Source: Tritonibacter multivorans (GTDB taxonomy: Bacteria; Pseudomonadota; Alphaproteobacteria; Rhodobacterales; Rhodobacteraceae). Taken from it: a stretch of 64,000 nucleotides of DNA. The stretch lies in assembly GCF_001458415.1 (NCBI RefSeq), contig NZ_CYSD01000012.1:372001-436000 (forward strand), written 5' to 3'. A program made the position numbers and the translations under genes. Positions within the stretch are counted from its first letter, which is position 1. The number at the start of each line of letters is the position of its first letter. The notes under the pieces are model-generated. The model was not told the DNA's origin, made no database searches, and saw only the letters and a program-made list of their open reading frames with translations. This document shows, piece by piece, positions 1 to 64,000 of this stretch.

Positions 1-5
1 ATCAC

Positions 6-614
6 CTAAGGCGCGGGATCGTCGCTGCCGTCTTTCTGCCGTGCCCGATGCGCGGCCGCTTTGGCGCGATTGCCGCAGATCGCCATGGAACACCAGCGCC
101 GACGATTGTTGCGGCTGGTGTCCAGAAACCGGAAATCACACCCCGGCCCATCGCAGGTCTTCAGGCGGTCGGCGTCCGCTTCGCTGATCAGGCGTGCCAT
201 GTGATAGGACAGGATCGCCAAAAGATCCTCGGCGGTTTCAGTGCGCAGGTCTTCTTTCAGAACCGGCACGCCCTCTTCCATCTCCAATCGACAGCGCAGC
301 TCTCCGGCGGCGATGTTCTGATTCAATAGCAGCACCAGATCGTCCCCCACCCCTTTGCTGCGGTAGGTTTCGCGGATGGTGCGGGCGAGCGCCGCAGCGA
401 TTTTCAGATCCACCGCAGGCAGGCCGGACAGCTGGGCTGTCTGCTCTTCGGTCAAAAACCCCGCCGCGCGCATCCAGCACAGCAGTTCTTCGCCGGTCTC
501 CAACCAGTCCATATGCGTCCCGTAAGGCGCGCCGCAGGAGTTCAGAATCTCCAGACCCGGATGATCGGCAATCAGCTGCGGCGGCGGCAGGGTGCTTTGG
601 GGGGCTTTGGTCAC
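6..614 (-). CDS. CGNR zinc-finger (ABATE-type) protein
   Basis: Protein of about 202 residues. The last 45 residues hold a CGNR zinc finger: a C-x4-C pair followed by an Arg-rich stretch and the RRWCSMAICGNR signature that names the family. The N-terminal part matches the ABATE/ginkbilobin-like region usual in such proteins, which are thought to be stress-related nucleic-acid-binding regulators. GTG at 614 is chosen because AAGGAG lies 7 nt upstream; the frame stays open to a TTG at 635. It is divergent from the azoreductase gene, with a repeated motif between them, so it may regulate that gene. Family assignment is firm; the DNA-binding role is inference. Confidence 0.8.
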   Translation of the reverse strand: MTKAPQSTLPPPQLIADHPGLEILNSCGAPYGTHMDWLETGEELLCWMRAAGFLTEEQTAQLSGLPAVDLKIAAALARTIRETYRSKGVGDDLVLLLNQNIAAGELRCRLEMEEGVPVLKEDLRTETAEDLLAILSYHMARLISEADADRLKTCDGPGCDFRFLDTSRNNRRRWCSMAICGNRAKAAAHRARQKDGSDDPAP

Positions 615-680
615 TTGCGCTCTCCTTACGGTCAACCGTCCCGCGCGATCACAGCGGTTTCACATTCGCGTTGGATCAGG

Positions 681-734
681 CGTAACCGTCTAAATCTGTT
701 TTGACAAGTTACTCGGGCCTACGTAACCGTCTAA
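681..734. promoter_or_regulatory. Direct-repeat operator over the azoreductase promoter
   Basis: The 13-mer CGTAACCGTCTAA occurs twice, at 681-693 and 722-734, 41 bp apart (about four helical turns, same face). Between them is a perfect -35 TTGACA (701-706); with a 17-bp spacer the -10 (TAACCG, 724-729) falls inside the second repeat. A related inverted element, TAACTGGTTAC, follows at 743-753. This is the expected layout for a repressor site controlling the gene starting at 774. The binding protein is unknown; the divergent CGNR protein is an obvious candidate. Confidence 0.55.
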
Positions 735-773
735 GTGCAATTTAACTGGTTACCCAAATGTCAGGAGACCCCC

Positions 774-1388
774 ATGTCGAAACTGCTCCATATCCTTGCC
801 TCGCCCCGCGGGGCCGAGTCGAAATCCAATGCGCTGGCTGCCGCCTTTGTCGCCCGCCAGCAAGCCGAAGATCCGACGCTCGACGTTGACCGGCTCGACC
901 TCTGGGCCGAAGACCTGCCCGCCTTTGACGGCGACCCGGCCGCCGCCAAGATGACGTTCTTTGGGGTCGGTGAAATGGATCCGGTCAAGGCGCGCGCCTG
1001 GGATCAGGTGGCGTCGATCACCCAGCGGTTCCTTGAGGCCGATCACATTGTCCTGGGTGTGCCCATGTGGAACGGCGGCGTGCCCTATAGGCTGAAGCAT
1101 TATATCGACATTATCACCCAGCCGGGCATGCTGTTCGGCTTTGATCCAGAACGCGGGTATTTCGGCCTGCTGGAGGGCAAACGCGCCACCGTGATCACCA
1201 CCAGCGGCGTCTGGGCGCCGGGGGCGGATGCGAAATACGGCGCTGATTTCCACTCGAACTATCTGGAGTGGTGGCTGAACACGATCGGCATCACCGATGT
1301 TCAGATGGTGCGCTTCCAGCCCTCGCTGCTGAGCGCGGACCCGCAGGCGGGCTATGATGCGGCGCTGGCGCAGCTGAACGCGCTTTGA
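774..1388 (+). CDS. azoR: FMN-dependent NADH-azoreductase (AzoR/AcpD family)
   Basis: A 204-residue flavodoxin-like quinone/azo reductase. The N-terminal SPRGAESKSNALA loop (about residues 9-21) is the FMN-phosphate-binding element, and PMWNGGVPYRLKHYID near residue 100 is the conserved active-site segment of the family. These enzymes use NADH to reduce quinones and azo compounds by two electrons and protect against electrophile stress. The ATG at 774 is preceded by AGGAG; the open frame upstream to 735 carries no better start. Single gene with its own terminator. The repeat-flanked promoter suggests inducible expression. Confidence 0.88.
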   Translation: MSKLLHILASPRGAESKSNALAAAFVARQQAEDPTLDVDRLDLWAEDLPAFDGDPAAAKMTFFGVGEMDPVKARAWDQVASITQRFLEADHIVLGVPMWNGGVPYRLKHYIDIITQPGMLFGFDPERGYFGLLEGKRATVITTSGVWAPGADAKYGADFHSNYLEWWLNTIGITDVQMVRFQPSLLSADPQAGYDAALAQLNAL

Positions 1389-1410
1389 TCACCCTATATA
1401 TACAGTACAG

Positions 1411-1440
1411 AAACAGGGGGCTCCGGCCCCCTGTTTCGTT
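1411..1440 (+). terminator. Rho-independent terminator after azoR
   Basis: AAACAGGGGG (1411-1420) pairs with CCCCCTGTTT (1427-1436) across a 6-nt loop, followed by a short T-rich tail, 23 bp after the azoR stop. Confidence 0.75.
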
Positions 1441-1482
1441 AGGCCTGTTATAATATCGCAGCGATTTGGGCTTGGAATTAAG

Positions 1483-1497
1483 TTAGAATGGTTCTAA
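1483..1497. promoter_or_regulatory. Irr-type (ICE-like) iron-control palindrome upstream of nfuA
   Basis: TTAGAATGGTTCTAA is a perfect 6-3-6 palindrome. It matches the form of the Irr/ICE box described for alphaproteobacterial iron-responsive Fur-family regulators (TTAGAA-N3-TTCTAA type). It sits next to a possible -35 (TTGACT, 1501-1506), with a weak -10 (CATATC, 1524-1529) 17 bp on, just before the Fe-S carrier gene nfuA. A second short palindrome, CTTGACTTCAAG (1500-1511), abuts it. The match to the known motif is from memory, not a scan. Confidence 0.6.
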
Positions 1498-1554
1498 AAC
1501 TTGACTTCAAGCGCGTCCGAACGCATATCGGAAGCACAAACGCGGAGATCCCTT

Positions 1555-2118
1555 ATGTTCATCCAGACCGAATCCACGCCGAACCCGGCGACGCTGAAAT
1601 TCCTGCCCGGCCAAACCGTTCTGGAAGCGGGCACCGCTGATTTCCCCTCCTCCGAGGCGGCAGGTACCTCGCCGCTGGCCACCCGCATCTTTGCGGTGGA
1701 CGGCGTCACCGGCGTGTTCTTTGGCAATGACTTTGTCACCGTCACCAAAGCCGAAGGCATTGAGTGGGACCACATCAAACCCGCCATCCTTGGCGCGGTG
1801 ATGGAACATTTCCAATCCGGCCAGCCGGTGATGGCCGCAGGCGAAACGCAGGCCTCGGGCCACGCCGAACACACCGGCGAAGATGGCGAGATCGTCAACC
1901 AGATCAAGGAACTGCTGGACAGCCGCGTGCGCCCGGCCGTGGCCCAGGACGGCGGCGACATCACCTTCCACGGCTTTGACCGCGGTGTGGTGTATCTGCA
2001 CATGCAGGGCGCCTGTGCCGGTTGCCCGTCTTCGACGCTGACCCTGAAAATGGGCATCGAGAACCTGCTGCGTCATTATATCCCTGAAGTAACCGAGGTC
2101 CGCCCGGTTGCCGTCTGA
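1555..2118 (+). CDS. nfuA: NfuA-type iron-sulfur cluster carrier (NifU family)
   Basis: 187 residues. An N-terminal Nfu domain (about 1-86) begins FIQTESTPNPATLKF, the family hallmark. A C-terminal NifU-like domain (about 112-182) carries the CAGC (C-x2-C) motif that holds a [4Fe-4S] cluster at a dimer interface. It delivers Fe-S clusters to client enzymes; clients in this window could include SdhB. ATG 1555 has GGAGAT upstream; the frame is open to 1501 without a better start. An Irr-like box lies 58 bp upstream, consistent with iron-dependent control. The downstream GFA gene overlaps its 3' end by 11 bp. Confidence 0.92.
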   Translation: MFIQTESTPNPATLKFLPGQTVLEAGTADFPSSEAAGTSPLATRIFAVDGVTGVFFGNDFVTVTKAEGIEWDHIKPAILGAVMEHFQSGQPVMAAGETQASGHAEHTGEDGEIVNQIKELLDSRVRPAVAQDGGDITFHGFDRGVVYLHMQGACAGCPSSTLTLKMGIENLLRHYIPEVTEVRPVAV

Positions 2119-2554
2119 GGCAACAGGCAAGACCTACACGGCGCGCTGCTATTGTGGCGCGTCCCGCCTGACGCTTTCGGCCGCGCCTTTGACCGCCGCC
2201 TTTTGCCACTGTGCGGATTGCAGACGATGGACAGGGGCGCCCGTGGGCGCCTTTGTTGCATTTGAAGCCACCGCTTTGCAGACGGATCTGGGCCCCGGTG
2301 TGTCCCATTCCCCCGGCGTCGCGCGCTGGAACTGCTCCAAATGCGGCTCCCCACTGGCGGCGACATTCGATTATCTGCCCGGGCAGGTCTATGTGCCCAT
2401 CGGCATTCTGGACCAAGCCGCCGAGATTGCGCCGGAACACCACTGTCACAGCCAGTCCGCCCTGCCGTGGCTGCATATACACGACGGGTTGCCACATGAC
2501 GCGGGCTCTGCCAGAGAGCGGTTGAACGCTGCTAACAAGGATCCCTCCGAATGA
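2108..2554 (+). CDS. GFA-family zinc protein (glutathione-dependent formaldehyde-activating-like)
   Basis: 148 residues with the Mss4-like GFA zinc fold: a CYCG motif near the N-terminus, CHCADC around residue 33 and CSKCGSPL around residue 76. The family includes a protein once linked to S-hydroxymethylglutathione formation, but most members have no proven reaction. The start is taken as TTG 2108, inside the end of nfuA, with GAGG about 10 nt upstream; no ATG precedes the first Cys motif. Its stop overlaps the tsaB start (ATGA), so it sits inside an nfuA-tsaB-rimI transcription unit. Confidence 0.75.
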   Translation: MPSEATGKTYTARCYCGASRLTLSAAPLTAAFCHCADCRRWTGAPVGAFVAFEATALQTDLGPGVSHSPGVARWNCSKCGSPLAATFDYLPGQVYVPIGILDQAAEIAPEHHCHSQSALPWLHIHDGLPHDAGSARERLNAANKDPSE

Positions 2555-3147
2555 CATCGACGCCGCTGGTTCTTGGATTTGACACCTCTGGCCCCCATTG
2601 CGCCGCCGCCCTGTTGCGTGGCGCGGATGTGCTGGTGAACCGGGTCGAAGAGATGGGCCGCGGTCAGGCAGAGCGTCTGATGGTGCTGCTGGAAGAGGTG
2701 CTGGCCGAGGCTGGTGTCACGTGGAACAATCTGGATGCGATTGGCGTGGGCGTGGGCCCCGGCAATTTCACCGGCATCCGCATTTCCGTCTCGGCCGCGC
2801 GGGGGCTGGCGCTGGGTCTGGATATTCCTGCGGTCGGCGTCGATGGGTTTGACGCAAGGGCCGCAGAGGGCGAGCTGGCCGCCGTGCCCGCCCCGCGCGA
2901 TCAGCTCTATGCCGCGCTCGGGGATCAGGCACCGCGTCTGATGCCACGTGAGGAGGCCGAGGACGCCGCGCGCGATGCCGGGCTGACCTGTGCGCCCATG
3001 GCCACGCCCCCCGGTATTGCCGTTGCGATTGCCCGCGACGCGATGGCGCGGTTTGAAACTGAGACAGACGCCCCTGCACCGCTGTACCTGCGCGCCGCAG
3101 ATGCCGCGCCGTCGTCGGACCAGCCGCCCGCGCTGATCGATGGCTGA
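2551..3147 (+). CDS. tsaB: tRNA threonylcarbamoyladenosine biosynthesis protein TsaB
   Basis: 198 residues, ASKHA/Gcp fold. The N-terminal LGFDTSGPHCAAALL strand-loop and the VGVGPGNFTGIRISVSAARGL segment around residue 67 are the TsaB signature. TsaB is the non-catalytic partner of TsaD in making t6A37 on ANN-decoding tRNAs. It starts in an ATGA overlap with the GFA gene and overlaps rimI by 8 bp; tsaB-rimI is a common bacterial pair. At 198 residues it is slightly short for the family. Confidence 0.9.
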   Translation: MTSTPLVLGFDTSGPHCAAALLRGADVLVNRVEEMGRGQAERLMVLLEEVLAEAGVTWNNLDAIGVGVGPGNFTGIRISVSAARGLALGLDIPAVGVDGFDARAAEGELAAVPAPRDQLYAALGDQAPRLMPREEAEDAARDAGLTCAPMATPPGIAVAIARDAMARFETETDAPAPLYLRAADAAPSSDQPPALIDG

Positions 3148-3574
3148 GCTGCTGTTGCCTGCGCAGGCGGCGGATCTGGCCGCCACCCACAAGGCCGCGT
3201 TCACCCAGTCCCGCCCTTGGTCTGAAACCGAGATCGCCGATCTTCTGGACGATCGCTTTACCTTTGGCATTGGTGATGCGCGCTGCTTTGCGATTGTGCG
3301 GGTGATTGCGGGCGAAGCGGAACTGCTGACCCTTGCCACCCATCCCGACCACCAAAGACAGGGTTTGGCGCGCGCCCTAATGCCGCTTTGGCAGGCAGAG
3401 GCGCAGGCGCGTGACGCTACGGAAGTGTTTCTGGAAGTGGCAGAGGATAATGTTAGCGCACAACAGTTGTACCTGAGGGACGGATTCGCTCTTTTCGCGC
3501 GCCGCAAAGCCTATTATGCGCGACGCGGGGCGGCGCCTGTCGATGCATTGCTGATGAAACGTGCGTTTCTTTAA
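3140..3574 (+). CDS. rimI: Ribosomal protein S18-alanine N-acetyltransferase RimI
   Basis: 144-residue GNAT. The core LLTLATHPDHQRQGLARALM contains the acetyl-CoA pyrophosphate loop (Q-x-x-G-x-A form), followed by EVFLEVAEDNVSAQQLYLRDGF, typical of RimI. It acetylates the N-terminal Ala of ribosomal protein S18. It overlaps the end of tsaB by 8 bp, so translation is probably coupled. The assignment among GNATs rests on the tsaB context and the LEVAEDN motif. Confidence 0.85.
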   Translation: MAELLLPAQAADLAATHKAAFTQSRPWSETEIADLLDDRFTFGIGDARCFAIVRVIAGEAELLTLATHPDHQRQGLARALMPLWQAEAQARDATEVFLEVAEDNVSAQQLYLRDGFALFARRKAYYARRGAAPVDALLMKRAFL

Positions 3575-3599
3575 GGAAATTGCGCGGATATTCGACCGG

Positions 3600-3622
3600 A
3601 TGGTCAAAAAACTGTTGACCAT
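3600..3622. promoter_or_regulatory. Candidate operator/promoter of the nucleoside-type ABC importer
   Basis: A perfect inverted repeat ATGGTCA (3600-3606) / TGACCAT (3616-3622) with a 9-nt spacer overlaps a possible -35 (TTGACC, 3615-3620), about 120 bp before the binding-protein gene. Another TTGAC occurs at 3656. A repressor responding to a nucleobase or nucleoside is plausible but not shown. Confidence 0.35.
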
Positions 3623-3740
3623 TTCGGAAAGCCGCACGCTAAATCGCCCTATAACTTGACCTAGGCCATTGCCGGGCGCGCCCGCATGGCACAGGATAAA
3701 AGGGTCTTTAAAGACCGGAACAAGACTTGGGAGTACGTGA

Positions 3741-4736
3741 ATGACCCTCTTCAAAACGCTTATGGGCGCGGCCGCAACCGTTGCCCTGACCGCAGGCGCA
3801 GCACTGGCCGATCCGGCCGTTATCTTTGACCTCGGTGGCAAATTCGACAAATCCTTCAACGAAGCCGGCTACAATGGTGCCGAGCGTTGGGCGAAAGAAA
3901 CCGGCGGCAAGTATCTGGAAATCGAACTGAAGTCCGAAGCCCAGCGTGAGCAGGCCCTGCGCCGCTTTGCCGAAACCGGTGCAAACCCGATCATCACCAT
4001 GGGTTTCGCCATGAGCGCGCCGCTGGCTGAAGTTGTGGGCGACTATCCCGACACCACCTTCGTCACCATCGACGGCTGGGTTCAGGCGCCGAACGTGCAC
4101 GTGATCGGCTTCTCCGAGCAGGAAGGTTCCTATCTGGTTGGTATGCTGGCGGCACAGGCCTCCAAGACCGGCACCGTTGGCTTCATCGGTGGCATGGACA
4201 TCCCGCTGATCCGTCGCTTTGCCTGCGGTTACGCAGAAGGCGCGAAGGCTGTGAACCCCGATGCAACCGTCATCGCCAACATGACCGGCACCACGCCGAC
4301 CGCATGGAACGACCCGGTTAAAGGCTCTGAGCTGACCAAAGCACAGATCGCACAGGGCGCGGACGTTGTGTACGCCGCTGCTGGCGGCACCGGTGTTGGT
4401 GTTCTGCAGACCGCCGCAGACGAAGGCATCCTGTCCATCGGCGTTGACAGCAACCAGAACCACCTGCACCCGGGCAAGGTCCTGACCTCCATGCTGAAGC
4501 GCGTTGACGTTGCCGTCTATGAGGTGCTGAAAGCAGGCGACGCGCTGGAGCCGACCATCCAGACCCTCGGCCTGGCCGAAGACGGTGTTGGCTACGCGCT
4601 GGACGACAACAACGCTGCGCTGATCTCTGACGAGATGAAAGCATCCGTTGAAGACGCAAAAGCAAAAATCATCGCCGGTGACGTGAGCGTTCACAACTAC
4701 ACCAGCGACGACAGCTGCCCGGCTCTGAGCTTCTAA
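3741..4736 (+). CDS. BMP-family ABC transporter substrate-binding protein (probable purine nucleoside)
   Basis: 331 residues with a cleavable signal peptide (MTLFKTLMGAAATVALTAGAALA, cleavage near residue 23). The mature start DPAVIFDLGGKFDKSFNEAGYNGAERW matches the PnrA/Med/BmpA periplasmic-binding family, which binds nucleosides. It is the first gene of a four-gene importer and is separated from the ATPase gene by two strong hairpins, a usual way of making binding protein in excess. It is followed by the ATPase (4943) and permeases (6485, 7579). Nucleoside specificity is inferred from the family. Confidence 0.87.
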   Translation: MTLFKTLMGAAATVALTAGAALADPAVIFDLGGKFDKSFNEAGYNGAERWAKETGGKYLEIELKSEAQREQALRRFAETGANPIITMGFAMSAPLAEVVGDYPDTTFVTIDGWVQAPNVHVIGFSEQEGSYLVGMLAAQASKTGTVGFIGGMDIPLIRRFACGYAEGAKAVNPDATVIANMTGTTPTAWNDPVKGSELTKAQIAQGADVVYAAAGGTGVGVLQTAADEGILSIGVDSNQNHLHPGKVLTSMLKRVDVAVYEVLKAGDALEPTIQTLGLAEDGVGYALDDNNAALISDEMKASVEDAKAKIIAGDVSVHNYTSDDSCPALSF

Positions 4737-4750
4737 GCGAAAGTCTTTCG

Positions 4751-4848
4751 CCCTGAAGCGAGAAAATCAGTGTGACGCAACGCTTGATTCCGCTTCAGGG
4801 CTTTGCATCATGGCCCGGAGGTCGTAATAGCACGGCCTCCGGGTTTGT
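4751..4848 (+). terminator. Two intra-operon hairpins after the binding-protein gene
   Basis: Hairpin 1: GCCCTGAAGCG (4751-4761) pairs perfectly with CGCTTCAGGGC (4792-4802) over a 30-nt loop, followed by TTT. Hairpin 2: CCCGGAGG (4815-4822) pairs with CCTCCGGG (4837-4844), followed by TTTGT. They probably act as partial terminators or 3'-end stabilisers that leave the binding-protein transcript more abundant than the transporter transcript. Confidence 0.6.
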
Positions 4849-4942
4849 ATTTCCCAAACCCGGAACATGCGAAGTAACTAACTGGCGCGGCGCGACCCGG
4901 CTCCGTTAGCGCAACCGGTGATGAGGTGACAGGGGAGCCCAC

Positions 4943-6484
4943 ATGACGGCACCAGCAATCCAACTCAAAGGCATTTCCAAAGCCTTTGGCCCCGTCCAGG
5001 CAAACAAGGACATTTCCATCAGCGTAGCCCCCGGCTCTATCCATGGTATCATTGGGGAGAACGGTGCGGGCAAATCGACGCTGATGAGCATTCTGTACGG
5101 CTTTTACAAAGCCGACAAAGGTGAGATTTGGATCAAGGGCAATCGCACCGAGATCCCCGACAGCCAGGCCGCAATTGCGGCCGGTATTGGCATGGTGTTC
5201 CAGCACTTCAAGCTGGTCGAGAACTTTACTGTTCTGGAAAACATCGTGCTGGGCGCCGAAGACAGCGGCATGCTGATGCCGTCCCTGTCGCGCGCCCGCA
5301 AAGAGCTGAAGGCGCTGGAAGAAGAATACGAGCTTTACGTTGATCCCGATGCCCGCATCGATGAGATCGGCGTTGGCATGCAGCAGCGTGTGGAAATCCT
5401 GAAGGCGCTCTATCGCAAAGCGGAAATCCTGATCCTCGATGAACCCACCGGCGTGCTGACCCCGGCAGAGGCGGACCAGCTGTTCCGCATTCTGGACCGT
5501 CTGCGGTCGGAAGGGAAAACCATCCTGCTGATCACGCATAAAATGCGTGAGATCATGGAATATACCGACACCGTGTCGGTGATGCGCCGTGGCGAGATGA
5601 CCGCAACCGTGAAGACCGCCGAAACCAGCCCGGAAGAGCTGGCAGAGCTGATGGTGGGCCGCAAGGTTCTGCTGCAGGTCGACAAAGTGCCCGCGAAACC
5701 GGGCAAGCCTATTCTCGAAATCCAAAATCTGTCGGTCACCGACAGCATGGGGGTGGAGCGGGTCAAAGGCATTGATTTGCAGGTCCGCGCAGGCGAGATT
5801 CTGGGCATTGCTGGCGTTGCAGGCAACGGCCAGTCGGAACTCCTTGAGGTGCTGGGCGGTATGCGCGCTGATCGGGGTCGCATTTCCGGTTCCGTGAAAC
5901 TGCACGGGTCTGAGCTGCCGATGACCGGTGCGGGGTCGGATGCCCGTGCGCGCCGTGACGCCCATATTGGCCACGTCCCCGAAGACCGTCAGGCCGAAGG
6001 TCTGATCATGGACTTCCACGCCTGGGAAAACGTCGCCTTTGGCTACCACCGGGACCCGGCTTATAACGCGGGCCTGTTGATGGACAATGCCGCCCTGCGC
6101 GCCGACACAGAGCGCAAGATGGAGAAGTTCGACGTGCGCCCGCCGCTGCCGTGGCTGGCTGCGAAAAACTTCTCGGGCGGCAACCAGCAGAAGATCGTAG
6201 TTGCGCGCGAAATCGAGCGCAATCCGGATCTCCTGCTGATCGGTCAGCCGACCCGTGGCGTCGACATTGGCGCAATTGAATTTATCCACCAGCAGATCGT
6301 AGAGCTGCGCGACGCGGGCAAGGCCATCTTGCTGGTGTCGGTGGAACTGGAAGAGATCCTGTCGCTGTCTGACCGGGTCGCTGTGATGTTTGACGGCAAG
6401 ATCATGGGCGAACGCGCCGCAGATCAAACCGATGAAAAAGAACTCGGCCTGATGATGGCCGGCGTCGCGGGGGAGGCCGCGTAA
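4943..6484 (+). CDS. ABC importer ATPase, duplicated domain (BMP/nucleoside type)
   Basis: 513 residues with two fused nucleotide-binding domains, as in RbsA/NupA. Domain 1 has an intact Walker A (GENGAGKST, residues 38-46), a degenerate signature (VGMQQRVEI) and Walker B ILILDEPT. Domain 2 has a degenerate Walker A (GVAGNGQSE) and a good signature (FSGGNQQK). That asymmetry is normal for this class. It energises uptake with the two permeases downstream. ATG 4943 has GGGGAG upstream; the stop touches the first permease start. Confidence 0.9.
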   Translation: MTAPAIQLKGISKAFGPVQANKDISISVAPGSIHGIIGENGAGKSTLMSILYGFYKADKGEIWIKGNRTEIPDSQAAIAAGIGMVFQHFKLVENFTVLENIVLGAEDSGMLMPSLSRARKELKALEEEYELYVDPDARIDEIGVGMQQRVEILKALYRKAEILILDEPTGVLTPAEADQLFRILDRLRSEGKTILLITHKMREIMEYTDTVSVMRRGEMTATVKTAETSPEELAELMVGRKVLLQVDKVPAKPGKPILEIQNLSVTDSMGVERVKGIDLQVRAGEILGIAGVAGNGQSELLEVLGGMRADRGRISGSVKLHGSELPMTGAGSDARARRDAHIGHVPEDRQAEGLIMDFHAWENVAFGYHRDPAYNAGLLMDNAALRADTERKMEKFDVRPPLPWLAAKNFSGGNQQKIVVAREIERNPDLLLIGQPTRGVDIGAIEFIHQQIVELRDAGKAILLVSVELEEILSLSDRVAVMFDGKIMGERAADQTDEKELGLMMAGVAGEAA

Positions 6485-7579
6485 ATGGACAAGATGCCAA
6501 AATGGGCCGATGTGGTGCTGATCCCGGTGATCAGCATCCTGCTGGCCGCACTCATTTCCGCCCTTGTGATCCTCGCAATTGGCGAAAACCCCGTTGAGGC
6601 GCTGAACCTGATGGTCAATGGCGCGCTCGGCTCCACCTATGGCTGGGGCTATACGCTTTATTATGCCACCAACTTCATGTTCACAGGTCTGGCTGTGGCC
6701 GTGGCGGCCCATGCGGGTCTGTTCAACATCGGTGGCGAAGGTCAGGCGATGCTGGGTGGTCTTGGCGTGGCGCTGTTCTGCCTGTATCTGCCCCTGCCCC
6801 ATTGGACCATTGCGCTGGTTGTGGCGGCTGTGGGTGCGGGCCTGTTTGGCGCGGCCTGGGCGGCGATCCCCGCTTACCTGCAAGCCAAACGCGGCAGCCA
6901 CATTGTGATCACCACCATCATGTTCAACTTCATCGCGTTTTCCGTGCTGAACTACATGCTGGTTGAGGTGCTGAAACCCCAAGGCGCAATGGACCCGGCA
7001 TCGGCCAAGTTCCCGGCCGCGACCCATCTGCCGTCGCTGCATGACATTCTGGCGCCGATCGGGATCGAGTTCTCCAAATCCGCACCGGCCAACGTGACCC
7101 TGTTTGTGGCGCTGGCGGCCTGTGTGTTTGTCTGGGCGCTGATCTGGCGCACGCCGCTGGGGTACGAGATCCGCGCGCTGGGTAAATCCGAGCCCGCAAC
7201 CCGTTACGCCGGTATTTCTTCGGTGCGCATCATTATGATCACCATGCTGATCTCGGGCGCGCTTTGCGGTCTGATGGCGATCAACAATGTGATGGGCGAA
7301 GCGGAACGTCTGGTTCTGAACGCCACCGAAGGCGCGGGCTTTATCGGCATCGCTGTGGCCCTGATGGGGCGCAACCACCCGGTGGGTGTGTTCCTTGCTG
7401 CGATCCTCTTTGGGTTCCTGTACCAGGGCGGCGCAGAGCTGGCGCTGTGGTCGTCGATCCCGACCGAGCTGATCGTGGTCATTCAGGCGCTTGTCATCCT
7501 GTTCACCGGCGCGCTGGACAATATGGTCCGGATGCCGATTGAAAAACTCTTCCTCGCGTTTCGGAAGGAGAAAGCCTGA
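6485..7579 (+). CDS. ABC transporter permease 1 (BMP/nucleoside type)
   Basis: 364 residues, about eight to ten hydrophobic segments, BPD_transp_2 family (RbsC/NupP-like). The loop with ALGKSEPATRYAGIS near residue 230 is the cytoplasmic coupling region that contacts the ATPase. ATG 6485 follows directly on the ATPase stop. It overlaps the next permease by one base (TGATG), indicating coupled translation and a heterodimeric channel. Confidence 0.88.
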   Translation: MDKMPKWADVVLIPVISILLAALISALVILAIGENPVEALNLMVNGALGSTYGWGYTLYYATNFMFTGLAVAVAAHAGLFNIGGEGQAMLGGLGVALFCLYLPLPHWTIALVVAAVGAGLFGAAWAAIPAYLQAKRGSHIVITTIMFNFIAFSVLNYMLVEVLKPQGAMDPASAKFPAATHLPSLHDILAPIGIEFSKSAPANVTLFVALAACVFVWALIWRTPLGYEIRALGKSEPATRYAGISSVRIIMITMLISGALCGLMAINNVMGEAERLVLNATEGAGFIGIAVALMGRNHPVGVFLAAILFGFLYQGGAELALWSSIPTELIVVIQALVILFTGALDNMVRMPIEKLFLAFRKEKA

Positions 7580-8586
7580 TGGATTTCCTGACACTCGTTC
7601 AGGTGCTGGACAGCACCGTCCGTCTGGCCACCCCCTTGCTGCTGGCCTGTCTGGCGGGCCTGTTTTCCGAACGTGCCGGCATCTTTGACATTGGCCTTGA
7701 AGGCAAGATGCTGATGGCGGCCTTCTTCTCGGCGGCTGTGGCAGCGATCACCGGCAATGTCTGGTTTGGTCTGCTGGCAGGTATTGGCTCTTCGCTGGCG
7801 CTGTCGGGTCTGCATGGTGCGGCCTCGATCACCTTCCGGGGCAACCAGCTGATCTCTGGTGTGGCGATCAACTTCCTCGCCTCGGGTCTGACGGTTCTGA
7901 TTGCGCAAAGCTGGTTCCAGCAGGGTGGCCGCACGCCCTCGCTGTTGTCCGGTGGCCGGTTTGAACCGATTGAGCTGCCCTTTGCCATTGGCCCGACCGA
8001 GGCCGCAGAGACCGGCCGCCGCCTGTCTGATCTGCTGTCTGAGGCCAATGTGCTGCAACAGGTCTATTCGGAGCTGATCTCGGGCCATTCGATCATCGTC
8101 TACCTTGCCGGTCTGTGTGTGTTCCTGACCTGGTGGGTGCTGTTCCGCACGCGCTTTGGTCTGCGCCTGCGCGCGGTGGGGGAAAACCCGGCAGCCGTGG
8201 ACACTGCGGGTATTTCCGTGATCCGTCTGCGCTTTGCCGCGATTGCGATCTGCGGCGTGCTGTGTGGTATTGCCGGTGCTTACCTTGCAACCGGTCTGCA
8301 AGCAGGCTTTGTCAAAGAGATGACCTCGGGCCGTGGTTATATCGCGCTGGCGGCGCTGATCTTTGCCAAATGGCGCCCGGTCGCAGCCCTGTGGGCCTGC
8401 CTGCTGTTCGGTCTGCTGCAGGCGATTGCGCTGCGCTTCCAGAACATTGATCTTGGCGGCTTTGTGGTTCCGGTTCAGTTCATGGAGGCCCTGCCCTACA
8501 TCCTGACCGTGGTGATCCTGGCTGGTTTTGTCGGCAAGGCGATCCCGCCGAAAGCCGGTGGTCAGCCCTACGTCAAAGAACGTTAA
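7579..8586 (+). CDS. ABC transporter permease 2 (BMP/nucleoside type)
   Basis: 335 residues, BPD_transp_2 family and partner of permease 1. LFSERAGIFDIGLEGKMLM near residues 30-48 is the conserved family motif after the first membrane segment, and RAVGENPAAVDTAGISV is the coupling loop. Translationally coupled start (TGATG). Last gene of the importer operon; a strong terminator follows 29 bp after the stop. Confidence 0.88.
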   Translation: MDFLTLVQVLDSTVRLATPLLLACLAGLFSERAGIFDIGLEGKMLMAAFFSAAVAAITGNVWFGLLAGIGSSLALSGLHGAASITFRGNQLISGVAINFLASGLTVLIAQSWFQQGGRTPSLLSGGRFEPIELPFAIGPTEAAETGRRLSDLLSEANVLQQVYSELISGHSIIVYLAGLCVFLTWWVLFRTRFGLRLRAVGENPAAVDTAGISVIRLRFAAIAICGVLCGIAGAYLATGLQAGFVKEMTSGRGYIALAALIFAKWRPVAALWACLLFGLLQAIALRFQNIDLGGFVVPVQFMEALPYILTVVILAGFVGKAIPPKAGGQPYVKER

Positions 8587-8615
8587 GCCACCGCGTAAAG
8601 ATGCAAAACAAAGAG

Positions 8616-8647
8616 AGCCCCCGCCCAAACGGTCGGGGGCTTTTTTT
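8616..8647 (+). terminator. Rho-independent terminator of the nucleoside importer operon
   Basis: AGCCCCCG (8616-8623) pairs with CGGGGGCT (8634-8641), with seven T residues (8641-8647). Confidence 0.85.
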
Positions 8648-8768
8648 AACGCCTGCAGATCCTGCCAGCCCTACGATCTGTGGCACGCCTGCCCAGTCAC
8701 AAAAATATGCTGCTTTGCGGCACGGCTTGCTGTTGATTTACGCAGTCTGCGGCGGTTTAAAGTGAAAC

Positions 8769-9683
8769 ATGATGATCTACCTGCCCATTGCCGAAGTTGC
8801 TGTGAACGCCTGGATCGTGCTCGGGCTTGGCGGGCTGGTGGGCATTCTTTCTGGCATGTTTGGCGTTGGCGGCGGCTTTATTATGACGCCTTTGCTGTTT
8901 TTCATTGGCATCCCGCCTGCGGTCGCCGTGGCCACGGGGGCCAATCAGATTGTCGCCTCCTCCGTGTCGGGCGTGCTGGCCCATCTTCAGCGTAAAACCG
9001 TCGATCTGAAAATGGGCGCGGTGCTGCAGGCAGGCGGTCTTGCGGGCGCGTTTTGCGGTGTGGCACTGTTCAACTATCTGAAGTCTCTGGGCCAGGTCGA
9101 TCTGTTTGTGACCCTATGTTACGTGATTTTCCTGGGCGTTGTGGGCGGCTTGATGTTCATCGAAAGTGTGAACGCCTGGCGCAAAGCCAAAAGCGGCGCG
9201 GTCCCGAAACGGTCGCGGCACAGCCCGATCCACGGCCTGCCGTTCAAGGTGCGGTTCCGCACCTCCGGGCTTTATATTTCGGTCATCCCCCCCATTGCTG
9301 TGGGGTTTTTCGTGGGCGTTCTGACCGCGGTCATGGGGGTTGGCGGTGGTTTCATTATGGTGCCTGCGATGATTTACCTGTTGGGCATGCCCACCAAGGT
9401 GGTGGTTGGCACCTCGTTGTTTCAGATCATTATTGTCACCTCGGCCTCGACCATGCTGCATGCGATCACCAACCAGACCGTGGATATTGTTCTGGCGGTT
9501 CTGCTGTTGATTGGTGGCGTTGTGGGGGCACAGTTTGGCACCCGCATTGGTGTGAAACTGCGCGCCGAACAGCTGCGCATTCTGCTGGCAACGCTGGTTC
9601 TGCTGGTCTGCGGCAAGCTGGCGCTGGATCTGCTGCTGGAACCAAGCGAGCTTTATACGCTTGCCACCCCGGGGAGATCGTGA
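8769..9683 (+). CDS. Sulfite exporter TauE/SafE-family permease
   Basis: 304 residues, about eight membrane segments in two related halves. Each half has the TauE glycine motif: LSGMFGVGGGFIMTPLLFF near residue 27 and LTAVMGVGGGFIMVPAMIY near residue 190. The family exports sulfite, sulfoacetate or other organosulfur anions, but the substrate here is unknown. Its stop overlaps the start of the TIGR02186 gene (TGATG), a partnership common in alphaproteobacteria. Confidence 0.87.
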   Translation: MMIYLPIAEVAVNAWIVLGLGGLVGILSGMFGVGGGFIMTPLLFFIGIPPAVAVATGANQIVASSVSGVLAHLQRKTVDLKMGAVLQAGGLAGAFCGVALFNYLKSLGQVDLFVTLCYVIFLGVVGGLMFIESVNAWRKAKSGAVPKRSRHSPIHGLPFKVRFRTSGLYISVIPPIAVGFFVGVLTAVMGVGGGFIMVPAMIYLLGMPTKVVVGTSLFQIIIVTSASTMLHAITNQTVDIVLAVLLLIGGVVGAQFGTRIGVKLRAEQLRILLATLVLLVCGKLALDLLLEPSELYTLATPGRS

Positions 9684-10453
9684 TGCGCCGTCTCTTGTCC
9701 CTGCTGGCGATCTGCCTGCCCCTGCTGGTGCTGTCGCGCACGGCTACTGCCGAAGAGGTGGTGCTGGGCCTGAGCCAGGATCAGGTGGCGATCACGGCTA
9801 CGTTCAACGGGTCGGAAATTCTGATTTTTGGCGCGGTGAAACGCGAATCCCCCCTGCCTGATGGGGCGCCGCTGGAGGTTCTGGTCACCGTCTCTGGCCC
9901 GCAAGAGCCGGTGATGGTGCGCCGCAAAGCGCGCGAGGCCGGGATCTGGGTCAACACCGACGCGGTGCTGGTGGATCACGCGCCCAGTTTCTACACGGTT
10001 GCAACCTCAGCGCCTTTGACACAGGTGCTGAGCGACACCGAAGACCTGCGCCACGATGTGTCGATCCGCCGGGCAATCCGGCTGGTGGGTGCGGGCGTGG
10101 AAGATGGGGCTGCGTTCTCCGAAGCCGTGATCCGCATTCGCGAAAACCGGGGGCTGTATTCCCTGCGGGAAAACACCGTGGCCGTGGATCAGCAGACCCT
10201 GTTTCGCACCGCGCTGTCGATGCCCGCGGACCTGACCGAGGGGCTTTATGCCACCCGTATTTTCCTGACCCGCGGCGGTGAGGTTGTGTCCCATTACGAG
10301 ACCACGATTGAGGTGAGCAAAGTTGGTCTGGAGCGGTTTCTGTTCAACCTGTCGCGCCAGCAGCCGGTGCTCTATGGGATTTTGGCGCTGGTGATCGCCT
10401 CTCTGGCCGGTTGGGGCGCTTCGGCCGTTTTCCAGGCGCTGCGCCAACGCTGA
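9683..10453 (+). CDS. TIGR02186-family membrane-anchored protein (TauE partner)
   Basis: 256 residues. Signal peptide MRRLLSLLAICLPLLVLSRTATA, a beta-rich exported body, and one membrane helix near the C-terminus (YGILALVIASLAGWGASAVF). The region EEVVLGLSQDQVAITATFNGSE after the signal is typical of TIGR02186, a family encoded beside TauE permeases in Rhodobacterales. Function is not established; an accessory role for the permease is inferred from the overlap. ATG 9683 is chosen for the TGATG overlap and the GGGGAGA ribosome site. Its frame runs back to 9053 inside tauE, but that part is a shadow. Confidence 0.8.
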   Translation: MRRLLSLLAICLPLLVLSRTATAEEVVLGLSQDQVAITATFNGSEILIFGAVKRESPLPDGAPLEVLVTVSGPQEPVMVRRKAREAGIWVNTDAVLVDHAPSFYTVATSAPLTQVLSDTEDLRHDVSIRRAIRLVGAGVEDGAAFSEAVIRIRENRGLYSLRENTVAVDQQTLFRTALSMPADLTEGLYATRIFLTRGGEVVSHYETTIEVSKVGLERFLFNLSRQQPVLYGILALVIASLAGWGASAVFQALRQR

Positions 10454-10473
10454 CGCCCCGCCCCGCAGGCAAA

Positions 10474-10683
10474 CGCTCCCGCCCGTCGTTTGATCATCAA
10501 AGATGATCTCCTCCGGTTGGGCCTGGCAGCCCTCGCTGCGCGCGGGCTGCGGCCCCGTATGCGGCACATGTTTCGCGCCACAGCAGCGGCTGGGGGCGCG
10601 CGCCTTGCGGCCCGCAAGGCGCGCTTTGCCCAACGGGAGCGGACGCTCCGCGCCAGCGGAGGATCCGGCGACGGGCGGGAGCG
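10474..10683. repeat. Structured palindromic intergenic element
   Basis: A perfect 15-bp inverted repeat, CGCTCCCGCCCGTCG (10474-10488) and CGACGGGCGGGAGCG (10669-10683), bounds about 210 bp with no gene. Inside is a near-perfect hairpin, GCGCGCCTTGCGG (10598-10610) / CCGCAAGGCGCGC (10612-10624), and a smaller stem around 10635-10650. It lies between convergent genes, so it may be a bidirectional terminator, but its size and nested symmetry look more like a non-autonomous palindromic repeat. Confidence 0.5.
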
Positions 10684-10688
10684 CCCCC

Positions 10689-11423
10689 TCAGCCGCGGCC
10701 GATGTAGGGCATTTTGGTCGCCATCACGGTCATGAACTGGACATTTGCCTCCGCTGGCAGCTCTGCCATATGCAGAACCGAGGCTGCCGCATCCGCCACA
10801 TCAAAACTGTCCAAGGGGGCCGCGTCCGGGTTGGCCGCGGCGTGACGGGCAGACAGTTCCGCCACCATCGGCGTATGCGCATTGCCGATATCGATCTGAC
10901 CACAGGCGATGTCAAAGGCGCGGCCATCCAACGACAAAGACCGGGTCAGCCCGGTGATCGCGGCCTTGGTCGCCGCATAAGGCGCGCTTTGCGGGCGGGG
11001 CACATGGGCCGCGATCGAGCCGTTGTTGATGATCCGCCCGCCCTGCGGGTCCTGCCTGCGCATGGTGCGAAAGGCCGCGCGGGCCGACAGGAACATGCCT
11101 GTCAGGTTCACATCCACCGACCGCTGCCAGTCTGCCAGCGGGATCTCATCAATCAGCCCGGGCGCCGGAAAAATCCCAGCATTGTTGAACAGCACGTCCA
11201 GCCGCCCCGCCTGCGCAACAAAGCGATCAAAGGCCTGATCCACCTGATCCGCCTGCGTCACATCTGCGGGAATTACGATGGCACGATCTTGGCCTGCTGC
11301 CATCTGCTCCAGCACCTCAGCGCGGCGCGCCAGAAGGCCAACCGTCCAGCCGCGCGCGAGAAACAAGTCGGCAACGGCCTGACCAATCCCGGAACTGGCC
11401 CCTGTGACGATGACGGTTTTCAT
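10689..11423 (-). CDS. Short-chain dehydrogenase/reductase (SDR)
   Basis: 244 residues, classical SDR. TGASSGIG near residue 7 binds the dinucleotide, NNAG near residue 90 is structural, the catalytic Ser is in NNGSIA, and Tyr/Lys are in YAATK. The Arg-Arg after the second strand (LLARRAE) suggests NADP(H). Substrate unknown. It starts in an ATGA overlap with the upstream helicase gene. Confidence 0.85.
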   Translation of the reverse strand: MKTVIVTGASSGIGQAVADLFLARGWTVGLLARRAEVLEQMAAGQDRAIVIPADVTQADQVDQAFDRFVAQAGRLDVLFNNAGIFPAPGLIDEIPLADWQRSVDVNLTGMFLSARAAFRTMRRQDPQGGRIINNGSIAAHVPRPQSAPYAATKAAITGLTRSLSLDGRAFDIACGQIDIGNAHTPMVAELSARHAAANPDAAPLDSFDVADAAASVLHMAELPAEANVQFMTVMATKMPYIGRG

Positions 11424-12967
11424 AATAGGTCTGCCTCCTGTGTTTCCAGCGTGAGAGTCGGCGCGGCGGCGGCGCGCAGGTCATCCACCGGCAGGCCCAG
11501 CGTCGGCTTGGCCAGACGATTGCGCACCACCCAGATCAGCCGCGATTCTGCGCGGGTGATGGCCACATAGGCCAGCCGTTTCCACAGGGGCTGCCCCGCC
11601 TCTACCCGTCCCATGCGGGCGGCGGCAAAGATATCGGGGGCAAAGACCTGCGCCGTATCCCATTGGGAGCCCTGCGCCTTGTGAATTGTCACCGCCGCCC
11701 CGTGCAAAAACGTCGCCCCCATACGGGCGGCAAAGGGGATAAAGGGTTCTTCTTCGTCAGGTTTTTCGATTTTCACGATGGAGGCCGCCGAGACCTGTGG
11801 ATCCTCCGCCCCCATCACATGCAGGCGGGAAAACCCCGGCTTGCGACCGGGACCGAGGTAGACCACCTGCGCGCCCTTGATCAGGCCGCGGGCCTCCAGA
11901 TCCAGCCGTTTCTTGCGGTGTTTCAGCGGCAGCTCAATCCCGTCGCAGATCAAGGGTTCGCCGGGCAAGAGCTCGTCTTCGGGGGCGCCGTGGACCGCGC
12001 GAAAGGCGTTGATCAGGCGAATGCGCGTGTTGTTGCGCCAGACCAGAACGGGTGAGCGCGCCATCAGGTCCACCTCCACCCGTTGGCCCCAGACCACCCG
12101 TTCGTCGCGCCGGGCGCTGTCTTCGATCATCCGTTCAAAATCCTCGAACCCCAGCTGCGGGTCGGCCAGCGCATGGGCAAGATCAAGGATCGGGTTGTCG
12201 GCCTTTTGGCGGTGAATGCGGTTGAGGATCAGGCGGCGCGGCTCTGGCAGTTTGTCAAAGACCATCGATCCCGACTGATTGACCGGCGCCAGCTGCGCCG
12301 GGTCGCCAAACAGCACAAGGTTCGGGAAGATTTCTTTCAGATCCTCGAACTGGCGGTCATCCAGCATGGAGGCCTCATCAATGAAACCAATGTCCAAGGG
12401 TTCGTCCCGCCGTTTCCAGCCGGTGATAAAATCGGACCCGCGCAGTCCCGCCGCGGCCAGCGCGCCGGGCATGGATTTGTTCTGCTCGTAAAACGCTTTG
12501 GCCCGCGCCAAAGCTTCTTCGGTGAGTTCTTCCAGATCCGGCTGTTCGCCGTGACCGGCCAGCCATTCGGCGATTTTTTCATATTCCGGGTCATAGACGG
12601 GCGTGTAGAGAATGCGGTGAATGGTGGTTGCGGGCACGCCGCGCAGGCGCAGGACCGAAGCCGCCTTGTTGGTGGGCGCAAGGATCGCCAGCGTGCGCTT
12701 TTCGGTTTTCTTCTTGCTCTCGTAATCGCCCGAGACGACCTCGACCCCCGCCGCTTCCAGCGCCTTGTAAAGCTGCGCCAGCAGCAGGGTTTTGCCCGAG
12801 CCCGCCTTGCCGATGACGGCCAATGTGCCACCCGCCCCTTTGGGCGATTGCAGCAGCTCTTCTTCCAGATCGACGCCCGCATCGCGCAGGGCGGCTGTCA
12901 CCGCATCAAAGGCTGCGGCCTGATCTTCGGAAAACTGCACGGCTGGGGGTTTGGCAGGCTCTGTCAT
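11420..12967 (-). CDS. RecD-like superfamily 1 DNA helicase
   Basis: 515 residues. Walker A is GKAGSGKT (residues 53-60), motif Ia around APTNKAASVLRLRG, Walker B IGFIDEASML, a GDPAQLAPV motif III, and a C-terminal UvrD_C_2/RecD segment (HKAQGSQWD, then YVAITRAESRLIWV). It resembles stand-alone RecD/exonuclease V alpha-like helicases rather than a RecBCD subunit; no recB or recC is nearby. A role in DNA repair or processing is inferred. First of a two-gene unit with the SDR gene, an odd functional pairing. Confidence 0.82.
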   Translation of the reverse strand: MTEPAKPPAVQFSEDQAAAFDAVTAALRDAGVDLEEELLQSPKGAGGTLAVIGKAGSGKTLLLAQLYKALEAAGVEVVSGDYESKKKTEKRTLAILAPTNKAASVLRLRGVPATTIHRILYTPVYDPEYEKIAEWLAGHGEQPDLEELTEEALARAKAFYEQNKSMPGALAAAGLRGSDFITGWKRRDEPLDIGFIDEASMLDDRQFEDLKEIFPNLVLFGDPAQLAPVNQSGSMVFDKLPEPRRLILNRIHRQKADNPILDLAHALADPQLGFEDFERMIEDSARRDERVVWGQRVEVDLMARSPVLVWRNNTRIRLINAFRAVHGAPEDELLPGEPLICDGIELPLKHRKKRLDLEARGLIKGAQVVYLGPGRKPGFSRLHVMGAEDPQVSAASIVKIEKPDEEEPFIPFAARMGATFLHGAAVTIHKAQGSQWDTAQVFAPDIFAAARMGRVEAGQPLWKRLAYVAITRAESRLIWVVRNRLAKPTLGLPVDDLRAAAAPTLTLETQEADLL

Positions 12968-13035
12968 ATGCGCTTTTCTCTGTTGTTGGCGCGACCCTAC
13001 AGGGGTGGGAAGTCGGGCACCAGAGGGGCGAGAGG

Positions 13036-13782
13036 TTAAAGCGCGATCAGCCCGGTCGCCACGGCCTTGGCAACCGCATGGGTGGTGTTCTGAGCCCCCA
13101 GTTTCTTGCGGGCGGTTTCAATATAGACCCGCAGCGTGTGTTCGGAAATATCCAGCGCTTCGGCGGCTTTGGCGCGGGATTTGCCTTCGGCAAGAAGGGC
13201 CAGGCTGGCCAATTCGCGCGGCGACAGGGCCTGGCCTTCCATAGCATCGCCTGCGCGGTCTGGCTCTGTGCTCAGTTCCAGAACCACGCGGTTCAGGTAG
13301 TGCCCCAGCAGGATCAGATCGCGACCACTGGCGTCTTTGAATGCATCCCAAACCGGTTCCGCCCAGTCACTGGTCACGGAGAGCACCGCATACTGACCGC
13401 CCGGTCCGCGCAGCGGGACAGAGTAGCCCTGCCGCCCTACCCCATGTGACATGGCATCCCGCCGATAAGCCGCAGAGAGCCGCCCCGACCAATTGAGATC
13501 CCGCCAGTCCACCGGGTCAATCGCCGAAAAACAGCCGGTCAGCACCGGGTCCGCCCGGAAATAATCCCGTTCGATGTAGCGGGTTTTCCAGTCGTCGCCG
13601 AGGCTGGTCAGCTTGTGGCGTCCACCCAGCTTGTCGATCCAGAGATAGGCCACGTGGGCCAGTTCAAAATGGTTTTGGATCGCGTGAAGCACCCCCGGCA
13701 CATCCGACAGATCGGTCAGCCGTTCGATCTGTGCCAAAATCCCGTCCAGGCCGTCGGGTTCGGCAACATCATCACGCGCCAT
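13036..13782 (-). CDS. LuxR-type quorum-sensing regulator (solo)
   Basis: 248 residues. The N-terminal autoinducer domain keeps the residues known to bind acyl-homoserine lactone: W-x3-Y in DDWKTRYIE, D-P in RADP, and W in PVDWRDL, with TraR/LuxR-like spacing. The C-terminal GerE helix-turn-helix (SPRELASLALLAEGKSRAKA onward) is intact. Start ATG 13782 is preferred over GTG 13797 because a GGGGGGCG site precedes it. No luxI-type gene is in the window. It lies downstream of ccr on the same strand, separated by a terminator. Confidence 0.85.
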   Translation of the reverse strand: MARDDVAEPDGLDGILAQIERLTDLSDVPGVLHAIQNHFELAHVAYLWIDKLGGRHKLTSLGDDWKTRYIERDYFRADPVLTGCFSAIDPVDWRDLNWSGRLSAAYRRDAMSHGVGRQGYSVPLRGPGGQYAVLSVTSDWAEPVWDAFKDASGRDLILLGHYLNRVVLELSTEPDRAGDAMEGQALSPRELASLALLAEGKSRAKAAEALDISEHTLRVYIETARKKLGAQNTTHAVAKAVATGLIAL

Positions 13783-13991
13783 TGTCGCCCCCCGCACCCT
13801 TCAAAACACGCACGCCCCCAAAGGGGCCCCAACAGGCCCCCCAGCACGGGTCACAGTCAAAAGAGTGAGCGCAGATGTGATAAAACAATTTCAGGGCCTT
13901 TCAGGCGATGGCTTCACGCTAGCCCCACGCCGGGACAACAACAACAGCTTTGGCAGTATGCTTACCGGCCCTCACCCTGTTTTTACGACAA

Positions 13992-14025
13992 AAACACCCG
14001 CAAGCGACCGCCTGCGGGTGTTTGT
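13992..14025 (-). terminator. Terminator of ccr
   Basis: AAACACCCGCA (13992-14002) pairs perfectly with TGCGGGTGTTT (14013-14023). A/T runs on both sides make it usable in either direction. It lies 33 bp beyond the ccr stop. Confidence 0.75.
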
Positions 14026-14055
14026 TAAGTTTCATGATCCCAAATTGGGCGCTGT

Positions 14056-15336
14056 TTAGCCTGCGACGACCTCTTCCAGCGTGCGCAGCCCGGTGCGCGG
14101 CGCCTGAACCAGAACGGACATGTTGCCCGGCTTGTGTTCGTTGCGCAGCATTTTCATATGCGCATCCGGCAGCTCGGCCCAGGGGAAGACCTCGGACATG
14201 CAGGGGTCCAGACGGCGTTCGACCATCAGCTGGTTGGCCGAGGCCGCCTGCTTCAGGTGGGCAAAATGCGAGCCCTGCAGGCGCTTCTGGTGCATCCACA
14301 TATAACGGACGTCAAAGGTACAATTGAAGCCCGAGGTACCGGCGCAGATCACAACCATGCCGCCCTTTTTGACGACGAAGGTCGAGACCGGGAAGGTCGC
14401 CTGACCGGGGTGTTCGAACACCATGTCGACATTGTTGCCCTTGCCGGTGATGTCCCAGATCGCCTTGCCGAACTTGCGTGCTTCTTTGAACCACTCGGCA
14501 TATTCGGGGGTGTTCACGGTGGGCAGCTGGCCCCAGCAGTTGAAGTCCTTGCGGTTCAGAACGCCTTTGGCGCCCAGCCCCATGACAAAGTCACGCTTGC
14601 TTTCATCCGAGATCACGCCGATCGCATTGGCGCCTGCGGTGTTGATCAGCTGGATCGCATAGGAGCCCAGACCACCCGATGCACCCCAGACCAGAACGTT
14701 CTGGCCCGGCTTCAGATCGTGGGGTTCGTGGCCAAACAGCATCCGGTAGGCGGTCGCCAGCGTCAGCGTGTAGCAGGCGCTTTCTTCCCAGGTCAGGTGT
14801 TTCGGACGCGGCATAAGCTGCTGCGCCTGAACGCGGGTGAACTGCGAGAACGACCCGTCCGGTGTCTCGTAACCCCAGATGCGCTGGCTGTCGGAGTACA
14901 TCGGATCGCCACCGTTGCAGTGCTCGTCGTCGCCATCATCCTGATTGCAGTGGATCACAACTTCGTCGCCGACTTTCCAGCGCTTGACCTTGTCCCCCAC
15001 GGCCCAGACGATGCCAGAGGCATCGGAACCGGCGATGTGGTAGGGCTGCTTGTGCACGTCGAACATAGAGATCGGCACACCAAGCCCCGCCCAGACGCCG
15101 TTGTAGTTCACGCCCGCCGCCATCACCAGAACCAGCACCTCGTTGCTGTCGAGTGTCGGCACGTCGACAACCTCTTGCAGCATCGCCTTGTCCGGCTCGC
15201 CCTGACGCTCGCGGCGGATCGCCCAGGCGTACATTTGCTTGGGCACATAGCCCATCGGGGGCATTTCACCCACTTCGTAAAGGTCTTTTTCCGGTGCGTC
15301 GTACGTTGCGATGCTGTCCTGCGTGTCCAGAGCCAT
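14056..15336 (-). CDS. ccr: Crotonyl-CoA carboxylase/reductase
   Basis: 426 residues, medium-chain dehydrogenase fold. The nucleotide-binding segment VLVWGASGGLGSYAIQLI lies near residue 190, and the N-terminal MPPMGYVPKQMYAWAIRRERQGEP region is characteristic of Ccr. It reductively carboxylates crotonyl-CoA to ethylmalonyl-CoA with NADPH and CO2, the key step of the ethylmalonyl-CoA pathway for acetyl-CoA assimilation. ATG 15336 has GGGAGG upstream; the longer frame to 15408 is unlikely. It is close to ecm, the next carbon-skeleton enzyme. Possible TGC-rich regulatory sequence lies about 160 bp upstream. Confidence 0.96.
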   Translation of the reverse strand: MALDTQDSIATYDAPEKDLYEVGEMPPMGYVPKQMYAWAIRRERQGEPDKAMLQEVVDVPTLDSNEVLVLVMAAGVNYNGVWAGLGVPISMFDVHKQPYHIAGSDASGIVWAVGDKVKRWKVGDEVVIHCNQDDGDDEHCNGGDPMYSDSQRIWGYETPDGSFSQFTRVQAQQLMPRPKHLTWEESACYTLTLATAYRMLFGHEPHDLKPGQNVLVWGASGGLGSYAIQLINTAGANAIGVISDESKRDFVMGLGAKGVLNRKDFNCWGQLPTVNTPEYAEWFKEARKFGKAIWDITGKGNNVDMVFEHPGQATFPVSTFVVKKGGMVVICAGTSGFNCTFDVRYMWMHQKRLQGSHFAHLKQAASANQLMVERRLDPCMSEVFPWAELPDAHMKMLRNEHKPGNMSVLVQAPRTGLRTLEEVVAG

Positions 15337-15486
15337 CTCGGCCTCCCTCAGCGATTTGTCCCATGTTTCAGTTGGTTTGGCGGCTCTGCCCTGGGCTGTT
15401 CGCCGCAATGCAGAATCGCTCGTCCTATCTGAGGAATAAGAACGGGAGGGTAATATTGCAACCTCTTTCGCTACGTCAGAGCAATT

Positions 15487-16938
15487 TTATAACCTTGCAG
15501 ATGCAGCATTCTCTGCAACTGCGTCCGTGGCTGTGCCTTCGTATAGGTCTGGTGCCGGGTCCGGAGGGGGCATCAGATGGGCGATTGAATTGGCATAATA
15601 GGACATCAGATCCGCCTGTCCGTCCCGAATGGTCAGGCGTCCGTCCGCCCCTTCGCGGAGCAATCGGCGGCGCAACAACTGCCGCAGCGCCACGTCAACC
15701 GCATGGGCCTCTCCGCCTTCGGGCAGGTGCAGATGAGCAAGCGGCAGATCCGCGGTCAGCCGGGTGATTTCCGCCTCCAGACCGGCGCGATCCATTGCTC
15801 CCCGGTGCAGCAGGATCCAGGCCACCACCGGCACCGGCGCCAGTGGCACCGCCTCTCCGATCCGGGCCATCAGTTCCCGCGACAGGGCTTTGGTGCGGGC
15901 ATCCTGGCTGCGGTCTGCGGCGATCTCGGACAGGGACAGGGGGCGGCCAAAGCTGACCGCAGCATAACCAAACCGGTGATACCGTCCGGTCAGCCACAGC
16001 CAGAACTGGCGCAGCATGCGGAACATGATAATTCCGATCCGCGCCTTGAAGCGGCGCTGGCCAATACGTGCGGCCGAGGTCAGGATCTTGTCCTCGAGCA
16101 CCCGGTCATAGTTCAGCGCGACGGGAACAAAGACCACGTCTTTGCCGTCCTGACCATTCTGCGCCTCGCTGCCTTCGACGATGTATTTCAGCAACCCCAG
16201 CTTGGCCTGCGCCATGGCACCATCCAGCGATAGCCCGCCTTCGGGAAAGATCGCCTGGGTCACGCCGCCCTTGGTCGCCAGCCGCACATAGGCCGCAAGA
16301 ACCTTGCGATAAAGTTCGTTGCGGGACCGGCGGCGGATAAAGTAGGCGCCCATGGCCCGGATCAGACGGCTGAGCGGCCAGACACGGGCCCATTCCCCCA
16401 CCGCATAAGACAGCGCCGAGCGGTCCGCCGCCAGATAGGTCACCAGAACGTAATCCATGTTCGACCGGTGATTCATCACAAAGATCACCGTGGCGTTTTT
16501 GTCGATGCCCGCGACCGAAGGTTCATCCACATGGGCGACCCGAACGCGGTAAATCGCATTGGACAGGAACCGCGCCGCGCGAATGGCAAAGCTGAAATAA
16601 GCCACGGCGGAAAACGAGGGCACAATTTCACGGGCGTAGCGGCGGGCCTCTTCAAAGGCCACGTTTTCCGGCACGCCTGCCTCGGCTGCGCGCTCGCTGA
16701 CCGCCTGCATGACCGCAGGATCGTGGATCAGGCGCTGGATCATGTCATAGCGGCGCGCCAGCTTGAAGGGCTCGATCGGGCGCTCCAGCCGTTTGTTCAG
16801 ACGTCTGACCGCCGTCTCCAGCCGCCGCCGGAAGAACCAGCGCACCGAGGGAAACAGGAAATGCGAGGCAAAGGTGACCACTGCAAACAGCAGGATCAGC
16901 ACAAAAAGCCAAAGCGGGAGTTCAACAGTCTGAGTCAT
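15487..16938 (-). CDS. PlsB/PlsC-superfamily glycerolipid acyltransferase
   Basis: 483 residues. One N-terminal membrane helix (residues 7-30), then an acyltransferase domain with the catalytic H-x4-D motif HRSNMD (H157, D162) and FPEGG (231-235), followed by a roughly 170-residue C-terminal extension. Length and motifs suit a glycerol-3-phosphate 1-O-acyltransferase-like enzyme rather than a short PlsC. Start ATG 16938 gives the membrane helix; the frame extends to 17016 without a better start. It lies between ccr and divergent ecm. A metabolic link to the ethylmalonyl-CoA pathway is not obvious. Confidence 0.8.
   Translation of the reverse strand: MTQTVELPLWLFVLILLFAVVTFASHFLFPSVRWFFRRRLETAVRRLNKRLERPIEPFKLARRYDMIQRLIHDPAVMQAVSERAAEAGVPENVAFEEARRYAREIVPSFSAVAYFSFAIRAARFLSNAIYRVRVAHVDEPSVAGIDKNATVIFVMNHRSNMDYVLVTYLAADRSALSYAVGEWARVWPLSRLIRAMGAYFIRRRSRNELYRKVLAAYVRLATKGGVTQAIFPEGGLSLDGAMAQAKLGLLKYIVEGSEAQNGQDGKDVVFVPVALNYDRVLEDKILTSAARIGQRRFKARIGIIMFRMLRQFWLWLTGRYHRFGYAAVSFGRPLSLSEIAADRSQDARTKALSRELMARIGEAVPLAPVPVVAWILLHRGAMDRAGLEAEITRLTADLPLAHLHLPEGGEAHAVDVALRQLLRRRLLREGADGRLTIRDGQADLMSYYANSIAHLMPPPDPAPDLYEGTATDAVAENAASARL
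15495..15522. promoter_or_regulatory. TGC-rich PhaR-like element upstream of ccr
   Basis: The 17 bp at 15495-15511 (TTGCAGATGCAGCATTC) match the element before phaB (59500-59516) at 16 of 17 positions, and CTGCAACTGC (15513-15522) is identical to part of the phaA element (58019-58028). The stretch overlaps the last codons of the acyltransferase gene, where four GCA Ala codons, unusual for this GC-rich genome, produce the motif. It could be coincidental; it lies 159 bp upstream of the ccr start. Confidence 0.35.
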
Positions 16939-17080
16939 AGCGCAGTCTTGCCTGCACCCGTCCAGCGAGACAAGCGCCACGCGCGGCAACAATCGACCTT
17001 CCTGCGCCCTGCCCACCGTATTTCACGCAACAAAGACGTCACGGAAATCACATCCGCCCTCGTCGCTGCATCGCGGCGAA

Positions 17081-17109
17081 TTGACAAGGGTCGAAAATTC
17101 CAGTTTACA
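17081..17109 (+). promoter_or_regulatory. Probable sigma-70 promoter of ecm
   Basis: A consensus -35 TTGACA (17081-17086) is followed after 17 bp by TTTACA (17104-17109) as a weak -10, about 55 bp before the ecm ATG and within the divergent region shared with the acyltransferase gene. Confidence 0.4.
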
Positions 17110-17165
17110 TCAGCCAAGCGAAATAAAATTACCCATCCGTGATTCATCCCGTGAGGAGGCCCGCC

Positions 17166-19151
17166 ATGACAAACGCGCAGAGCGACCAGTCCCAAGTCCG
17201 CCAAAAGGACCGCCCCTGGCTGATCCGTACCTATGCCGGTCACTCTACGGCGGCGAAGTCCAATGCGCTGTATCGCGCGAACCTTGCCAAGGGTCAGACC
17301 GGCCTGTCGGTGGCCTTCGATCTGCCGACGCAGACAGGCTACGACAGCGATCACGTGCTGTCGCGCGGCGAGGTGGGCAAGGTCGGCGTGCCCGTCTGCC
17401 ATCTGGGCGATATGCGCACCCTGTTTGATGAAATCCCGCTCGAGCAGATGAACACCTCGATGACCATCAATGCGACCGCGCCGTGGCTTTTGTCGCTTTA
17501 TATTGCGGTGGCCGAAGAACAGGGCGCGGATATTTCCAAGCTGCAGGGCACCGTGCAGAACGACCTGATCAAGGAATACCTGAGCCGCGGCACCTATATC
17601 TGCCCGCCGCAACCCAGCCTGAAGATGATCGGGGATGTGGCCGAATACTGCTATAAGCACGTTCCCAAATGGAACCCGATGAACGTCTGTTCCTACCACT
17701 TGCAGGAAGCAGGCGCGACACCGGAGCAGGAGCTGGCCTTTGCGCTGGCCACAGCCCAAGCGGTTCTGGACGAACTGCGCCCGCGTGTCTCGGCCGAGGA
17801 TTTCCCCCGCGTGGTGCAGCGGATTTCCTTCTTTGTGAACGCAGGCATCCGCTTTGTGACCGAGATGTGCAAAATGCGCGCCTTTGTCGATCTGTGGGAC
17901 GAGATCTGTCAGGAACGCTATGGGGTTGAAGACCCCAAGGCGCGCCGTTTCCGCTATGGCGTGCAGGTGAACAGCCTTGGCCTGACCGAGCAGCAGCCGG
18001 AAAACAATGTCTACCGTATTCTGATCGAAATGCTGGCGGTGACCCTGTCGAAAAAAGCCCGCGCCCGCGCGGTGCAGCTGCCCGCGTGGAACGAGGCGCT
18101 TGGCCTGCCGCGCCCCTGGGATCAGCAGTGGTCGATGCGGATGCAGCAGATCCTGGCCTATGAAACCGACCTTCTGGAATATGGCGATCTGTTTGATGGC
18201 AACCCGGCGGTGGATGCCAAGGTGGAAGCGCTGAAAGAAGGTGCGCGCGCCGAATTGAAAACGCTTGAAAGCATGGGCGGCGCGGTGGCCTCGATCGAAT
18301 ATATGAAGTCCCGCCTTGTGGATTCCAACGCCGAGCGGATCAATAAGATCGAAAGCAATGAAACCGTTGTGGTTGGTGTGAACAAATGGACCGAGGGCGA
18401 GCCGTCGCCGCTGCAGACCGAAGACGGTGGTATTATGGTGGTCGACCCGGCGGTGGAGCAGGAGCAGATTGCGCGCCTGAACTCCTGGCGCAGCACGCGG
18501 GATGCAAAAGCCGTGGCCGAGGCCCTGGCGGACCTGCGCGAAGCGGCCCGAACTGGCGCAAACATTGTGCCGCCCTCTGTCAAAGCGGCCAAAGCCGGTG
18601 TCACCACCGGTGAATGGGCGGAAGAAATGCGCAAGGTCCACGGCACCTATCGCGGCCCGACCGGCGTGTCGGCGTCGCAGTCAAATATGACCGAAGGGTT
18701 GGATGACCTGCGCGAGGCGGTCAACGCGGTCTCTGACCAGCTGGGGCGTCGTCTGAAGTTCGTGGTTGGCAAACCGGGTCTGGACGGCCATTCCAACGGA
18801 GCAGAGCAGATCGCCTATCGCGCCCGCGACTGCGGTATGGACATTACCTATGACGGCATTCGCCTGACCCCGCAGGAGCTTGCCGACAGCGCCGAAAAAG
18901 ACGGTGCCCATGTGATTGGCCTGTCGATCCTGTCGGGCAGCCATCTGCCTTTGGTCAAGGACACGCTGGCGCAGCTAGAGGACGCGGGGCTTGGTCACGT
19001 CCCTGTTGTGGTTGGGGGGATTATTCCAGATGATGATGCGGTGAAACTGCGCGAAATGGGGGTCTCCAGAGTCTATACCCCTAAGAATTTCGAGCTGAAC
19101 GCGATTATGCACGACATTGTGAATCTCGCAAAACCGGATCAAGATCGTTAA
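17166..19151 (+). CDS. ecm: Ethylmalonyl-CoA mutase
   Basis: 661 residues, single-chain coenzyme B12 mutase. The N-terminal TIM-barrel part includes RTYAGHSTAAKSNALYR and GLSVAFDLPTQTGYDSD. The C-terminal cobalamin domain has the DxHxxG motif as DGHSNG (about residues 540-545). It converts (2R)-ethylmalonyl-CoA to (2S)-methylsuccinyl-CoA after Ccr and epimerase. The N-terminus and the ccr neighbour separate it from methylmalonyl-CoA mutase. ATG 17166 has GAGGAGG 8 nt upstream. An older name in related organisms is meaA. Two palindromes follow its stop. Confidence 0.95.
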   Translation: MTNAQSDQSQVRQKDRPWLIRTYAGHSTAAKSNALYRANLAKGQTGLSVAFDLPTQTGYDSDHVLSRGEVGKVGVPVCHLGDMRTLFDEIPLEQMNTSMTINATAPWLLSLYIAVAEEQGADISKLQGTVQNDLIKEYLSRGTYICPPQPSLKMIGDVAEYCYKHVPKWNPMNVCSYHLQEAGATPEQELAFALATAQAVLDELRPRVSAEDFPRVVQRISFFVNAGIRFVTEMCKMRAFVDLWDEICQERYGVEDPKARRFRYGVQVNSLGLTEQQPENNVYRILIEMLAVTLSKKARARAVQLPAWNEALGLPRPWDQQWSMRMQQILAYETDLLEYGDLFDGNPAVDAKVEALKEGARAELKTLESMGGAVASIEYMKSRLVDSNAERINKIESNETVVVGVNKWTEGEPSPLQTEDGGIMVVDPAVEQEQIARLNSWRSTRDAKAVAEALADLREAARTGANIVPPSVKAAKAGVTTGEWAEEMRKVHGTYRGPTGVSASQSNMTEGLDDLREAVNAVSDQLGRRLKFVVGKPGLDGHSNGAEQIAYRARDCGMDITYDGIRLTPQELADSAEKDGAHVIGLSILSGSHLPLVKDTLAQLEDAGLGHVPVVVGGIIPDDDAVKLREMGVSRVYTPKNFELNAIMHDIVNLAKPDQDR

Positions 19152-19203
19152 ATCCTCCAATAAATCCGGCATTATTCAGCCTGCGATTTAAAAATATAAA
19201 AAT

Positions 19204-19254
19204 AGATGCTGATTAGCATCTGGCATTCGCGCAATAACTAGCTTATTGCGCGAA
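19204..19254. promoter_or_regulatory. Tandem palindromes between ecm and the H-NS-like gene
   Basis: AGATGCT-GATT-AGCATCT (19204-19221) is followed by the perfect 12-bp palindrome TTCGCGCAATAA (19226-19237) / TTATTGCGCGAA (19243-19254) with a 5-nt loop. Either could end ecm transcription (T-rich bases follow the second), or the second could be an operator for the gene at 19288. The half-site TTATTGCGCGAA recurs exactly upstream of phaA at 57992-58003. Confidence 0.5.
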
Positions 19255-19287
19255 ATTCTTCGTGGTACAAAAAAACTGGAGAAAGCC

Positions 19288-19611
19288 ATGTCCATTGACT
19301 TGACGCAAATGTCACGGAAAGAGCTTCTGCAACTTCAAGACGACGTCGCTGTCGCCCTGAAAGAAGCAGAACAGCGCGAATTGAATGAAGCGATGAGAGC
19401 AGTAGAACAGGCCGCTGCTCAATACGGGTATTCTCTGGATGAAGTTCTTGGCACCTCGCAAAAAGCGCAGGCCGCAAAGAAATCCAAAGCCGCCCCCAAA
19501 TATCGCAACCCGGAAAACCCTTCTGAAACATGGACAGGCCGTGGCCGCAAACCGCATTGGGTGCACAAAGCCCTGACCGATGGGGTCGATATCTCCGAAC
19601 TCGAAATCTGA
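19288..19611 (+). CDS. H-NS/HvrA-family nucleoid-associated protein
   Basis: 107 residues. An N-terminal coiled-coil oligomerisation part (LTQMSRKELLQLQDDVAVAL onward), a basic linker with KAAKKSKAAPKYRNP, and the C-terminal H-NS DNA-binding motif TWTGRGRKPHWV. The family bends and silences AT-rich DNA; HvrA in Rhodobacter trans-activates metabolic genes. ATG 19288 has a GGAG site; the in-frame extension to 19246 would run into the palindrome. It ends 12 bp before deoD, so the two are probably co-transcribed. Confidence 0.88.
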   Translation: MSIDLTQMSRKELLQLQDDVAVALKEAEQRELNEAMRAVEQAAAQYGYSLDEVLGTSQKAQAAKKSKAAPKYRNPENPSETWTGRGRKPHWVHKALTDGVDISELEI

Positions 19612-19623
19612 TCGGAATAAAGA

Positions 19624-20328
19624 ATGACTGTTCATATTGGTGCGGAAAAAGGCGATTACGCCGAAACCGTTCTTTTGCCCGGTGATCCCTATCGCGCAAA
19701 ATGGGCGGCGGAAACTTTTCTTCAGGATGTACGCCAAGTAAATGACGTGCGCGGCATGTTGGGTTTTACCGGCACCTGGAAAGGCAACCCTGTTTCCATT
19801 CAGGGCAGTGGAATGGGCATGCCGTCGCTGTCCATTTACGTCAATGAACTGATCCGTGATTTTGATGCAAAAACGCTGATCCGCATTGGCTCCTGTGGGG
19901 GCATGCAACCGTCGGTGAAGGTCCGCGATGTTATTATTGCAATGACCGCAACCACTGTGGCGTCTCCGTCCAGCACAATTCTGCGCGAGGTAAATTACGC
20001 GCCCTGTGCGGATTGGTCCCTTTTGCGCGCTGCCGTGGACGCGGCTGAGGCCCGAGGGAGCAAGCCCCATGTGGGGGGCATCTATTCTTCGGACACGTTT
20101 TATGATGAACGCCCCGATCTGAACGAACAGATGGTGCGTCACGGTGTTCTGGGTGTGGAAATGGAAGCGGCCGAACTGTACACGCTGGCCGCCCGTCATG
20201 GCCGCCGTGCGCTGGCGGTTCTGACTGTGTCGGACCACCTGCAGACCGGTGAGGCGCTGCCGTCGGATCAACGCGAACGCAGCTTTGGCGATATGGTCGA
20301 AATCGCGCTGGAAGCCGCATTCACCTAA
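19624..20328 (+). CDS. deoD: Purine-nucleoside phosphorylase (DeoD type)
   Basis: 234 residues, hexameric PNP/UDP family. [27 protein letters not shown] carries the phosphate-binding start, [12 protein letters not shown] the central motif, MEAAEL the nucleoside-binding acid, and SDH near residue 204 the base-binding Asp. It splits purine (deoxy)nucleosides with phosphate and could act on nucleosides imported by the ABC system at 3.7-8.6 kb. A terminator follows. Confidence 0.93.
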
Positions 20329-20354
20329 GGTCCCGGCCAAAGTGTGATGCCTAC

Positions 20355-20380
20355 AAAGGGGACCTTGGGGTCCCCTTTTG
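20355..20380 (+). terminator. Terminator of the hns-deoD unit
   Basis: AAAGGGGACC (20355-20364) pairs with GGTCCCCTTT (20369-20378) over a 4-nt loop. It can work in both directions and also lies just beyond the DUF1989 gene stop. Confidence 0.8.
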
Positions 20381-20408
20381 CATGTTACAGCGGCGGGAGT
20401 TTTTTGTC

Positions 20409-21263
20409 CTAAAGACCATGGCTGCGGTCGTAAGGGTTGAGGGCTGGGCTTTGCCAATCGCCCAAAGCCCCTGCGGCGGGGGCAAAGACCTCGACTTCAA
20501 GCGGGAAACAGGCGGCCGCGTCACTGGTGTGTTCAGCCCCGCAGTCGCCGCCCGGACAGGCGCTGAGACCGCCAATCAGGTCTATTTCGGCAAAGAACTC
20601 CAGATAATCACCGGGCCGGACTGGGCTGGCTTTCATAAAGTACTGGCCCGTGTCGCGGGTGAAGCCGGTGCACATAAAGACATTGAGCACATCATGCACA
20701 TTGGGTTCGGCCTCGGCCAGTGACAGGCCCGTTTCCGCCGCCAAAGCGCGGGTCAGGTTGGAGTGGCAGCAATAGTGGTAATCCGCACCGCCCAGAACCC
20801 GGCCCGTGTAAGGGTCGCAGCGGGTGCCGATCGCATCGTGGACCGCGCCGCCGAATTCGTCGATCCCATACCAGTCCAGCGTATCCTGCAGGATCGTCGC
20901 CATCGGGCGCATAAAGGGAAAACACGACCAGAGCTGGTCACCTGTGGACACATGGCTGCCGTGGAGCGCGCGGGTTTTGCCGGAGTAGAACCGTTCGGAA
21001 AGGTCTTTGGCGTTCCACAGGTTCAGATCGCCGACCTGCGCGCCCTCGCGGCAGGTGATGCGAAAGAAATGACCGGCGGGCACCCGGAAACAGCGGCCAT
21101 CGCGCGGAGGCACCGTCACTGCCGACAGCGGCCGGGCGGTTTTACGCGCCGCCCGATACAGACTGAGATCCGGGCGTGGCAGGGTGTCGGTGGGATAACA
21201 GATCACCGGCGGGACGGCGCGGCGCGCCTCCGCATCTGTTGGCTCTTGTCGCTGATCGGTCAT
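20409..21263 (-). CDS. DUF1989 (urea carboxylase-associated) family protein
   Basis: 284 residues from ATG 21263. The DUF1989 core includes the PAGHFFRITCREGAQVGDLN segment and clustered Cys/His (YHYCCHSNL, NVFMCTG, CPGGDCG) likely to bind metal. Homologues sit near urea amidolyase or are of unknown role; no urea genes are here, so function is unassigned. The frame stays open upstream to 21506 with a membrane-helix and Cys-rich segment, so a 365-residue fused product is possible. The start at 21263 gives the usual family length. Confidence 0.75.
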   Translation of the reverse strand: MTDQRQEPTDAEARRAVPPVICYPTDTLPRPDLSLYRAARKTARPLSAVTVPPRDGRCFRVPAGHFFRITCREGAQVGDLNLWNAKDLSERFYSGKTRALHGSHVSTGDQLWSCFPFMRPMATILQDTLDWYGIDEFGGAVHDAIGTRCDPYTGRVLGGADYHYCCHSNLTRALAAETGLSLAEAEPNVHDVLNVFMCTGFTRDTGQYFMKASPVRPGDYLEFFAEIDLIGGLSACPGGDCGAEHTSDAAACFPLEVEVFAPAAGALGDWQSPALNPYDRSHGL

Positions 21264-21506
21264 CGCGTCCTCCGCTTCTGTCGGTTCAGACAAACGAAGT
21301 CGCGCGCCTTTGGCAAGCGATCTGGGGCGCAGGCAATCGCGGGGGGTGGCACTGCCGCCTTGGCGGGCACCGCAGGCGGCACAGGCCCAGCCGCCCGCAC
21401 GCCGGTCTTCGCGCCAACGGCACTGGCGGGTCAGCGTTGTGGTGCTGCGCTGCCAATAGAGATAGGCGAGAACACCAAGAAGAAGGATCAGAAGCAAAAA
21501 GGGCAT
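21264..21506 (-). other. Upstream in-frame segment: membrane helix plus Cys ribbon
   Basis: ATG 21506 opens 81 codons that run without a stop into the DUF1989 gene. They begin with a hydrophobic helix (MPFLLLILLLGVLAYLYW) and continue with CRWREDRRAGGWACAACG and a later Cys (C29, C41, C44, C58), a ribbon-like pattern I associate with small Rhodobacterales membrane proteins. It may be a separate small protein, an N-terminal fusion, or an untranslated remnant. The ATG falls inside the stem of the terminator at 21496-21523, which argues against efficient independent expression. Confidence 0.4.
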
Positions 21507-21523
21507 AGCCCTTGGCTACGCCC
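21496..21523 (-). terminator. Terminator of the small acidic protein gene
   Basis: On the minus strand GGGCGTAGCC (21523-21514) pairs with GGCTATGCCC (21510-21501) over a 3-nt loop with one G-U pair, followed by five T residues (21500-21496). Confidence 0.75.
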
Positions 21524-21574
21524 CTGTTGCATCTCCGGCAATAGAAATTGCGGAGGAAATCGCGCGGCCTGCGT

Positions 21575-21742
21575 TTAGGCTGCGTCGTAGTAGAACACAA
21601 ACGCGTCGTCGTTTGCTTCGTCCATTTTCAGCGCCGCAACATGTGTTTCCGGGGTGTAGTAGGCCCAGGCTTCGTCCAGAATGGCGAGCGCTTCGTCGGC
21701 TTTGGTATTGGCGGTTTTCAGTTCGGTGACATCAGAGGTCAT
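21575..21742 (-). CDS. Small acidic protein of unknown function (55 aa)
   Basis: 55 residues, MTSDVTELKTANTKADEALA at the N-terminus and an acidic, aromatic tail rich in D, F and Y. AAGGA lies 9 nt before ATG 21742, and a clean terminator follows the stop, so it is probably a real single-gene unit. No domain recognised; no membrane segment or signal. The acidic helical character could suit a protein-binding role, but nothing more can be said. Confidence 0.6.
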   Translation of the reverse strand: MTSDVTELKTANTKADEALAILDEAWAYYTPETHVAALKMDEANDDAFVFYYDAA

Positions 21743-21931
21743 TGCATCATATCCTTGAATGGGACGTCGCGTGTCACGTTCAAGTGGCTGGCACGCGGCT
21801 TGGAGTTCCAGGCTCCCACGGCCAGAGATATAGGCGATGCCGCAGCGCAGCACATCGGCCAAGATTGCAAACTCGCCATGCAGAAACCGCAAAGCCAGCG
21901 TGCAATGGTACACAGTGGCGCCCCCTGACAG

Positions 21932-21958
21932 AAAAGCCCCCGCCAGATGGCAGGGGCT
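21932..21958 (-). terminator. Terminator of the aldo/keto reductase gene
   Basis: On the minus strand AGCCCCTGCC and GGCGGGGGCT pair across ATCT (arms 21958-21949 and 21944-21935, one mismatch), followed by TTTC. Confidence 0.7.
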
Positions 21959-21982
21959 GTCTGGGATCTGATTGCGCCGGAC

Positions 21983-23050
21983 TTAGCCTGCGTCGCGCAT
22001 ACCGCCGCGCGTCAGGGACGGGCTGGGGTTTGCATTGTGCAGCTCTTCGATTGCGTCCAGCACTTCGTCCGAGAGGGTGATGTCTTCGGCCGAGAGGCAT
22101 TCTTCGAGCTGCGGCATGGTGGTGGCGCCGATGATGTTCGAGCCCAAGAAGGGACGCGAATTCACAAAGGCAATGGCCAGCTGCGTCGGTGTCATACCGT
22201 TGTCGCGGGCCAGTTCCACATAGTTGCGCACATATTGGCTGTCGCGGTTCTGGCTGTGGCGGGTCATGATCATTTCCCCCCACGGCAGGGTGAAGCGCGC
22301 GCCTTCGGGCTGCTGACCGTCCAGATATTTGCCCGACAGAATGCCCCCGCCCAGTGGCGAATAAGCGAGCAGATCCACACGTTCGTGCATCGCCACCTCG
22401 GAAGAAGACACATCCCAGTTGCGCTGCAACAGGCTGTAGGGGTTCTGGCTCGACTGGATACGCGGCAGGCCTTTGGCTTCAGCCAGCTGCAAGTACTTCA
22501 TCATGCCCCAAGGGGTTTCGTTCGAGACGCCGATCTCGCGGATCTTGCCCTTCTCGATCATCTTTGCCAGCGCTTCCAGCATGCCTTCCATGTCCTCGCC
22601 GGTCATGGAGGTGTGCAGATGCGGCTGGAAATCGCGCTGAGCAAAGAAGTTCGACTGACGTTGTGGCCAGTGCAGCTGGTAGAGGTCGATAACATCAGTT
22701 TTCAGACGCTTGAGCGAGCCATCCACGGCCTCTTCCACATCTGCGGGTGTCAGGCCACGGCCCCGGCACAACGGCGCAGGTCCGGCCATTTTGGTGGCTA
22801 GAATGACCTTGTCACGATTGCCGGTTGCCTCAAACCACTGGCCGATGATGTCTTCGGTGGTGCCTGCGTAATCATTGTTCGGCGGCACCGGGTAAATCTC
22901 TGCGGTGTCGAAGAAATTGACGCCACGCTCCAGCGCCAGATCCATTTGCGCGGCGGCATCCTCATAGGTGTTCTGCACGCCCCAGGTCATGGTGCCAAGG
23001 CAGATCCGGGAGACATTCAGGTCCGAGGTGCCAAGCTTGCGATACTGCAT
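21983..23050 (-). CDS. Aldo/keto reductase (Tas-like)
   Basis: 355 residues, AKR TIM barrel. MQYRKLGTSDLNVSRICLGT start, catalytic Asp/Tyr in GVNFFDTAEIYP, Lys in VILATKMAG, and His in DLYQLHWP. The C-terminal GATTMPQLEECL loop binds NADP(H). The PVPPNNDYAGTTEDIIGQW insertion resembles E. coli Tas. Substrate unknown. ATG 23050 has AAGAGAG upstream; longer frames to 23278 lack homology. Confidence 0.87.
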   Translation of the reverse strand: MQYRKLGTSDLNVSRICLGTMTWGVQNTYEDAAAQMDLALERGVNFFDTAEIYPVPPNNDYAGTTEDIIGQWFEATGNRDKVILATKMAGPAPLCRGRGLTPADVEEAVDGSLKRLKTDVIDLYQLHWPQRQSNFFAQRDFQPHLHTSMTGEDMEGMLEALAKMIEKGKIREIGVSNETPWGMMKYLQLAEAKGLPRIQSSQNPYSLLQRNWDVSSSEVAMHERVDLLAYSPLGGGILSGKYLDGQQPEGARFTLPWGEMIMTRHSQNRDSQYVRNYVELARDNGMTPTQLAIAFVNSRPFLGSNIIGATTMPQLEECLSAEDITLSDEVLDAIEELHNANPSPSLTRGGMRDAG

Positions 23051-23263
23051 GATGCGCTCTCTTTCATAAAAGGAGGGAGGGTTGGCGCAAACATAAGCGC
23101 CTGCTGCCAATTTCCAAACAGGAAGTCGCCAAAAGGCACCAAAGGCAGGGATTTCGGCACGGCCTGCAAGTTCGGTTTCGCCCCCCCTGACACCGCAGCC
23201 CCAAAGGGGCCCGAAAACCGGGCCCTTGCCGCAGGGTGATGTTCTGCGGCGCGGCCCAAACAA

Positions 23264-23295
23264 AAAAAGCCCCACCATCGCTGGCGGGGCTTTTT
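23264..23295 (-). terminator. Terminator of the sdhCDAB operon
   Basis: AAAAAGCCCC-A-CCA (23264-23277) pairs with TGG-C-GGGGCTTTTT (23282-23295). The T run on the minus strand follows the sdhB stop by about 20 bp. Confidence 0.85.
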
Positions 23296-23315
23296 ACAAT
23301 CCATAAGCCGTCAGA

Positions 23316-24095
23316 TCAGACGTTACGCTCGACCATCATCTGTTTGATGTTGGCGATTGCCTTGGCCGGGTTCAGGCCCTTGGGGCAGGTTTTCGCGCAG
23401 TTCATGATGGTGTGGCAGCGATACAACTTGAAGGGGTCTTCAAGGTTATCCAGACGCTCGCCCGTGGCTTCATCGCGGCTGTCGATGATCCAGCGGTAGG
23501 CGTGCAGCAGGGCGGCTGGGCCCAAGTAGCGGTCGCCGTTCCACCAGTAGGACGGGCAGGATGTGGAGCAGGACGCGCACATTACGCACTCATAGAGGCC
23601 GTCGAGTTTTTTACGGTCCTCAATGGACTGCTTCCACTCTTTCGCGGGGCGGTTGGTCTTGGTTTCCAGCCAGGGCATGATCGACGCGTGCTGCGCATAG
23701 AAGTGGGTCAGGTCCGGGATCAGGTCCTTCACCACCGGCATATGCGGCAGCGGGTAGATTTTGACGTCGCCGGAGACCTCGTCCAGGCCATAGATACAGG
23801 CCAGGGTGTTGATCCCGTCGATGTTCATCGCGCAGGAGCCACAGATGCCTTCGCGGCAGGAGCGGCGGAAGGTCAGGGTCGGGTCGATCTCGTTCTTGAT
23901 CTTGATCAGCGCGTCCAGAACCATGGGACCGCATTTGTCCATGTCCAGGAAGTATGTGTCGACCTGCGGGTTTTTGCCATCATCCGGGTTCCAGCGGTAA
24001 ATCTGGAACTTACGGACATTGGTCGCACCCTCGGGCTTTGGCCAGGTTTTACCCGTGGTGATGCGGGAGTTCTTGGGAAGTGCAAATTCAACCAT
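23316..24095 (-). CDS. sdhB: Succinate dehydrogenase iron-sulfur subunit
   Basis: 259 residues. A [2Fe-2S] ferredoxin domain with [14 protein letters not shown] and LAC, then a helical domain with [12 protein letters not shown] ([4Fe-4S]) and [12 protein letters not shown] ([3Fe-4S]) motifs. It passes electrons from SdhA flavin to ubiquinone at SdhC/SdhD on the inner face of the membrane. Last gene of sdhCDAB, 12 bp after sdhA. Confidence 0.97.
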
Positions 24096-24107
24096 CTGAT
24101 TGTCTCC

Positions 24108-25916
24108 TTAGAACGTCCGCGCCTTGGGCGCGATTTTTGCCATCGAGATACCGCCTTCGGCTTCGTTGGTCAGCGGATCGGTGATGACCGGACGGTAAGT
24201 CAGCTTCACATCGTTGCCCTCAACGTGGGACACGGTGTGCACGCGCCAGTTCTCGTCGTCGCGGTCCGCGTAGTCCTCGTGGGCGTGCGCGCCACGGGAT
24301 TCTTTGCGGGCCTCGGCGCCAACGATGGTTGCCAGCGCGTTTGGCATCAGGTTGGTGAGTTCCAGCGTTTCCATCAGGTCAGAGTTCCAGACCAGCGAAC
24401 GGTCGGTCACGGACACATCGTCAAGCTTCGCGGCAATGCCGGTCATCTTCTCGACACCCTCTTTCAGGGTTTTGTCGGTGCGGAACACGGCCGCGTCGGC
24501 CTGCATGCAGCGCTGCATTTCCAGACGCAGATCAGCCGTGGCAATCTCGCCTTTGGCGTGGCGCAGACCGTCGAAACGATCAAAGGCCTTGTCAACAGCC
24601 GCCTGGTTCAGAACCGGGTTCGGGGCCTCGGCATCGACAACCTTACCGGCGCGGATTGCGGCGGCGCGGCCAAAGACCACGAGGTCGATCAGCGAGTTGG
24701 AGCCCAGACGGTTTGCACCGTGAACCGAGGCACAGCCCGCTTCACCCACAGCCATCAGGCCGGGCACAACAGCGGTCGGATCCTCGGCAGTTGGGTTCAG
24801 AACCTCACCCCAATAGTTGGTCGGGATACCGCCCATATTGTAGTGCACGGTCGGCAGCACCGGGATCGGCTCTTTGGTGACGTCCACGCCTGCAAAGATT
24901 TTTGCAGACTCAGAGATACCCGGCAGACGTTCCGCCAGCGCATCGGCCGGCAGGTGGCTGAGGTTCAGGTGGATATGGTCGCCATGTTCGCCCACACCAC
25001 GGCCCTCGCGGATTTCCATGGTCATGGAGCGCGAAACATAGTCACGCGGTGCGAGGTCTTTGTAGTTCGGCGCGTAGCGTTCCATAAAGCGTTCGCCTTC
25101 GGAGTTGGTCAGATAGCCCCCCTCCCCGCGTGCGCCTTCCGTGATCAGACAGCCGGAGCCGTAGATGCCGGTCGGGTGGAACTGAACAAATTCCATATCC
25201 TGCAGCGCCAGACCCGCACGGGCCACCATGCCGCCACCGTCGCCGGTGCAGGTATGGGCAGAGGTCGCAGAGAAATACGCGCGGCCGTAACCGCCGGTCG
25301 CCAGCACCACCATCTTTGCGTTGAAGACATGCATGGTGCCGTCATCCAGCTTCCAGCAGACAACACCCTGACACTGACCGTCTTCGGACATGATCAGGTC
25401 GATGGCGAAATACTCAATATAGAATTCCGCGTTGTTCTTCAGCGACTGACCATAGAGCGTGTGCAGGATCGCGTGACCGGTCCGGTCAGCCGCCGCACAG
25501 GTGCGCTGCACCGCGGGGCCTTCGCCGTATTCCGTGGTGTGGCCGCCAAACGGACGCTGGTAGATCTTGCCTTCTTCGGTGCGCGAAAACGGCACGCCAT
25601 AGTGGTCCAGCTCGTAAACCGCTTTGGGGGCTTCGCGCGCGAGGTATTCCATCGCGTCGGTGTCACCCAGCCAGTCAGAGCCTTTGACGGTGTCATACAT
25701 GTGCCACTGCCAGCTGTCGGGGCCCATATTGCCCAAGCTTGCTGCAATACCACCCTGCGCCGCAACCGTGTGCGAGCGGGTCGGGAACACTTTGGTTACA
25801 CAAGCGGTGCGCAGGCCCTGTTCGGCCATGCCGAGCGTCGCGCGCAGACCCGCGCCACCCGCACCAACAACCACGACGTCATATTCGTGGGTTTCATATT
25901 CATATGCTGCTGTCAT
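24108..25916 (-). CDS. sdhA: Succinate dehydrogenase flavoprotein subunit
   Basis: 602 residues. FAD site [15 protein letters not shown] near residue 15, covalent-flavin region [17 protein letters not shown] (His near 47), and the active-site [21 protein letters not shown] segment. It oxidises succinate to fumarate in the TCA cycle and complex II. Succinyl-CoA from the ethylmalonyl-CoA pathway also enters here after SucCD. Standard length, intact motifs. Confidence 0.97.
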
Positions 25917-25940
25917 CTTATCTGTTCCTTACCGCATATG

Positions 25941-26312
25941 TTACAGTGCGAGCTTGACGAGGGCGAAAAGACCCGCGGCAATCAGCGTGTAAGAGAGGGC
26001 GGCCACAAACTTCAGCGCGAGCTTCTGTGCGGTGCCGTGCATGTAGTCGACAATCGCCTCATCGGCCTCGGACTTCAGGTGGATGATCCCAACCACCAGC
26101 GACAGGCCGGTGATGATCGCGGGGACCGGACGGCCAAAGAAGGCAATCACGTCCTCGTAGGTGCCACCCAGACCAATGGCGAAGGTCACAACAAAAAGCG
26201 GGACCAGAACAACCAGCGCGATGGAGGTGCCCATCATCTGCCAGTGGTGATGCGTGCCAGCGCCCGCAGCCCCAAGGCCGGTCGCGCGTTTGCGGTCAGT
26301 CATATAGTTCAT
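25941..26312 (-). CDS. sdhD: Succinate dehydrogenase membrane anchor subunit
   Basis: 123 residues, three hydrophobic helices (about 35-58, 67-88, 98-121). The start is set at ATG 26312, which has AAGGAG at 7-nt spacing; an ATG at 26318 overlaps the ribosome site too closely. The loop EDVIAFFGRP and helix start ILHLK-like segment IIHLKSEADEAI are typical of alphaproteobacterial SdhD. With SdhC it forms the ubiquinone site. Confidence 0.9.
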   Translation of the reverse strand: MNYMTDRKRATGLGAAGAGTHHHWQMMGTSIALVVLVPLFVVTFAIGLGGTYEDVIAFFGRPVPAIITGLSLVVGIIHLKSEADEAIVDYMHGTAQKLALKFVAALSYTLIAAGLFALVKLAL

Positions 26313-26323
26313 AGACATGCTCC

Positions 26324-26707
26324 TTACACCACGATCGCAATAAGAAGGGTCAGGGCAGTGGCCACGATAAACATGCACAGGCCCAGTTTTTCCGAAATCT
26401 CGACCTCAAGGCAGTAGCCCAGGTCCCACACGACGTGGCGCAGGCGGCCCAGCATGTGATAGAAGATCGCCCAGGTCGCGCCCAGTTGCAGCAGTTTTCC
26501 AAGCCAGCTGCGCAGGAACCCGTCGATGCCTGCAAAGGCCTCGGGCGAGGTTGCGGCGGCAAGGAACCACCAGACCACGAGAACGGCAAACACCAGCGAA
26601 GCGATGGCGGTGATGCGAACCATGATCGACGACAGGGAGGTCATCTGCGGGCGATAGATCGTCAGATGCGGCGAAAGCGGGCGATTGCCCCGATTGACAT
26701 CGGCCAT
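26324..26707 (-). CDS. sdhC: Succinate dehydrogenase cytochrome b556 subunit
   Basis: 127 residues. RPLSPHLTIYRPQMTSLSSI is the SdhC signature, and the haem-ligand helix reads FYHMLGRLRHVVWDLG (His near residue 84). Three membrane helices. First gene of the operon; paired GTGATCAC palindromes lie 116-144 bp upstream. Confidence 0.95.
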   Translation of the reverse strand: MADVNRGNRPLSPHLTIYRPQMTSLSSIMVRITAIASLVFAVLVVWWFLAAATSPEAFAGIDGFLRSWLGKLLQLGATWAIFYHMLGRLRHVVWDLGYCLEVEISEKLGLCMFIVATALTLLIAIVV

Positions 26708-26821
26708 GTTGGCTCCTTTCCGATTAGCTGGCTTTGTTTTAGCGGTTTTTTAGCCCCTGTCACCCAAACGGAAGGTAAAAATCGGCTGTTACCGCTGTCA
26801 TAAAAGCATAAAAATCGCATA

Positions 26822-26852
26822 TGTGATCACAAGCGGAAATCGCGTGATCACA
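26822..26852. promoter_or_regulatory. Paired GTGATCAC operator upstream of sdhC
   Basis: TGTGATCACA (26822-26831) and CGTGATCACA (26843-26852) share the 8-bp palindrome GTGATCAC, with copies 21 bp apart. The nearer core begins 116 bp upstream of the sdhC start. The same pair occurs before sucC (35134-35163). The protein that binds is unknown. Confidence 0.65.
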
Positions 26853-26891
26853 AACCCATTTGCTGATAAAATTAGTCGGGTTAATTCATGC

Positions 26892-26915
26892 AAAAAAGGC
26901 GGGGAACACCCCGCC
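26892..26915 (-). terminator. Terminator of the TM2 gene pair
   Basis: GGCGGGG (26898-26904) and CCCCGCC (26909-26915) form a stem with a 4-nt loop. On the minus strand six T residues follow (26897-26892), so it ends transcription from 26990. Confidence 0.8.
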
Positions 26916-26989
26916 TCTCTGAATCAGCCTGAAAACAGGCCCTCAGCCATGCGTTTAAAGCGTTTCAGGTTAAACGCTGTAGGCCGCGC

Positions 26990-27229
26990 TTAGCGCGCCA
27001 GCGGCAGGTCGTCCTTGTCTTTCAACGACCCGATCACCAGGCGCACAAAGTCAATAATGGTCCAGATCCCCAAACCACCAAAGGTCAGCAGCATCAAAAT
27101 GCCGGTTCCCACCTTGCCGAGGTAGAAGCGGTGCACCCCGAGCCCGCCCAGAAAGAAGCACAATAGCACGGCGGGGACGAATTTTTTCTCACTGAAAGCG
27201 GTATTCACCTCAACGGATTGATTGGTCAT
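26990..27229 (-). CDS. TM2-domain membrane protein
   Basis: 79 residues with the TM2 pattern: two helices (about 16-34 and 40-62) around GLGVHRFYLGKVGTGI and a conserved Asp in IIDFVRL. TM2 proteins are small membrane proteins of poorly known role, sometimes linked to envelope stress. GGAG lies upstream of ATG 27229. It forms a tandem pair with the related gene at 27241, 11 bp away. Confidence 0.8.
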   Translation of the reverse strand: MTNQSVEVNTAFSEKKFVPAVLLCFFLGGLGVHRFYLGKVGTGILMLLTFGGLGIWTIIDFVRLVIGSLKDKDDLPLAR

Positions 27230-27240
27230 TTAAAAACTCC

Positions 27241-27522
27241 TTATTTCAATTTCACCAGACGCCCAGCGCCATCACGCGCCTGCTCGGTGATCAACAGATA
27301 GAACATAACAATCGTGTGCAGCCCATCCACCAAAAGCGCCAAATAAGCCAGCCCGATATGCCCCGAAAAAAGAAGCACAAAGAACAGAACGGCAAGGCCG
27401 AGGTCGATAAACCCATGCACGAAATTTCTAAGGTAAAAATGGTGCAGGCCGAGCACGCCGAACACGCCACAAAGGGCGACGGCCGTACCATAGCTGGCCG
27501 TTGAGACTTCAGAATTGGACAT
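27241..27522 (-). CDS. TM2-like membrane protein
   Basis: 93 residues and related to its neighbour: FGVLGLHHFYLRNFVHGFID matches the TM2 core, with hydrophobic helices at about 15-30, 37-58 and 60-78. LHHFYL replaces VHRFYL of the partner. The spacing suggests co-transcription and an old duplication. Start ATG 27522 has only a weak ribosome site. No specific function can be given. Confidence 0.72.
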   Translation of the reverse strand: MSNSEVSTASYGTAVALCGVFGVLGLHHFYLRNFVHGFIDLGLAVLFFVLLFSGHIGLAYLALLVDGLHTIVMFYLLITEQARDGAGRLVKLK

Positions 27523-27649
27523 GGATGCAATTTCTTAATGAACAGAACCTAAACGATAGCACCCTATTTGCTCGCCTTTAAGGTGAAAATAAGGCCACGC
27601 ATTGGCTATCGCGTGGCGCGCGGGTCTGCGGCCATATCCGGAAGCCGCA

Positions 27650-28222
27650 TCAGGCAAACAAGGCTTCCATTGGCGTCCAGTGGTTTTCGGGTTTGCGGCT
27701 CTCCGTATCAAAGGCAAACCAATGGCCGCCGCCCTTTTGATCCCACCTGCGCGAAATGGGCTGCCCGGCCAGCGCGCAATACAGAAGCGTCCCGGCCCCA
27801 CCGTGGCCGCAGAACAAAAGGTTCTGGTGGGGGCGCGCTGCAATCACGGCGTCAACCTCGGCCAGGATCCGGCCCTGCACATCCACCGCGCGCTCCCATC
27901 CGCGCACGCTTGCCTCGGGCTGGGCAAAAAACGCATCCGCCATGTCTTCAAATGCATGCCTCTGCAAAAACCCTGTCGCAGAGCGGTCGTTTTCATGCAT
28001 GCGGGGACGGACCTCGATTTCAGCCCTTGGCGCGGCCAGAGGCCAAGCCGTCTCCAGCGCTTTGCGCTCGGCACTGCTGACCACATGGTACGCCTGCAGA
28101 CGCGCCCGCGGCGCCAATGCCGCCACCCGCGCCGCGCCACTCTCACTCAGCCCCCAGTCTGGGACCGCCACCTCTGGATCAATCACCACGTCTGGATGGG
28201 TCAGATAGATCGCGCGCGCCAT
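27650..28222 (-). CDS. Histidine phosphatase-family protein with altered first motif
   Basis: 190 residues. The phosphoglycerate-mutase-like fold is suggested by SSAERKALETA, an acidic HENDR segment and C-terminal FCGHGGAGTLLYCAL. The first motif, normally RHG, is THP (T8, H9, P10) in YLTHPDV: the catalytic His is kept but the partner Arg is missing. Activity may be reduced or specialised. It lies downstream of mch across a repeat element. Confidence 0.72.
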   Translation of the reverse strand: MARAIYLTHPDVVIDPEVAVPDWGLSESGAARVAALAPRARLQAYHVVSSAERKALETAWPLAAPRAEIEVRPRMHENDRSATGFLQRHAFEDMADAFFAQPEASVRGWERAVDVQGRILAEVDAVIAARPHQNLLFCGHGGAGTLLYCALAGQPISRRWDQKGGGHWFAFDTESRKPENHWTPMEALFA

Positions 28223-28231
28223 GCGCCCCCC

Positions 28232-28288
28232 CTTTCATCTTTTCAGAAATATCCCGGGGGAGGCCGCAAGGCCGGGGGCAGAGCCCCC
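28232..28288. repeat. Dispersed structured repeat, copy 1
   Basis: Begins CTTTCATCTTTTC and runs through AAATATCCCGGGGGAGG to a GGGGGC-AGA-GCCCCC hairpin. The second copy is at 42663-42720. The inner stem reads GGCC-GCAA-GGCC here and GGCGC-GCA-GCGCC in the other copy: different bases, same pairing. Lies between mch and the histidine phosphatase gene. Confidence 0.7.
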
Positions 28289-28297
28289 TTCCCCAGC

Positions 28298-29329
28298 TCA
28301 AACAGGCATCAAGGCCCAGTAATCCAGATCCAGCAGAACCTCAGGCTTATATTTGCCATCTTCCCCCTTCAGATCAAACGGCGCCCCGCCCGAGGTCGCC
28401 ACCAGTCGCAGACGGATTGCCCCAACACCGGGAGCGGAGGTTTCAGCTTTGTCGAGCACCTCACTCCACGCACGGATGGTGGTGCCGGACAAACAGGGGT
28501 TTGCATGCGCGCCGCCGTTCAGACCCACAATCATCTGCGCATTGGCCAGACCATTAAACGACAGCGCCCGCGCCATGGAGATCACATGCCCGCCATAGAT
28601 CAGGCGGCTGCCATCGGGGCGCGCGGTGGTGTCAAAATGCACCTTGGCCGTGTTCTGCCACAGGCGCGTGGCGATCATATGCTCGGCTTCCTCGACCGTG
28701 ACACCATCCACATGGTCGATCTTCTCGCCCACTTCATAGTCGCCCCAGCGGTGCGCTTCCCCCGCGAGGTCAAAATCATACCCAGTGAAATCCAGCCCCT
28801 CCGGGATCACCAGATCGCCTGCATCAATCACCTTGGCCAGATCGGGGATCTGGGTTTCGGGTGCAGGCGCATCCAGATTGCCTTTGCGCACCATCACCCA
28901 GCGGACATATTCCATCACGACCTCATCGTTCTGGTTCAGCCCCCGGGTGCGCACATAGACCACACCGGATTTCCCGTTGGAGTTCTGCTTGACCCCGATC
29001 ACCTCGCTCTCGGACCGCAGCGTGTCGCCCTCGAACACCGGCGTCAGCCAGCGCCCTTCGGCATAGCCCAGATTCGCCACCGCATTCAGCGACACATCCG
29101 GGACGGTTTTGCCAAAGACCACATGAAATGCCAGCAGATCCTCCAGCGGCGATTTGGGCAGACCAACAGAGGCGGCGAACTGATCCGAAGAATAGACCGC
29201 ATGGCGCGCGGGATAGAGCGCATGATAGAGCGCGCGTTCGCCCCCCGATACGGTGCGTGGCACGGCGTGTTTGATCACATCGCCCACTTTGTAGTCTTCG
29301 AAAAACCGCCCCTTGTTGGTCTTGGCCAT
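28298..29329 (-). CDS. mch: Mesaconyl-CoA hydratase
   Basis: 343 residues, two MaoC-like hot-dog domains. The N-terminal KGRFFEDYKVGDVIKHAVPRT and the C-terminal GGHVISMARALSFNGLANA regions are characteristic of mesaconyl-CoA (2-methylfumaryl-CoA) hydratase. It converts mesaconyl-CoA to beta-methylmalyl-CoA in the ethylmalonyl-CoA pathway. Its start overlaps the DUF1737 stop (TGATG). Together with mcl2 in the same operon the assignment is firm. Confidence 0.92.
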   Translation of the reverse strand: MAKTNKGRFFEDYKVGDVIKHAVPRTVSGGERALYHALYPARHAVYSSDQFAASVGLPKSPLEDLLAFHVVFGKTVPDVSLNAVANLGYAEGRWLTPVFEGDTLRSESEVIGVKQNSNGKSGVVYVRTRGLNQNDEVVMEYVRWVMVRKGNLDAPAPETQIPDLAKVIDAGDLVIPEGLDFTGYDFDLAGEAHRWGDYEVGEKIDHVDGVTVEEAEHMIATRLWQNTAKVHFDTTARPDGSRLIYGGHVISMARALSFNGLANAQMIVGLNGGAHANPCLSGTTIRAWSEVLDKAETSAPGVGAIRLRLVATSGGAPFDLKGEDGKYKPEVLLDLDYWALMPV

Positions 29330-29532
29330 CAGTGCTCTCCTAGTTTCGTGTCGGGTGTGTAGGTGCCCTCTACCTCCTTCACGACAGCCTGACCGCAGCG
29401 CATGACCCCATTGGAGGCGTCAAAGGCATAGGTCGGCTCACCGTGAAGTTCCCAGCCCTTGTTCAGGGCGGCGGTGACTTTGTGGCAGAAGGCGGAGGTG
29501 TCGTCCTCGGAAAGAAAACGGTAAAGTTTCAT
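29329..29532 (-). CDS. DUF1737-family small protein
   Basis: 67 residues. MKLYRFLSEDDTSAFCHKVTAALNKGWELHG followed by a predicted beta region fits DUF1737, a small soluble family of unknown function. It is tightly packed between nnrU (4-bp gap) and mch (1-bp overlap), so it is certainly co-translated with the hydratase and may serve that step or simply be a passenger. Confidence 0.82.
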   Translation of the reverse strand: MKLYRFLSEDDTSAFCHKVTAALNKGWELHGEPTYAFDASNGVMRCGQAVVKEVEGTYTPDTKLGEH

Positions 29533-29536
29533 GTGC

Positions 29537-30088
29537 TTACCCCGGGAATGGTGAGGGGCCGATGAGGCCGTGGATGTATCCGATCACGCCCAAGAGCACG
29601 ATCGACGCGACAAAGAACATCGCGTCTTTTGCAATAGTCCCCTTCGGCCCCGGCTGCCAGTCGGGTTCGGATTTGTTGATGGTGATCACCGTGACCACCG
29701 CCCAGGCAAGCAGCGCGCCAAACAGGATGATCGACGCCAGATCCCCGTTCACCAGAAGATGCACAAAAGCCCAGAGCTTGAAGCCCCCCAGCTGCGGGTG
29801 ACGCAGTTTGTAAAACAGCGCGCCCTTCTTTGGCCCCGGACTGGTCAGGTACAGCGCAAAGATCATCGCCAGATTGTTGATATGCACCATGAACGCGGGC
29901 GGCGACCACACATGTATATAGTCCGCGCCGCGATAGCCGATCACCATCAGGGCGACCGACAGCAGCAGCAGGCCCGTGACCACGCCTTTGCGCGGTCCCT
30001 CCCCGATGGCGGTGGCGGCTTCGGGCCGCACGCGTTTGAAGAGGTGGGCCGCCCACCAAAGAATGATGCCTAGGACAAGCAGTGCCAT
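29537..30088 (-). CDS. NnrU-family membrane protein
   Basis: 183 residues, about five to six helices. RHPQLGGFKLWAFVHLLVNGDLASIILFG is the NnrU hallmark, with conserved His residues shared with ZDS/isoprenoid-type membrane proteins. NnrU is named from denitrification loci, but no nitrogen-oxide genes are nearby. Here it sits between mcl2 and mch, a recurring position in Rhodobacterales as I recall. Start ATG 30088. Confidence 0.85.
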   Translation of the reverse strand: MALLVLGIILWWAAHLFKRVRPEAATAIGEGPRKGVVTGLLLLSVALMVIGYRGADYIHVWSPPAFMVHINNLAMIFALYLTSPGPKKGALFYKLRHPQLGGFKLWAFVHLLVNGDLASIILFGALLAWAVVTVITINKSEPDWQPGPKGTIAKDAMFFVASIVLLGVIGYIHGLIGPSPFPG

Positions 30089-30122
30089 CGGTCTCTCCGC
30101 TGTATGTTAAGGTGATTAACAC

Positions 30123-30977
30123 CTAACCTGCGAGCGCGGAGATTGCATCTGCTTTTGCAAGGATTTCACGTGCAGTGGCCACATGAAGGTTCTCAACGAT
30201 TTTTCCGTCAACAACGGCAACACCTTGCCCTGCGGCTTCGGCCTCTTCAAAGGCGGCGATCTGGCGGCGGGCCAGGTCCACTTCGGCCTCCGAGGGCGCG
30301 AAGGCTGCATTGGCCACATCGACCTGCGCCGGATGGATCAGGGTTTTGCCGTCCATCCCCATGTCCCGGCCCTGATCACATTCGACCTTCAGGCCGTCGG
30401 CATCCTTAAAGGCATTATAGACGCCATCAACGATGATCTTGCCTTCGGCTTTGGCGGCCAGCAGACATTGGCCCAGCCCCGCCATCAGCGGCAGGCGGTC
30501 GGGGCGGAAGCGGGTCTGCAGTTCCTTGGCAAGGTCATTGGTGCCCATGACCATGCCCTGCAGTTTCGGATGCGCAGCAATCGCCGCCGCGTTCAGCATG
30601 CCGCGCGGGGTCTCCATCATTGCCCAAAGGGGGGTGTCACCGGTGATTTCGGCCAGCGCATCCAGATCGGCGGGGCTGTCGACCTTGGGCAGCAGGATCG
30701 CATCCGCGCCCATCTTGGCCGCGGCCTCCGCATCCGCACGGCCCCATTTGGTGTCGAGCCCGTTGATCCGCACGATTTTCACCCGCGCGCCATAGCCGCC
30801 CTCGGTCAGGGCTGCTGCCAGCGTTTCACGGGCGTTTTCTTTTTCCTCAAGCGACACGGCGTCTTCAAGGTCAAAGATGATCGCATCCACCGGCAGCCCG
30901 CGCGCCTTATCGAGCGCCCGGGGCTTGGAGCCGGGGATATAAAGAACCGAGCGATAGGGGCGCTGACGGGGATCCAT
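30123..30977 (-). CDS. mcl2: (3S)-malyl-CoA thioesterase (HpcH/HpaI/CitE family)
   Basis: 284 residues, CitE-like TIM barrel. Start YRSVLYIPGSKPRALDKA, Mg-binding region IIFDLEDAVS (Glu/Asp near 37-38), MMETPRGMLNA and MVMGTNDLAKEL. The short length and operon with mch match the malyl-CoA thioesterase of the ethylmalonyl-CoA pathway rather than the longer Mcl1 lyase. It releases malate from (3S)-malyl-CoA. First gene of mcl2-nnrU-DUF1737-mch. Mcl1-like lyase function cannot be excluded from sequence alone. Confidence 0.85.
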   Translation of the reverse strand: MDPRQRPYRSVLYIPGSKPRALDKARGLPVDAIIFDLEDAVSLEEKENARETLAAALTEGGYGARVKIVRINGLDTKWGRADAEAAAKMGADAILLPKVDSPADLDALAEITGDTPLWAMMETPRGMLNAAAIAAHPKLQGMVMGTNDLAKELQTRFRPDRLPLMAGLGQCLLAAKAEGKIIVDGVYNAFKDADGLKVECDQGRDMGMDGKTLIHPAQVDVANAAFAPSEAEVDLARRQIAAFEEAEAAGQGVAVVDGKIVENLHVATAREILAKADAISALAG

Positions 30978-31340
30978 GGAAATTCCTCCGAGTTATAATC
31001 TTGCTGTAACGGGTACGAATTTGTTGCATTATTTTCAAGAGAAATTGCGCCGCGTTGCAGAAATTCCCTGCGTCACAGCCGGGGCGTTCCGGATTTTTCT
31101 TTTTAAATCAAGGTGAACGCACCATTAACCAGATATCAGCAACTTGCCCACATACTGGGTGTTATGCCGCGCTTTCTTCGGTGCCTGTCCCTCCCCAGGC
31201 CCCTTTGGTTCTAGCGCTGCGGGGCATCACACGAAAGGTGCCCACACAGTCAAGATTACGTCAATCAACCGGTCCTTCCCGGACACTGGGGTGCGTCGCG
31301 CGCCCTGGCCGGGGAAGTCGTTCCGAAAGGGGTAAAACCG
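30978..31340. other. 363-bp divergent intergenic region
   Basis: Holds the upstream regions of mcl2 (leftward) and the exported protein at 31341 (rightward). AT-rich stretches and TTGCA words occur near 31023 and 31054, but I see no clear palindrome, RNA gene or coding frame with a ribosome site. Confidence 0.5.
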
Positions 31341-31646
31341 ATGAAGAAGACGCTTATTGTTGCAACTTTGGCCGTGTTTGGCCTGTCTCCTGCGGCATCC
31401 GCACAAACCCAGAACTGCGCGCCGCGCGATCTGGTGCTGAAACGTCTGGCCGAGAAATATGGCGAAAGCCGCCAAAGCATTGGCATGGGCCAGAAGGGCA
31501 TGCTGATGGAAACCTTTGCCAGCGATGAAACCGGGTCTTGGACCATCACCGTGACCACCCCACAGGGCATGACATGTCTGGTGGCCTCTGGTCAGGCTTA
31601 TGAGGTTCTGGCCGAAGCGCTGCCGACAGCTGACAAAGACGCCTGA
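31341..31646 (+). CDS. Small exported protein of unknown function
   Basis: 101 residues with a signal peptide (MKKTLIVATLAVFGLSPAASA, cleavage near residue 21). The mature part has two Cys (C26 and one near 78), which could form a disulfide, and a predicted mixed fold; NCAPRDLVLKRLAEKYGESR is its most distinctive segment. Homologues are often left as hypothetical in Rhodobacterales. A GAAAGGGG site precedes ATG 31341. Periplasmic location is the only safe inference. Confidence 0.72.
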   Translation: MKKTLIVATLAVFGLSPAASAQTQNCAPRDLVLKRLAEKYGESRQSIGMGQKGMLMETFASDETGSWTITVTTPQGMTCLVASGQAYEVLAEALPTADKDA

Positions 31647-32949
<1,303 letters not shown>

Positions 32950-32978
32950 GCCCGCGCAGCGATCGCTCTAAACTGATG

Positions 32979-33008
32979 AAGGCCACCCAAATTTCGGGTG
33001 GCCTTTTT
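32979..33008 (+). terminator. Terminator of mdh
   Basis: AAGGCCACCC (32979-32988) pairs with GGGTGGCCTT (32996-33005), followed by TTT. Confidence 0.88.
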
Positions 33009-33053
33009 CGTCCTCCGGGCCGTGTTCGGCACTGGAACTTTCAGCACTGGATC

Positions 33054-34166
33054 TTACTGCAGCCCCGAGACATCGTGAAACGTGTCCAGGAGACCGCGCG
33101 CCTCCAGATGCTTTGCGATCAAGTCTGGATCCGAAGCGCTCCAGACCGGAGCGCCTGCAACAAATCCGTTCTCGGCCAAGGTTGCCTGCAGCGCTGCCAT
33201 ATCATGCAGCACAAAAGCATGTCCGCGGGTGGCGTTGTTCTTTTCGCGCGGCAGCCACTCCTGAGCCAAAGAGGTCAAGACTGTCGGTGAGCGGCCTGAA
33301 AAAGCGGCAATATGGTCCGTGATCCCATCGGCCCAGAAACTGCGCCGGGGCAGGTAAGCAACCCTTTGGTGTTCCCGCCCAACATAAGCAAAGAGATGCC
33401 CGGCAGACCCGTCCGAAATAATGATCTGCTTTGCTGCCTTATAGCGGGCGATCTGCTCAAAGATCGAATGCTCCTGCGGGTGGAAAATCTCGTAGCCTTC
33501 CGCAGCGAGGTTTGCTTCGACCTCTGTCTCATTCATGATCCCGCCATCGCTTGCGCCCAATTTCGAGCGGGACACATAAAGGCGATCGGGCCCTTCGGCA
33601 GCGATATTGCGACCAAAAGCGATCCGAACCGCATCCCGCATTTCCGGCGTGCCGGACACAAGATCGCCCAGCCCAAACCCTTGCCGAGGCACGGTCAGGT
33701 GCTCAATCTGTGTTGGTTCTTTGATAATGTGCACCGGCCGCGTGATCCCGAAGGCCTGCATCACGTCGTCCTGAAATCCAAGCAAAGGCCCCTTTCGACG
33801 CGGCCGTTTGGGCGTATAGCAAATGCCATCAAACTTGAGGCCCGTGTGAAAGGCCCAAAGACGCGACATGCTTTCGACGAGATAATGTCCGAAATGATCA
33901 AACAAAACGCCGGCCCACAGCCACCGGCCTTCAAGCTGCGCGCGAATGGCCTCTGGTTGCTTTGGCTCCAGCGTTATGGTGCTCTCAAAGCGCGATGTCG
34001 CCCCTTGGGCAACATATGAACCGTTGCGGTCCAAAACACCGGCACGCTGCTTGAACCGCGCCTGATCAGGGGGCACCACGACGGCCTGCGGCACCATCAA
34101 CACTTTGGACGGGGATCCGTCTGGTTGAGATGGCAAACGCAGCACACCCTCGGCATCAGTAGTCAT
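33054..34166 (-). CDS. Glycosyltransferase family 61 protein
   Basis: 370 residues. WLWAGVLFDHFGHYLVESMSRLWAF near residue 80 and the C-terminal IISDGSAGHLFAYVG and FWADG segments are typical of GT61/DUF563 enzymes, which add xylose, arabinose or GlcNAc-type sugars in capsule, LPS or protein glycans. No sugar-nucleotide genes are nearby. It is convergent with mdh and divergent from the methyltransferase at 34267. Coding style is more AT-rich than its neighbours, suggesting later arrival. Confidence 0.8.
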   Translation of the reverse strand: MTTDAEGVLRLPSQPDGSPSKVLMVPQAVVVPPDQARFKQRAGVLDRNGSYVAQGATSRFESTITLEPKQPEAIRAQLEGRWLWAGVLFDHFGHYLVESMSRLWAFHTGLKFDGICYTPKRPRRKGPLLGFQDDVMQAFGITRPVHIIKEPTQIEHLTVPRQGFGLGDLVSGTPEMRDAVRIAFGRNIAAEGPDRLYVSRSKLGASDGGIMNETEVEANLAAEGYEIFHPQEHSIFEQIARYKAAKQIIISDGSAGHLFAYVGREHQRVAYLPRRSFWADGITDHIAAFSGRSPTVLTSLAQEWLPREKNNATRGHAFVLHDMAALQATLAENGFVAGAPVWSASDPDLIAKHLEARGLLDTFHDVSGLQ

Positions 34167-34266
34167 TCAATTCATCTCCGGCAAACTCAAGGCTTTGAAA
34201 TAACGAGACACAATCGTTAGGTGAGGCTGATAGCATGAACCTGTGGCAAAATAAGGTCTATTTGAG

Positions 34267-34980
34267 ATGATAGGGAAATACCGATTTCATGGTGACGATG
34301 TCGCGGCGGACATTCGCGAGAAATACAACTTCGACGGCGACCTGTTGAATATTTTCGCGAACAATCAGGGCCCTGTGGTCCACAAGTGGCATCACTACAT
34401 TCCTCTATATGACCAATATTTTTCCAAATTCCGGGGAAGCAACTTCAAGTTTCTGGAAATCGGAGTGTCCAAAGGCGGATCCCTACAGATCTGGCGCGAG
34501 TATTTTGGACCCGACGCCACGATCATGGGGATCGACATTGACCCAGACTGCGCCCAGTTTGACGGTCAGGCCGGCATGGTCCGAATTGGCTCGCAGGATG
34601 ATCCTGACTTCCTGAACAAAGTGGTCGACGAAATGGGTGGCGTTGATGTGGTGCTCGACGATGGCAGCCATGTGATGAACCATATTCGCACCAGTTTTCA
34701 CACGCTGTTCCCCCGGCTGAGCTTGCCCGGGCTCTACATGATCGAAGATTTGCATACGGCGTATTGGGAAGATTGGGGCGGTGGCCTCGACACCCCTGGC
34801 AACTTCTTTGCCATGGTTTCAGATCTGGTTACGGACCTGCACGGATGGACCCACAAGGCGCCACCGCGCGTGGCCTCGACCAACGGTCAGGTGACCGGCG
34901 TGCATATTCACGATTCCATCGCGGTGATTGACAAAGGCCCCAAGCATAAGCCGACACATTCGCGCGTTGGCAGCCGCTGA
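34267..34980 (+). CDS. Class I SAM-dependent methyltransferase (polysaccharide-modification type)
   Basis: 237 residues. FLEIGVSKGGSLQIWREYFG holds the SAM motif I, GIDIDPDC motif II, and VDVVLDDGSHVMNHI the family-specific acidic motif. This group (MycE/cephalosporin-hydroxylase-like) modifies sugars or polysaccharides. With the divergent GT61 gene it forms a two-gene surface-glycan module inserted between mdh and sucC. Start ATG 34267 has only a weak AAGG site. Confidence 0.78.
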   Translation: MIGKYRFHGDDVAADIREKYNFDGDLLNIFANNQGPVVHKWHHYIPLYDQYFSKFRGSNFKFLEIGVSKGGSLQIWREYFGPDATIMGIDIDPDCAQFDGQAGMVRIGSQDDPDFLNKVVDEMGGVDVVLDDGSHVMNHIRTSFHTLFPRLSLPGLYMIEDLHTAYWEDWGGGLDTPGNFFAMVSDLVTDLHGWTHKAPPRVASTNGQVTGVHIHDSIAVIDKGPKHKPTHSRVGSR

Positions 34981-35133
34981 CGTTTGCGGGCGCGCCCCAT
35001 GCAGGATCATGAAAAAGGCACGGGATGTCGCCCCCGGCGCCAGGCGCGAGGAATGACTTGCGCTAACAGTCGAAACGCCAAAAGACGATCCGCGAATCAC
35101 TAAAATTCGAACTCTGCCCGCCGCGAGAAGTTT

Positions 35134-35163
35134 TGTGATCACACCTAAATAAGCGTGATCACA
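35134..35163. promoter_or_regulatory. Paired GTGATCAC operator upstream of sucC
   Basis: TGTGATCACA (35134-35143) and CGTGATCACA (35154-35163), cores 20 bp apart, with the nearer core ending 114 bp before the sucC start. Same words and nearly the same spacing and distance as at sdhC (26822-26852). The remaining 34981-35275 region is AT-rich and presumably the promoter of the suc-odh-lpd operon. Confidence 0.65.
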
Positions 35164-35275
35164 AATATAAAAAATCTAACGGTATTATGACGGCAGGATC
35201 AGAAAAACCTTTAACCCCCCTGTCGTATGTAGGCGTATTAGGAAAGACAATTGTAGCCAGACGGGACAGTTTCTC

Positions 35276-36469
35276 ATGAACATCCACGAATATCAGGCCA
35301 AGGCCCTCCTCAAGAGCTATGGCGCGCCGGTTTCTGAAGGCCGCGCGGTACTCAAAGCCGAAGACGCCAAAACCGCAGCAGGCGAGCTTGACGGCCCGCT
35401 TTGGGTTGTAAAAGCCCAGATCCACGCAGGTGGCCGCGGCAAAGGTTCCTTCAAGGAAGCCGACGCTGGTGAAAAAGGCGGTGTGCGCCTGACCAAATCG
35501 GTTGAAGAAGCAGCCGAAGAAGCCAAAAAGATGCTGGGCCGCACCCTTGTGACCCACCAGACCGGCCCGGCGGGCAAACAGGTCAACCGCATCTACATCG
35601 AAGCCGGTTCCGGCATCGAACGCGAACTGTACCTGGCCCTGCTGGTCGATCGCCAGACCTCCCGCGTGTCTTTCGTTTGCTCCACCGAGGGTGGCATGGA
35701 CATCGAGGAAGTTGCAGAAGCGACCCCGGAAAAGATCCTGTCCTTCTCTGTTGACCCGGCAACCGGCTATCAGGCGTACCACGGCCGCCGCATCGCCTTC
35801 TCCCTCGGCCTGACCGGTGCGCAGGTGAAGCAATGCGTGAAACTGATGGGCCAGCTCTATACCGCCTTCCTCGAGAAGGACATGGAGATGCTGGAAATCA
35901 ACCCGCTGATCGTGTCCGACAGCGGTGACCTGAAAGTTCTGGACGCCAAGGTCAGCTTTGACGGCAACGCAATGTATCGCCACGCCGACATCGCCGAGCT
36001 GCGCGACGAGACCGAAGAAGACAGCAAAGAGCTGGAAGCCTCCAAATACGATCTGAACTACATTGCGCTCGACGGTGAGATCGGCTGCATGGTGAACGGT
36101 GCGGGTCTGGCGATGGCCACCATGGACATCATCAAACTGTACGGTGCTGAGCCTGCAAACTTCCTCGATGTTGGTGGCGGTGCGACCAAAGAGAAAGTGA
36201 CCGAGGCGTTCAAAATCATCACCTCTGACCAGAACGTCAAAGGCATCCTGGTGAACATCTTCGGCGGCATCATGCGCTGTGACGTCATCGCCGAAGGCGT
36301 GATCGCCGCGGTGAAAGAAGTGGGCCTGCAGGTTCCGCTGGTTGTGCGTCTGGAAGGCACCAATGTTGAGCTCGGCAAAGAGATCATCAACAACTCCGGC
36401 CTCGATGTGATCGCAGCCGAGGACCTGAAAGACGGTGCTCAGAAGATCGTAAAAGCTGTCAAAGGCTAA
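35276..36469 (+). CDS. sucC: Succinyl-CoA ligase (ADP/GDP-forming) beta subunit
   Basis: 397 residues, ATP-grasp. [22 protein letters not shown] is the SucC start; [12 protein letters not shown] binds nucleotide and [18 protein letters not shown] is the C-terminal ligase motif. With SucD it makes ATP or GTP from succinyl-CoA. First gene of sucC-sucD-sucA-sucB-x-lpd. Standard length. Confidence 0.97.
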
Positions 36470-36477
36470 GGAACCCG

Positions 36478-36529
36478 AGGGGGGCCTGCCCCCTTCTTCC
36501 CCAACTTTCAGCGCGCTCTATTTGCGCGC
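36478..36529 (+). promoter_or_regulatory. Two hairpins between sucC and sucD
   Basis: A G-run/C-run stem (GGGGGC-CT-GCCCCC, 36480-36493) followed by T-rich bases, then GCGCGC-TCTATTT-GCGCGC (36511-36529). They fill most of the 86-bp gap and may tune relative expression or mRNA processing. Confidence 0.4.
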
Positions 36530-36555
36530 CCCGAAATTCTAAGGAGACTCCTAAA

Positions 36556-37443
36556 ATGGCAGTCCTTATCGACGAAAACACCAAAGTTATCTGTCAGGGC
36601 CTGACCGGCTCGCAGGGTACTTTCCACTCTGAACAGGCCATCGCATATGGCACCAAAATGGTCGGCGGTGTGACCCCGGGCAAAGGTGGTCAGGACCACC
36701 TCGGCCTGCCGGTGTTCAACTCCGTGCACGAAGCCAAGCATGTCACCGAAGCAAACGCTTCCGTGATCTATGTGCCGCCGCCGTTTGCAGCCGATTCCAT
36801 CCTCGAGGCGATCGACGCCGAGATGGAACTGATCGTCTGCATCACCGAAGGCATCCCGGTTCTGGACATGATGAAAGTGAAGCGCGCGCTGGAGACCTCT
36901 TCCTCGCGTCTGATCGGCCCGAACTGCCCCGGCATCATCACCCCGGATGCATGCAAAATCGGCATTATGCCCGGCCACATCCACAAGCGCGGCTCTTGCG
37001 GCGTTGTGTCCCGCTCCGGCACCCTGACCTATGAGGCTGTAAAGCAGACCTCTGATCTGGGTCTGGGCCAGTCTTCGGCGGTTGGCATCGGCGGCGACCC
37101 GATCAAAGGCACCGAGCACATCGACGTGCTGGACATGTTCCTGGATGATCCGGAAACCGAATCCATCATCATGATCGGTGAAATCGGTGGCTCTGCCGAA
37201 GAAGAAGCGGCTGAGTTCATCGCTGAGCAGAAGAAAAAAGGCCGCTGGAAGCCGATCGCAGGCTTCATCGCCGGCCGTACGGCGCCTCCGGGCCGCCGCA
37301 TGGGCCACGCGGGCGCGATTGTCGCCGGCGGCAAAGGCGGCGCAGAAGACAAGATCGAAGCGATGAAATCCGCAGGTATCGTCGTTGCAGACAGCCCCGC
37401 CACCCTGGGCGAAGCTGTCATGGAAGCGATCAACAAGGGCTGA
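36556..37443 (+). CDS. sucD: Succinyl-CoA ligase alpha subunit
   Basis: 295 residues. N-terminal CoA-binding Rossmann domain ([20 protein letters not shown]), and the phospho-His in [17 protein letters not shown] (His near 250). AAGGAG lies before ATG 36556. Pairs with SucC upstream; followed by a 273-bp gap with hairpins before sucA. Confidence 0.97.
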
Positions 37444-37450
37444 TGCGCCG

Positions 37451-37513
37451 CGGCTGTCATACAGCCGGGGGTGTCCCCACAGGGCTTTGGGGCGGGTGCA
37501 AACCATCCGCCCC
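37451..37513 (+). promoter_or_regulatory. Hairpins between sucD and sucA
   Basis: CGGCTGT-CAT-ACAGCCG (37451-37467) and GGGGCGG (37489-37495) / CCGCCCC (37507-37513). Neither has a T run, so they look more like processing or stability elements than full terminators. The rest of the 273-bp gap (37444-37716) has no clear gene and may hold a second promoter for sucA. Confidence 0.4.
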
Positions 37514-37716
37514 CTCGCCATGTCTGACCCAGATTTCAGGCGATCTTGTCGCCAATGCGGCCTCTGCATCACGCAGCTGGCCACCTTCGCCGCAAGATCC
37601 TCCCCAACTTTACAGTTGAGAAAGACTTCACCCGTCAGGGTACCAGCAGATTGGCCTTCCGGACTTGACCCAAGGTCAAAGACATACGGTCCAAACGCAC
37701 CAACGAGGCACACCAA

Positions 37717-40674
37717 ATGACCGAACAAAGCCCCAATGATATCTTCCACGCCTCCTCCTTTATGCAGGGGCACAACGCGGAATATCTGGAACAGCTTTAC
37801 GCACAATACGCGCAAGACCCGAACGCGGTAGACGCCGCCTGGGCCGAGTTCTTCCGCGCCATGGGCGACGCAGAGCTGGACGTCAAAAAAGAGGCCGAGG
37901 GCCCGTCCTGGGCGCGCAATGACTGGCCGCCGCAACCCGCCGATGACATGCATGGCGCGCTGACCGGCGAATGGCCTGTTGCCCCTGCTGAGAGCAAATC
38001 TGCAGGCAAGAAGATCGTCGAGAAGGCAAAAGCCACCGGCGTTGAGGTGTCGGACGCGCAGGTTCAGCGTGCGGTGCTGGATTCGATCCGTGCGCTGATG
38101 CTGATCCGGGCCTATCGTATTCGCGGCCATCTGGCAGCAAACCTGGACCCGCTGGGCATGCACGGCAACAACCCGCATCCCGAGCTGGACCCGAAGACCT
38201 ATGGCTTCAACGATGCCGACATGGATCGCCCGATCTTTATCGACAATGTTCTGGGCCTGCAGGTTGCCTCCATGCGCCAGATCGTCGACATCGTAAAGCG
38301 CACCTACTGCGGCACCTTTGCGCTGCAGTACATGCATATTTCAGATCCCGAGCAGTCCTCCTGGCTGAAAGAGCGGATCGAAGGCTACGGCAAAGAGATC
38401 CAGTTCACCCGCGAAGGCCGCAAGGCGATCCTCAACAAGATGGTCGAGGCCGAAGGTTTTGAGAAATTCCTCCATGTGAAATACATGGGCACCAAGCGTT
38501 TTGGTCTGGATGGCGGCGAAAGCCTGATCCCCGCGATGGAGCAGATCATCAAGCGCGGCGGCAACCTGGGTGTGGAAGACATCATCATCGGCATGCCCCA
38601 CCGGGGCCGTCTGTCGGTGCTGGCGAATGTGATGCGCAAGCCGTACCGCGCGATCTTCAACGAATTCCAGGGTGGCTCGTTCAAACCCGAGGACGTGGAT
38701 GGCTCTGGCGACGTGAAATATCACCTCGGCGCGTCGTCTGACCGCGAATTTGACGGCAACAAGGTGCACCTGTCGCTGACCGCGAACCCCTCGCACCTCG
38801 AGGCGGTGAACCCGGTTGTTCTGGGTAAAGCCCGCGCCAAGCAGGACCAGAAAGCCGACCGTGCCGAACGCAAGGCGGTTCTGCCGATCCTGCTGCACGG
38901 CGATGCGGCCTTTGCAGGTCAGGGTGTTGTGGCGGAATGTTTCGCCCTGTCCGGTCTGCGCGGTCACAAGACCGGCGGCACCATCCACATCGTTGTGAAC
39001 AACCAGATCGGTTTCACCACGGCGCCGCATTTCTCGCGCTCTTCGCCGTACCCAACCGACAACGCGCTGGTGGTCGAGGCCCCGATTTTCCACGTGAACG
39101 GCGACGACCCCGAAGCGGTTGTACACGCCGCCAAGGTTGCGACCGAATACCGCCAGAAGTTCCACAAGGACGTCGTCATCGACATCTTCTGCTACCGCCG
39201 GTTTGGTCACAACGAAGGCGATGAGCCGATGTTCACCAACCCGCTCATGTACAAGAAGATCAAGGGTCACAAGACCACCCTGTCCTTGTACACCGAGCGT
39301 CTGGTCAAGGATGGCCTGATCCCCGAGGGCGAGATCGAGGACATGAAAGCCGCGTTCCAGGCCCACCTGAACGAGGAATTCGAGGCGGGTAAGAACTTCA
39401 AACCCAACAAAGCTGACTGGCTGGACGGCCGCTGGTCGCATCTGGACAAACAGGATGCGGACTACCAGCGTGGTGCAACCGCGATCAAACCGGAGACGCT
39501 GGAAGAGATCGGCAAGGGCCTGACCACCCTGCCCGAGGGCTACCCGGTGCATAAAACCGTGGGTCGCTTCCTGCAGACCCGCGCCAATATGTTTGAAAAA
39601 GGCGAAGGCTTTGACTGGGCAACCGGTGAGGCGCTGGCGTTCGGCTCTCTGATGACCGAAGGGTATCCGGTGCGTCTGGCCGGTCAGGACGCGACCCGCG
39701 GCACCTTCTCGCAGCGTCACTCTGGCATTGTGAACCAGGAGACCGAGGAACGGTATTACCCGCTGAACCACATCCGCGCAGGGCAAGCGAACTATGAAGT
39801 CATCGACTCGGCCCTGTCGGAATATGCGGTTCTGGGTTTTGAATATGGCTATTCGCTGGCGGAACCAAACGCGCTGACCCTGTGGGAAGCCCAGTTCGGC
39901 GACTTTGCCAACGGTGCGCAGATCATGTTCGACCAGTTCATTTCCTCGGGCGAAAGCAAATGGCTGCGGATGTCCGGTCTGGTCACCCTGCTGCCGCATG
40001 GTTTCGAAGGTCAGGGCCCCGAACACTCTTCGGCGCGTCTGGAACGCTTCCTGCAGATGTGTGGTCAGGACAACTGGATCGTGGCGAACTGTACAACGCC
40101 TGCGAACTACTTCCACATCCTGCGCCGTCAGCTGCACCGCACCTTCCGCAAGCCGCTGATCCTGGTGACGCCGAAATCCCTGCTGCGCCACAAGCTGGCC
40201 GTGTCCACAGCCGCCGATTTCACCACCGGCTCCAGCTTCCACCGCGTGCTGTGGGATGATGCGCAGCAAGGCAACTCTGACACGAAACTGGTGGCAGACG
40301 ACAAGATCAAACGCGTCGTCATGTGCTCGGGCAAGGTCTATTACGACCTGCTGGAAGAGCGCGACGCGCGGGGCATCGATGATGTCTATCTGCTGCGGAT
40401 CGAACAGTATTACCCCTTCCCGGCGATCAGCCTCGTGAAGGAACTGGAGCGTTTCAAAAACGCCGACATGGTCTGGTGTCAGGAAGAGCCGAAGAACCAG
40501 GGCGCCTGGTCCTTCATCGAGCCGAACATCGAATGGGTCCTGACCCGTATCAAAGCCAAAAATACCCGTCCGACCTATGTCGGTCGTGCCACATCGGCCT
40601 CGCCTGCGACAGGCCTGGCCAGCGAACACAAAGCACAACAAGCAGCGCTTGTGAACGAAGCGCTGAGCATCTGA
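37717..40674 (+). CDS. sucA: 2-oxoglutarate dehydrogenase E1 component
   Basis: 985 residues. N-terminal [23 protein letters not shown]2-binding region, thiamine-diphosphate segment [15 protein letters not shown] near residue 394, and the C-terminal transketolase-like and binding domains ([17 protein letters not shown]). It decarboxylates 2-oxoglutarate and succinylates the E2 lipoyl groups. Full length; sucB starts 13 bp after its stop. Also called odhA. Confidence 0.97.
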
Positions 40675-40687
40675 GGAAGACAGAGAT

Positions 40688-42193
40688 ATGACCACCGAAG
40701 TGCGCGTGCCCACCCTGGGCGAATCCGTGACCGAAGCGACGGTTGCGACCTGGTTCAAAAAGCCCGGCGACGCCGTGGCAGCTGATGAGATGCTGTGCGA
40801 GCTGGAAACCGATAAGGTGACCGTTGAGGTCCCCGCCCCCGCAGCGGGCGTTCTGGGCGAGATCGTCGCCAATGAAGGCGACACCGTGGGCGTGGATGCG
40901 CTCCTCGCCATGATCGCCGAAGCTGGCAGCGCAGCCGCAGCGGCGCCCGCGCCTGCCGCGCAAGCTCCGGCGGCTGCTCCGGCAGCGGCAGCGGGCGCAA
41001 CCGATGTTATGGTTCCGACGCTTGGCGAATCCGTGACCGAGGCGACCGTTTCCACCTGGTTCAAAAAGGTCGGCGACGCGGTTGCGCAGGATGAAATGCT
41101 GTGCGAGTTGGAAACCGATAAGGTTTCGGTTGAAGTTCCCGCCCCCGCCGCTGGCGTCCTGACTGAAATCACCGCGCCCGAAGGCAGCACCGTGGACGCA
41201 ACTGCGAAACTAGGCGTCATCGCTGGCGCAGGCGCTGCGGTTGCAGCGGCCCCGGCTGCGGCACCTGCGGCAGCTGCTGCTCCGGCCGCTGGCACCAAGG
41301 ACATCGCCAATGCACCCTCGGCCGAAAAAGCCATGGCTGAGGCCGGCCTGTCTGCCGCCAATGTGCAAGGCACCGGTCGCGACGGGCGCATTATGAAAGA
41401 AGACGTCTCTGCTGCGATTGCCGCCGCGAAATCCGCTCCGGCCCCGGCCGCAGCCCCCGCCGCACCCCGCGGCCCAGTTGCCGCAGATGATGCCGCGCGT
41501 GAAGAGCGTGTCAAAATGACCCGCCTGCGCCAGACCATCGCCAAGCGTCTGAAAGACAGCCAGAACACCGCCGCCATGCTGACCACCTACAACGAGGTGG
41601 ACATGACCGAGGTGATGGCCCTGCGCAAGCAGTACAAAGACCAGTTCGAGAAGAAGCACGGCGCGCGTCTGGGCTTTATGTCCTTCTTCACCAAGGCCTG
41701 CTGCCACGCGCTGAAAGAAGTGCCCGAGGTCAACGCGGAAATCGACGGCACCGACATCGTCTACAAGAACTATGTCCACATGGGCATCGCGGCGGGCACC
41801 CCCACCGGTCTGGTTGTGCCTGTGATCCGTGACGCGGATGCAATGGGCTTTGCCGACATCGAGAAGGCGATTGCCGAAAAAGGCAAGCGTGCCCGCGACG
41901 GCAAACTGTCCATGGCAGAGATGCAGGGCGGCACCTTCACCATCTCCAACGGTGGTGTCTACGGCTCCCTGATGTCCTCGCCGATCCTGAACCCCCCGCA
42001 GTCCGGTATCCTTGGCATGCACAAGATCCAGGACCGTCCGATGGTCATCAACGGTGAGATCAAGATCCGCCCGATGATGTATCTGGCCCTGTCCTACGAC
42101 CACCGCATCGTCGACGGCAAAGGCGCTGTGACCTTCCTTGTGCGCGTCAAAGAAGCGCTGGAAGATCCCCGTCGTCTGCTGATGGATCTGTAA
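40688..42193 (+). CDS. sucB: Dihydrolipoyllysine succinyltransferase E2 with two lipoyl domains
   Basis: 501 residues. Two tandem lipoyl domains (about 2-78 and 106-180) with lipoyl lysines K43 and K145 in ETDKVTVEV and ETDKVSVEV, Ala/Pro-rich linkers, an E3-binding domain (about 207-240) and the catalytic domain ending with SYDHRIVDG (His 472). It transfers succinyl from E1 to CoA. E. coli SucB has one lipoyl domain, so this is the duplicated form; the two halves are still very similar in DNA sequence. Also called odhB. Confidence 0.95.
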
Positions 42194-42208
42194 GACGGGT
42201 TCCGATCC

Positions 42209-42655
42209 ATGCGTTCGCCTCATTCCCCTCTCCGCATAAAGCGACTGAGACGAGGCGAACGCCCTTTGCTACCCTCACGCATTGCCAATCTTCGGTGCCA
42301 GAGCTGTAACACCGTTCAGCCGGTGGGCTTGATGTTCCGAACAAATCCTTATCGTGGTTGGAACAAAATCGATGCAGTGCGTTGCCAAGAGTGCGGCACA
42401 CTACATTATCTGACCGGCAAAGGCCGCAATCGGCGGTTCTTTACGGTCGTAACTCCGATGATTTTGGCGGCTCTGGGGCTTGGAAGTTTTACAATTGCCC
42501 CCTTTGACGGGCTGCATTGGCCAAACGACGGACCGAACGCCAGCGCGCCAAATCTGCTAGACGGCTTGATCTTGGTCTTCTTCTTCCTGGTGCCAGCCTT
42601 GGTTGCGACCAATCGCTTTGAGGACATCGCCATCGAGCCTGAACCGGATGCATGA
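42209..42655 (+). CDS. Zinc-ribbon membrane protein of unknown function
   Basis: 148 residues between sucB and lpd on the same strand. Two C-x2-C knuckles (LRCQSCNTVQ at about 29-32 and VRCQECGTLH near 59-62) make a likely zinc ribbon, followed by two hydrophobic segments (about 78-97 and 117-136) and an acidic tail. ATG 42209 is 15 bp after the sucB stop, so it is probably co-transcribed. Not a known subunit of the oxoglutarate dehydrogenase complex. Codon choice is less GC-biased than its neighbours, suggesting an inserted gene. Function unknown. Confidence 0.65.
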   Translation: MRSPHSPLRIKRLRRGERPLLPSRIANLRCQSCNTVQPVGLMFRTNPYRGWNKIDAVRCQECGTLHYLTGKGRNRRFFTVVTPMILAALGLGSFTIAPFDGLHWPNDGPNASAPNLLDGLILVFFFLVPALVATNRFEDIAIEPEPDA

Positions 42656-42662
42656 CCCTTTT

Positions 42663-42720
42663 CTTTCATCTTTTCCCAAATATCCCGGGGGAGGCGCGCA
42701 GCGCCGGGGGCAGCGCCCCC
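42663..42720. repeat. Dispersed structured repeat, copy 2
   Basis: CTTTCATCTTTTC start, AAATATCCCGGGGGAGG middle and GGGGGC-AGC-GCCCCC end match copy 1 at 28232-28288. The inner stem is GGCGC-GCA-GCGCC. It lies between the zinc-ribbon gene and lpd. Confidence 0.7.
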
Positions 42721-42751
42721 TCCCCGCTCAACAATCAAGGAGCACATCAAA

Positions 42752-44146
42752 ATGGCATCCTATGACGTCATCGTAATCGGCGCGGGCCCCGGCGGCTATG
42801 TGTCGGCCATCCGCTGCGCCCAGCTGGGCCTGAAAACCGCCATCGTTGAGGGGCGCGAGACCCTTGGCGGGACCTGCCTGAATGTGGGCTGCATCCCCTC
42901 CAAGGCGCTTTTGCACGCCACGCACCAGCTGCACGAGGCAGAGCACAACTTTGCCAAGATGGGCCTCAAGGGCAAATCGCCTTCCGTCGACTGGAACCAG
43001 ATGAAGGCCTATAAGGACGAGGTCATCGGCCAGAACACCGGCGGTGTTGAGTTCCTGATGAAGAAGAACAAGATCGACTGGCTCAAGGGCTGGGCGTCGA
43101 TCCCTGCGGCGGGCAAGGTCAAAGTCGGCGATGACATCCACGAGACCAAGAACATCGTGATTGCCTCCGGCTCTGTGCCTTCGGCGCTGCCCGGCGTGAC
43201 TGTGGACAATGACGCAGGCGTTGTGGTCGACAGCACCGGCGCGCTGGAACTGCCTAAGGTTCCGAAGAAAATGGTTGTCATCGGCGCGGGCGTGATTGGT
43301 CTCGAACTTGGTTCGGTCTATGCGCGTCTGGGGTCCGAGGTCACCGTGGTTGAATATATGGACGCGGTCTGCCCCGGCATGGACAAGGACGTTCAGCGTA
43401 CCTTCAAGAAGATCCTTGAAAAGCAGGGTCTGACCTTTGTCATGGGCGCCGCGGTTCAGGGGGTCGAGGCCTCCAAGACCAAAGCCAAGGTCAAATACCA
43501 GCCCAAAGCGGGCGGCGATGAACAGGTCATCGACGCCGATGTGGTGCTTGTTGCCACAGGTCGCAAGCCCTATGCCGAAGGTCTGGGTCTGGACGCGCTT
43601 GGCGTTGAGATGACCCAGCGCGGTCAGATCGCGGTGAATGCGCAGTGGCAGACCAATGTCCCCGGCATCTATGCCATTGGCGACGTGATCGAAGGCCCGA
43701 TGCTGGCCCACAAAGCCGAAGACGAAGGCATGGCCGCCGCCGAGGTGATCGCCGGCAAACATGGCCATGTGAACTACGGCGTGATTCCCGGCGTCGTGTA
43801 CACCACGCCCGAGGTTGCCACCGTTGGCGCCACCGAGGATGCGCTGAAGGCCGAAGGTCGCAAGATCAAAGTTGGCAAGTTCAACTTCATGGGCAATGGC
43901 CGCGCCAAGGCCGTGGGCCAGGGCGAAGGCTTTGTGAAGCTGATCGCAGATGCCGAAACCGATCGCGTGCTGGGCGCAGCCATCATTGGCCCGGCGGCGG
44001 GTGACCTGATCCACGAGATCTGCGTTGGCATGGAATTCGGCGCCTCTGCCGAGGATATTGCCCTGACCTGCCACGCCCACCCGACGTTCTCGGAAGCGGT
44101 GCGCGAAGCGGCGCTGGCCCTGGGCGACGGCGCGATCCACAGCTAA
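42752..44146 (+). CDS. lpd: Dihydrolipoyl dehydrogenase (E3)
   Basis: 464 residues. FAD loop [15 protein letters not shown] (8-22), redox-active disulfide [13 protein letters not shown] (near 40-52), NAD site [19 protein letters not shown], and the C-terminal catalytic [13 protein letters not shown]. It reoxidises the E2 lipoyl groups. AAGGAG precedes ATG 42752. Last gene of the suc-odh cluster. Confidence 0.96.
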
Positions 44147-44153
44147 GTCACGG

Positions 44154-44188
44154 AAGGCCCGCTCGACATTTTTGAGCGGGCCTTTTTC
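44154..44188 (+). terminator. Terminator of the suc-odh-lpd operon
   Basis: AAGGCCCGCTC (44154-44164) pairs perfectly with GAGCGGGCCTT (44174-44184), followed by TTT. Confidence 0.9.
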
Positions 44189-44202
44189 TTTGGATTGAAG
44201 AT

Positions 44203-44727
44203 GTGAAGAAACGCAGTCTGTATGTTGTTGTTCTGGGTGGTTTAGCACTTGGCTACACCGGGGCGAGCACGCTTTGGCCGCACCAAACCCGCGCAGAACA
44301 GATTGTCGAACTGTTCCAAGACTATTGCCTCCCGCCTTCCTCCAAACATTTGGAGGCCAAGATGAAGGCATCATTGATCCGGCGGGACCTGTTTCCCAAG
44401 AGCACGCATTGGGTCGACCCGGCGTCTGCCACCATTCTCACCCGTAACGCGCGCCGCTGTAGTATAAAGACAACGGCCCCAAGTGCCCTGACACGGCAGC
44501 AGGCAGAAGAGCTGAAAGCACGTCTGGATGCGCTGGTCCCTGACCTTTTCCCAAGCCTGCGTTTTGACCCAAAGTCCACATTAGGGCCCGAGACAATCTC
44601 CACAGCTTGGATGCAGGGTGGGCTGGCCTCGCCTGACCGTTGGGGGGTCTATGCGTTTTCCTATCCCGATTGGGGAGAAAACGCCGGTAGCATTCTCAGC
44701 TTTGTCAGACGTCCAACCTCGCAATAG
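44203..44727 (+). CDS. Putative exported protein of unknown function
   Basis: 174 residues from GTG 44203 (an ATG two bases earlier is closed at once by TGA). N-terminal helix KKRSLYVVVLGGLALGYTGAS looks like a signal or anchor. The body has two Cys (in QDYCLPP and ARRCSIK), which could pair in the periplasm. No family recognised. The ribosome site is weak and codon choice is less GC-biased than that of the flanking genes, so confidence in expression is moderate. Confidence 0.5.
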   Translation: MKKRSLYVVVLGGLALGYTGASTLWPHQTRAEQIVELFQDYCLPPSSKHLEAKMKASLIRRDLFPKSTHWVDPASATILTRNARRCSIKTTAPSALTRQQAEELKARLDALVPDLFPSLRFDPKSTLGPETISTAWMQGGLASPDRWGVYAFSYPDWGENAGSILSFVRRPTSQ

Positions 44728-44748
44728 CGACGTGCCCTATCGGCTGCA

Positions 44749-45753
44749 TTATTCCGCCGGTGTGGACTGCCCCGTTTTGCTGCGCCGTCCTTTGCGCAAG
44801 CGTTTCGCAGCCTTCTTGAAAGGCACCCAATAGAGTTTCCAACAGCTGTCCATCTCCATTGACTTCATCCCAGCCACACCGAATTTCACGTCGCGATTGT
44901 CTTCGGGCATGATGTAGGTGCCAAAAACCACATCCCAAAGCGGGAACATGAAGGCAAAGTTCTTGTCGAAATGATCCGGGTGGCAGCTGTGGTGTACGTG
45001 ATGGTGGGCAGGCGACGGGAAGATCTTGGACCAGGCGCCCGGCCAGCGCAGCCAGACATGGGAATGGCGCAGGTTGTAGGCCGCGATATTGAAGAGGAAC
45101 ATCAGGATCGGCACGCCCAGAACCGAAGGCAGCGCGGGCACCACATCCAACATCAGATAGGCAACCCCGGTGACCGCCCCATAGCCACCGCCGATCAGCA
45201 GCATATAGAGGAGGTTATCAACCGGGTGTTCTCGGTAGTTCGACAGCGGGTGCATGACTTCGGCGCTGTGGTGTACCTTGTGGAATTCCCACAGGATTGG
45301 CACCTTGTGCTGCAAGTAGTGGACCGCATAGCCCATGAAATCCACAACAATGGCCGACACCACCATATAGATCACAACAATGCCCCAGCTGAGCGGCCCC
45401 TGTTGGGTGGCGGTCAGCCCGGTGATCGCCTCACCGGTGACAAGGCGGAACATGCCTGCGCCGCTGGCGCCCAAAAGCCCCAGCAGGAAAAAGTGGCCAA
45501 GGAACTTGTGGAAGAAGAAGTAGCGCACATCCAACCAGGCAGAGGGGTGGTCCCAGACAGATTTCGGGAACAGGAACCCCAGAAAGCTGCTTTTGCCTTC
45601 GCTGCGATTGGCATGGCGATGCGCCCGCCAGATCAGAAATGCGGCCAAAAGAGAGGTCAGCACATAGAGCAGGAAGATCCTTTGGTTGGGATCAAAAGGG
45701 TTCATCAGCACGCTGACCACATGCCCGGAAAAGGTCGCTAGAAAATCCTGCAT
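44749..45753 (-). CDS. Sterol desaturase/fatty-acid hydroxylase-superfamily protein
   Basis: 334 residues, about five membrane segments. The di-iron histidine boxes are present: HYLQHKVPILWEFHKVHHS with the following NYREHP, and HHHVHHS near residue 250. The superfamily hydroxylates or desaturates sterols, carotenoids and fatty acids. Substrate unknown; sterols are unlikely in this group, so a lipid or ornithine-lipid hydroxylase is possible. Single gene, leftward, convergent with the exported-protein gene. Confidence 0.82.
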   Translation of the reverse strand: MQDFLATFSGHVVSVLMNPFDPNQRIFLLYVLTSLLAAFLIWRAHRHANRSEGKSSFLGFLFPKSVWDHPSAWLDVRYFFFHKFLGHFFLLGLLGASGAGMFRLVTGEAITGLTATQQGPLSWGIVVIYMVVSAIVVDFMGYAVHYLQHKVPILWEFHKVHHSAEVMHPLSNYREHPVDNLLYMLLIGGGYGAVTGVAYLMLDVVPALPSVLGVPILMFLFNIAAYNLRHSHVWLRWPGAWSKIFPSPAHHHVHHSCHPDHFDKNFAFMFPLWDVVFGTYIMPEDNRDVKFGVAGMKSMEMDSCWKLYWVPFKKAAKRLRKGRRSKTGQSTPAE

Positions 45754-46001
45754 CTCATACCTCGCTCATATGGCCAGACCTGCGGCCGATGGAGTCGTTT
45801 CCCCTCCCTATCTTGGGAATACGGCGAAACTATGGGCGATTTGGAAACAGTAAGGGCGACCGCGAAGGCCGCCCTTGCCACGTGAGTGGTGGTCACGCTT
45901 TTTACGCACAGCAGAATGCGAGTGAGCCCAAGGCATTTGCCCTGCTCTCGGATCTCTTCACGCAGCAGCGCTGGGGTTCCGTCGCGGAAAACCCAAAAAA
46001 G

Positions 46002-46607
46002 TTACCACATTGTTTTGGCCGCGCGTGGCGCCCATTCACGGTCATAAGTGTCGCCCCCTTCTGCGCCTGAGGAGGCCTCGGCCAGCAGTTGACCGGCAGT
46101 GGGCAGGCCCGCGCTTTCGTCGCCACTGGTCCAGGTGCGCGCCCGCATCAGGGCGCGGGCGCATTGCGAATAGATTTCACCAATAGAAATCACGATGACG
46201 GTGGCGGGTTGCTTGCCATCCTTGTCAAACCGCGCCCGCAGCGCGGCATCTGCGGTAAGCTGCGCAGTGCCATTGAGGCGGATCACATTGTTGGAGCCCG
46301 GCACCAGAAACATCAGCGACACGCGGCCGTCGCGGATAATATTGCGCAGGGAATCCAGACGGTTGTTACCGCGCCAATCGGGCAAAGCCAGCGTGCCGGG
46401 ATCCAGTTCCAGCACCACAGGACCATCATCGCCACGGGGGCTGTCATCGGTCCCTTCAGGACCAACCGTGGTCAGCATGCACAGCCGCGAGGCCATGATC
46501 CATTTGCGATACAGCGGCGTCATCTGCCGCACCACTTTGCGCAAAGAAGGCGCGCCGGGTTGTCCGTAACGCGCCTCCAAATCCTCAAGCGTTTTGATGT
46601 AGTCCAT
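46002..46607 (-). CDS. Pyridoxamine 5'-phosphate oxidase-family flavoprotein
   Basis: 201 residues, split-barrel FMN-binding fold. RLCMLTTVGPEGTDDSPRGDDG, NNRLDSLRNIIRDGRVSLMFLVPG and VIRLNGTAQL match the MSMEG_1061/DR2398-type subgroup, whose members bind FMN or related cofactors. Not a true PdxH. ATG 46607 is preferred to TTG 46616. It overlaps the end of plsC by 23 bp and is the last gene of the ftsE-ftsX-plsC-PPOX unit. Confidence 0.82.
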   Translation of the reverse strand: MDYIKTLEDLEARYGQPGAPSLRKVVRQMTPLYRKWIMASRLCMLTTVGPEGTDDSPRGDDGPVVLELDPGTLALPDWRGNNRLDSLRNIIRDGRVSLMFLVPGSNNVIRLNGTAQLTADAALRARFDKDGKQPATVIVISIGEIYSQCARALMRARTWTSGDESAGLPTAGQLLAEASSGAEGGDTYDREWAPRAAKTMW

Positions 46608-47334
46608 CTGGCTCAAACCCCGCTTCCCGCATCAGCTCATCTGACTTTGCTTCGACCCGAGTTTCCAGTGTTTCCATGAAGCTTTCGCGACCAAGACCGG
46701 GTTCGATCGGGTCGAGGAATTCAACCACCGCCGTGCCGGGTTTGCGCCCAATGCCCGTGCGCGGCCAAAGGACACCCACATTGGTCGCCACAGGCACGCA
46801 GGTCTGGTTCAGCTGTTCATAGAGAACCCCGGTGCCGACTTTGTATTCCTTTTTTGCGCCCGGTGCGACGCGTGTCCCTTGCGAATAGATGATCAGCTGG
46901 CCTGCGTCTTGGCGGCCTGCCTCAACGTCTTCGACCATCTTTTGGATGGCTGCACCGCGTTTGCCGCGATCCACCGCCACACAGTCCAGCAGCTTTGCGT
47001 ATTGGCCAATCACAGGGGTGTAGAGGATTTCGCGCTTCATAATGAACTTGGCCGTCGGCAGCGCGGTGAAGATCATCATAATGTCCAGAAAAGACTGGTG
47101 CTTGGCGGCGATCAGCACTTCGCCTTGCGGGACGGTGCCGCGCACTTCGCAGCGGATCCCAACCAGCAGCCGGGCGGTCCAGAACACATAGCGTGAATAG
47201 CTCTTGCAGCAGACGCGCGCGCCCTTTTTGCTGAAGATCGCCCAAGGCGCAAAGACAAGGCCAAAAATCGGCATCATCAGATACATCTGCCCCACAAAGA
47301 TAAGGGACCGAAGATATTGGATGGCGTGGCTCAC
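46585..47334 (-). CDS. plsC: 1-acyl-sn-glycerol-3-phosphate acyltransferase
   Basis: 249 residues. N-terminal hydrophobic segment, catalytic H-x4-D as KHQSFLD, and a variant third motif YSQGTR in place of the usual PEGTR: the acidic residue that helps bind the phosphate is Gln here. It makes phosphatidic acid from lysophosphatidate. GTG 47334 is set by the GTGA overlap with the ftsX stop. Coupling to ftsEX may link lipid supply with division. Confidence 0.87.
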   Translation of the reverse strand: MSHAIQYLRSLIFVGQMYLMMPIFGLVFAPWAIFSKKGARVCCKSYSRYVFWTARLLVGIRCEVRGTVPQGEVLIAAKHQSFLDIMMIFTALPTAKFIMKREILYTPVIGQYAKLLDCVAVDRGKRGAAIQKMVEDVEAGRQDAGQLIIYSQGTRVAPGAKKEYKVGTGVLYEQLNQTCVPVATNVGVLWPRTGIGRKPGTAVVEFLDPIEPGLGRESFMETLETRVEAKSDELMREAGFEPDGLHQNA

Positions 47335-48224
47335 GCAAGCTCTCCCAGTTTTTTATTGGCTGCACGGGTGGTGGCGACAAAGGCAACAGCACCGCCAAGA
47401 AGCGGGATCAGCAATGGCAACAGCCAGCCAACCCCCTGGAACCCCAGTCCGGTGAGGAAGCCGCCCTCATCTGAGGCGGCAGGCATCAACAGAACTCCGA
47501 TCATGCCAAGCGCCATGCCCGCCCCGCCGCCGGCAAGGGCCCGCAGGGTGAAGCGGCGCACAAAGGCCTGCGCAATATAGCTGTCTTGCGCGCCCACAAG
47601 GCGCAGCACTTCAATGACTTGCGCGTTGGCTGACAGGGCCGCATTGGCCGCCAAGGTGATCATGGCCGCCATCGCGCCGCCGATCAGCAGGATGGACACC
47701 ACCGACAGGCGCCGCAGCGCAAGGGCTGCATCGACCAGCGGGCGGCGCCAGCGGGCGTGGTCATCCAGCACCGCGCCGGGCACTTCGGCCTGAAGACGCA
47801 GACGCAGGCCGGTGGCATCATAGCCTGCCTCATCTTCGATCACCTCGATCAACTGCGGGATCGGCAGGCTGTCCACCGGCAGGCCAGAGCCGAACCACGG
47901 CGACAGAAGGGCTGCCTGTTCTTCGGCGGTCAACGCGCGGGCAGAGGCCACACCGGGGGTCTGCTGGAGGATCTTCAGCGCCGCTTCGGTTTGGGCGGCC
48001 TTTTGGGCGGCGGGCGCATTGATGCGCAGGGTGGCGGCGCGGGCCAGCTCGTCCGCCCAGCGGTCCGCGACCCGGCCCGAGGCCATCGACAGGGCGAGCG
48101 CAAAGACACAAAGGAACGCCATCGCGCCCGAGACAAACAGGGTCAGCTGCGCGGTGAACCCGGTGGGCGGCACAACGCGGTCGGCCTGTGCATCGCCCAG
48201 CAGCAGGGCTTTCAGAAACGTCAT
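47331..48224 (-). CDS. ftsX: Cell-division ABC-type permease FtsX
   Basis: 297 residues, four membrane helices (about 27-50, 175-198, 222-245, 263-285) with a periplasmic loop of about 120 residues between helices 1 and 2. With FtsE it transmits an ATP-driven signal to septal peptidoglycan hydrolases. It starts in an ATGA overlap with ftsE. The sequence is diverged but topology and position are decisive. Confidence 0.9.
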   Translation of the reverse strand: MTFLKALLLGDAQADRVVPPTGFTAQLTLFVSGAMAFLCVFALALSMASGRVADRWADELARAATLRINAPAAQKAAQTEAALKILQQTPGVASARALTAEEQAALLSPWFGSGLPVDSLPIPQLIEVIEDEAGYDATGLRLRLQAEVPGAVLDDHARWRRPLVDAALALRRLSVVSILLIGGAMAAMITLAANAALSANAQVIEVLRLVGAQDSYIAQAFVRRFTLRALAGGGAGMALGMIGVLLMPAASDEGGFLTGLGFQGVGWLLPLLIPLLGGAVAFVATTRAANKKLGELA

Positions 48225-48910
48225 AGGTCTGCCCCCGCGAGCTGCAATTGTCGGCTGGAGATGCGCAGCACCCGTGCCTGCACCTGATTTTTGGCCGCAC
48301 GGATCAGCGACAGATCATGAGTCGCCACAAGGATCGTCTTGCCCATATGGTTCAGTTCAACCAGCAGCCGCAGCAGGCGCTGCGACATTTCCCAATCAAC
48401 GTTCCCGGTGGGTTCATCGGCGATAATGACGTCTGGCGACAGGATAACGGCGCGTGCTAGGGCAGCGCGCTGGCGTTCGCCACCGGACAATTCGGGCGGA
48501 CGCGCATCCATCCGGTCGGTCAGCCCCACCCAGCTGAGGAGCTCGCGCAGATTGGCCTCTTCATCGGCGATGTCACGCCCCGAGACGGTCAGCGGCAGGG
48601 CGATGTTTTCCTTCAGTGTCAGGTGATCCAGAAACCGGCAGTCCTGATGCACGACGCCAATGCGGCGGCGCAGGTGGGCCATCTGGTCCCGGTCCAGACC
48701 GCGCACGTCCATATTGAACGCCCGCACCCGGCCAGAGGTTGGCGTCAGCGCGCCATAACACAGCTTCAGAAGCGTGGTTTTACCAGCGCCCGAAGGCCCG
48801 GTGAGGAAATGAAAGGAGCCTGACCCCAGCTGAATGGAGACATCGCTCAAGAGCTCGCCCCCGCCATAGTTATAGCCCAGATTGTCCAGCTCGATCACGT
48901 TTGGCCCCAT
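48221..48910 (-). CDS. ftsE: Cell-division ATP-binding protein FtsE
   Basis: 229 residues, ABC ATPase. Walker A GPSGAGKTT (38-46), Q-loop VVHQDCRF, signature LSGGERQR and Walker B VIIADEPTGNVDW. Partner of FtsX. First gene of a leftward unit, divergent from the zinc-ribbon gene at 49209 across a repeat-bearing spacer. Confidence 0.95.
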   Translation of the reverse strand: MGPNVIELDNLGYNYGGGELLSDVSIQLGSGSFHFLTGPSGAGKTTLLKLCYGALTPTSGRVRAFNMDVRGLDRDQMAHLRRRIGVVHQDCRFLDHLTLKENIALPLTVSGRDIADEEANLRELLSWVGLTDRMDARPPELSGGERQRAALARAVILSPDVIIADEPTGNVDWEMSQRLLRLLVELNHMGKTILVATHDLSLIRAAKNQVQARVLRISSRQLQLAGADL

Positions 48911-49001
48911 TCAACCCCAAGAATACCGGGCTGTTTGTGCACCTTTGGACGGGCAGTTTCAATGGGTGTTCAACCGATCCCCCCTATTCGCCTGACCTCC
49001 G

Positions 49002-49053
49002 CCCCCCCCCCTGCCTAAACCCCTGCCTAAACCCCTGCCTAACCCCCTGCCCA
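49002..49053. repeat. Poly-C tract and 12-bp minisatellite
   Basis: A run of ten C (49002-49011) leads into nearly four copies of CCCCTGCCTAAA (49008-49019, 49020-49031, then CCCCTGCCTAAC at 49032-49043 and a partial copy). It lies in the ftsE/49209 divergent spacer (48911-49208), which otherwise has no clear gene. Repeat number and C-run length could vary by slippage. Confidence 0.8.
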
Positions 49054-49208
49054 GCCTGCGAGGCCCCGTGCCGTCATGGTTCGTGGACGCAACGCTCAGG
49101 AATATAAGCGCCTGCTTTCGGCATTTCTTCTTTTGCCAGCCTATTGAACGGCTTATGATCGCGGGAAACGTTACCGATATGGCGATTTGAGGCGACCGGG
49201 GAATTTTG

Positions 49209-50150
49209 ATGCGACTGACCTGCCCCAACTGTGGTGCACAATATGAAGTGCCCGAGGATGTAATCCCGCCAGAGGGGCGCGATGTGCAGTGTTCGAACTG
49301 CGGCGATACGTGGTTTCAGCTCTCTGCTGAAGCGCTGGCTGCGGAACAGGAACAGAACGCGCCAGAGGCCGAAATGCCGATCGACGCGGCCGCCGAAGAG
49401 CGCCCCAAACGCGCCATTGATCCGCAGGTGTCGCAGATCCTGCGCGAAGAGGCCGAACGCGAAGCCGCCCTGCGTTCAGCCCCCGAAGGCAGTCTGGAAA
49501 CGCAGACAGAAATGGGGCTGGAAGATACTTTTGATCCGGAAGGCAGCCCGAAGCCGGCCGCCCCCGCCGACGAGGTCGCGGCGGCAGATCCCGCCGCAGC
49601 AGCACCAGAACCCGACGTGGAAGACCCCGCTGCGCCAGACAGCGACGCCACCGAAGCCCCAGAAGTTACAGAAGTTACAGAGCCATCTGACACCTCGGGT
49701 GCGGTGCAAGTGGCCGATCCCGCGGAACATGCGGCCGTTGCTGCTGCCGTTCAGGGGTTGATGCAATCCGAAGACAAACCCGAACTCAAAGACCCCGCGC
49801 CAGCCCCGGCGCCTTTTGGGGGGCGCACACGTCGCAGCACCTCGCGTCGTGATTTGTTGCCCGATATCGAAGACGTCAGCCAGGATCTGTCCGGCGATGA
49901 CACGATGACCCACAGCGGTGCGGCAGAAGACACTGTCGTTGCCGCCAAGCAGCGCAGCGGCGGTTTCCGCAGCGGCTTTGTCCTGATGCTTTTGCTGATG
50001 GGAATTGCGGTCTTTGTCTATGCTCAGGCGCCCGATATCGCAGATGTTCTGCCCGAAGCGGACAGCGCCCTGACAACCTATGTCAGTTGGGTCGATGGGC
50101 TGCGCCTGTGGTTGGATGATCTGGTGCGCGGCCTCAGCGCCGAAGCCTAA
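49209..50150 (+). CDS. MJ0042-type zinc-ribbon membrane protein
   Basis: 313 residues. An N-terminal zinc ribbon (CPNCGAQYEVPEDVIP, then CSNCGDTWF) is followed by a long acidic Ala/Pro/Glu-rich low-complexity region (about 50-235) and one membrane helix (about 255-275) near the C-terminus. The MJ0042 ribbon is found in alphaproteobacterial proteins of unknown role. ATG 49209 is preferred to TTG 49206. Convergent with the TIGR02302 gene. Topology suggests a cytoplasmic ribbon tethered to the membrane. Confidence 0.8.
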   Translation: MRLTCPNCGAQYEVPEDVIPPEGRDVQCSNCGDTWFQLSAEALAAEQEQNAPEAEMPIDAAAEERPKRAIDPQVSQILREEAEREAALRSAPEGSLETQTEMGLEDTFDPEGSPKPAAPADEVAAADPAAAAPEPDVEDPAAPDSDATEAPEVTEVTEPSDTSGAVQVADPAEHAAVAAAVQGLMQSEDKPELKDPAPAPAPFGGRTRRSTSRRDLLPDIEDVSQDLSGDDTMTHSGAAEDTVVAAKQRSGGFRSGFVLMLLLMGIAVFVYAQAPDIADVLPEADSALTTYVSWVDGLRLWLDDLVRGLSAEA

Positions 50151-50203
50151 CGGCCATGCCGCTGTCGGCGCGCCGGGTCACCCGCGGCGCCAGTTGAACC
50201 GTC

Positions 50204-52891
50204 TTAGAAATTGTCCAACAGGCGTTTGAGGTAGTCGCGTTCCTGTTCGCTGCGGTCGCGTTCACCGGCGCGGCGGCGCAGCTCTTCCAGCAGATCCCAA
50301 GCCCGCCGGCGCAGCTCTCCGCCGTTGAGCATATCATCGCCCAGATAATCGCCGAACTGGCCATTGCGGGAGCGTCCCAGCGGATCCAGCGCGTTGCCCA
50401 TGCGCCCCGGATTGCCATCCTGCTGCCCACCGGGCTGGTTCTGTTGCTGATCGGCAAGCGCCTCTCCCAGTGCGCGCATGCCATCGCGCAGGGCTTCCAT
50501 CGCCTCGGACTGCTGATCTATGGCGTCGCCAAATTCACCATCGCGCAGGGCCTGTTCAGCCCCGTCCATCGCACGCCCTGCCCGGTCGAGCGCGTCGCCC
50601 AGCGCTTCGCCTTCCGGTCCAGCGAGGGGCATATTGCCCTGTTGGTCGCTCAGCTGATTGCGCAGAGCCTGCTGGCGGCGCGCAAGATCGCCGGGGCCAG
50701 AGCCCTGACCCTGCTGAGTGCCCTCTTGCTGGCCTTGTCCTTCTTGACCTTGCCCGTTTTCACCCTGCCCGTCTTGGCCCTGGCCATTCTGACCTTGTTG
50801 CTGACCCTGTTGTTGGCCCTGCTGCCCGTTGGGCTGGCCCTGCGGGTTGAATTGCTGCTGAAGGTCACGGAAAGAGTCGTCCGACAGATCCTGCTGGTCA
50901 CGCAGCGTGTCCGCCAGCCCTTCCATCGCCTGCTGACCGGGGCTGTTGCCCTGCCCGCCCTGACCTTGGGTGACGCGCATGTTTTCCATCATCTGCTGAA
51001 ACTCGCGCAGGGCTTGCTCGGCTTCGGCCATGCGGCCCTGTTCCATCAGCTCCTGAATGCGATCCATCATCGCCTGCAGATCGGATTGCGACAGCGTCAT
51101 GGAGTTTTCGCTCTGCTCTCCCGGATCCAGATCCTCGGCTTCTTCGGCGGCCTGCCGCGACAACTGGCGCATGTAGTCCTGCGTGGCGTCGCGCAGTTCC
51201 TGCATCAGGCGGGCAATTTCTTCGTCCGTGGCCCCATCGCGCATGGCCTGTGACAGGCGTTCCTGTGCCTGCCGCATCCGTTCCAGTGCATCGCCCACCT
51301 CGCCCTCTTCGAACTGCATTGCCAAAGTCCAGATCGCCTCGGCCAGTTGGTCCTGCGTTGTGAGGTCAAGCCCGCCGCTGTCCAAAGCGGCCTCCAGTTT
51401 GGAGAGGATGGCGCGCAGCTGCAGGTAATGTCCTGCCTCGCCAAACAGTTCGGATGGGTAATGGCCCATGGTGCGCAGGACCTGCGCAATGCGGCGGCCA
51501 TTCTGGCGGCTCCAGAGCAGATCCCGGCGCTGTTCGATCAGCGCAGCGGCAACGGGATCAAAAAACCGGCGCGCGCCCAGCGGGGCTTGCAATAGCGCGG
51601 GGTCCGAAAGCTGCCCTGCGGCATCTTCGGCCACAAAGGTAAAGCGCACGGGCAGATTGGCCCAGGGATGTTCGCTGAAGTCATCAATCAGCGCTTCGGT
51701 GAACGCGCGGCGGTCACCGGTGAGGCTCAGCGGCAGTGGCAGCTCCAGTGCGGCGCGGGGCTCTGGGTCAATGGTCAGGCCATAGCGGCGGTCAATGGCC
51801 GCAAGGTCCAGTTCGATCCGAATAACACCGCCGGTGACGCCATAGTCATCTTGGGCCGAAAACGGCAGCGTCAAACTGCCATCGGCGGCGACCTCGCTGC
51901 TGCCTTCGGATTGGACAGAGGGGGCGCGGTCTTCGATCAGGCTGACCTGCCAGGCGCGCCCGTTTGGACCCAGGATCTGCAGCGCGCCGCCCTGCACCGC
52001 GGTAAAGGCCTGTTCGGGCGCGCTTGGGTCTGCGTCGTCGGCCAATGTCAGGGTCTGAGCCAATTGAAGCGCACCGACCTCGCCATAGAAACGCAAGGTG
52101 ATGCGGCTGTTTTCCGGCAGGGACAAGGCCCCTTCAGGCTGGTCATTGAGGTAAAGCGCAGGCAGGCCCGTGTGGCGCGGCGGTTCGACCCAGCCTTCCC
52201 ACGTGGGGCCGGACAGGCCCTGTCCTGCGCCGCCACGTGCCAGCTCTACCAGATCGCGGGTATGCCACAGAGAGCCAAACAACAGCGCAACCATCAGCGC
52301 CACAGCCGCAACAAAGCGCAGGGCATAGGGGTCACGGGCGGTCAGGCTGAGATCCGGGGATTGCGGGGTGGCGGCAGCGGCGCGGCGTTCCATGCGGGCG
52401 CGGTGCGCCTGCCAAAGGGCCACGGTTGCGGGATCCTCTGTGCCGGTGGCCTGTTGATCGCGCAAGGCCGCCAGCGGCTGCCCCGGCAGGGCAGCATCCA
52501 CACGCGCCACCGCATCAGACTGGCGGGGCCAGAACAGCCGGGGCCGCGCATAAGCCAGCGCCGCGATCGCCGCAACAGCCGCCAGCCCGACACTGGACCA
52601 CAGCACAGGGGTCGAACCAGAGGACAAGCCGCCCAGAAACACAAAGGCCATCCCGGCCATCAGCACACTGAACAGCGGCCAGAAGGCGCGCCACAGGGTT
52701 TCGCAGATCAGCCCCAGATGCGTGAGCCATACCGCCCGCCGCAAAACTCGGGGCGACACAGGGCGCGACACAGGGCGCGACACAGGGGGCGACACAGGGC
52801 GCGACACAGGGGGCGACACAGGGGAAGACCGGCTGTTTGACACAGCTGTTTTGGCCTGATGGGGCGTCTTGTCTGAAGGGCGTTGGATCAT
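50204..52891 (-). CDS. TIGR02302/DUF4175-family membrane protein
   Basis: 895 residues. After a short N-terminal tail with a (V-S-R/P-P) repeat come two close helices (about 75-95, 100-115) and a third near 175, then a large domain, and a striking Gln/Gly-rich segment about residues 655-770 (many GQ, QQG units). This layout is typical of the TIGR02302 family in alphaproteobacteria, encoded beside lysA; function is unknown, with a periplasmic role inferred. ATG 52891 has AGGAGG at good spacing; the ATG at 52927 sits directly on its ribosome site and is less likely. Confidence 0.83.
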   Translation of the reverse strand: MIQRPSDKTPHQAKTAVSNSRSSPVSPPVSRPVSPPVSRPVSRPVSPRVLRRAVWLTHLGLICETLWRAFWPLFSVLMAGMAFVFLGGLSSGSTPVLWSSVGLAAVAAIAALAYARPRLFWPRQSDAVARVDAALPGQPLAALRDQQATGTEDPATVALWQAHRARMERRAAAATPQSPDLSLTARDPYALRFVAAVALMVALLFGSLWHTRDLVELARGGAGQGLSGPTWEGWVEPPRHTGLPALYLNDQPEGALSLPENSRITLRFYGEVGALQLAQTLTLADDADPSAPEQAFTAVQGGALQILGPNGRAWQVSLIEDRAPSVQSEGSSEVAADGSLTLPFSAQDDYGVTGGVIRIELDLAAIDRRYGLTIDPEPRAALELPLPLSLTGDRRAFTEALIDDFSEHPWANLPVRFTFVAEDAAGQLSDPALLQAPLGARRFFDPVAAALIEQRRDLLWSRQNGRRIAQVLRTMGHYPSELFGEAGHYLQLRAILSKLEAALDSGGLDLTTQDQLAEAIWTLAMQFEEGEVGDALERMRQAQERLSQAMRDGATDEEIARLMQELRDATQDYMRQLSRQAAEEAEDLDPGEQSENSMTLSQSDLQAMMDRIQELMEQGRMAEAEQALREFQQMMENMRVTQGQGGQGNSPGQQAMEGLADTLRDQQDLSDDSFRDLQQQFNPQGQPNGQQGQQQGQQQGQNGQGQDGQGENGQGQEGQGQQEGTQQGQGSGPGDLARRQQALRNQLSDQQGNMPLAGPEGEALGDALDRAGRAMDGAEQALRDGEFGDAIDQQSEAMEALRDGMRALGEALADQQQNQPGGQQDGNPGRMGNALDPLGRSRNGQFGDYLGDDMLNGGELRRRAWDLLEELRRRAGERDRSEQERDYLKRLLDNF
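52754..52825. repeat. 12-bp coding minisatellite in the TIGR02302 gene
   Basis: CGACACAGGG begins at 52754, 52766, 52778, 52790, 52802 and 52814: six copies exactly 12 bp apart, with CGC or GGC filling the unit. It encodes a four-residue V-S-[R/P]-P repeat in the N-terminal tail. The 12-bp period keeps the frame, so copy number can change without breaking the gene. Confidence 0.85.
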
Positions 52892-52940
52892 GCCGCGCGG
52901 CCTCCTGTTGGCGGGCCAGACGCGCATCTCCTTGGGAAGA

Positions 52941-52968
52941 CCCCGCCGCAGGCTGACCGGCGGCGGGG
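52941..52968 (-). terminator. Possible terminator after lysA
   Basis: CCCCGCCG (52941-52948) pairs with CGGCGGGG (52961-52968) over a 12-nt loop, 10 bp past the lysA stop. No strong T run, so read-through into the TIGR02302 gene is possible. Confidence 0.5.
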
Positions 52969-52977
52969 CTTACGCGA

Positions 52978-54243
52978 TTACAGCCACTCGGGGATGGTAT
53001 CGCGGTTTATCATTTCGTCAAAGGTCGGACGCTTGCGGATGACCGCAAATTGATCGCCATTGACCAAAACTTCAGGGATCAGCGGGCGCGAGTTGTATTC
53101 GCTGGACATCACCGCGCCATAGGCGCCCGCCGAACGGAAGGCGACCAGATCGTCGGCCTGAAGCGGTGTCATCATCCGACCTTTGGCAAAGGTGTCGCCG
53201 GATTCGCAGACCGGGCCCACAATGTCATAGGCGGTCTGTTCGGTGCCCGGTTCGGCCTCGATCACCGGAATAATGTCGTGATGCGCCTCGTACATAGCCG
53301 GGCGGATCAGATCATTCATCGCGCCATCCAGAATGAGGAACTGGCGGTCCTCGCCCTGTTTCACATAGATGACCTTGGAGACCATAATCCCGGAGTTGCC
53401 CGCAATCAGGCGGCCCGGTTCGATCTCGATCTCGACATTCAGATGGCCGAGGGTTTCCTTGACCATGGCGCCATATTCCACCGGCAGGGGCGGCGCGTCA
53501 TTGGAGCGCTCGTAGGGAATGCCCAAACCACCGCCCAGATCGAGGCGGCGGATATTGTGGCCATCGGCGCGTAGGGTCTCGGTCAGTTCGGCGACCTTCT
53601 GGTAAGCCAGACGGAAGGGCTCCAGCTCGGTCAACTGCGAGCCGATGTGGACGTCAATGCCGATCACCTCGAGGCCCTTCATCGACGCGGCCAACGCATA
53701 AACCTCGCGGGCGCGGGAAATCGGAATACCGAACTTGTTCTCGGACTTACCGGTCGCAATCTTGGCGTGGGTTTTGGCGTCCACATCCGGGTTCACGCGG
53801 ATGGTGATCGGCGCGGTGACACCAAGGTCGAGCGCGACTTTATTGATCGTCTCCATCTCGGGTTCGCTTTCCACATTGAACTGACGGATGCCGCCGGTCA
53901 GCGCGGTGTGGATTTCCTCGGCGGTTTTGCCAACGCCCGAGAACACGATCTTGTCGCCCGGAACGCCTGCGGCCTTGGCGCGCAGGTATTCCCCCTGGCT
54001 CACCACATCCATGCCCGCACCGGCCTGGGCCAGCGTTTTCAGGATGGCCTGGTTGGAGGCGGCTTTCATGGCAAAACAGACCAGATGGTCCATGCCAGAG
54101 AGCGCCTCGTCAAACAGGCGGAAGTGCCGCAAGAGGGTTGCGGTGGAATAGACATAGAACGGGGTGCCCACGGCAGCCGCAATCTCGGCCACCGGCACGT
54201 CTTCGGCGTAGAGCGCGCCGTCGCGGTAGAGAAAATGATCCAT
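52978..54243 (-). CDS. lysA: Diaminopimelate decarboxylase
   Basis: 421 residues, fold-type III PLP enzyme. PLP Lys60 in CFAMKAASN, glycine-rich phosphate site LDLGGGLGIPY, and the partner-subunit Cys motif GPVCESGD. It makes L-lysine from meso-diaminopimelate. Gene order argH-lipoproteins-lysA-TIGR02302. Its upstream spacer contains an 11-bp tandem repeat. Confidence 0.96.
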   Translation of the reverse strand: MDHFLYRDGALYAEDVPVAEIAAAVGTPFYVYSTATLLRHFRLFDEALSGMDHLVCFAMKAASNQAILKTLAQAGAGMDVVSQGEYLRAKAAGVPGDKIVFSGVGKTAEEIHTALTGGIRQFNVESEPEMETINKVALDLGVTAPITIRVNPDVDAKTHAKIATGKSENKFGIPISRAREVYALAASMKGLEVIGIDVHIGSQLTELEPFRLAYQKVAELTETLRADGHNIRRLDLGGGLGIPYERSNDAPPLPVEYGAMVKETLGHLNVEIEIEPGRLIAGNSGIMVSKVIYVKQGEDRQFLILDGAMNDLIRPAMYEAHHDIIPVIEAEPGTEQTAYDIVGPVCESGDTFAKGRMMTPLQADDLVAFRSAGAYGAVMSSEYNSRPLIPEVLVNGDQFAVIRKRPTFDEMINRDTIPEWL

Positions 54244-54315
54244 GCCCCGCCTTTAGGGCAAAACGGGCGCGGGGATCAATGGATTCTGATCGCGGGGTAC
54301 AATTCGCCGTCGCGG

Positions 54316-54353
54316 CACAGGCGCAACACAGGCGCAACACAGGCGCAACACAG
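54316..54353. repeat. 11-bp tandem repeat upstream of lysA
   Basis: CACAGGCGCAA is repeated at 54316-54326, 54327-54337 and 54338-54348, with a partial fourth copy. The unit resembles that of the array at 52754 (CACAGGGCGCGA). It sits between the lipoprotein stop and the lysA start, in the lysA leader. Confidence 0.85.
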
Positions 54354-54369
54354 CCCAGTTCCGGCTGGC

Positions 54370-54537
54370 TCAGAGGGTTGTTTTCACCCCAACGCGCGCC
54401 TCGCCGGAAATTGTCACCCCGGTTTTTACCGGCGCCTCGGTCTTGCGCTCGGGGGTCTTGCGCGCGGGCTGGTCGACATAGGGCCCGCCACAGGCCGCAA
54501 GCGCCAAGAGCAGGAAAGCTGCTAAGCTGTGTTTCAT
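54370..54537 (-). CDS. Small lipoprotein upstream of lysA (LptM-like position)
   Basis: 55 residues. MKHSLAAFLLLALAAC gives a signal peptide and LAAC lipobox (lipidated Cys near residue 16), followed by GGPYVDQPARKTPERKTEAP, a Pro/Lys-rich tail. ATG 54537 has GGAG upstream. Many proteobacteria have a small lipoprotein gene (lptM/yifL) just before lysA; the position fits, although the usual CG-x-KGPL motif is absent. Its start is only 18 bp after a terminator. Confidence 0.72.
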   Translation of the reverse strand: MKHSLAAFLLLALAACGGPYVDQPARKTPERKTEAPVKTGVTISGEARVGVKTTL

Positions 54538-54555
54538 CAAAATGCTCCAAACAAC

Positions 54556-54583
54556 AAAGGCCCCCACGCGGGTGGAGGCCTTT
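54556..54583 (-). terminator. Terminator between the two lipoprotein genes
   Basis: AAAGGCC (54556-54562) pairs with GGCCTTT (54577-54583), with further inner pairing (CCCAC/GTGG type). On the minus strand TTTGTTGTTT follows. Confidence 0.7.
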
Positions 54584-54647
54584 GATATGTGATCATGCAG
54601 AGGCTGTTTTCAAGGCGCGCGCTGGCACGGCGCCTAAATCACAGCGA

Positions 54648-54833
54648 TTAGAGCCCGATGCCAATGGACACCGGTCCTTTGCGAACGCCAACATTGCCGC
54701 CGACATGCACGCCGCCCGGGCCAATGCCAATCCCGGCATTGAGCGACGGACGCACAGGTTCCCCATCCGCGCCGCAGCCCGCAAGGGCAACAGAGGCGGC
54801 AGTGACACAGGCAAGAAAGACGATCCGCATCAT
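54648..54833 (-). CDS. Small glycine-rich lipoprotein
   Basis: 61 residues. MMRIVFLACVTAASVALAGC has a good lipobox (LAGC). The mature part is Gly/Val-rich with a loose repeat (NAGIGIGPGGVHVGGNVGV then GPVSIGIGL), a beta-strand-like pattern. AAGGA precedes the start; two ATGs are adjacent (54833, 54830). 33 bp after argH, so co-transcribed with it. Envelope location is the only safe inference. Confidence 0.72.
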   Translation of the reverse strand: MMRIVFLACVTAASVALAGCGADGEPVRPSLNAGIGIGPGGVHVGGNVGVRKGPVSIGIGL

Positions 54834-54866
54834 GGGGCCAGTTCCTTTTGCAATAGGCTGCGGGGC

Positions 54867-56258
54867 TTAACCCAGCAGCTCTTTCCAGCGGGCCACTTGC
54901 GCGCGCACCTGCGCAGGCGCGGTGCCGCCATAGCTCATCCGCGAGTTTACAGAGTTTTCGACGCCAAGCACGGTAAAGATGTCGTCAGTGATGCCCGCGT
55001 GGACGCCCTGCATGTCGTCCAACGTCAGATCGGGCAGGTCGCAGCCGCGGGATTCGGCCATAGCAACCAATGTGCCGGTGACATGGTGGGCATCGCGGAA
55101 CGGCACCTTGAGGACGCGCACCAGCCAGTCGGCCAGATCGGTCGCGGTGGAGAAGCCCGAACCAGCCGCCGCTGCAAGGCTGTCGCGGTTGGCGGTCATG
55201 TCTTTGACCATGCCTTCCATTGCAGCCAGCGCCAGCATCCAGTTGTCGGCGGCGTCAAAGACCTGCTCTTTGTCTTCCTGCATGTCTTTGGAATAGGCCA
55301 GCGGCAGGCCCTTCATCACCATCATCAGCGCGGTGTTGGCGCCGTAGATACGGCCCACTTTGGCGCGGATCAGCTCTGCCGCATCCGGGTTCTTCTTCTG
55401 CGGCATGATCGACGAGCCGGTCGAGAACCGGTCCGACAGGGTCACAAAACGGAACTGCGCAGAGGACCAGATCACCAGCTCTTCGGCAAAGCGGGACAGG
55501 TGCATGGCGCAGATCGAGGCCACCGACAGGAATTCGAGCGCGAAGTCACGGTCCGACACCGCATCCAGCGAATTTGCAGTCGGGCGATCAAAACCCAGCG
55601 CCGCAGCAGTCATCTCGCGGTCGATCGGGAAAGAGGTCCCAGCCAGCGCGGCAGAGCCCAGCGGACATTCGTTCATCCGGGCGCGTGCGTCGCGCACACG
55701 GCTCAGGTCGCGGCCAAACATTTCCACATAGGCCATCATGTGATGGCCCCAGGTCACCGGCTGCGCGGTCTGCAGGTGGGTGAAGCCCGGCATCACCCAA
55801 TCCGCACCGGCTTCGGCTTGGCTCAGCAGTGCGTTGATCAGCGCCAGAAGGCCCGCTTCAGCTGCATCAAACTGGTCGCGCACCCAGAGTTTGAAATCGG
55901 TCGCAACCTGGTCATTGCGCGACCGGCCTGTGTGCAGACGGCCTGCGGGTTCGCCAATGATCTCTTTCAGGCGCGCTTCGACATTCATGTGGATGTCTTC
56001 CAGCGCGGTGGAGAATTGAAAATTCCCGCTTTCAATCTCTGACAAAACGGTGAGCAGCCCTTCACGGATCGCCTCGGCGTCATTATCCGTAATGACACCG
56101 CTCGCGGCGAGCATCGCCGCATGGGCCCGCGAACCTGCGATGTCCTGGGAGGCCATCCGCTTGTCGAACCCGATCGAGGCATTAATCGCCTCCATGATCG
56201 CGTCCGGTCCGGCGGCAAAGCGGCCGCCCCACATTTGGTTCGAGGTCTTGTCTGTCAT
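54867..56258 (-). CDS. argH: Argininosuccinate lyase
   Basis: 463 residues, fumarase/aspartase superfamily. [20 protein letters not shown] start, [13 protein letters not shown], the catalytic [10 protein letters not shown] region and signature [12 protein letters not shown] (near 280). It splits argininosuccinate to arginine and fumarate. ATG 56258 is adjacent to the divergent tlpA gene (25-bp gap), so the two share a short promoter region. The frame extends to 56720 without homology. Confidence 0.95.
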
Positions 56259-56282
56259 CTGGCTGAACCCTACGGAGATAAT

Positions 56283-56882
56283 ATGCGTCTGTTTCGTCTG
56301 ATCCCCCTTTATATGGCGATGGCCTTGGGTGCAAACATCCTCGCCCCTGCTGTGCTGTCTACGGTGCATCTGGGGGCTGCACATGCGGAAGAGGTCGCCC
56401 TTGCCGACCTGCGTGAAGGGGATATGCGCAAGCTGATCTTTCACCCCACCCCAATGGCGGCGTCCGAGAAAAGCTTTCAACTGGCCGACAAGGCGGGCAG
56501 TGGCAGCCTTGCGGACTATCGCGGCAAAGTGGTGCTGTTGAACTTCTGGGCGACATGGTGCGCCCCCTGTCGCAAGGAAATGCCGATGCTTTCGGCCCTG
56601 CAGAAAGAATTCGGCGGCGAAGATTTCGAAGTGCTGACCCTGGCGACAGGTCGCAATACGCCCGGCGGCATTGCAAAGTTCTTTGATGAAAACGGCCTGA
56701 CAGACCTGCCCCGCCACCAAGACGGCAAGGGTCTGCTGGCCAAGGACATGAAGGTCTTTGGCCTGCCAACCACGGTGATCCTGGACCGCGAAGGTCAGGA
56801 AATCGCCCGCCTGCGTGGCGATGCCGATTGGTACTCGGACAGCGCAAGGGCCATTGTTGCGGCCCTGGTGGCAAAAGACTGA
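56283..56882 (+). CDS. tlpA: TlpA-family thiol:disulfide oxidoreductase
   Basis: 199 residues. N-terminal hydrophobic signal/anchor (about 5-35) and a thioredoxin-like domain with WCAPC (W92, C93, C96) and the cis-Pro loop GLPTTVILD. Such proteins reduce disulfides in the periplasm, for example in cytochrome c or oxidase maturation. GGAG precedes ATG 56283. Divergent from argH; own terminator. Confidence 0.9.
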
Positions 56883-56914
56883 CCCCGCGCAGCAGAAATG
56901 ACGTCGATCCGACC

Positions 56915-56948
56915 GCGCGCCTTTAGCTAAAAGGCGCGCTTTAATTTT
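56915..56948 (+). terminator. Terminator of tlpA
   Basis: GCGCGCCTTT (56915-56924) pairs perfectly with AAAGGCGCGC (56930-56939), followed by TTTAATTTT. Confidence 0.85.
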
Positions 56949-57047
56949 CGAGCAACCCTTTTGGAACAGAGTACTATACGAGCAGGTAGCTGGGGAGACT
57001 CAGCTTTTGTTTGGTAGATATTCGGCCCAAAGCCCGAGGTTAGCGAC

Positions 57048-57884
57048 GTGAAGAAACGCCATTTTTGGAAAACCGACATTCCCGAAGGGGGCGAAAACCC
57101 GCTGAATGCAGCCGTGGTTGCCCGGGATCGCAGCACCGTTGATATGGTCGCCGAGGCCGTCAAACACGACCAGACACTTCTGGCGTTCCAGCCGATTGTA
57201 CAGGCGGCAAACCCCGGCATGATCGCGTTTTTTGAAGGATATATCCGTGTCATGGACGCCACGGGTCGAATCATTCCCGCGCGCGACTTCATGCCGGTGA
57301 TCGAAGAACGCGAGCTGGGCCGCAAGCTGGACGCGCTGGCCTTGGAACAGGGGCTGAAAACCCTGTCGCGCAACCCAAACATTCGCCTGTCGATCAATAT
57401 GTCTGCACGGTCGATTGGCTACAGCCAATGGATGCGCGTGCTGGAGACCTATCTGAAACGGGATGAGTTTCTGGGAGAGCGGCTGGTTCTGGAAATCGCC
57501 GAAGCCTCTGCCATGGCCGCGCCCGAGCTGGTGATCGACTTTATGGATCAGATGCAGCAGCACGGCATTGCCTTTGCGCTGGATAACTTTGGCGCGGGCA
57601 CAACCGCAATTGGACATTTCCGCGAGTTCTTCTTTGATGCGGTCAAAATTGATGGCCAGTTTGTGCGCGGGGTCCACGCCAACCACGACAACCAATCCGT
57701 GGTGCGGTCGCTGATTGCCATTGCCAAACAGTTCGACATGTTTGTCGTGGCCGAGTCGGTAGAGCGGGAAGAAGACGCCGCCTTCCTGATTGATGCGGGC
57801 GCGGACTGTCTGCAGGGGTTCCTCTATGGCGCGCCGACCATCAATCCACCTTGGGAAGCGCGCAACGAACAGAAGCGCGCCTAA
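57048..57884 (+). CDS. Degenerate EAL-domain protein
   Basis: 278 residues, one EAL domain and no GGDEF or sensor. Key positions: EAL motif is EGY (E63), NMS (N117) and KID (K200) are kept, DDFGTG is DNFGAG (D179, N180), and a Glu is kept in VVAESVE (E236). The second Asp of DDFGTG is replaced, so c-di-GMP hydrolysis is doubtful and a binding or regulatory role is possible. GTG 57048 has GAGG upstream. Gene context gives no target. Confidence 0.82.
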   Translation: MKKRHFWKTDIPEGGENPLNAAVVARDRSTVDMVAEAVKHDQTLLAFQPIVQAANPGMIAFFEGYIRVMDATGRIIPARDFMPVIEERELGRKLDALALEQGLKTLSRNPNIRLSINMSARSIGYSQWMRVLETYLKRDEFLGERLVLEIAEASAMAAPELVIDFMDQMQQHGIAFALDNFGAGTTAIGHFREFFFDAVKIDGQFVRGVHANHDNQSVVRSLIAIAKQFDMFVVAESVEREEDAAFLIDAGADCLQGFLYGAPTINPPWEARNEQKRA

Positions 57885-57991
57885 CCTAAGGGCAACGTCC
57901 CCCCATGCAAGGACCATCGCGCCAAGGGCCACTTGAACGGCCATTCAAGCCTTTACATCATTGTTACGCACAGTGATCGTTTTGCGATATT

Positions 57992-58030
57992 TTATTGCGC
58001 GAAAGTTCACAACTATTGCTGCAACTGCAA
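57992..58030. promoter_or_regulatory. TGC-rich control region of phaA
   Basis: TTATTGCGCGAA (57992-58003) and TTGCTGCAACTGCAA (58016-58030). Reverse-complemented, the second reads TTGCAGTTGCAGCAA, the same 14-mer that precedes phaB. Sites for the PHB repressor PhaR are TGC-rich (CTGC-N3/4-GCAG type) in Rhodobacter and Paracoccus; this fits loosely. The rest of 57885-58164 is the phaA leader. Confidence 0.55.
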
Positions 58031-58164
58031 ACATGGGCTATGCCTGTCCTCAATAGGGAGGAGACGTCGCATTCGCGGTCGACGCCCCCGGCCACGGCGC
58101 TGCTGCTGGCCCTGGTGCCCCCGCGATGTGTGTTTCCGCTTTCAAAGGCAGAGGACCACCAATC

Positions 58165-59340
58165 ATGACCAATGTAGTTATTGCATCCGCCGCGCGCACA
58201 GCTGTCGGCAGCTTTGGCGGCGCGTTCGCCAATACAGCCGCCCACGATCTGGGCGCAGCCGTATTGGAAGCCGTCGTAGAACGTGCAGGCATCGACAAAT
58301 CCGAAGTGTCGGAAACGATCCTTGGTCAGGTTCTGACAGCCGCTCAGGGCCAGAACCCGGCCCGTCAGGCCCATATCAACGCCGGCCTGCCGCAAGAATC
58401 AGCGGCCTGGAGCCTGAACCAAGTCTGTGGGTCCGGCCTGCGCGCTGTCGCCCTGGGCGCACAGCACATTATGCTGGGCGATGCCTCCATCGTTGCGGCC
58501 GGCGGTCAGGAAAACATGACCCTTTCCCCCCATGCGGCACATATGCGTGCCGGCACCAAAATGGGCGACATGAAATACATCGACACCATGATCCGCGACG
58601 GGCTGTGGGATGCGTTCAACGGCTACCACATGGGCCAGACTGCCGAAAACGTTGCCGAGAAATGGCAGATCAGCCGCGAGCAGCAGGATGAATTCGCCGT
58701 CGCCTCGCAGAACAAGGCAGAAGCCGCCCAGAAAGCCGGCAAATTTGCCGATGAGATCGCAGCCTTCACCGTGAAGCACCGCAAGGGTGACATCATTGTC
58801 GATTCGGACGAATACATCCGCCACGGCGCCACGATTGAAGCCATGCAGAAACTGCGCCCCGCCTTTACCAAAGACGGTTCTGTCACCGCAGCGAACGCCT
58901 CTGGCCTGAACGACGGCGCAGCCGCAACCCTGCTGATGAGCGCCGATGACGCCGAAAAGCGCGGGATCGAGCCGCTGGCGCGCATCGCATCCTATGCGAC
59001 CGCAGGCCTTGACCCGTCCATCATGGGCGTTGGTCCGATCTATGCCTCCCGCAAGGCGCTGGAGAAAGCAGGCTGGTCCGTCGACGATCTGGATCTGGTC
59101 GAAGCCAACGAAGCCTTCGCCGCGCAGGCCTGTGCCGTGAACAAAGACATGGGCTGGGATCCGTCGATCGTGAATGTGAACGGTGGCGCCATTGCCATTG
59201 GCCACCCGATTGGTGCGTCCGGTTGCCGCGTCCTCAACACGCTGCTGTTCGAAATGAAGCGCCGCGACGCCAAGAAGGGTCTGGCGACCCTGTGTATCGG
59301 CGGTGGCATGGGTGTCGCGCTCTGCGTTGAGCGTCCGTAA
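58165..59340 (+). CDS. phaA: Acetyl-CoA acetyltransferase (beta-ketothiolase)
   Basis: 391 residues, the standard PhaA length. Catalytic Cys88 in LNQVCGSGL, His near 347 in [10 protein letters not shown] and Cys377 in CIGGGMG. It condenses two acetyl-CoA to acetoacetyl-CoA, the common entry to PHB and to the ethylmalonyl-CoA pathway. ATG 58165 has GAGGA upstream; the frame to 58126 lacks homology. Followed by its own terminator before phaB. Confidence 0.95.
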
Positions 59341-59366
59341 AATCGCATTAAAAACAAGCAAGTTAG

Positions 59367-59397
59367 AGGGGCGCCGCGGGTGCCCCTTTCTTTTTTG
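59367..59397 (+). terminator. Terminator of phaA
   Basis: AGGGGC (59367-59372) pairs with GCCCCT (59382-59387) and a T-rich tail follows to 59397. Confidence 0.7.
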
Positions 59398-59468
59398 CTG
59401 GGCCGTTACATTGGCCCGATTATGGTGGGGGTGCGCCAAATCTCCTCTCCGGAGTGGCGCCATGATTC

Positions 59469-59513
59469 TGCATGTGCAAAATTTCATCGCGAAATTTTAT
59501 TGCAGTTGCAGCA
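59469..59513. promoter_or_regulatory. Control region of phaB
   Basis: Contains TGCATGTGCA (59469-59478), the inverted repeat AAAATTTC-ATCGC-GAAATTTT (59478-59498) and TTGCAGTTGCAGCA (59500-59513), the last shared with phaA in the opposite orientation. It lies 50-95 bp before phaB and gives phaB its own regulated promoter despite adjacency to phaA. Confidence 0.6.
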
Positions 59514-59564
59514 TTCATTGTGCAATATGATTACGAAGTGAAGACAAGTTGGAGGACTACTAAA

Positions 59565-60287
59565 ATGGCACGTATCGCTCTCGTCACCGGCGGCTCACGC
59601 GGCATCGGCGCGGCAATTTCCAAAGCGCTGAAAGCCCAGGGCTGCGAGGTCGCAGCAACCTACGCCGGCAATGACGAAGCCGCCGCCGCGTTTACTGAGG
59701 AAACCGGTATCAAGACCTACAAGTGGAACGTCGGCGACTACGAGGAAAGCGCCGCCGGTATCGCAAAGGTCGAGGCAGAGCTGGGTCCGATCGACATTGT
59801 CATCGCCAACGCAGGCATCACCCGTGACGCGCCCTTCCACAAGATGACCCCGGAACAGTGGCATCAGGTGGTCGACACCAACCTGACCGGCGTGTTCAAC
59901 ACGGTGCACCCGGTCTGGCCGGGCATGCGCGAGCGTGGCTTTGGCCGCATTGTGGTGATCTCCTCCATCAACGGTCAGAAGGGTCAGTTCGCGCAGGTGA
60001 ACTATGCCGCGACCAAGGCCGGTGACCTGGGCATCGTCAAATCGCTGGCTCAAGAGGGCGCAGCCAAAGGCATCACCGCCAACGCGGTCTGCCCCGGCTA
60101 TATCGCAACCGAAATGGTCATGGCTGTGCCCGAGAAAGTCCGCGACAGCATCATCGGCCAGATCCCGGCCGGTCGTCTGGGCGAACCGGAAGAGATCGCA
60201 CGCTGCGTGGCCTTCCTGGCATCCGACGACGCCGGTTTTGTCAACGGCTCCACCATTTCTGCAAACGGCGGTCAGTTCTTCGTCTGA
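59565..60287 (+). CDS. phaB: Acetoacetyl-CoA reductase
   Basis: 240 residues, SDR. TGGSRGIG (9-16), NAG near 86, catalytic Ser in ISSINGQKGQ and Tyr/Lys in YAATK, and PGYIATEMV. The NGQ-G-Q loop is typical of PhaB. It makes (R)-3-hydroxybutyryl-CoA with NADPH for PHB synthesis. GGAGGA precedes ATG 59565. No PHB synthase (phaC) or phasin gene is in the window. Confidence 0.95.
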   Translation: MARIALVTGGSRGIGAAISKALKAQGCEVAATYAGNDEAAAAFTEETGIKTYKWNVGDYEESAAGIAKVEAELGPIDIVIANAGITRDAPFHKMTPEQWHQVVDTNLTGVFNTVHPVWPGMRERGFGRIVVISSINGQKGQFAQVNYAATKAGDLGIVKSLAQEGAAKGITANAVCPGYIATEMVMAVPEKVRDSIIGQIPAGRLGEPEEIARCVAFLASDDAGFVNGSTISANGGQFFV

Positions 60288-60307
60288 CCCCGATTGCCAG
60301 ACATGCA

Positions 60308-60339
60308 AAAGGGCCGGTCGTTGCGACCGGCCCTTTCTT
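60308..60339 (+). terminator. Terminator of phaB
   Basis: AAAGGGCCGGTCG (60308-60320) pairs perfectly with CGACCGGCCCTTT (60324-60336). Confidence 0.88.
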
Positions 60340-60362
60340 AATCCCGTAAGAACCCTGCGCGC

Positions 60363-60503
60363 TCAGGCCCAGCGGGAAATCCGGATGCCGCGCCATTCAG
60401 ACAGGCGCAGGGCGGAAAAGAGGCGGCGCACGGCGGCGCTGCGTTCCTTGTGCGCCTGCTCCATGGCGCGTTTGACATCGGCGTGAGTGGTTGCTTCAAA
60501 CAT
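60363..60503 (-). CDS. Small basic protein (46 aa), DUF1127-like tail
   Basis: 46 residues: MFEATTHADVKRAMEQAHKE then RSAAVRRLFSALRLSEW. A strong AAAGGAGG ribosome site precedes ATG 60503. The basic amphipathic helix resembles the short DUF1127-type proteins of alphaproteobacteria, some of which affect phosphate or RNA metabolism; the match is not close. Divergent from the LysR gene. Confidence 0.6.
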   Translation of the reverse strand: MFEATTHADVKRAMEQAHKERSAAVRRLFSALRLSEWRGIRISRWA

Positions 60504-60618
60504 GTCGGCCTCCTTTAGTTTCGATTGAGTATCCTTGACCTGCAGCCAATATGCGCCTTTGCTGTTCAGGCTACAAACGAGACTTCTTCGGCTTTCACTT
60601 AAGGAAAACTTGTCTGAC

Positions 60619-61563
60619 ATGTCCGACCGCCTCCCTCCCCTCACCGCGCTGCGGGCCTTTGACGCTGCGGCACGGCATATGTCCTTTGCCATGGCGGCAG
60701 CCGAGTTGAACGTGACCCCCGCCGCCCTGTCGTTTCAGATCAAATCGCTGGAAGAACATCTGGGCACGCCCCTGTTTCGCCGCCTCAATCGCGCGGTCGA
60801 GCTGACAGAGGCCGGGCGCACGCTGGCACCGGGCGCGGATGAGGGGTTTCGTGCCCTGACGCAGGCCTGGAGTTCAACCCGGCGGCTTCTGGATGACACG
60901 ACCCTGACCGTAACGGCAGGGCCTGCTTTAACGGCCAAATGGCTGGCGCCGCGGCTGTTTGATTTTGCCCGCAGCCACCCCGAGATCGAATTGCGCCTGT
61001 CGGCCTCTCTCAAGATGGTGGACCTGCGCCGCGATGATGTGGATGTGGCGATCCGCTTTGGCACCGGCGCGGATGAGGGGCTGTCTTCGGTGCCAGTGCG
61101 GCGGGAATGGATGGTTCCGGTGATGACCCCCGATCTGGCCGAACGGTTCCCGACGCCGCAAAGCTTGCGAGACGCCCCGCTGATCCATGATGATTCCATA
61201 AGTTTTCTGAATCCGCGCTGCGACTGGCCCGCGTGGTTTCGCGCTGCCGGGGTGGCGGATGACCCGCTGCCGGGCACGCATTTTTCAAACGCCGATCATG
61301 CGGTCGATGCGGCCTGTGCGGGGCTTGGCGTGGCATTGGCGCGGCGGCCCATGATTATCAAAGACGTGCAGGAAGGCCGTCTGGTGGTGCCGTTCAAACT
61401 GGCGATCGAAACCCGCGCGCGGTTTCGGTTCCTCTGCCTGCCAGAGGCCGAGAAGCGCCCGCAGATCCGCGCCTTTCGCGACTGGTTCCTTGCAGAGATC
61501 GACAAGACCGCAGATATGTGGGCTGACATTGAAATCATCCCGGTAGAGGACGTTTCCGAGTGA
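60619..61563 (+). CDS. LysR-family transcriptional regulator (GcvA-like)
   Basis: 314 residues. The winged HTH is LTALRAFDAAARHMSFAMAA onward, and the effector domain follows, with the GcvA-like RRDDVDVAIRFGTG segment. ATG 60619 is used; an in-frame TTG at 60610 has better spacing from AAGGA (60601-60605) and would add three residues. It overlaps the exporter gene (GTGA), so it probably regulates that transporter. Confidence 0.88.
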   Translation: MSDRLPPLTALRAFDAAARHMSFAMAAAELNVTPAALSFQIKSLEEHLGTPLFRRLNRAVELTEAGRTLAPGADEGFRALTQAWSSTRRLLDDTTLTVTAGPALTAKWLAPRLFDFARSHPEIELRLSASLKMVDLRRDDVDVAIRFGTGADEGLSSVPVRREWMVPVMTPDLAERFPTPQSLRDAPLIHDDSISFLNPRCDWPAWFRAAGVADDPLPGTHFSNADHAVDAACAGLGVALARRPMIIKDVQEGRLVVPFKLAIETRARFRFLCLPEAEKRPQIRAFRDWFLAEIDKTADMWADIEIIPVEDVSE

Positions 61564-62423
61564 ACCGCACCCGCGCGACCGCCATTGGCTTTATTGCAGT
61601 ACTTCTTTGGGCACTGCTGGCCCTGTTGACTGTCGGCACTGCGCCAACACCGCCCCTACTGCTGAACACAATCTGCTTTGCCATTGGCGGTGCGATTGGT
61701 TTGATCTGGGTCGCGGCGACCAAAAGCTGGGCAGAACTGGTGGCGGTGCCATGGCGGGTCTATACCTTTGGCACGCTTGGGATCTTTGGCTATCACGCGC
61801 TTTATTTTTCCGCCCTGCGGGCGGCCCCTGCCGCCGAGGCGGGGTTGATTGCCTATCTCTGGCCGTTGCTGATCGTGCTGTTTTCCGGCCTCCTGCCCGG
61901 CGAACAGCTGCGGCGTGGGCATTTGATTGGCGCGGTGCTGGCCTTTGCGGGCGCGGGGCTGCTGGTTGCAGGCGGCGCGCAGGGGCTGCGGATGGAATAT
62001 GCCCTGGGCTATGGGCTTGCGCTGCTTTGTGCGCTGACGTGGTCGGGGTATTCGGTGGGATCGCGGCTGATTGGTGATGCGCCGACCAGTTCGGTTGCGG
62101 TGTTCTGTCTGGCCAGCGCGCTGGGGTCCGGCGTGCTGCATCTGGCCCTGGAAGACACGATCTGGCCGCAGGGCACGCTGGGCTGGGCTTCTGCGATTGG
62201 GCTGGGGCTGGGCCCTGTGGGGTTGGCGTTTTACGTCTGGGACATTGGCGTCAAGAAGGGCGACATCCAGATGCTGGGCACCAGTTCTTATGCCGCGCCT
62301 TTGCTGTCGACCGTGATTTTGGTGGCCGCTGGCGTGGCCGCACCCACATGGTCGCTGGGGCTGGCCGCCCTGTTGATCACCGGCGGTGCAGCATTGGCAG
62401 CGCGCGCGTCCCATCAGGCCTGA
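61560..62423 (+). CDS. DMT-superfamily exporter (YddG-like, EamA domains)
   Basis: 287 residues, ten predicted helices in two EamA halves. LRAAPAAEAGLIAYLWPLLIVLFSGL near residue 85 is the EamA signature, repeated as GTSSYAAPLLSTVIL. Resembles aromatic-amino-acid or metabolite exporters such as YddG. GTG 61560 overlaps the LysR stop, indicating a two-gene regulator-transporter unit. Confidence 0.85.
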   Translation: MNRTRATAIGFIAVLLWALLALLTVGTAPTPPLLLNTICFAIGGAIGLIWVAATKSWAELVAVPWRVYTFGTLGIFGYHALYFSALRAAPAAEAGLIAYLWPLLIVLFSGLLPGEQLRRGHLIGAVLAFAGAGLLVAGGAQGLRMEYALGYGLALLCALTWSGYSVGSRLIGDAPTSSVAVFCLASALGSGVLHLALEDTIWPQGTLGWASAIGLGLGPVGLAFYVWDIGVKKGDIQMLGTSSYAAPLLSTVILVAAGVAAPTWSLGLAALLITGGAALAARASHQA

Positions 62424-62447
62424 GCGACCCAATCGGACCAACGAAAC

Positions 62448-62475
62448 AGGGCTCTGCAAACGCAGAGCCCTTCTT
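62448..62475 (+). terminator. Terminator of the LysR-exporter unit
   Basis: AGGGCTCTGC (62448-62457) pairs perfectly with GCAGAGCCCT (62462-62471) over a 4-nt loop, followed by TCTT. It also faces the end of the convergent YdcH-like gene. Confidence 0.8.
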
Positions 62476-62500
62476 CACGTCCAAGTGCGGAATTCCGATG

Positions 62501-62668
62501 TCAGGCGTCCATGAGACGCGAGATTTCGTCCTTCAGCTGTAATTTCTTCTTCTTCAGCATTGCTACCTTAAGAGGGTCGGTGGCTGGGGATTTTTCCATT
62601 TCTTCGACTTCGAAACTGAGATGCTCGTGCTTCTTCTTCAATTCGGTGAGATGCGAGCTGAGGCTCAT
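62501..62668 (-). CDS. YdcH/DUF465-family small protein
   Basis: 55 residues: MSLSSHLTELKKKHEHLSFE, then VEEMEKSPATDPLKVAMLKK and a basic helix ending RLMDA. The paired charged helices and KKKKLQLKDEI segment are typical of the SlyX-sized YdcH/DUF465 family, whose role is unknown. GGAGG lies 7 nt before ATG 62668. Convergent with the exporter gene. The spacer 62669-62886 shows no other gene. Confidence 0.85.
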   Translation of the reverse strand: MSLSSHLTELKKKHEHLSFEVEEMEKSPATDPLKVAMLKKKKLQLKDEISRLMDA

Positions 62669-62886
62669 CGTCTATCCTCCTTTTCTACAGTCTGAGTTCA
62701 CAACAGGAGAGAGTGGAGCACAGCACAGGGGCGCTTGTCACGCTGCGGTCGCAAAAGAAGGCCGTGAATTTCGACGCAATTCGTCTCAATCGGCCAAACA
62801 CCGCCGATTAGGAAAGCGCGCGCATATCTGGTGATCGGCGGTGAATCACCCTTTGAACAGACCCGCCAGCCCGCTTGGCGGCCGGC

Positions 62887-63666
62887 CTAGCCCGCAGGCC
62901 AGCCAATCGCTGCCCCATCCCGCAGGACGGCGCGAATCTCTGGCCGCATGTCTTCGCCGTCCTGATCGTGACGCGCGCCCTGATGCAGAATGCGCGGGCT
63001 ATGCAGCCGAAACGCCGCGCGCCCCTCTTTGCGGGCCCGCAGGATCACAAGTTCCGCCATGCGCCCGTCGCGCGGGGCCAAGGGCAGCACCTCGAGCGAC
63101 CCCAGCCGCCCGGAACAGGCCGCCAGCACATCAGAGAGCCGGTCCGCTTTCTGGATCATATGCAGATACCCCCGCGGCCTGAGGCGTTTGGCAGCAATGC
63201 TGATCCAGTCGTCAAGCGGGGTCTCTTCCCCCAAGGCGGTCCGGCGGCCTGCATCGCGCGCCTGACTGTGCGCGCCTGCCCGGTAATAGGGCGGGTTGGC
63301 GATCACGTGATCAAACGACTGCTGACGCAGCGCTTCGGGAAGTGCGGCCAGATCCGCGCAATAGACATCTACCGTTGCGTCATTCAGCGCGGCATTGCGT
63401 CGCGCCAGATCCGCATAAGCGGCCTGCAGCTCTACCCCGGACAGGGTCAGCCCCGACACCCGTTGGTTCAGACACAACAGCGCCTGCCCCGCGCCACAGC
63501 CCAGCTCCAGCACGCTTTGTCCCGGTCGCGCATTGACGCTGGCCGCAAGGAAAACAGGGTCTACGCCGGCGCGATAGCCCGATTTTGGCTGCTGGATCTG
63601 CACCCGGCCATCCAGAAAACCGTCCTGTGTAAGATCCGCATCGGCAAAAAGGGCAAGATCAGTCAT
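62887..63666 (-). CDS. TrmN6-like SAM-dependent methyltransferase
   Basis: 259 residues. SAM site VLELGCGAGQALLCLN near residue 50 and the N6-adenine catalytic motif NPPYY. Start MTDLALFADADLTQDGFLDGRV and QPKSGYRAGVDPVFLAA match the tRNA1(Val) A37 N6-methyltransferase (YfiC/TrmN6) family. It could methylate tRNA or ribosomal RNA. ATG 63666 overlaps the DUF2007 stop by 8 bp, so the two are translationally linked. Confidence 0.83.
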   Translation of the reverse strand: MTDLALFADADLTQDGFLDGRVQIQQPKSGYRAGVDPVFLAASVNARPGQSVLELGCGAGQALLCLNQRVSGLTLSGVELQAAYADLARRNAALNDATVDVYCADLAALPEALRQQSFDHVIANPPYYRAGAHSQARDAGRRTALGEETPLDDWISIAAKRLRPRGYLHMIQKADRLSDVLAACSGRLGSLEVLPLAPRDGRMAELVILRARKEGRAAFRLHSPRILHQGARHDQDGEDMRPEIRAVLRDGAAIGWPAG

Positions 63667-63877
63667 CGCTGGTGGCAATTCCATTGTCGCGCATCGCACG
63701 AAGCGCCCGTGCATGGTCGTCCGCCCGCACAAGCAGGCGTCGGGGGAAAATTCCGATGCCTCCTTCGAGGATGCTCATATTTACGTCCATTTGAAAGCAG
63801 TCTATATCCTCTCCCTCAAGAAGAGCTGTGGCAAAGGCCAGAACTGTCGGATCCGTGCTGCGCAAAAGTTCTTTCAT
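63659..63877 (-). CDS. DUF2007-family signal-transducing-like small protein
   Basis: 72 residues. MKELLRSTDPTVLAFATALL followed by GEDIDCFQMDVNMSILEG and a ferredoxin-like pattern fits DUF2007, annotated as putative signal-transducing but with no proven role. ATG 63877 is chosen for the usual length; a second ATG at 63883 is possible and no strong ribosome site is seen. Divergent from the partial gene at 63950. Confidence 0.78.
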   Translation of the reverse strand: MKELLRSTDPTVLAFATALLEGEDIDCFQMDVNMSILEGGIGIFPRRLLVRADDHARALRAMRDNGIATSDD

Positions 63878-63949
63878 GATCATGGATGTAAGGGCATGGG
63901 CGCTTGCTTGTCGAGACACCAGTTCGACAGACGCCCAATCGGGAAAAGA

Positions 63950-64000
63950 ATGGACCAGATGAACACGCAAAAGCCCCATGAACTGCTGGCCGATACGCTG
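63950..64000 (+). CDS. Start of a gene, probably polyprenyl (octaprenyl/solanesyl) diphosphate synthase
   Basis: Only 17 codons are in the window, starting ATG 63950 (second ATG 63959): the peptide has KPHELLADTL, the type of N-terminus I associate with Rhodobacterales polyprenyl synthetases next to DUF2007 and a TrmN6-like gene. Too little sequence to be sure; the call rests mainly on context. Confidence 0.4.
   Translation, partial: MDQMNTQKPHELLADTL

Follow-up and report, generated by a model that had tools for sequence, protein, structure and literature searches.

Paired, probable AkgR operators upstream of sdhC and sucC in Tritonibacter multivorans and its relatives

The window, the whole stretch of 64,000 nucleotides of Tritonibacter multivorans DNA analysed here, contains two pairs of the palindrome GTGATCAC, one upstream of sdhC and one upstream of sucC. 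We think it likely that these pairs are tandem operators of the AkgR orthologue of this genome, encoded on contig C33, which would be an upstream activator of sdh and of sucCD-sucAB-lpd. The passages available give GTGATCAC as the motif of AkgR, which they call a transcriptional activator, a GntR-type protein of Rhodobacter sphaeroides (PMC6365646). A network model of 2015 predicts, again in the passages available, that the GntR-family protein RSP_0981 controls sucCD, sdh and the oxoglutarate dehydrogenase genes (PMC4344238). A preliminary description of the window had found no TCA regulator that fits the site; these excerpts supply one, and the orphan operator is now paired with a regulator. 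We take RSP_0981 to be AkgR.

The literature already contains the regulator, the word that it binds and both target operons; the comparative layer that we add is well supported. It leads to a family-wide prediction: one GntR protein would help to set the section of the TCA cycle from oxoglutarate to fumarate in almost every sampled member of a large family to which many marine bacteria belong.

Two probable operator pairs and the putative sdhC promoter

All four palindromes are exact copies of GTGATCAC, the operator word of the AkgR regulon (Table 1). Their core positions had been described correctly, as had the start-to-start distances of 21 bp in the sdhC pair and 20 bp in the sucC pair. The distance of about 115 bp from the nearer core to the start codon also holds, at 115 bp to the sdhC ATG and 113 bp to the sucC ATG. 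The ten-letter words described earlier are correct on the plus strand, but their identical order there is partly accidental, since sdhC lies on the minus strand. Read in the direction of sdhC (minus strand), the far word is TGTGATCACG and the near word is TGTGATCACA. The gene between the operons, mdh, whose identity is backed by Pfam, has no GTGATCAC in its upstream region because there is no copy within 29690-35134, as had been noted.

Table 1. Positions of the operators, promoter-like elements and target genes in the window
Feature	Position	Strand	Remarks
Proximal AkgR-type operator of sdhC	26822..26831, core 26823-26830	-	exact GTGATCAC
Distal AkgR-type operator of sdhC	26843..26852, core 26844-26851	-	exact GTGATCAC; 21 bp from partner; kept ahead of sdhC in relatives
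Distal AkgR-type operator of sucC	35134..35143, core 35135-35142	+	exact GTGATCAC
Proximal AkgR-type operator of sucC	35154..35163, core 35155-35162	+	exact GTGATCAC
GTGAC, -35-like element of sdhC promoter	26759..26763	-	59 bp downstream of proximal core; putative promoter role
CTAAAA, weak -10-like element	26737..26742	-	putative, from aligned leaders; several relatives have CTATT here
sdhC, first gene of sdh operon (target)	26324..26707	-	Pfam Sdh_cyt, 1.1e-24
sucC (target)	35276..36469	+	Pfam ATP-grasp_2 and Ligase_CoA
ORF in the place of sucD	36556..37443	+	identity by position
sucA, 2-oxoglutarate dehydrogenase E1	37717..40674	+	Pfam
sucB, E2 component	40688..42193	+	Pfam
lpd, dihydrolipoamide dehydrogenase	42752..44146	+	Pfam pyridine nucleotide-disulphide oxidoreductase; lpd name from operon position

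The aligned leaders of 27 sdhC promoters share a second element. In 20 of the 27, GTGAC follows the proximal core at an offset of 57-60 bp downstream, a count that overstates independence because the promoters are related sequences; in 100 single-letter shuffles no five-letter word came up more than 4 times at any one place. The distance from GTGAC to the ATG is variable, from 56 to 94. In many of these promoters GTGAC is followed by an A-rich stretch and then by a CTATT-like element, a combination that looks like a -35/-10 promoter. A consensus promoter scan called no sigma-70 promoter at the sdhC element (such scans gave nothing useful), and the sucC leaders hold no element as clear as GTGAC at sdhC.

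Many GntR proteins act as repressors, and the pairs could be repressor operators, with bound AkgR blocking sdh and suc until a metabolite releases it. Against this, the conserved promoter-like element of sdhC lies downstream of the pair, so the sites leave the core promoter uncovered. The offset of GTGAC would therefore put the pair near -100 and -120, the position of an upstream activator, and fits upstream activation rather than blocking. AkgR is also termed an activator in the available part of PMC6365646. We consider repression unlikely.

For activation by AkgR, we propose the following mechanism. Each GTGATCAC palindrome would bind one AkgR dimer. The tandem arrangement, with about two helical turns between the palindromes, suits a pair of cooperating dimers, which would sit on the same face of the DNA. 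From its place upstream of the core promoter, AkgR would activate succinate dehydrogenase, and it would presumably activate sucCD-sucAB-lpd in this organism as well. Through a single site by the akgR start codon, AkgR probably restrains its own production, a putative autorepression.

The candidate regulator gene

TGTGATCACA occurs seven times in the genome, and one copy lies immediately ahead of a GntR gene on contig C33, outside the window (G000:C33:3098-3757). This gene encodes a GntR/FCD regulator of about 220 aa. Its Pfam matches are GntR (6.3e-15), the DNA-binding domain expected of AkgR, and FCD (4.6e-17). The literature passages available describe AkgR as GntR only, and the FCD part is known from the C33 protein here. 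We infer that the C33 protein is orthologous to RSP_0981.

The site stands just ahead of the likely start of the gene, with 9 bp between it and the ATG that we chose (220 aa); the open frame continues upstream, and a gene that began at the first ATG of this frame would contain the site. With the chosen start, alignments to close homologues begin within residues 1-18. Of the 30 closest whole-genome loci (our own included), 29 have the site ahead of akgR. The named loci, the best 80 among 545 relatives, include Ruegeria, Leisingera, Phaeobacter and Tritonibacter and do not include R. sphaeroides; 79 of these 80 have it too. Among ten more divergent AkgR genes, five have the site and five lack it.

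A different GntR/FCD paralogue could read the same word and control both operons instead of the C33 protein. The genome has 11 further FCD-GntR genes, the nearest of them 38% identical to the C33 protein, and a 32%-identical regulator of Pseudomonas simiae is proposed, in the available part of the source, to use the same word (PMC6365646). Yet the C33 gene alone among the 12 carries GTGATCAC (0-1 mismatch) within 700 bp upstream of the FCD match; the search of this region found it at none of the 11 paralogues. Furthermore, the pairs and the close homologues of the C33 protein occur over the same phylogenetic range. In a class-wide sample the pair is present in all five family members versus 5 of 284 other genomes, and C33 homologues at E 2.1e-106 or better occur in the same five family members, while the best match outside reaches 6.5e-45. 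By sequence comparison, close AkgR homologues thus share their phylogenetic boundary with the pair. A paralogue as the regulator is quite improbable.

Other possible AkgR targets come from single copies of TGTGATCACA ahead of an EamA-type transporter, near a glycosyltransferase, inside thiC, and between a CitE-type and a DUF302-type gene (all gene names by reading). The last of these is unconfirmed as an AkgR target: among the 80 named loci (best 80 of 545) one has DUF302, with no site there.

Conservation, losses and chance expectation

Across the order, the exact pair is present in 287 of 292 sampled genomes and in 108 of 112 genera, while a reversed-pattern control gave 0. Exactly two pairs are the rule (250 genomes); a single pair occurs in 20 genomes and three or four pairs in 17. 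For the analysis of positions we took 60 of at least 75 listed pairs and added the two from the window; the 15 listed pairs left out belong to eight genomes, mostly near relatives of included ones. Of these 62 pairs, 57 lie upstream of sdhC (27) or sucC (30). The other five comprise one between mdh and sucA, one inside a reading frame (L209) and three more (L162, L189 and L192). Hence the two outcomes that the preliminary description had named as speaking against a dedicated TCA regulator, a pair that is not conserved in relatives or is as common at unrelated genes, both failed to materialise. The operator architecture that it saw as shared by sdh and suc-odh-lpd is tied to these genes and conserved.

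The spacing is narrow. Of the 57 sdhC and sucC pairs, 46 are spaced at 21 bp, 10 at 20 bp and one at 19 bp; the pairs at L162, L189 and L192 have 18 bp. Other spacings (16-45 bases between cores, 30 spacings) gave 18 matches, in 16 of 101 genomes. The spacer sequence varies between relatives while the pair stays. The outer flanks tend to be TTT before and AAA after the pair, in 19 and 27 of the 30 sucC pairs and in 12 and 10 of the 27 sdhC pairs.

In the window, GTGATCAC occurs seven times versus 1.05 expected, a count that none of 100 shuffles reached. A scan of the whole genome for pairs with 10-15 bases between cores, which had been suggested earlier, returns exactly two, those of sdhC and sucC. 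That the two promoters resemble each other by chance or through recent duplication, with no regulatory meaning, is hardly credible: the single word is common (142 copies in 4,173,927 bases, and the three window copies outside both pairs lie inside reading frames), but an even scatter of these copies would give about 0.03 pairs over the six spacings searched, other spacings are rare, and the pair is kept across genera despite its varying spacer and is concentrated in the family in the class-wide sample.

Pair and regulator also disappear together. Both are present in 286 of the 292 genomes, AkgR only in one, the pair only in one and neither in four (Fisher p 8e-8, a value that ignores kinship; AkgR presence means E 1e-70 or better, a limit set after the values were seen). 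The genome with AkgR only (G231) has degenerate pairs, with one mismatch at sucC and two mismatches at sdhC with spacing 21. The genome with the pair only (G023) has both pairs, but AkgR was not found in its assembly. As judged from homology, the four genomes clearly without the pair have no AkgR or a diverged one. G232 has no AkgR homologue and G141 a distant one only (34%). In G110 and G227, two members of a single genus, AkgR is diverged (about 50%), and a quick tree appears to place this protein next to the AkgR clade; both genomes keep the site at its own gene and have no pairs. We searched these four genomes for an alternative shared operator, using 9-mers and 8-bp palindromes of the 250-bp sdhC and sucC leaders, and found nothing convincing.

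The losses are unequal. We surveyed 27 genomes, made up of the five that lack an exact pair, the 20 that have a single one, and two whose AkgR matches are weak. At sucC, 18 of them carry the exact pair, five a pair with one mismatch and four no pair. The sdhC pair is exact in six, has 1-2 mismatches in nine and is absent in 12, of which eight have AkgR. Thus the sucC pair is steadier than the sdhC pair.

In one genome (G272) the suc operon appears to be split. Its sucC lies on another contig, with its own pair 471 bp upstream, and the third pair of this genome is found between mdh and what looks by eye like sucA. If oxoglutarate dehydrogenase is a true target, an operator of its own at a separate sucA unit is expected. 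With this case, sites ahead of sdh, sucCD and the oxoglutarate dehydrogenase genes, as in the predicted regulon, are all found.

We are evenly divided over a wider, joint reading. The two-turn tandem may work as an obligate dimer-of-dimers switch, a mark of the lower half of the oxidative TCA cycle across almost all Rhodobacteraceae. It would stand at a fixed distance from the core promoter and persist even where the suc operon has come apart. In a divergent lineage, genus g57, AkgR has retained the single site at its own gene and no other, so TCA control may have followed autoregulation in time. The rigid spacing, the pairless genomes and the split operon are natural controls for how FCD-GntR proteins act from upstream tandem sites.

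Outside the family, pairs in G303 and G417 adjoin TonB-receptor genes, and the pair in G417 also lies beside a 31%-identical GntR gene. Further genomes with a pair outside the family are G305, G460 and G547.

Comparison with known systems

Our literature search, which was partial and left the main AkgR study uncovered, did not find the fixed tandem spacing, the family-wide conservation or the coupled losses. AkgR of R. sphaeroides reportedly goes back to Imam, Noguera and Donohue in 2015. According to the passages available, it resembles the system here in its binding word GTGATCAC and in being a GntR-type regulator. RSP_0981, presumably AkgR, is numbered close to sdh and suc (RSP_0962-0981), whereas akgR here is on another contig (C33) than sdh and suc (C12). 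In 13 relatives akgR is no more than 25 kb from sucC or a pair, and in at least 10 others besides this genome it is farther off or on a separate contig (both hand-read from listed places in a subset of genomes). The RSP_0981 regulon covers the same two operons as here, but it is a network-model prediction, and the available excerpt does not mention tandem operators.

CceR, a LacI-family protein that we take to be RSP_1663, is also linked in the available passages to sdh, plus mdh or 2-oxoglutarate dehydrogenase, in R. sphaeroides. It belongs to another protein family than AkgR, has another motif and does not explain GTGATCAC. We guessed a LacI-type consensus, TGTTAGCGCTAACA, from the aligned leaders, and it has two matches in the window versus 0.98 expected. 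At sdhC it matches only with three mismatches, at 26787-26800, and we did not retain this match as a CceR site. In the passages available, the CceR regulon of R. sphaeroides includes succinate dehydrogenase and 2-oxoglutarate dehydrogenase, therefore control is probably shared (PMC11323563). The LacI-type RSP_1663 and NtrC are likewise predicted at sdh in R. sphaeroides in the available part of the network study (PMC4344238), and AkgR is probably not the sole regulator of sdh and suc.

Another system described with this word, as far as the available part of the source goes, is that of PS417_07240 from Pseudomonas simiae. This protein is GntR-like and 32% identical to AkgR, and it has GTGATCAC upstream of its own gene. 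Unlike the pairs at TCA cycle genes described here, it has one palindrome and a catabolic target, the deoxyribonate cluster (PMC6365646).

A conserved, probable element of the sdhC promoter

The motif GTGAC is kept at a constant distance of 57–60 bp from the operator pair in 20 of 27 sdhC promoters of the family. It is probably the -35 element. Three genomes without the pair (G133, G060 and G179) also carry GTGAC, 57–65 bp ahead of sdhC. The sdh-mdh interval holds two minus-strand genes whose putative identities come from reading (see table).

Features of the window and of the akgR contig C33 of the same genome
Feature	Location	Neighbours	Basis
GTGAC	window 26759-26763 (-)		conserved position relative to operator pair
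MaoC-type gene (putative)	window 28298-29329 (-)		identity by reading
CitE/malyl-CoA-lyase-like gene (putative)	window 30123-30977 (-)		identity by reading
L008, TGTGATCACA	C33:9656-9665	CitE-type gene on one side, DUF302-type gene on the other	

Sites at and near akgR

The two genomes of one genus with a diverged AkgR (G110 and G227; loci L243 and L244) keep the site upstream of the regulator's own gene and have none at sdhC or sucC. This would be either an older state or a loss of TCA control. The Alg231_04 genome has two akgR copies (L268 and L269), of which L268 lacks the upstream site. The TGTGATCACA site L008 lies 6.5 kb from akgR; its conservation was not confirmed among 80 named akgR loci, the best 80 of 545 relatives.

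Pairs outside the family

In two genomes of another family, a GTGATCAC pair adjoins a TonB-receptor gene (L216 and L217), and in one of them the pair also adjoins an AkgR-like GntR gene. Hence, other GntR proteins may use the paired operator design too.
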